NCBI GenBank assembly: GCA_016935595.1
Contig: JAFGQQ010000134.1
Coordinates: 1-12,263, forward strand
Source: Bacteroidales bacterium
GTDB lineage: Bacteria > Bacteroidota > Bacteroidia > Bacteroidales > UBA10428
Direction of reading: 5' to 3'
DNA length: 12,263 nucleotides
Each line of letters begins with the position of its first letter. Positions within the stretch are counted from its first letter, which is position 1. The position numbers and the translations under genes are program-made. The notes beneath the pieces were generated by a model. That model was not told the origin of the DNA. It worked only from the letters and a program-made list of their open reading frames with translations, and made no database searches. Shown here one piece after another: positions 1 to 12,263 of this stretch.

Positions 1-1
1 A

Positions 2-499
2 GGTGGATTTTTAAATAGTTTGTATTACGATAATAATTTTGACGGCCTTAATGAATTTATTGGGGAAGGCGGGAATCCGAATTATTGGATTACATGGAGC
101 GCAAAGAATGGTGCACAATGGTACATGAACAATGGTATATCGACAAAACTTGTAAATGGCAGTTTTTTTGGATGCACATATACCGATTTTAACCCGGCTT
201 TAGCTCCAAATACACCGGTTGCTGCCATAAAATATGAAGATATTCCTTATTTAGTCAGTAAAAATGAAATAACAGCATATACTATTTATCCCAACCCATG
301 TAACGATTATATTAAAATTCAAAATGAAAATTCCGTAAATATTGATAAAATAATATTGACAGATATTTTTGGTAAATTGATTGTTAGCATGGATGGCTAT
401 AATGGTTCTTCAATTGATGTTTCGATGTTGAATAGTGGTGTTTACTTTTTACAAATTAAATCTGGTAATGAAATAAAAGTGGTAAAACTTGTTAAATAG
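2..499 (+). CDS. T9SS-exported surface protein, C-terminal part (5' truncated)
   Basis: The frame is open from the first full codon at position 2. The first possible start, TTG at 20, lies inside a conserved-looking stretch, so the real start is upstream of the window. About 165 residues are visible. The first part is rich in aromatic residues and glycine, with spaced tryptophans (NYWITW, then AQW) followed by NGSFFG and TDFNPALAP. I recall this pattern from exported proteins encoded beside btuB in Bacteroidota and from some PEP-CTERM proteins; it loosely resembles DUF4430/transcobalamin-C-type domains, which is only a guess. The last 80 or so residues are a T9SS type A sorting domain: YPNP at nt 287-298, then a GVYFLQI strand and a basic end (KVVKLVK). 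The product should be secreted or anchored on the cell surface. It lies first in the visible operon, 71 bases before the next gene. A role in corrinoid capture is inferred from position only. Confidence 0.75.
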   Translation, partial: GGFLNSLYYDNNFDGLNEFIGEGGNPNYWITWSAKNGAQWYMNNGISTKLVNGSFFGCTYTDFNPALAPNTPVAAIKYEDIPYLVSKNEITAYTIYPNPCNDYIKIQNENSVNIDKIILTDIFGKLIVSMDGYNGSSIDVSMLNSGVYFLQIKSGNEIKVVKLVK

Positions 500-510
500 T
501 TTTTAAAATA

Positions 511-548
511 AACCTGTCAGGTTAAAAAGTAATAAAACCTGACAGGTA
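511..548. repeat. Paired palindromes forming a 12-bp inverted repeat between genes 1 and 2
   Basis: Two near-identical 13-base units lie in the 71-base gap: AACCTGTCAGGTT at 511-523 and AACCTGACAGGTA at 536-548. The first is itself a perfect 6-bp palindrome around one central base, and the second is a palindrome apart from its last base. Together 512-523 and 536-547 form a 12-bp perfect stem with a 12-base AT-rich loop. No T-run follows the stem. It could be a processing or attenuation hairpin that alters expression of gene 1 relative to the rest, an mRNA-stabilising element, or a dispersed palindromic repeat of the REP type. Confidence 0.75.
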
Positions 549-570
549 TAATTGCAAAGTCTGAAAATTT

Positions 571-1557
571 ATGAGAAGAATACTATCTATATTGTTTTTT
601 TTATTCTTAGCTAATAGAAGTTTATTTTCGCAATTTGCCCCGGCTGTTGACGAAGAAGGTTCAGATGCAATATCCAAGGATAGTATGGCTGTCGTTGAGT
701 GGGCCATTACATGCAGTGTTCAACGTGGATACATTGATATTTCTGATAAATCGCTTGGATATGTTAGTTATGGCGCTTACGAATCGGGAATTGGAAAAGC
801 TGATGGAATTGATGTAGTAAGTTTGGGTGATAGTGGCATTGCAATTTTATCGTTTCAAAATCCTGTCACGAATCATGAAGGCCCTGATATTGCTGTTTTT
901 GAAAACAGTTTCAATAATACCTTTCTTGAATTGGCCTTTGTCGAAGTAAGTTATGACAGCATCCAGTATTACAGGTTTCCACCTGTTTCTAACAGCCTGG
1001 TAGCAGAGCAGATAAGCTCATTTGGTGAAATTGATGCAACCTGTATTTATAATCTGGCAGGTAAATACAAAGCTAATTATGGAACACCTTTCGATCTTGA
1101 GGAATTAAAAGATACTCTTGGTATTTATATTGACAGCATAAGGTTTGTGAAAATTATTGATGTAACTGGCTGTATTGATGACGAATACGCTCAGTATGAT
1201 TCAAAAGGAAATAAGGTAAACGATCCCTGGCCAACAGCATTTGAATCGGGTGGTTTTGATTTGGATGCCGTTGCCATTGTAAATTGCGAACAAGACTTAA
1301 ATTCAAATCCTGTTGATATAAATACTTTTGGAGAAATTTTTGTTCAGGCATTTCCGAATCCTATAGAAGATTATCTTACAATCCGGTTACAAGAGGCTGC
1401 AAATGTTTCAATCTATACCCTCGATGGAAAAAAAATTATGAAAACATACTTTACGAAAGGAAATAATACGATTAATTCTTCAGCATTTTTTCGCGGTATT
1501 TATTTAATCAAAATAGAAACCCAAGATAAAATATACATTAAAAAAATCATTAAATAG
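571..1557 (+). CDS. T9SS-exported 'cell surface protein' family member
   Basis: This 328-residue protein has a signal peptide (residues 1-20, ending LFS before QF) and a T9SS type A sorting domain (about 254-328; FPNP at 261-264, GIYLIKI at 309-315, basic end KKIIK). The central domain has motifs I recognise from a family usually labelled only 'cell surface protein': VVSLGDSGIAILSF (82-95), GPDIAVFENSF (104-114), ELAFVEVSYDS (120-130), YYRFP (133-137) and GGFDLDAVAIVN (227-238). Members are often encoded beside BtuB-like receptors. The conserved acidic residues could bind metal, but no enzymatic motif is visible and no biochemical role is known to me. The ATG at 571 is chosen because it gives a complete signal peptide. 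The gene ends 8 bases before the receptor gene, so they are probably co-transcribed. I infer that it helps capture corrinoids or corrinoid-carrying proteins at the surface. Confidence 0.8.
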   Translation: MRRILSILFFLFLANRSLFSQFAPAVDEEGSDAISKDSMAVVEWAITCSVQRGYIDISDKSLGYVSYGAYESGIGKADGIDVVSLGDSGIAILSFQNPVTNHEGPDIAVFENSFNNTFLELAFVEVSYDSIQYYRFPPVSNSLVAEQISSFGEIDATCIYNLAGKYKANYGTPFDLEELKDTLGIYIDSIRFVKIIDVTGCIDDEYAQYDSKGNKVNDPWPTAFESGGFDLDAVAIVNCEQDLNSNPVDINTFGEIFVQAFPNPIEDYLTIRLQEAANVSIYTLDGKKIMKTYFTKGNNTINSSAFFRGIYLIKIETQDKIYIKKIIK

Positions 1558-1565
1558 ATATTAAT

Positions 1566-3476
1566 ATGAGCATTAAAACAGAATTAAAGATTATTGTCAA
1601 CTTTTTTGTGCTGTTAATAATGCTAACAGAATATTTAAAAGCAGATAATGTGCTTGATTCTGTTTTAATTGAAGAAGTTAAGATTGTAAAAACCAATATT
1701 AACCAGGTTGCCGGGTTTAAAAGTTATGTGATTGACTCCCTTGTTATGAAAGAATCTTTGAGTTCTGATTTATCAGAAGTATTGGCAAACCATTCCCCTG
1801 TATATATAAAAGCCTATGTAAACGGGGGTCTTTCAACATCTTCATTTCGGGGAAGTGGTGCAAACCACACCCAGGTAACATGGAACGGCATTATAGTTAA
1901 TAATCCAATGTTAGGACAGGTCGATTTTTCGCTGTTTCCCATATTTTTTTCCGATAAAATAGAACTGAACATGGGGGCTGCTTCCATTGAAAACAACACC
2001 GGGGCAATTGGAGGTAACATTAATCTTGTAAACCTTCCCGACTGGAAAAATAAACTAGCAGTAACTTTTACCGAAGATATTGGCAATATTGGATCAACAC
2101 ATTCCAATTTTTCATTTCAAAAAGGGAACAGTAAATTTCAATCTAAAAGTAAACTTATTTACTATTGCTCCGAAAATGACTATAGCTATTATAATACTGA
2201 ATCGTTAAACAATACCAAAATTGAAAAAAGAAAATTTGCCGATTATGGCGGTTCTGGGTTCTTACAAGAGTTTTATGGCCGGTTTAATGACAATAATTTT
2301 CTTTCGGTTAAAATATTGGGCCAGTTGAGCCGTCGTTCTATTCCTCCGCCGCTTACCATAAAAAGGGAAATAAATAACGAAACACAGGAAAACAATAATT
2401 TATGGTCGGTTTTAAAATATGTAAATTATAAAGGTCAGCGAAAAATTTCATATTCATTTTCTTATTTAATCGACCAATATAATTATAATAATATTCTTTC
2501 ATCAGTAAATACATCAAACCGATGTCAATCTTTTTTAAATAAAGCCGATATTTCTTTTACCAATAATTTTATATTTAATGCCGGCCTGTCCAATTCGGTT
2601 TACTTAATTAATACCGAAAGTTATTTAGAAAATAAAAACCGTGCTGTTACGGCAGTGTATGTTTCTGTAAAAAAAGAATTTAACCAAAGGTTAGCAATAT
2701 ATTCACTAATTCGGGAAGAATTGCTTAATTCTGGCATATTTTCGCCATTATTGCCCTCGTTTGGTGTTGATTTCAGAATAATAAAAAACAAGGGCTTTTT
2801 TATTAAATATAACATATCTAAAAATATTCATTATCCAACTTTTAATGATTTATATTGGTTGCCGGGAGGAAATCCTTACCTCGAAAATGAAGAAGGATTG
2901 TTAAATGAAATTTGTTTATCGGGATATGAACTTGATTTGTTTAGCCTTTTTACAGCCGAAGCGAATATTTCTGGATATTATTCCAATATTTCGAACCGGA
3001 TTATATGGCTGCCAAATAATTATGGACTTTGGGAGGCATGTAATTACGACATGTTGGTTTCGAAGGGGTTTGAAGGAAATTTGAAAATTTCTAAATTAAA
3101 AGGGAAATTAAATTGGACATTTATCATGGATTATTCATTTTGTATTTCGGAAGATAGAGAAGAAAAATTGCAGTTGATTTATGTCCCTAAAAATCAATTG
3201 GGTATTATTTCAAGGGTGTCTTATAAAGACTATTACCTGAATTATAATTTTTCCTATATCGATAAAAGATATATTACTTCTGATCATACCTGGCATTTGC
3301 CTCCGTATTGGGTGAGTGGCCTCTCAGTTGGTAAAACCTTTAATTTTTTGAAATATTCACTTAGTTTGCAGGCCAAAGCCGATAACCTGTTTAATAAAGA
3401 TTATCAGTCTGTTGCCTATCAGCCCGCACCAAAACGAAATTATCATATAATTATAAATTTTAAATTCAATAAATAG
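1566..3476 (+). CDS. btuB: TonB-dependent outer-membrane receptor, BtuB-like
   Basis: This 636-residue protein has an N-terminal signal peptide ending near residue 26. A DSVLIEEVKIVK segment (31-42) is the usual Bacteroidota lead-in to the plug. The plug covers about 45-155, with the conserved LSEVLANHSPVYIKAYVNG (69-87), SSFRGSGANHTQVTWNGI (92-109) and GAIGGNINL (146-154). A 22-strand barrel should follow, closing with NLFNKDYQ (607-614) and a final strand in the family's AYQPAPKRNYHI style. The length is short for Bacteroidota receptors but normal for BtuB. There is no N-terminal carboxypeptidase-regulatory-like domain, and no SusD partner gene is nearby, which argues against a SusC-type glycan importer. 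The last residues are FKFNK rather than the usual terminal aromatic. Corrinoid as substrate is inferred from the neighbouring BtuG-, BtuF-, BtuC- and BtuD-like genes. The next gene begins one base after the stop. Confidence 0.85.
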   Translation: MSIKTELKIIVNFFVLLIMLTEYLKADNVLDSVLIEEVKIVKTNINQVAGFKSYVIDSLVMKESLSSDLSEVLANHSPVYIKAYVNGGLSTSSFRGSGANHTQVTWNGIIVNNPMLGQVDFSLFPIFFSDKIELNMGAASIENNTGAIGGNINLVNLPDWKNKLAVTFTEDIGNIGSTHSNFSFQKGNSKFQSKSKLIYYCSENDYSYYNTESLNNTKIEKRKFADYGGSGFLQEFYGRFNDNNFLSVKILGQLSRRSIPPPLTIKREINNETQENNNLWSVLKYVNYKGQRKISYSFSYLIDQYNYNNILSSVNTSNRCQSFLNKADISFTNNFIFNAGLSNSVYLINTESYLENKNRAVTAVYVSVKKEFNQRLAIYSLIREELLNSGIFSPLLPSFGVDFRIIKNKGFFIKYNISKNIHYPTFNDLYWLPGGNPYLENEEGLLNEICLSGYELDLFSLFTAEANISGYYSNISNRIIWLPNNYGLWEACNYDMLVSKGFEGNLKISKLKGKLNWTFIMDYSFCISEDREEKLQLIYVPKNQLGIISRVSYKDYYLNYNFSYIDKRYITSDHTWHLPPYWVSGLSVGKTFNFLKYSLSLQAKADNLFNKDYQSVAYQPAPKRNYHIIINFKFNK

Positions 3477-3477
3477 T

Positions 3478-4557
3478 TTGAAAAAGATTAAAATCCATAT
3501 AAAGCTTTTGATTTTAATAGTAATGGTAGTATTATTTTCCTGTTCCGAAAAAAACGAGATAGGGCCTGTTTACGAACATTTTCCTGTTGTTTCATCGGGA
3601 AATCATGGTGTTTTTATTATTAATGAAGGTCTTTTTAATTTTAACCTTGCCTCTTTGTCTTTTTATAATACCGATAGCTGTGTTATTAGTAACGGTATTT
3701 TTTTTCATAAAAACCACAAAACACTTGGCGATTTAGCCCAGTCGATTTTTGTCAATGATTCATTAACTTATATTGTAGTTAATAATTCCGGTAAAATTGA
3801 AGTGATTAATACCAATACTTGTAAATCTGTGGCTACCATTTTTGGGTTCCAATCGCCCAGGTATGTATATCCTATAAGTAATGAAAGTGCTGTGGTTTCT
3901 GATTTGAAATCTGATTATTTAACAATTATTAGTTTAAAAGAGCACAAAATTACCGGTGAGATTTATCTTGGAAACGCATCGGAATGTGTATTAAAATATG
4001 GTACATTTGTTTTTTCAGCGTTTTGGTCGAACATAAATTTTACCAATTTAAAAAACAACATTATTAATGTGGTTGATTGCAACAAACTGGAAGTAATTAA
4101 AAATATTGAAGTCGGTACCGAACCTAACAGTATGGTTATTGACAAGGCATACAATTTATGGGTTTTATGCAGTGGGGGATATACAAATAAAGATAGTGCA
4201 AAACTTTTTAAAATCGATACAGAGCTGCTTATGGTTGACAGAATGTTTACATTTAAGGATTTTGAGGCTTACCCCTCGCGGCTTTCTGCTAATGGGAGAG
4301 GAGATACGCTTTATTATATTAATAATGGTATTTTTCGAATGTCAATTTATGATGAAGAACTTCCCGAAAATGAGTTTATTAAAAATACAGGCATAAGTTA
4401 TTATGGATTAGGTATAAATCCTGAAAATAGCGATGTATATATTGCCGATGCTTTAACTTATCAGCAAGAAGGAATGGTGTTCCGTTATAGTTCAAAAGGA
4501 GTTTTAATCGATTCTTTCGAAGTTGGGGTGATTCCTTCAGCATTTGCTTTTAAGTAA
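3478..4557 (+). CDS. btuG: BtuG-like surface lipoprotein, YncE/DUF5074-type beta-propeller
   Basis: This 359-residue lipoprotein has a lysine-rich, hydrophobic signal ending in the lipobox LFSC, with the acylated cysteine at residue 22. The TTG at 3478 is chosen because the only nearby in-frame ATG (codon 16) would leave too short a signal; TTG follows the btuB stop by one base. The mature protein is repetitive and beta-rich, as in a propeller: GVFIINEG (44-51), ASLSFYNTDS (58-67), GDLAQSIFVND (84-94), VVNNSGKIEVI (100-110), and later blades including EVGTEPNSMVID and a final VGVIPSAFAF. These match the DUF5074/YncE-like family to which Bacteroides BtuG belongs. BtuG binds cobalamin very tightly on the cell surface and passes it to BtuB. 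Acidic residues soon after the cysteine (SEKNE) may favour surface export but are not a clear export signal. Position directly after btuB supports the assignment. Confidence 0.8.
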   Translation: MKKIKIHIKLLILIVMVVLFSCSEKNEIGPVYEHFPVVSSGNHGVFIINEGLFNFNLASLSFYNTDSCVISNGIFFHKNHKTLGDLAQSIFVNDSLTYIVVNNSGKIEVINTNTCKSVATIFGFQSPRYVYPISNESAVVSDLKSDYLTIISLKEHKITGEIYLGNASECVLKYGTFVFSAFWSNINFTNLKNNIINVVDCNKLEVIKNIEVGTEPNSMVIDKAYNLWVLCSGGYTNKDSAKLFKIDTELLMVDRMFTFKDFEAYPSRLSANGRGDTLYYINNGIFRMSIYDEELPENEFIKNTGISYYGLGINPENSDVYIADALTYQQEGMVFRYSSKGVLIDSFEVGVIPSAFAFK

Positions 4558-4593
4558 AAATATTTTATTACATTAGTCCTTTTAAATGAAGAT

Positions 4594-6756
4594 ATGCATA
4601 GAATTATCAGTTTTATACCTTTATTAGCAATTAGTCTTATATCAAATGCCCAGATAAGTTATGGAGGTTTGCCTTTTTCAAGATTATTATCGATGTCACA
4701 GGATTCAGTTCCTGTTATTGATATGCCTGCTTTAAGTGTGAATGAACTTAAAACTGCAGAAGTTAATAGATATAAATCAATGGTATTTGCCAAAGCATTC
4801 GATACAGAAATTAATCCGGGTAATTCGGGAATATGGAAAATGCAGACTGATGGAACTAAGATATGGCGTGTGGGAATTCGTTCCGAAAATGCATACTCAA
4901 TTATTCTTTTATTTCATCCTTTTTATTTACCTGAGGGTGCAAAACTTTTTGTTCATAATTCAGATTATTCTAAAATATTAGGGGCTTATAATTGTAAAAA
5001 CAATTCAGGCTCAAAAACTTTAACAATAGAACCATTGCCCGGAGAAATAGCATATATTGAATTAATTTTGCCACCCGGCTGTAAAAAAAGCTATTCATTA
5101 AATTTGCAGCATGTTGGCCATGGGTTATTAAAAGATTATGATAAAAACAGGGTTGATATACTGGGGCTTGGTAAATGCCATCCCGATGTTAACTGCAGCC
5201 TTGCATCTGACTGGAAAGACGTTCAAAATTCGGTTTTTTATTACATCCATTATAATTATCTTGAAAGGGAGTTTAAGTATTGTAATGGCACATTAATTAA
5301 TAATACAAGGTTAAACAGTCATCCTTATTTTTTTTCTGCCAGTCATTGTGTTTGGGATGATAAAACTGCCGAAAGTGTTGTGGCCTTTTTTAATTATGAA
5401 AGCCGCTATTGCGATGGCCCTGAATTACCTCAGACAAAAAGTATATCAGGTGCAAATTTTATTGCTGCAGTTGATAATCTTGATTTTGTTTTATGTGAGT
5501 TTAGGACTTTACCGCCATTTTTATTTAAACCTTATTTTGCCGGGTGGAACAGGAAAGATGAAACCATAAAAAACGTTGTTGCTATTCACCATCCGGCCGA
5601 TTATGACAATATTTATCCAAAAAAAGTAGCATACGATTATGATGAACTTACAATTGCTACTTTTAGCGACGAATATGATGAAAATTCGCATTTTTTAGTT
5701 AGTAAATGGGATATAGGAACTACTGAAAATGGTTCTTCAGGAAGCCCTGTGTTCGACCAAAATAAGCGAATTGCAGGAGACCTTACCGGGGGCGATGCAG
5801 ACTGCATGTCGCCAATGAATGATTATTACACCCGTTTTTCAGTTGCATGGGATAGTTATCCTGATAAAAACAATCAGCTTAAATACTGGCTCGATCCTGA
5901 TAATACCGGGCTTATGGTTTTAGATGGTTTAGACCCATATCAATTATTTAAAGATAGTTGTGATACTATAAATGCAGTTAATTCAACTCCGCTGCTAATC
6001 TCTTATAACGGTAATAACGGTTATTGGACAGGGCATAATTCCGACTCAATACGTTATTATGCCCAACATTTCGATGGAAATGTAAATAATACCATTACAG
6101 CAGTTTATTTTAATGTTGCATATGCAAGGCCTGGCAGCGACGAATCGTTTATTGGCCTTATGCTGTGGGCTGACAATAATGGTGAACCTGGTGCAGTAAT
6201 TTCAAAAAAGAAATATTTAATTTCTGACTTAAAGGAAAATGCTGTAAATTATCTGGAATTTGATTCCCTTGTTTTTGTCAAAAATGACTTTTACATTGGT
6301 TTTCAGGTTTTTTATCAATCTCCTTCAGATACATTTGCTTTGTACCAATCAAATGCGGTTGCATCAGAACCGGATAATTTTTATTTATATAAAAATGATT
6401 GGCAAAACATTCGCGATTATACAACCGGAACGTTAACCGGGGCATTGGATATTAAGGTAGTCCGGTGTGATTCTATACTATCATACAAAAAAGATAACCC
6501 TGTTAGCGGGGAATTAATATTTAATGTTTATCCTAATCCGGCTAATTCCTTTGTTGTTTTGGATTTACAAGAAAGCAACCATGAAAACCTCGAACTAAAC
6601 ATTTATAATGTATCTGGAAAACTAATGAAAAAAAATATTACGCCAATATCATATCAGCAATACAATTTAAATATTACTAATTACCTGCCGGGAATATATT
6701 TTCTTTCAATAAAAACAGAAAAAACACAAAAGGTCGTAAAATTTGTTGTTTACTAA
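4594..6756 (+). CDS. T9SS-exported serine protease, lysyl endopeptidase type (family S1)
   Basis: This 720-residue precursor contains a signal peptide (1-20, SNAQ), a pro-region or beta-domain (about 21-190), a trypsin-fold protease (about 191-448), a beta-sandwich-like region (about 465-625) and a T9SS type A sorting domain (YPNP 646-649, GIYFLSIK 700-707). Triad residues are visible: His251 in FFSASHC, Asp297 in DNLDFVL and Ser382 in ENGSSGSPVF. From memory of Achromobacter protease I, six cysteines match its three disulfides (195, 201, 230, 252, 273, 404), as do AGWNRKD, IHHP and WLDPDNTG...DGLD. Asp410 falls where that enzyme's lysine-selecting Asp225 lies, while its His210 is Thr398 here. 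An active protease cleaving after lysine or another basic residue is therefore likely. It starts 36 bases after the btuG-like gene and ends 4 bases before btuF. Its role in the operon is unknown; releasing corrinoids from carrier proteins is one possibility. Confidence 0.85.
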   Translation: MHRIISFIPLLAISLISNAQISYGGLPFSRLLSMSQDSVPVIDMPALSVNELKTAEVNRYKSMVFAKAFDTEINPGNSGIWKMQTDGTKIWRVGIRSENAYSIILLFHPFYLPEGAKLFVHNSDYSKILGAYNCKNNSGSKTLTIEPLPGEIAYIELILPPGCKKSYSLNLQHVGHGLLKDYDKNRVDILGLGKCHPDVNCSLASDWKDVQNSVFYYIHYNYLEREFKYCNGTLINNTRLNSHPYFFSASHCVWDDKTAESVVAFFNYESRYCDGPELPQTKSISGANFIAAVDNLDFVLCEFRTLPPFLFKPYFAGWNRKDETIKNVVAIHHPADYDNIYPKKVAYDYDELTIATFSDEYDENSHFLVSKWDIGTTENGSSGSPVFDQNKRIAGDLTGGDADCMSPMNDYYTRFSVAWDSYPDKNNQLKYWLDPDNTGLMVLDGLDPYQLFKDSCDTINAVNSTPLLISYNGNNGYWTGHNSDSIRYYAQHFDGNVNNTITAVYFNVAYARPGSDESFIGLMLWADNNGEPGAVISKKKYLISDLKENAVNYLEFDSLVFVKNDFYIGFQVFYQSPSDTFALYQSNAVASEPDNFYLYKNDWQNIRDYTTGTLTGALDIKVVRCDSILSYKKDNPVSGELIFNVYPNPANSFVVLDLQESNHENLELNIYNVSGKLMKKNITPISYQQYNLNITNYLPGIYFLSIKTEKTQKVVKFVVY

Positions 6757-6760
6757 TAGG

Positions 6761-7909
6761 ATGAAACCATCGTTTGTATTTTATATTATACTTTATTTTA
6801 TTCTGCTTAATGGTTGTAAAATTAAATCAGGTGATGGTTTGAAAAATTTTTCAACCGAACAGTATAATAAGCCGGTTTATGCAAAAGGTTATGAATATTT
6901 TAAATTTGGCGGGATAACACATATCCGGATTTTTAACCCCTGGCAAAAAGCCGAAAACGTTATGTTAAATTATGCCATAATTGATGCGGATAATGAAAAT
7001 ATTAAACTTCCGGATGACTATTTTGTAATTAAAAAACCAATAAACCGTTTGGTTTGTCTTTCAACTACACATATTGGATTTTTATCAGCCATAGACGAAC
7101 TTGATAAAGTTGTGGGAATGTCTGGTTCCCAATATGTTAATAATTCTTTTCTTGCAAAACAGGTTTTAACAAAACAAGTGAAAGAGGTGGGCTATGAACA
7201 AAGCCTTAATTATGAAATGATAATACATTTGAAGCCGGATATTATTTTTGCGTATAGTGTCGGGAATGAAAATATCGGATATTTCAGAAAATTTCAGGAA
7301 ATAGGCATTCCTGTGTTATACATAGCTGAATACCTCGAGGATGATCCATTAGGTAAACTGGAATGGATTAAAGTTGTTGCTGAACTTTTTGATAAAAGAG
7401 ACATGGCTTTTCAATATTTTTCTGATGTTGAAAAAAAATATTTAATGTTAAAACAAATTGGCAGTGAGGTAGAACAGAGGCCAAATGTTTTAGTGGGTTT
7501 GCCATGGAAAGGGACATGGTTTGTTCCCGGAGGTAATTCTTACCTTGCAAATCTGATAAAAGATGCCGGGGCTAATTATTTGTGGAGTGATTTAATCAGC
7601 AATAAAAGTGAACCAATGAGCCTTGAATCGGTGTTTCAGAAAGGGCAATTGGCCAGCTATTGGATTAATTGTGGCAGCGCCGATTCTGTTAATCAAATTT
7701 TAGGTGTTGATGAAAGAATAAAGGATTTTCCGGTTTTTAAATCGGGGAATATATATAACCATAATGCCCGTATTAATGAATTCGGAGGAATGGATTACTG
7801 GGAGTCTGGCGTTATAAACCCACATATAATTTTAAATGATTTAATTAAAATATTTCATCCTGAATTAAATACTGGACATAAATTGTTTTATTATAAAAAG
7901 CTTAAATAA
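6761..7909 (+). CDS. btuF: BtuF/FecB-like ABC substrate-binding lipoprotein
   Basis: The ATG at 6761 gives 382 residues and a clean lipoprotein signal with lipobox LNGC (Cys19). An in-frame TTG at 6743 would only add six residues overlapping the protease gene and is less likely. After a 70-residue N-terminal extension comes a cluster A/class III type binding fold: PINRLVCLSTTHIGFLSAI (93-111), VGMSG (118-122), EVGYEQSLNYEMIIHLKPD (142-160), then the helix region with LGKLEWIKVVAELFDKRD (197-214), VPGGNSYLANLIKDAGANY (255-273) and a C-terminal lobe ending ESGVINPHIILNDLI (348-362). The family binds cobalamin, haem or ferric siderophores; the BtuG-like neighbour favours corrinoid. It would sit on a periplasmic face and deliver substrate to the permease, whose gene starts 3 bases after its stop. 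Confidence 0.85.
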   Translation: MKPSFVFYIILYFILLNGCKIKSGDGLKNFSTEQYNKPVYAKGYEYFKFGGITHIRIFNPWQKAENVMLNYAIIDADNENIKLPDDYFVIKKPINRLVCLSTTHIGFLSAIDELDKVVGMSGSQYVNNSFLAKQVLTKQVKEVGYEQSLNYEMIIHLKPDIIFAYSVGNENIGYFRKFQEIGIPVLYIAEYLEDDPLGKLEWIKVVAELFDKRDMAFQYFSDVEKKYLMLKQIGSEVEQRPNVLVGLPWKGTWFVPGGNSYLANLIKDAGANYLWSDLISNKSEPMSLESVFQKGQLASYWINCGSADSVNQILGVDERIKDFPVFKSGNIYNHNARINEFGGMDYWESGVINPHIILNDLIKIFHPELNTGHKLFYYKKLK

Positions 7910-7912
7910 CCT

Positions 7913-8938
7913 TTGAAATATCGAAATAATATATTGTTTTTTTTGTTAGCAGTAATATTGGTTCTTTTGTTTTCGCTTGATGTAATATATGGATCTGTAT
8001 ATTATTCATTTAATGATGTCTTTAAAGCAATATTATATCCGGAAGAAGTTGACAGCATTGTTTATTCAACAATAATTGATTTCAGGGTGCCAAAAGCAAT
8101 AACTGCATTATTGGTTGGCGTTGGTCTTTCGTTGAGTGGGTTGTTAATGCAAACGGTTTTTCGTAATCCATTAGCCGGCCCATACGTTTTAGGAATCAGC
8201 TCTGGCGCTTCGCTTGGAGTTGCGTTGGTTGTTTTAGGTATTTCGCCTTTTTTTGCTAATACTTCATTTCAAATAATAGAAAATACTTCAATTGTATTGG
8301 CAGCCATTTTAGGCTCTTATCTGGTACTTTTTTTAATACTTTTAGTATCTGTGCGGATTAAAGACGTTATGACAATACTAATTTTAGGAATTTTATTTGG
8401 AAGCGCTATTTCTTCAATTGTAAATGTTTTAGAGTATTTCAGCAAAGAAACACTTTTAAAGGCATATGTGATATGGACAATGGGTAGTTTGGCCGATGTT
8501 ACAAAAAGTCAGCTTGTTTTTTTAGCTACACTGGTTGTTTTTGGGGCATTTTTAGCATTATTATCTTCTAAAACCCTGAATGCATTTTTATTAGGTGAAA
8601 ACTATGCCAAAAGCATGGGGGTTAATTTAATTGGTTCGAGAATATTAATATTTTTATCTGCAGGGATAATGACAGGGACTACTACTGCTTTTTGCGGCCC
8701 TGTTGGTTTTATTGGAATTATTGTGCCCCATATTACACGAATGGTTTTTAAAACAGCCAATCATTTTATTTTAATTCCTGGTTCAGCTCTTATTGGTTCA
8801 ATAGTAATGCTGGCCAGCGACCTGGTGTCTCAACTTCCCGGGACCGGACTTAATTTACCAATTAATTCAGTTACTGCAATTATTGGGATTCCTGTTTTGA
8901 TATGGATAATATTTAAACGAAAAAAAATTACTTCCTGA
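7913..8938 (+). CDS. btuC: BtuC/FecCD-family ABC permease
   Basis: This 341-residue integral membrane protein has the family's normal length and many hydrophobic segments, consistent with about ten transmembrane helices. Diagnostic stretches are FRVPKAITALLVGVGLSLSG (57-76), MQTVFRNPLAGPYVLGIS (79-96), GENYAKSMGV (228-237), the cytoplasmic coupling region GPVGFIGIIVPHITRM (262-277), and the C-terminal LPINSVTAIIGIPVLIWII (315-333). The start is the TTG at 7913, three bases after the btuF stop, because it includes the whole first membrane helix; it has the same TTTGAAA context as the btuG-like gene start. Two copies would form the inner-membrane channel that pairs with the ATPase encoded 5 bases downstream. 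Family members carry cobalamin, haem or iron-siderophores, so the substrate comes from context. Confidence 0.9.
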   Translation: MKYRNNILFFLLAVILVLLFSLDVIYGSVYYSFNDVFKAILYPEEVDSIVYSTIIDFRVPKAITALLVGVGLSLSGLLMQTVFRNPLAGPYVLGISSGASLGVALVVLGISPFFANTSFQIIENTSIVLAAILGSYLVLFLILLVSVRIKDVMTILILGILFGSAISSIVNVLEYFSKETLLKAYVIWTMGSLADVTKSQLVFLATLVVFGAFLALLSSKTLNAFLLGENYAKSMGVNLIGSRILIFLSAGIMTGTTTAFCGPVGFIGIIVPHITRMVFKTANHFILIPGSALIGSIVMLASDLVSQLPGTGLNLPINSVTAIIGIPVLIWIIFKRKKITS

Positions 8939-8943
8939 GAATT

Positions 8944-9960
8944 ATGCCTGATAATGATATTATATTGAAAACCAATAATCTGGAAATCGGATATTTTCAT
9001 CATAATAAGAAATTGCCTGTTTTTTCTCATATATCTTTAACAGCAAGAAGAGGGGAACTAATATCTTTAATTGGCAGAAATGGTTCAGGAAAAAGCACCC
9101 TGTTAAAAAGTATTGTGAGGATTAATAAAATATTAGGTGGCGATATACTTCTTGAAGGGCAATCAATATATAATTATAAACTTAAAGAATGGGCAAAAAA
9201 AATTGCTTTTGTTTCCACTGAACCTTTAACTGTTTCAAATTTAGCGGTTAAGGAACTGGTTACACTGGGAAGGCACCCCTATACTAACTGGATGTTTTAT
9301 TTAACTGATAAGGATAATGAGATAATAGAAGAAGCTATTAGCCTGGTTAAAATCAATCACCTTGCATCTAAAAATATTGATGAAATTAGCGATGGAGAGA
9401 GACAACGCGCTATGATTGCAAGAGCGCTTGCTCAAAATTCCCAGGTAATTCTTTTAGATGAACCAACAGCCTATCTTGATCTTCCGAATAAATATGAAAT
9501 TATTCATTTATTGCACGATCTCGCACGAAATGAACAAAAAACAATAATTTTTTCAAGCCATGACCTGAATATATCAATTGGTGAAGCCGATAAACTGTGG
9601 CTTATGGATAAAGATATTACATTAGAAGGGGCTCCTGAAGATATTATATTAAATGGTACATTTAGCCACATATTTGATAATTCAATTGTTTGTTTTGATT
9701 CTAATACTGGCGAAATTAAATTAACCCGTTCAATTAAAAAAGAAGTTTATCTTGAAGGTGAAGAGAAACCTTATTTATGGACAAAAAGGGCGTTAGAAAG
9801 AACAGGTTATATAATAACTAAAAATCAAAATAATGCAATTAAAATCAACATTACCCGCCAAGCAAACGAATTAAAATGGAATATTACAATTAATGGTATA
9901 AATAAGGTTTTTAATTCAATTTACGACTTAAATGTGTATTTAAAATTGACGAAAGATTAA
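8944..9960 (+). CDS. btuD: BtuD/FecE-like ABC transporter ATPase with C-terminal extension
   Basis: This is the cytoplasmic ATPase partner of the permease, 338 residues long. Walker A is GRNGSGKST (44-52), the signature is ISDGERQR (148-155, in place of the usual LSGGQ), Walker B is VILLDEP (168-174), the D-loop is AYLDL (176-180) and the H-loop histidine is 206 in SSHD. The canonical Q-loop glutamine is not evident: the site reads FVSTEPLTVSNL (89-100). I recall similar substitutions in Bacteroidota FecE-like ATPases, so this need not mean loss of activity. Beyond about residue 250 there is an extra domain of some 85 residues (GYIITKNQNNAIKINITR and an ENLKWN-like strand pattern ending VYLKL) which the enterobacterial BtuD/FecE proteins, about 250-260 residues long, lack. 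It is the last gene of the operon; the ATG at 8944 lies 5 bases after the btuC stop. Confidence 0.88.
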   Translation: MPDNDIILKTNNLEIGYFHHNKKLPVFSHISLTARRGELISLIGRNGSGKSTLLKSIVRINKILGGDILLEGQSIYNYKLKEWAKKIAFVSTEPLTVSNLAVKELVTLGRHPYTNWMFYLTDKDNEIIEEAISLVKINHLASKNIDEISDGERQRAMIARALAQNSQVILLDEPTAYLDLPNKYEIIHLLHDLARNEQKTIIFSSHDLNISIGEADKLWLMDKDITLEGAPEDIILNGTFSHIFDNSIVCFDSNTGEIKLTRSIKKEVYLEGEEKPYLWTKRALERTGYIITKNQNNAIKINITRQANELKWNITINGINKVFNSIYDLNVYLKLTKD

Positions 9961-10206
9961 AAAAAAATTATCAGATATAAATTAACTTGAGTTATAAGAA
10001 TACAATTTTATATATTAAAATTCAGATAATTAAATGAAAAATATCTTTGCGTAGTTTTGTGTCTTTGTGCTTTGATGCTTTGGTGAAATTTTTTATTGAA
10101 ATATTAGCCAAATAATCAACAAGTCTCCAAGAAGCACTAAACAACGAGTATGTAAACACCAGATAACCAATAGATTAAATACTAATTATATCACGTTAAA
10201 TTAGTA
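9961..10206. other. Convergent noncoding spacer
   Basis: This 246-base gap lies between the 3' ends of the ATPase gene (+) and the thioredoxin gene (-). It begins with a run of seven A's directly after the ATPase stop, is very AT-rich, and holds no open frame of useful length. It contains the CTTTG-rich tract and the left arm of the inverted repeat listed separately. I see no tRNA, riboswitch-like B12 box or GC-rich intrinsic terminator for the uptake operon. Confidence 0.7.
10045..10094 (+). repeat. Degenerate CTTTG-rich tandem tract
   Basis: Five imperfect units of about 7-9 bases follow one another: CTTTGCGTA, GTTTTGTGT, CTTTGTG, CTTTGATG and CTTTGGTGAAA, ending in a T-run. I recall similar CTTTGCGTCTTTGTG...GTGAAA tracts in noncoding DNA of many Bacteroidota genomes, so this is probably a copy of a dispersed intergenic repeat. 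Its function is unknown. The trailing T-run might contribute to transcription termination of the upstream operon, but there is no stem before it. Confidence 0.6.
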
Positions 10207-10208
10207 TT
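10178..10208 (-). terminator. Possible (bidirectional) terminator: AT-rich inverted repeat
   Basis: AATACTAATT (10178-10187) and AATTAGTATT (10199-10208) form a perfect 10-bp stem with an 11-base loop, placed exactly at the stop codon of the minus-strand thioredoxin gene. Read on the minus strand it is followed by TTAATCTATT, only a weak T-tract, and the stem has two G:C pairs. Position fits a terminator for that gene; the low GC content makes the call tentative. Confidence 0.4.
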
Positions 10209-11607
10209 ATTCACTAATCTCCCTTTCTAAAAAATGATTAATGTCTTCAACTCCTAAACGTTTAGCTACTATTTTTTTGTCTTTATCCAGTAGGTAAATT
10301 ACAGGAGTGCTGTAAATGTCATATAAATCCCTGAAATTTGAAATGTTGTATGGGTCATATGCATTAATAAAGACCATATTTCTTTCTTTAATTGTCTCTT
10401 CCCATTCATCCTTTTTATATTGGGTATAAACAGCAAATACTTCTAAACCATGCGATTTGTATTTTTCATACGTTTTTAAGACTTCGGGTATAACTTTTTT
10501 ACAATGCCCGCAACTTGGTTCCCAGAATAATAACACAATATATTTGGCTTTTACATCATGAAGGCTAATCCATGTGTTTTTATCTGTTACTAATTTTAAA
10601 TTGGGGGCTACATTGCCAATTAAATTAGGTTTGATTTTTGAGACCCTGTCGGCAAGTTTTGATATAAAAGAGGTGTCGGCCCATGCTGCTTTGCCCGAAA
10701 GATAATATTCTTCTCCTAAATGAACATATACAGCATCCATACCCATAATATTACTTTTTAAGAAATGGTTAAATAAGAACGATAAAGTAAATTGAAATAC
10801 AGTGCTATCTGCCTGTGATTTAATTATAACATCATCAATTATGGGAATTAAACTGTCGGGAATTTGGGGCAAAGCCGAAAAAAACTGGGTTAACTTATTT
10901 TCAATAAATGGAGTTCGTAATAAGCGGTTATCTGAAAAATCGATATTATCAAAAAAATGTGCTTTATAATAATTGTATTGAAACATGGAATCAAGAATAT
11001 TTCCGTTTTCATCTTTTGGAGGTTCCGGTATTTCAACATCTTTACTTGCTGTTAATAGTTTCGACAAAAAGTTATCCTGGTTTTCTTTTATTGTCTGTTC
11101 CATTTTGTTCATTACCATGTTGTTTAATTCATCCATTTTTTTATCAATTTCCTTAACATTTTCATCTTCTTTGTTTCCCTGAAGGTTTTTTTTCTCGTCG
11201 CGCATTGTTTTTAACTGGTTTTGCATGTCCATTAAAAAGCGCTGGTAATTATAAAAATTTTCATTTATTGATGAATTGGTGAATTTGGCATTTTGCACAT
11301 ATTCTGTTGTGTCATTCTCAAGGCTGAATTTTTGGTTATCATCAATAATAATATCAAAATAGGTTTTATTGGGTAAAAAAACGATATATAATCCACCTTT
11401 TAATTTTTCATTTCCTTTAAATATACCTTTTCCTTTGTCATCAATAAAAGTGGTATCACTAACATACAGTTTTGAACCAAAATGATAACCTAAATAAATT
11501 TCGCTATTAGCAAGATTGTTTATCTTAACTTTTATTTCATATCCTTCCGATTTTGCTGAAGATAATAAAACTATTACCAGAAAAAATGTCAATATTGTTT
11601 TGTACAT
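10207..11607 (-). CDS. Exported TlpA/ResA-like thioredoxin with DUF4369-type N-terminus
   Basis: This 466-residue protein has a signal peptide (1-20). Residues about 22-110 form a beta-rich domain typical of DUF4369 (GYEIKVKI..., GGLYIVFLPN). A charged helical segment at about 118-178 looks like coiled coil (DEKKNLQ, KEIDKKMDELNN), and an alpha-helical stretch follows, like the DUF5106-type middle region. The C-terminal thioredoxin domain (about 330-466) has the active-site motif WEPSCGHCKK with Cys366 and Cys369, and a cis-proline loop STPVIYLL (Pro435). It should act as a periplasmic or outer-envelope thiol-disulfide oxidoreductase; the direction (reducing or oxidising) and partners are not visible. 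The ATG at 11607 gives the full signal peptide. It lies 15 bases after the glycosyltransferase gene, possibly in the same transcript, and is convergent with the uptake operon. Confidence 0.85.
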   Translation of the reverse strand: MYKTILTFFLVIVLLSSAKSEGYEIKVKINNLANSEIYLGYHFGSKLYVSDTTFIDDKGKGIFKGNEKLKGGLYIVFLPNKTYFDIIIDDNQKFSLENDTTEYVQNAKFTNSSINENFYNYQRFLMDMQNQLKTMRDEKKNLQGNKEDENVKEIDKKMDELNNMVMNKMEQTIKENQDNFLSKLLTASKDVEIPEPPKDENGNILDSMFQYNYYKAHFFDNIDFSDNRLLRTPFIENKLTQFFSALPQIPDSLIPIIDDVIIKSQADSTVFQFTLSFLFNHFLKSNIMGMDAVYVHLGEEYYLSGKAAWADTSFISKLADRVSKIKPNLIGNVAPNLKLVTDKNTWISLHDVKAKYIVLLFWEPSCGHCKKVIPEVLKTYEKYKSHGLEVFAVYTQYKKDEWEETIKERNMVFINAYDPYNISNFRDLYDIYSTPVIYLLDKDKKIVAKRLGVEDINHFLEREISE

Positions 11608-11622
11608 ACCTATTTTATTTAA

Positions 11623-12263
11623 TTAATTATTAAAAATCAAATTTATTAAAGATTCTGCATTTTTCTTATTTGAAAAGTTATTTTCAAGAATGTTCTTACG
11701 TTTATTTATTTCTTCCTCAGAAAATGATTGTCCAAACAGCCGGTTAATTTCATCTATCATTTCTTCCGCCGAATTTTTTACCATGCAAATGTTTTCTAAT
11801 CCGGTGTTTGCGACCATCTGTTTGTTAACCAGGCAATAACGTCCTTGAAAAAGGGCATTGATAAGTTTTAATTTTATCCCGGTTGGTTGAAATGTAGGCA
11901 ATATATTTATATGGGCATTTCTTATTAATGCATTTAAATCACTTTCACCAGGATTATTTATTAATTTTATCGATGGTTGTTTTGAAAGCAGTAAACTCAA
12001 TTTTTTTGAGATATTACTTCCGGCAACAACTACCGGAAATTTAATTTTACAAAAAACATTTTTCACAAGATATAGTAATGCTTGCATATTTTCATTTACG
12101 GAAAGGTTACCATGATATAAAATATATTCACCCTTTCCGGGCAATGAATTCACTGACTCGAATTGATGAAATGCCGGAATATAATGCGATTTGTAATTCT
12201 TTTTAACATAATAATTATGGTCGTTATTTGAAATCGATAATATATTCGCCTGTTTTATATTAT
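11623..12263 (-). CDS. Glycosyltransferase, GT4-like C-terminal part (5' truncated)
   Basis: The minus-strand frame is open to the window edge. The GTG at 12151-12153 is inside the domain, so the true start lies beyond position 12263. The visible 213 residues are the C-terminal nucleotide-sugar-binding half of a group 1 glycosyltransferase. ILSISNNDHNYYVKK is followed by the linker FHQFESVNS and then YILYHGNLSVNENMQALLYL, the start of the second Rossmann fold. PVVVAGSNISKKL comes next, and the nucleotide-sugar region includes HINILPTFQPTGIKLKLINA, GRYCLVN and TGLENICMV. An EEMIDEI helix and a basic end follow. The usual E-x7-E motif is not obvious; the conserved lysines of GIKLKL are present. 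Donor and acceptor cannot be deduced. Its stop lies 15 bases before the thioredoxin start. Confidence 0.75.
   Translation of the reverse strand, partial: NIKQANILSISNNDHNYYVKKNYKSHYIPAFHQFESVNSLPGKGEYILYHGNLSVNENMQALLYLVKNVFCKIKFPVVVAGSNISKKLSLLLSKQPSIKLINNPGESDLNALIRNAHINILPTFQPTGIKLKLINALFQGRYCLVNKQMVANTGLENICMVKNSAEEMIDEINRLFGQSFSEEEINKRKNILENNFSNKKNAESLINLIFNN

Follow-up and report, generated by a model that had tools for sequence, protein, structure and literature searches.

A lysyl-endopeptidase-type protease gene recurs in B12 uptake operons of Bacteroidota and may serve corrinoid release

Results

The protease gene lies within a B12 uptake locus

The window, by which we mean the whole stretch of 12,263 nucleotides analysed, is contig JAFGQQ010000134.1 of a Bacteroidales bacterium (assembly GCA_016935595.1). 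We searched its ten ORFs for Pfam and NCBIfam matches (Table 1; L numbers denote loci and G numbers genomes).

Table 1. Genes of the window
Product	Coordinates	Strand	Remarks
T9SS-tailed repeat protein, 3' end	2..499	+	Homologues directly 5' of o571 at B12 loci L202, L189, L187 and L204
o571, T9SS-tailed protein, function not assigned	571..1557	+	Family recurs beside btuB/btuG elsewhere
BtuB-type TonB-dependent transporter	1566..3476	+	Nearest solved chains 8p98_A (named BtuB), 8p97_A and 8bmx_C
BtuG homologue, lipoprotein-type beta-propeller, DUF5074	3478..4557	+	TTG start
Lysyl-endopeptidase-type (S1) protease, 720 aa	4594..6756	+	
BtuF-like substrate-binding protein, Peripla_BP_2	6761..7909	+	ATG at 6761; ORF caller starts at TTG 6743
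BtuC-like permease, FecCD	7913..8938	+	TTG start
BtuD-like ABC ATPase with C-terminal extension	8944..9960	+	
Thioredoxin-like protein (AhpC-TSA, TlpA/ResA-type)	10207..11607	-	
Glycosyltransferase fragment	in window	-	

A profile built from ten DUF5074 proteins (the window protein and those of nine related loci) matched chain 8bmx_D and similar chains (6.3e-91), which we take to be Bacteroides BtuG; in the entries themselves, the names given are YncE-family protein or surface layer protein. The entry of 8bmx_D also contains a BtuB-like chain, 8bmx_C, and the window transporter matched chain 8p98_A, named BtuB, at 1.6e-69. On the basis of these structure-chain matches, we read the locus as a BtuB–BtuG operon. 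The BtuF-, BtuC- and BtuD-like proteins are of the right families and in the right order, with scores below the NCBIfam equivalog cut-offs. Chains named BtuF were matched by the BtuF profile at ~7e-8, and other iron-complex binders matched as well or better. The truncated first protein probably belongs to the locus too, since its homologues are encoded directly 5' of o571 at some other B12 loci.

Several further features were observed. The BtuD-like ATPase extends ~80 residues beyond the match to the BtuD model, and the ATPases of related loci are similarly long (331–347 aa where complete). A palindrome detected by eye (ACCTGTCAGGTT ... AACCTGACAGGT, positions 511–548) lies in the gap separating o571 from the first T9SS gene. 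This could be a repeat element or a terminator and might mean that o571 has its own transcript start. Promoter and terminator scans of the window gave 80 hits versus 66.6 in shuffled sequence (sd 7.2; 1.9 sd above) and 10 versus 6.4 (sd 2.5; 1.4 sd above), respectively, and were not used. Matches to LhrC and tmRNA fell well short of the gathering scores and were disregarded.

Domain structure of the protease

The initial annotation described a secreted serine protease with a full triad, a T9SS sorting domain and a tight placement between btuG-like and btuF-like genes. The sequence bears this out. The gene begins 36 bp 3' of the BtuG homologue and ends 4 bp 5' of the BtuF-like gene. The protein has a signal peptide at residues ~1–20 (assigned by eye), a prodomain at ~21–190 and a catalytic domain at ~193–448, the latter with a chymotrypsin fold, the triad His251, Asp297 and Ser382, and Asp410 in the S1 pocket. 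There follow a beta-sandwich domain (~452–628), for which lectin-like folds were among the best matches, and a T9SS type A sorting domain (645–719), recognized by both the Pfam and the NCBIfam scan (Por_Secre_tail / TIGR04183). The family is large: 2183 homologues were obtained at E ≤ 1e-3 among 7993 proteins scored. The nearest full-length proteins, P0002 and P0003, share 57–58% identity.

Asp410 is the equivalent of Asp225 of Achromobacter protease I (API) and was invariant in alignments A1, A3 and A5. An Asp at this position presumably confers a preference for lysine, and the window protease probably cuts at lysine. The position of API His210, which we take to boost activity without defining the family, is Thr398 in the window; it was mostly Thr or Ser, and never His, in 115 alignment rows. 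With Thr in this place, the activity of the enzyme may differ from that of API. Compared with API and Lysobacter LysC, both of them S1 lysyl endopeptidases, the window enzyme thus has Thr for His210, and it also differs in its beta-sandwich domain, its T9SS tail and its location in a B12 operon.

Recurrence of the protease beside btu genes

When genomes were scanned with the alignment of the protease, 80 loci were retained from 107 relatives, none of them picked for its context. At 11 of these, btu genes flank the protease gene (L001–L005, L009, L026, L029, L035, L063 and L070; identity 31–39%); the other 69 relatives have no B12 link in the available flanking DNA. The gene order in the 11 loci never contradicts btuB–btuG–protease–btuF–btuC–btuD, and their gene sets are not always complete. 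L003 has the full set, preceded by o571, while L001 and L005 have btuF–C–D only and L029 and L070 only btuB–btuG on that side; some contigs end early.

Neighbours on the same strand within 300 bp were counted for 110 non-redundant proteases, 12 of whose loci had been chosen for a nearby btuG. BtuG was the neighbour at 20 loci and BtuF at 16, followed by tandem protease copies and then one family at 6 loci. Among the 80 unselected loci, the corresponding counts were BtuG 9, BtuF 6 and other family 6; the flanked loci add up to 11 because L001 has a TPR protein in between.

Two additional sets comprised high-scoring proteases without an adjoining btuG match (L241–L260) and loci chosen for a nearby btuG (L261–L272). 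Four of the 20 proteases in the former set sit directly 5' of btuF (L241, L244, L252 and L253). Minimal operons consisting of riboswitch, btuB, btuG and protease gene were found at L029, L261 and L264. Where btuF comes next, the distance from the protease stop to the btuF start was -3 to +14 bp at 14 of 16 loci, the exceptions being L009 (117 bp) and L267 (40 bp). Viral contigs were also scanned for protease relatives; six stretches matched the pattern, and none passed confirmation.

The converse survey started from btuG. The class-wide draw comprised 395 genomes, of which 332 had a BtuG-profile match; 100 regions were fetched, 98 of them with a labelled btuG. Most regions were taken down the BtuG ranking, some ranked places near the end being passed over. 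G161 and G191 were included outside the ranking order for a protease on the same contig, and G219 was also known to carry one. At none of the 98 class-level loci did a lysyl-endopeptidase-type protease follow btuG directly. In the regions of G161, G191 and G219 (L235–L237), the protease gene lies ~3.6 kb past btuG with two opposite-strand genes between, and these were not counted as linked. L163, initially taken as linked on a profile score of 72 bits, encodes a subtilase and was removed from all lysyl-endopeptidase counts.

An order-wide draw of 247 genomes included 147 with btuG at E ≤ 1e-60, at 151 places. The protease was the next same-strand match after btuG at 12 of these (G425, G445, G608, G534, G004, G440, G548, G411, G566, G551, G639 and G419), the two matches being 77–251 bp apart; the survey was centred on G004, which was known beforehand to be positive. 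In G529, the protease gene lies 2.8 kb downstream of btuG. At the remaining 139 btuG places, there was no scored protease match directly downstream. Since at most two protease candidates per genome were scored in the class draw and at most four in the order draw, these adjacency counts are lower bounds. One family is represented by five genomes: the protease gene follows btuG in G003, G004 and G566 and precedes btuF in G465, and in G643 it and btuG are on separate contigs.

Seldom seen across the class, the arrangement is regular within one part of it. Being absent from most btuG loci, the protease is an accessory component. The initial annotation had made recurrence in other btu loci one test of its proposal, and the protease was indeed found again (11 of 80 loci; 12 of 151 places).

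Large TPR proteins adjoin the protease or lie between btuG and btuF at four loci (L001:12304-15435, L269:4739-7750, L178:6818-12412 and L251:10150-12879); three of the four have a weak carboxypeptidase-regulatory-like match below the cut-off. Downstream of B12 loci, a thioredoxin-like gene of the TlpA/ResA type is found repeatedly on the opposite strand, at a spacing of 4–10 bp in L029, L070, L261 and L264 and farther away in the window, L035, L244 and L252.

Cobalamin riboswitches precede the operons in relatives

An Rfam cobalamin riboswitch was found upstream in 18 of 21 loci that have btuB/btuG and the protease gene (L002, L003, L004, L009, L026, L029, L035, L063, L261–L266, L268–L270 and L272). 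The riboswitches are on the operon strand, at or upstream of the start of the first btu-type or o571-linked gene; that of L263 overlaps the start of the long ORF assigned to btuB. In L272, two genes on the other strand intervene between btuG and the protease gene, and the riboswitch of this locus may not reach the protease gene. In the three loci without a riboswitch (L070, L267 and L271), the contig ends inside or before the first gene. No riboswitch was found in the six protease–btuF units that have no btuB or btuG (L001, L005, L241, L244, L252 and L253); within this set, the L252 sequence starts partway through the protease gene. Nor was a riboswitch found in the window itself, where the first gene is already cut off and the operon start lies outside. 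By comparison with its relatives, we infer that the window operon is riboswitch-controlled. As a reading of gene context, the membership of the protease in a B12 operon is well supported.

Riboswitch-headed loci with a secreted protease would also fit an enzyme that supplies peptides or methionine when the cobalamin-dependent methionine synthase fails without B12. We consider such a supply role unlikely: the protease gene has uptake genes around it and in most cases lies right against btuF, and its commonest neighbours are BtuG and BtuF, although the smaller neighbour families could include a peptide-uptake partner.

Conservation and history of the linked proteases

His251, Asp297, Ser382 and Asp410 are kept in every one of the 28 linked copies, a count that includes the window and leaves out L163. 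Nearly all unlinked copies keep the same four residues, so their conservation demonstrates intactness and not specialisation.

A FastTree tree built on prodomain and catalytic domain together places 23 of the 28 linked copies in one group of 31 rows (local support 86). The other five are in a separate group of 9 rows (support 100), whose complete members are longer (863–873 aa). This topology would fit two or more linkage events, or a single ancient one followed by losses. The tree, which still contains L163 as a stray long branch, requires 8 label changes for 29 rows (L163 included) versus a shuffled mean of 26.0. In an earlier tree of full-length sequences, the linked proteases were more dispersed (9 changes for 12 rows; shuffled mean 11.5).

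These data bear on the suggestion of the initial annotation that the protease might simply be a passenger, a gene of a large family that came to lie in the operon by chance. Such an origin would agree with the size of the family (2183 homologues) and with the fact that most members have no link to B12 (69 of 80). However, only ~0.1 adjacencies would be expected in the order survey, given at most four scored proteases per genome and ~3000 genes, against 11 found besides the centre; the genomes are related and no p-value is attached to this comparison. The conserved position, the retained catalytic residues, the split of linked proteases into two tree groups and the separate recruitment of subtilases (below) also argue against chance. 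Given the recurring riboswitch-headed linkage in relatives, we now regard a passenger as very improbable.

A second protease type can occupy the slot after btuG

The gene after btuG in L163 encodes a subtilase whose tail resembles that of T9SS cargo (22.6 bits, under the cut-off of 27). A Pfam scan of 90 proteins in this slot identified S8 peptidases in three (L163, L208 and L224) and an M36 fungalysin in one (L188, further along the run). The T9SS tails of the L208 and L224 subtilases scored above the cut-off; in L208, a DUF71-type gene sits between btuG and the subtilase gene. Nine slot proteins had been omitted from alignment A6, five of them of ≥1500 aa (including L178) and four of 1447–1450 aa (L211, L225, L229 and L231). 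Among these, L225 and L231 turned out to be subtilases by a three-member profile. The subtilase profile matched 5 of 121 slot ORFs versus 2 of 802 other ORFs of the same regions, both of the latter in L208 just past the slot copy; being built from slot members, the profile favours their relatives. Subtilases thus occupy the slot at 5 of the 98 class-level loci, all of them riboswitch-headed; L225 is cut at its 5' end. Putative triad residues, which we take to be the catalytic triad, were invariant in all five.

The order of G330 was surveyed for subtilases in 46 genomes with 45 btuG places. A subtilase was next after btuG at seven of them (G330, G371, G648, G182, G647, G309 and G645; 85–182 bp). 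In G662, G658 and G390, it was ~0.8 kb from btuG, and in G651 4.9 kb. The best subtilase matches (E = 0) occurred in 14 genomes, of which 11 are these near-btuG ones; the exceptions are G263, G656 and G650. Several genomes of this order may be close relatives, and independent events would then be fewer than counted. G309, G330, G371 and G390 were present in both the class draw and this survey.

The M36 fungalysin (L188:7454-10057) is encoded some distance after btuG in a riboswitch-headed locus and is possibly a third protease family in this role.

The protease has no constant partner among its neighbours

Members of the o571 family (571-1557 in the window; L003:5795-6823, L163:12078-13064, L178:2098-3060 and others) lie beside btuB/btuG in many B12 loci. 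A profile of o571 matched solved structures over the T9SS tail only. The protein may be a corrinoid-binding surface protein. DUF4465 proteins with T9SS tails (L163:13072-14055 and L235:2877-3845) presumably represent the BtuH family. Genes for diphthamide-synthase-like (DUF71) proteins come after btuG at many loci (19 of the 90 slot proteins; e.g. L178:6010-6702), a placement that agrees with the B12-salvage prediction named in the title of PMC3541065.

The protease might process or turn over the surface proteins of its own operon (o571, BtuG, BtuB or other T9SS cargo), for example in maturation or in shedding of BtuG with its ligand. These proteins share an operon and probably a compartment with the protease. 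In addition, BtuB lysines are below the expectation from GC content in linked loci (19 versus 89 loci; p 0.009, uncorrected and not phylogenetically independent). In contrast, the lysine content of BtuG was no different (21 versus 99 loci; p 0.65). No partner is constant: just 4 of the 27 linked runs or loci have a labelled o571 (L003, L268, L271 and L272), and there are the six protease–btuF units without btuB and btuG. The presence of a subtilase in the same slot speaks against a single precise maturation site; as judged from gene position, an unrelated protease family there favours the freeing of corrinoids over the processing of neighbours. We therefore think it improbable that the operon's own proteins are the target.

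Discussion

We propose that the protease is a working part of B12 uptake, namely a surface protease induced by B12 starvation that frees protein-held corrinoids for BtuG–BtuB. To this reading we assign a marginally better than even chance. It best accounts for the B12-gene context, the riboswitch in relatives, the intact catalytic residues and the replaceability by an unrelated protease. We infer the surface location, expression and substrate of the enzyme.

When cobalamin is scarce, the riboswitch would let the operon be expressed. The protease would be exported by the type IX system, lose its prodomain (perhaps by a cut at lysine) and be held at the cell surface. There it would digest corrinoid-bearing proteins, for instance corrinoid enzymes set free by cell lysis, carrier proteins, or proteins with which competitors bind B12. 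The freed corrinoid would be caught by BtuG, passed to BtuB and carried across the inner membrane by BtuFCD.

The locus has much in common with the BtuB–BtuG operons of Bacteroides: BtuB and BtuG homologues, BtuF-C-D-like genes and, in relatives, a cobalamin riboswitch. It differs in its extra surface proteins, which bear T9SS tails. Bacteroides BtuG2 strips B12 from intrinsic factor with femtomolar affinity, no protease being named in that part of the account (PMC6143338). Affinity capture of this kind means that proteolysis is not obligatory. In the stretches of main text that we cite from PMC6143338 and PMC12751083, the word protease occurs only in connection with assays and inhibitors (in PMC12751083 once, for an inhibitor). 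A cobalamin riboswitch precedes a TonB-dependent transporter in a Flavobacterium, and no protease is named at that point of the report (PMC9723704). We found no report of a protease in B12 uptake operons among the titles and abstract starts that our searches of open-licence papers retrieved.

PepK of Porphyromonas gingivalis is a T9SS lysyl endopeptidase; by description, it resembles the window protease in enzyme type and in T9SS export, and we know of no link between PepK and B12 genes. The gingipains of P. gingivalis belong to family C25. Together with the lipoprotein HmuY, these K/R-specific proteases take haem from haemoglobin, as described in part of PMC3040768. The gingipain–HmuY–HmuR system and the window locus have in common secreted Lys/Arg proteases with a cofactor-binding lipoprotein and a receptor. 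The likeness is one of analogy only: gingipains are cysteine proteases and their cargo is haem, whereas the window enzyme is a serine protease and its presumed cargo a corrinoid. With HmuY and the gingipains as a precedent in the same phylum, corrinoid release beside BtuG–BtuB appears probable.

B. thetaiotaomicron carries B12-binding lipoproteins on vesicles, according to part of PMC12751083, and these would be a source of protein-bound B12. The protease might thus be mainly a weapon that destroys cobamide-binding proteins or vesicles released by other Bacteroidota. Such a role would be a special case of corrinoid release and is hard to tell apart from it; as the main function, we hold it to be quite unlikely.

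More broadly, Bacteroidota may have a proteolytic branch of B12 acquisition, in which riboswitch-controlled surface proteases, separately recruited from at least two unrelated families (S1 and S8; possibly M36 in one locus), would digest corrinoid carriers beside BtuG–BtuB. We see the case for this generalization as evenly balanced. If corrinoid release is indeed the function of the protease, protein-bound corrinoid would be a real source of B12 in natural communities and a contested resource. The sharing of and competition for B12 are usually described as small-molecule capture by affinity. A surface protease under starvation control would link cell lysis to B12 supply and would be a B12 counterpart to protease-based haem piracy. 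It would also provide a group of proteases, named in databases only by their T9SS tail, with a function that can be tested.
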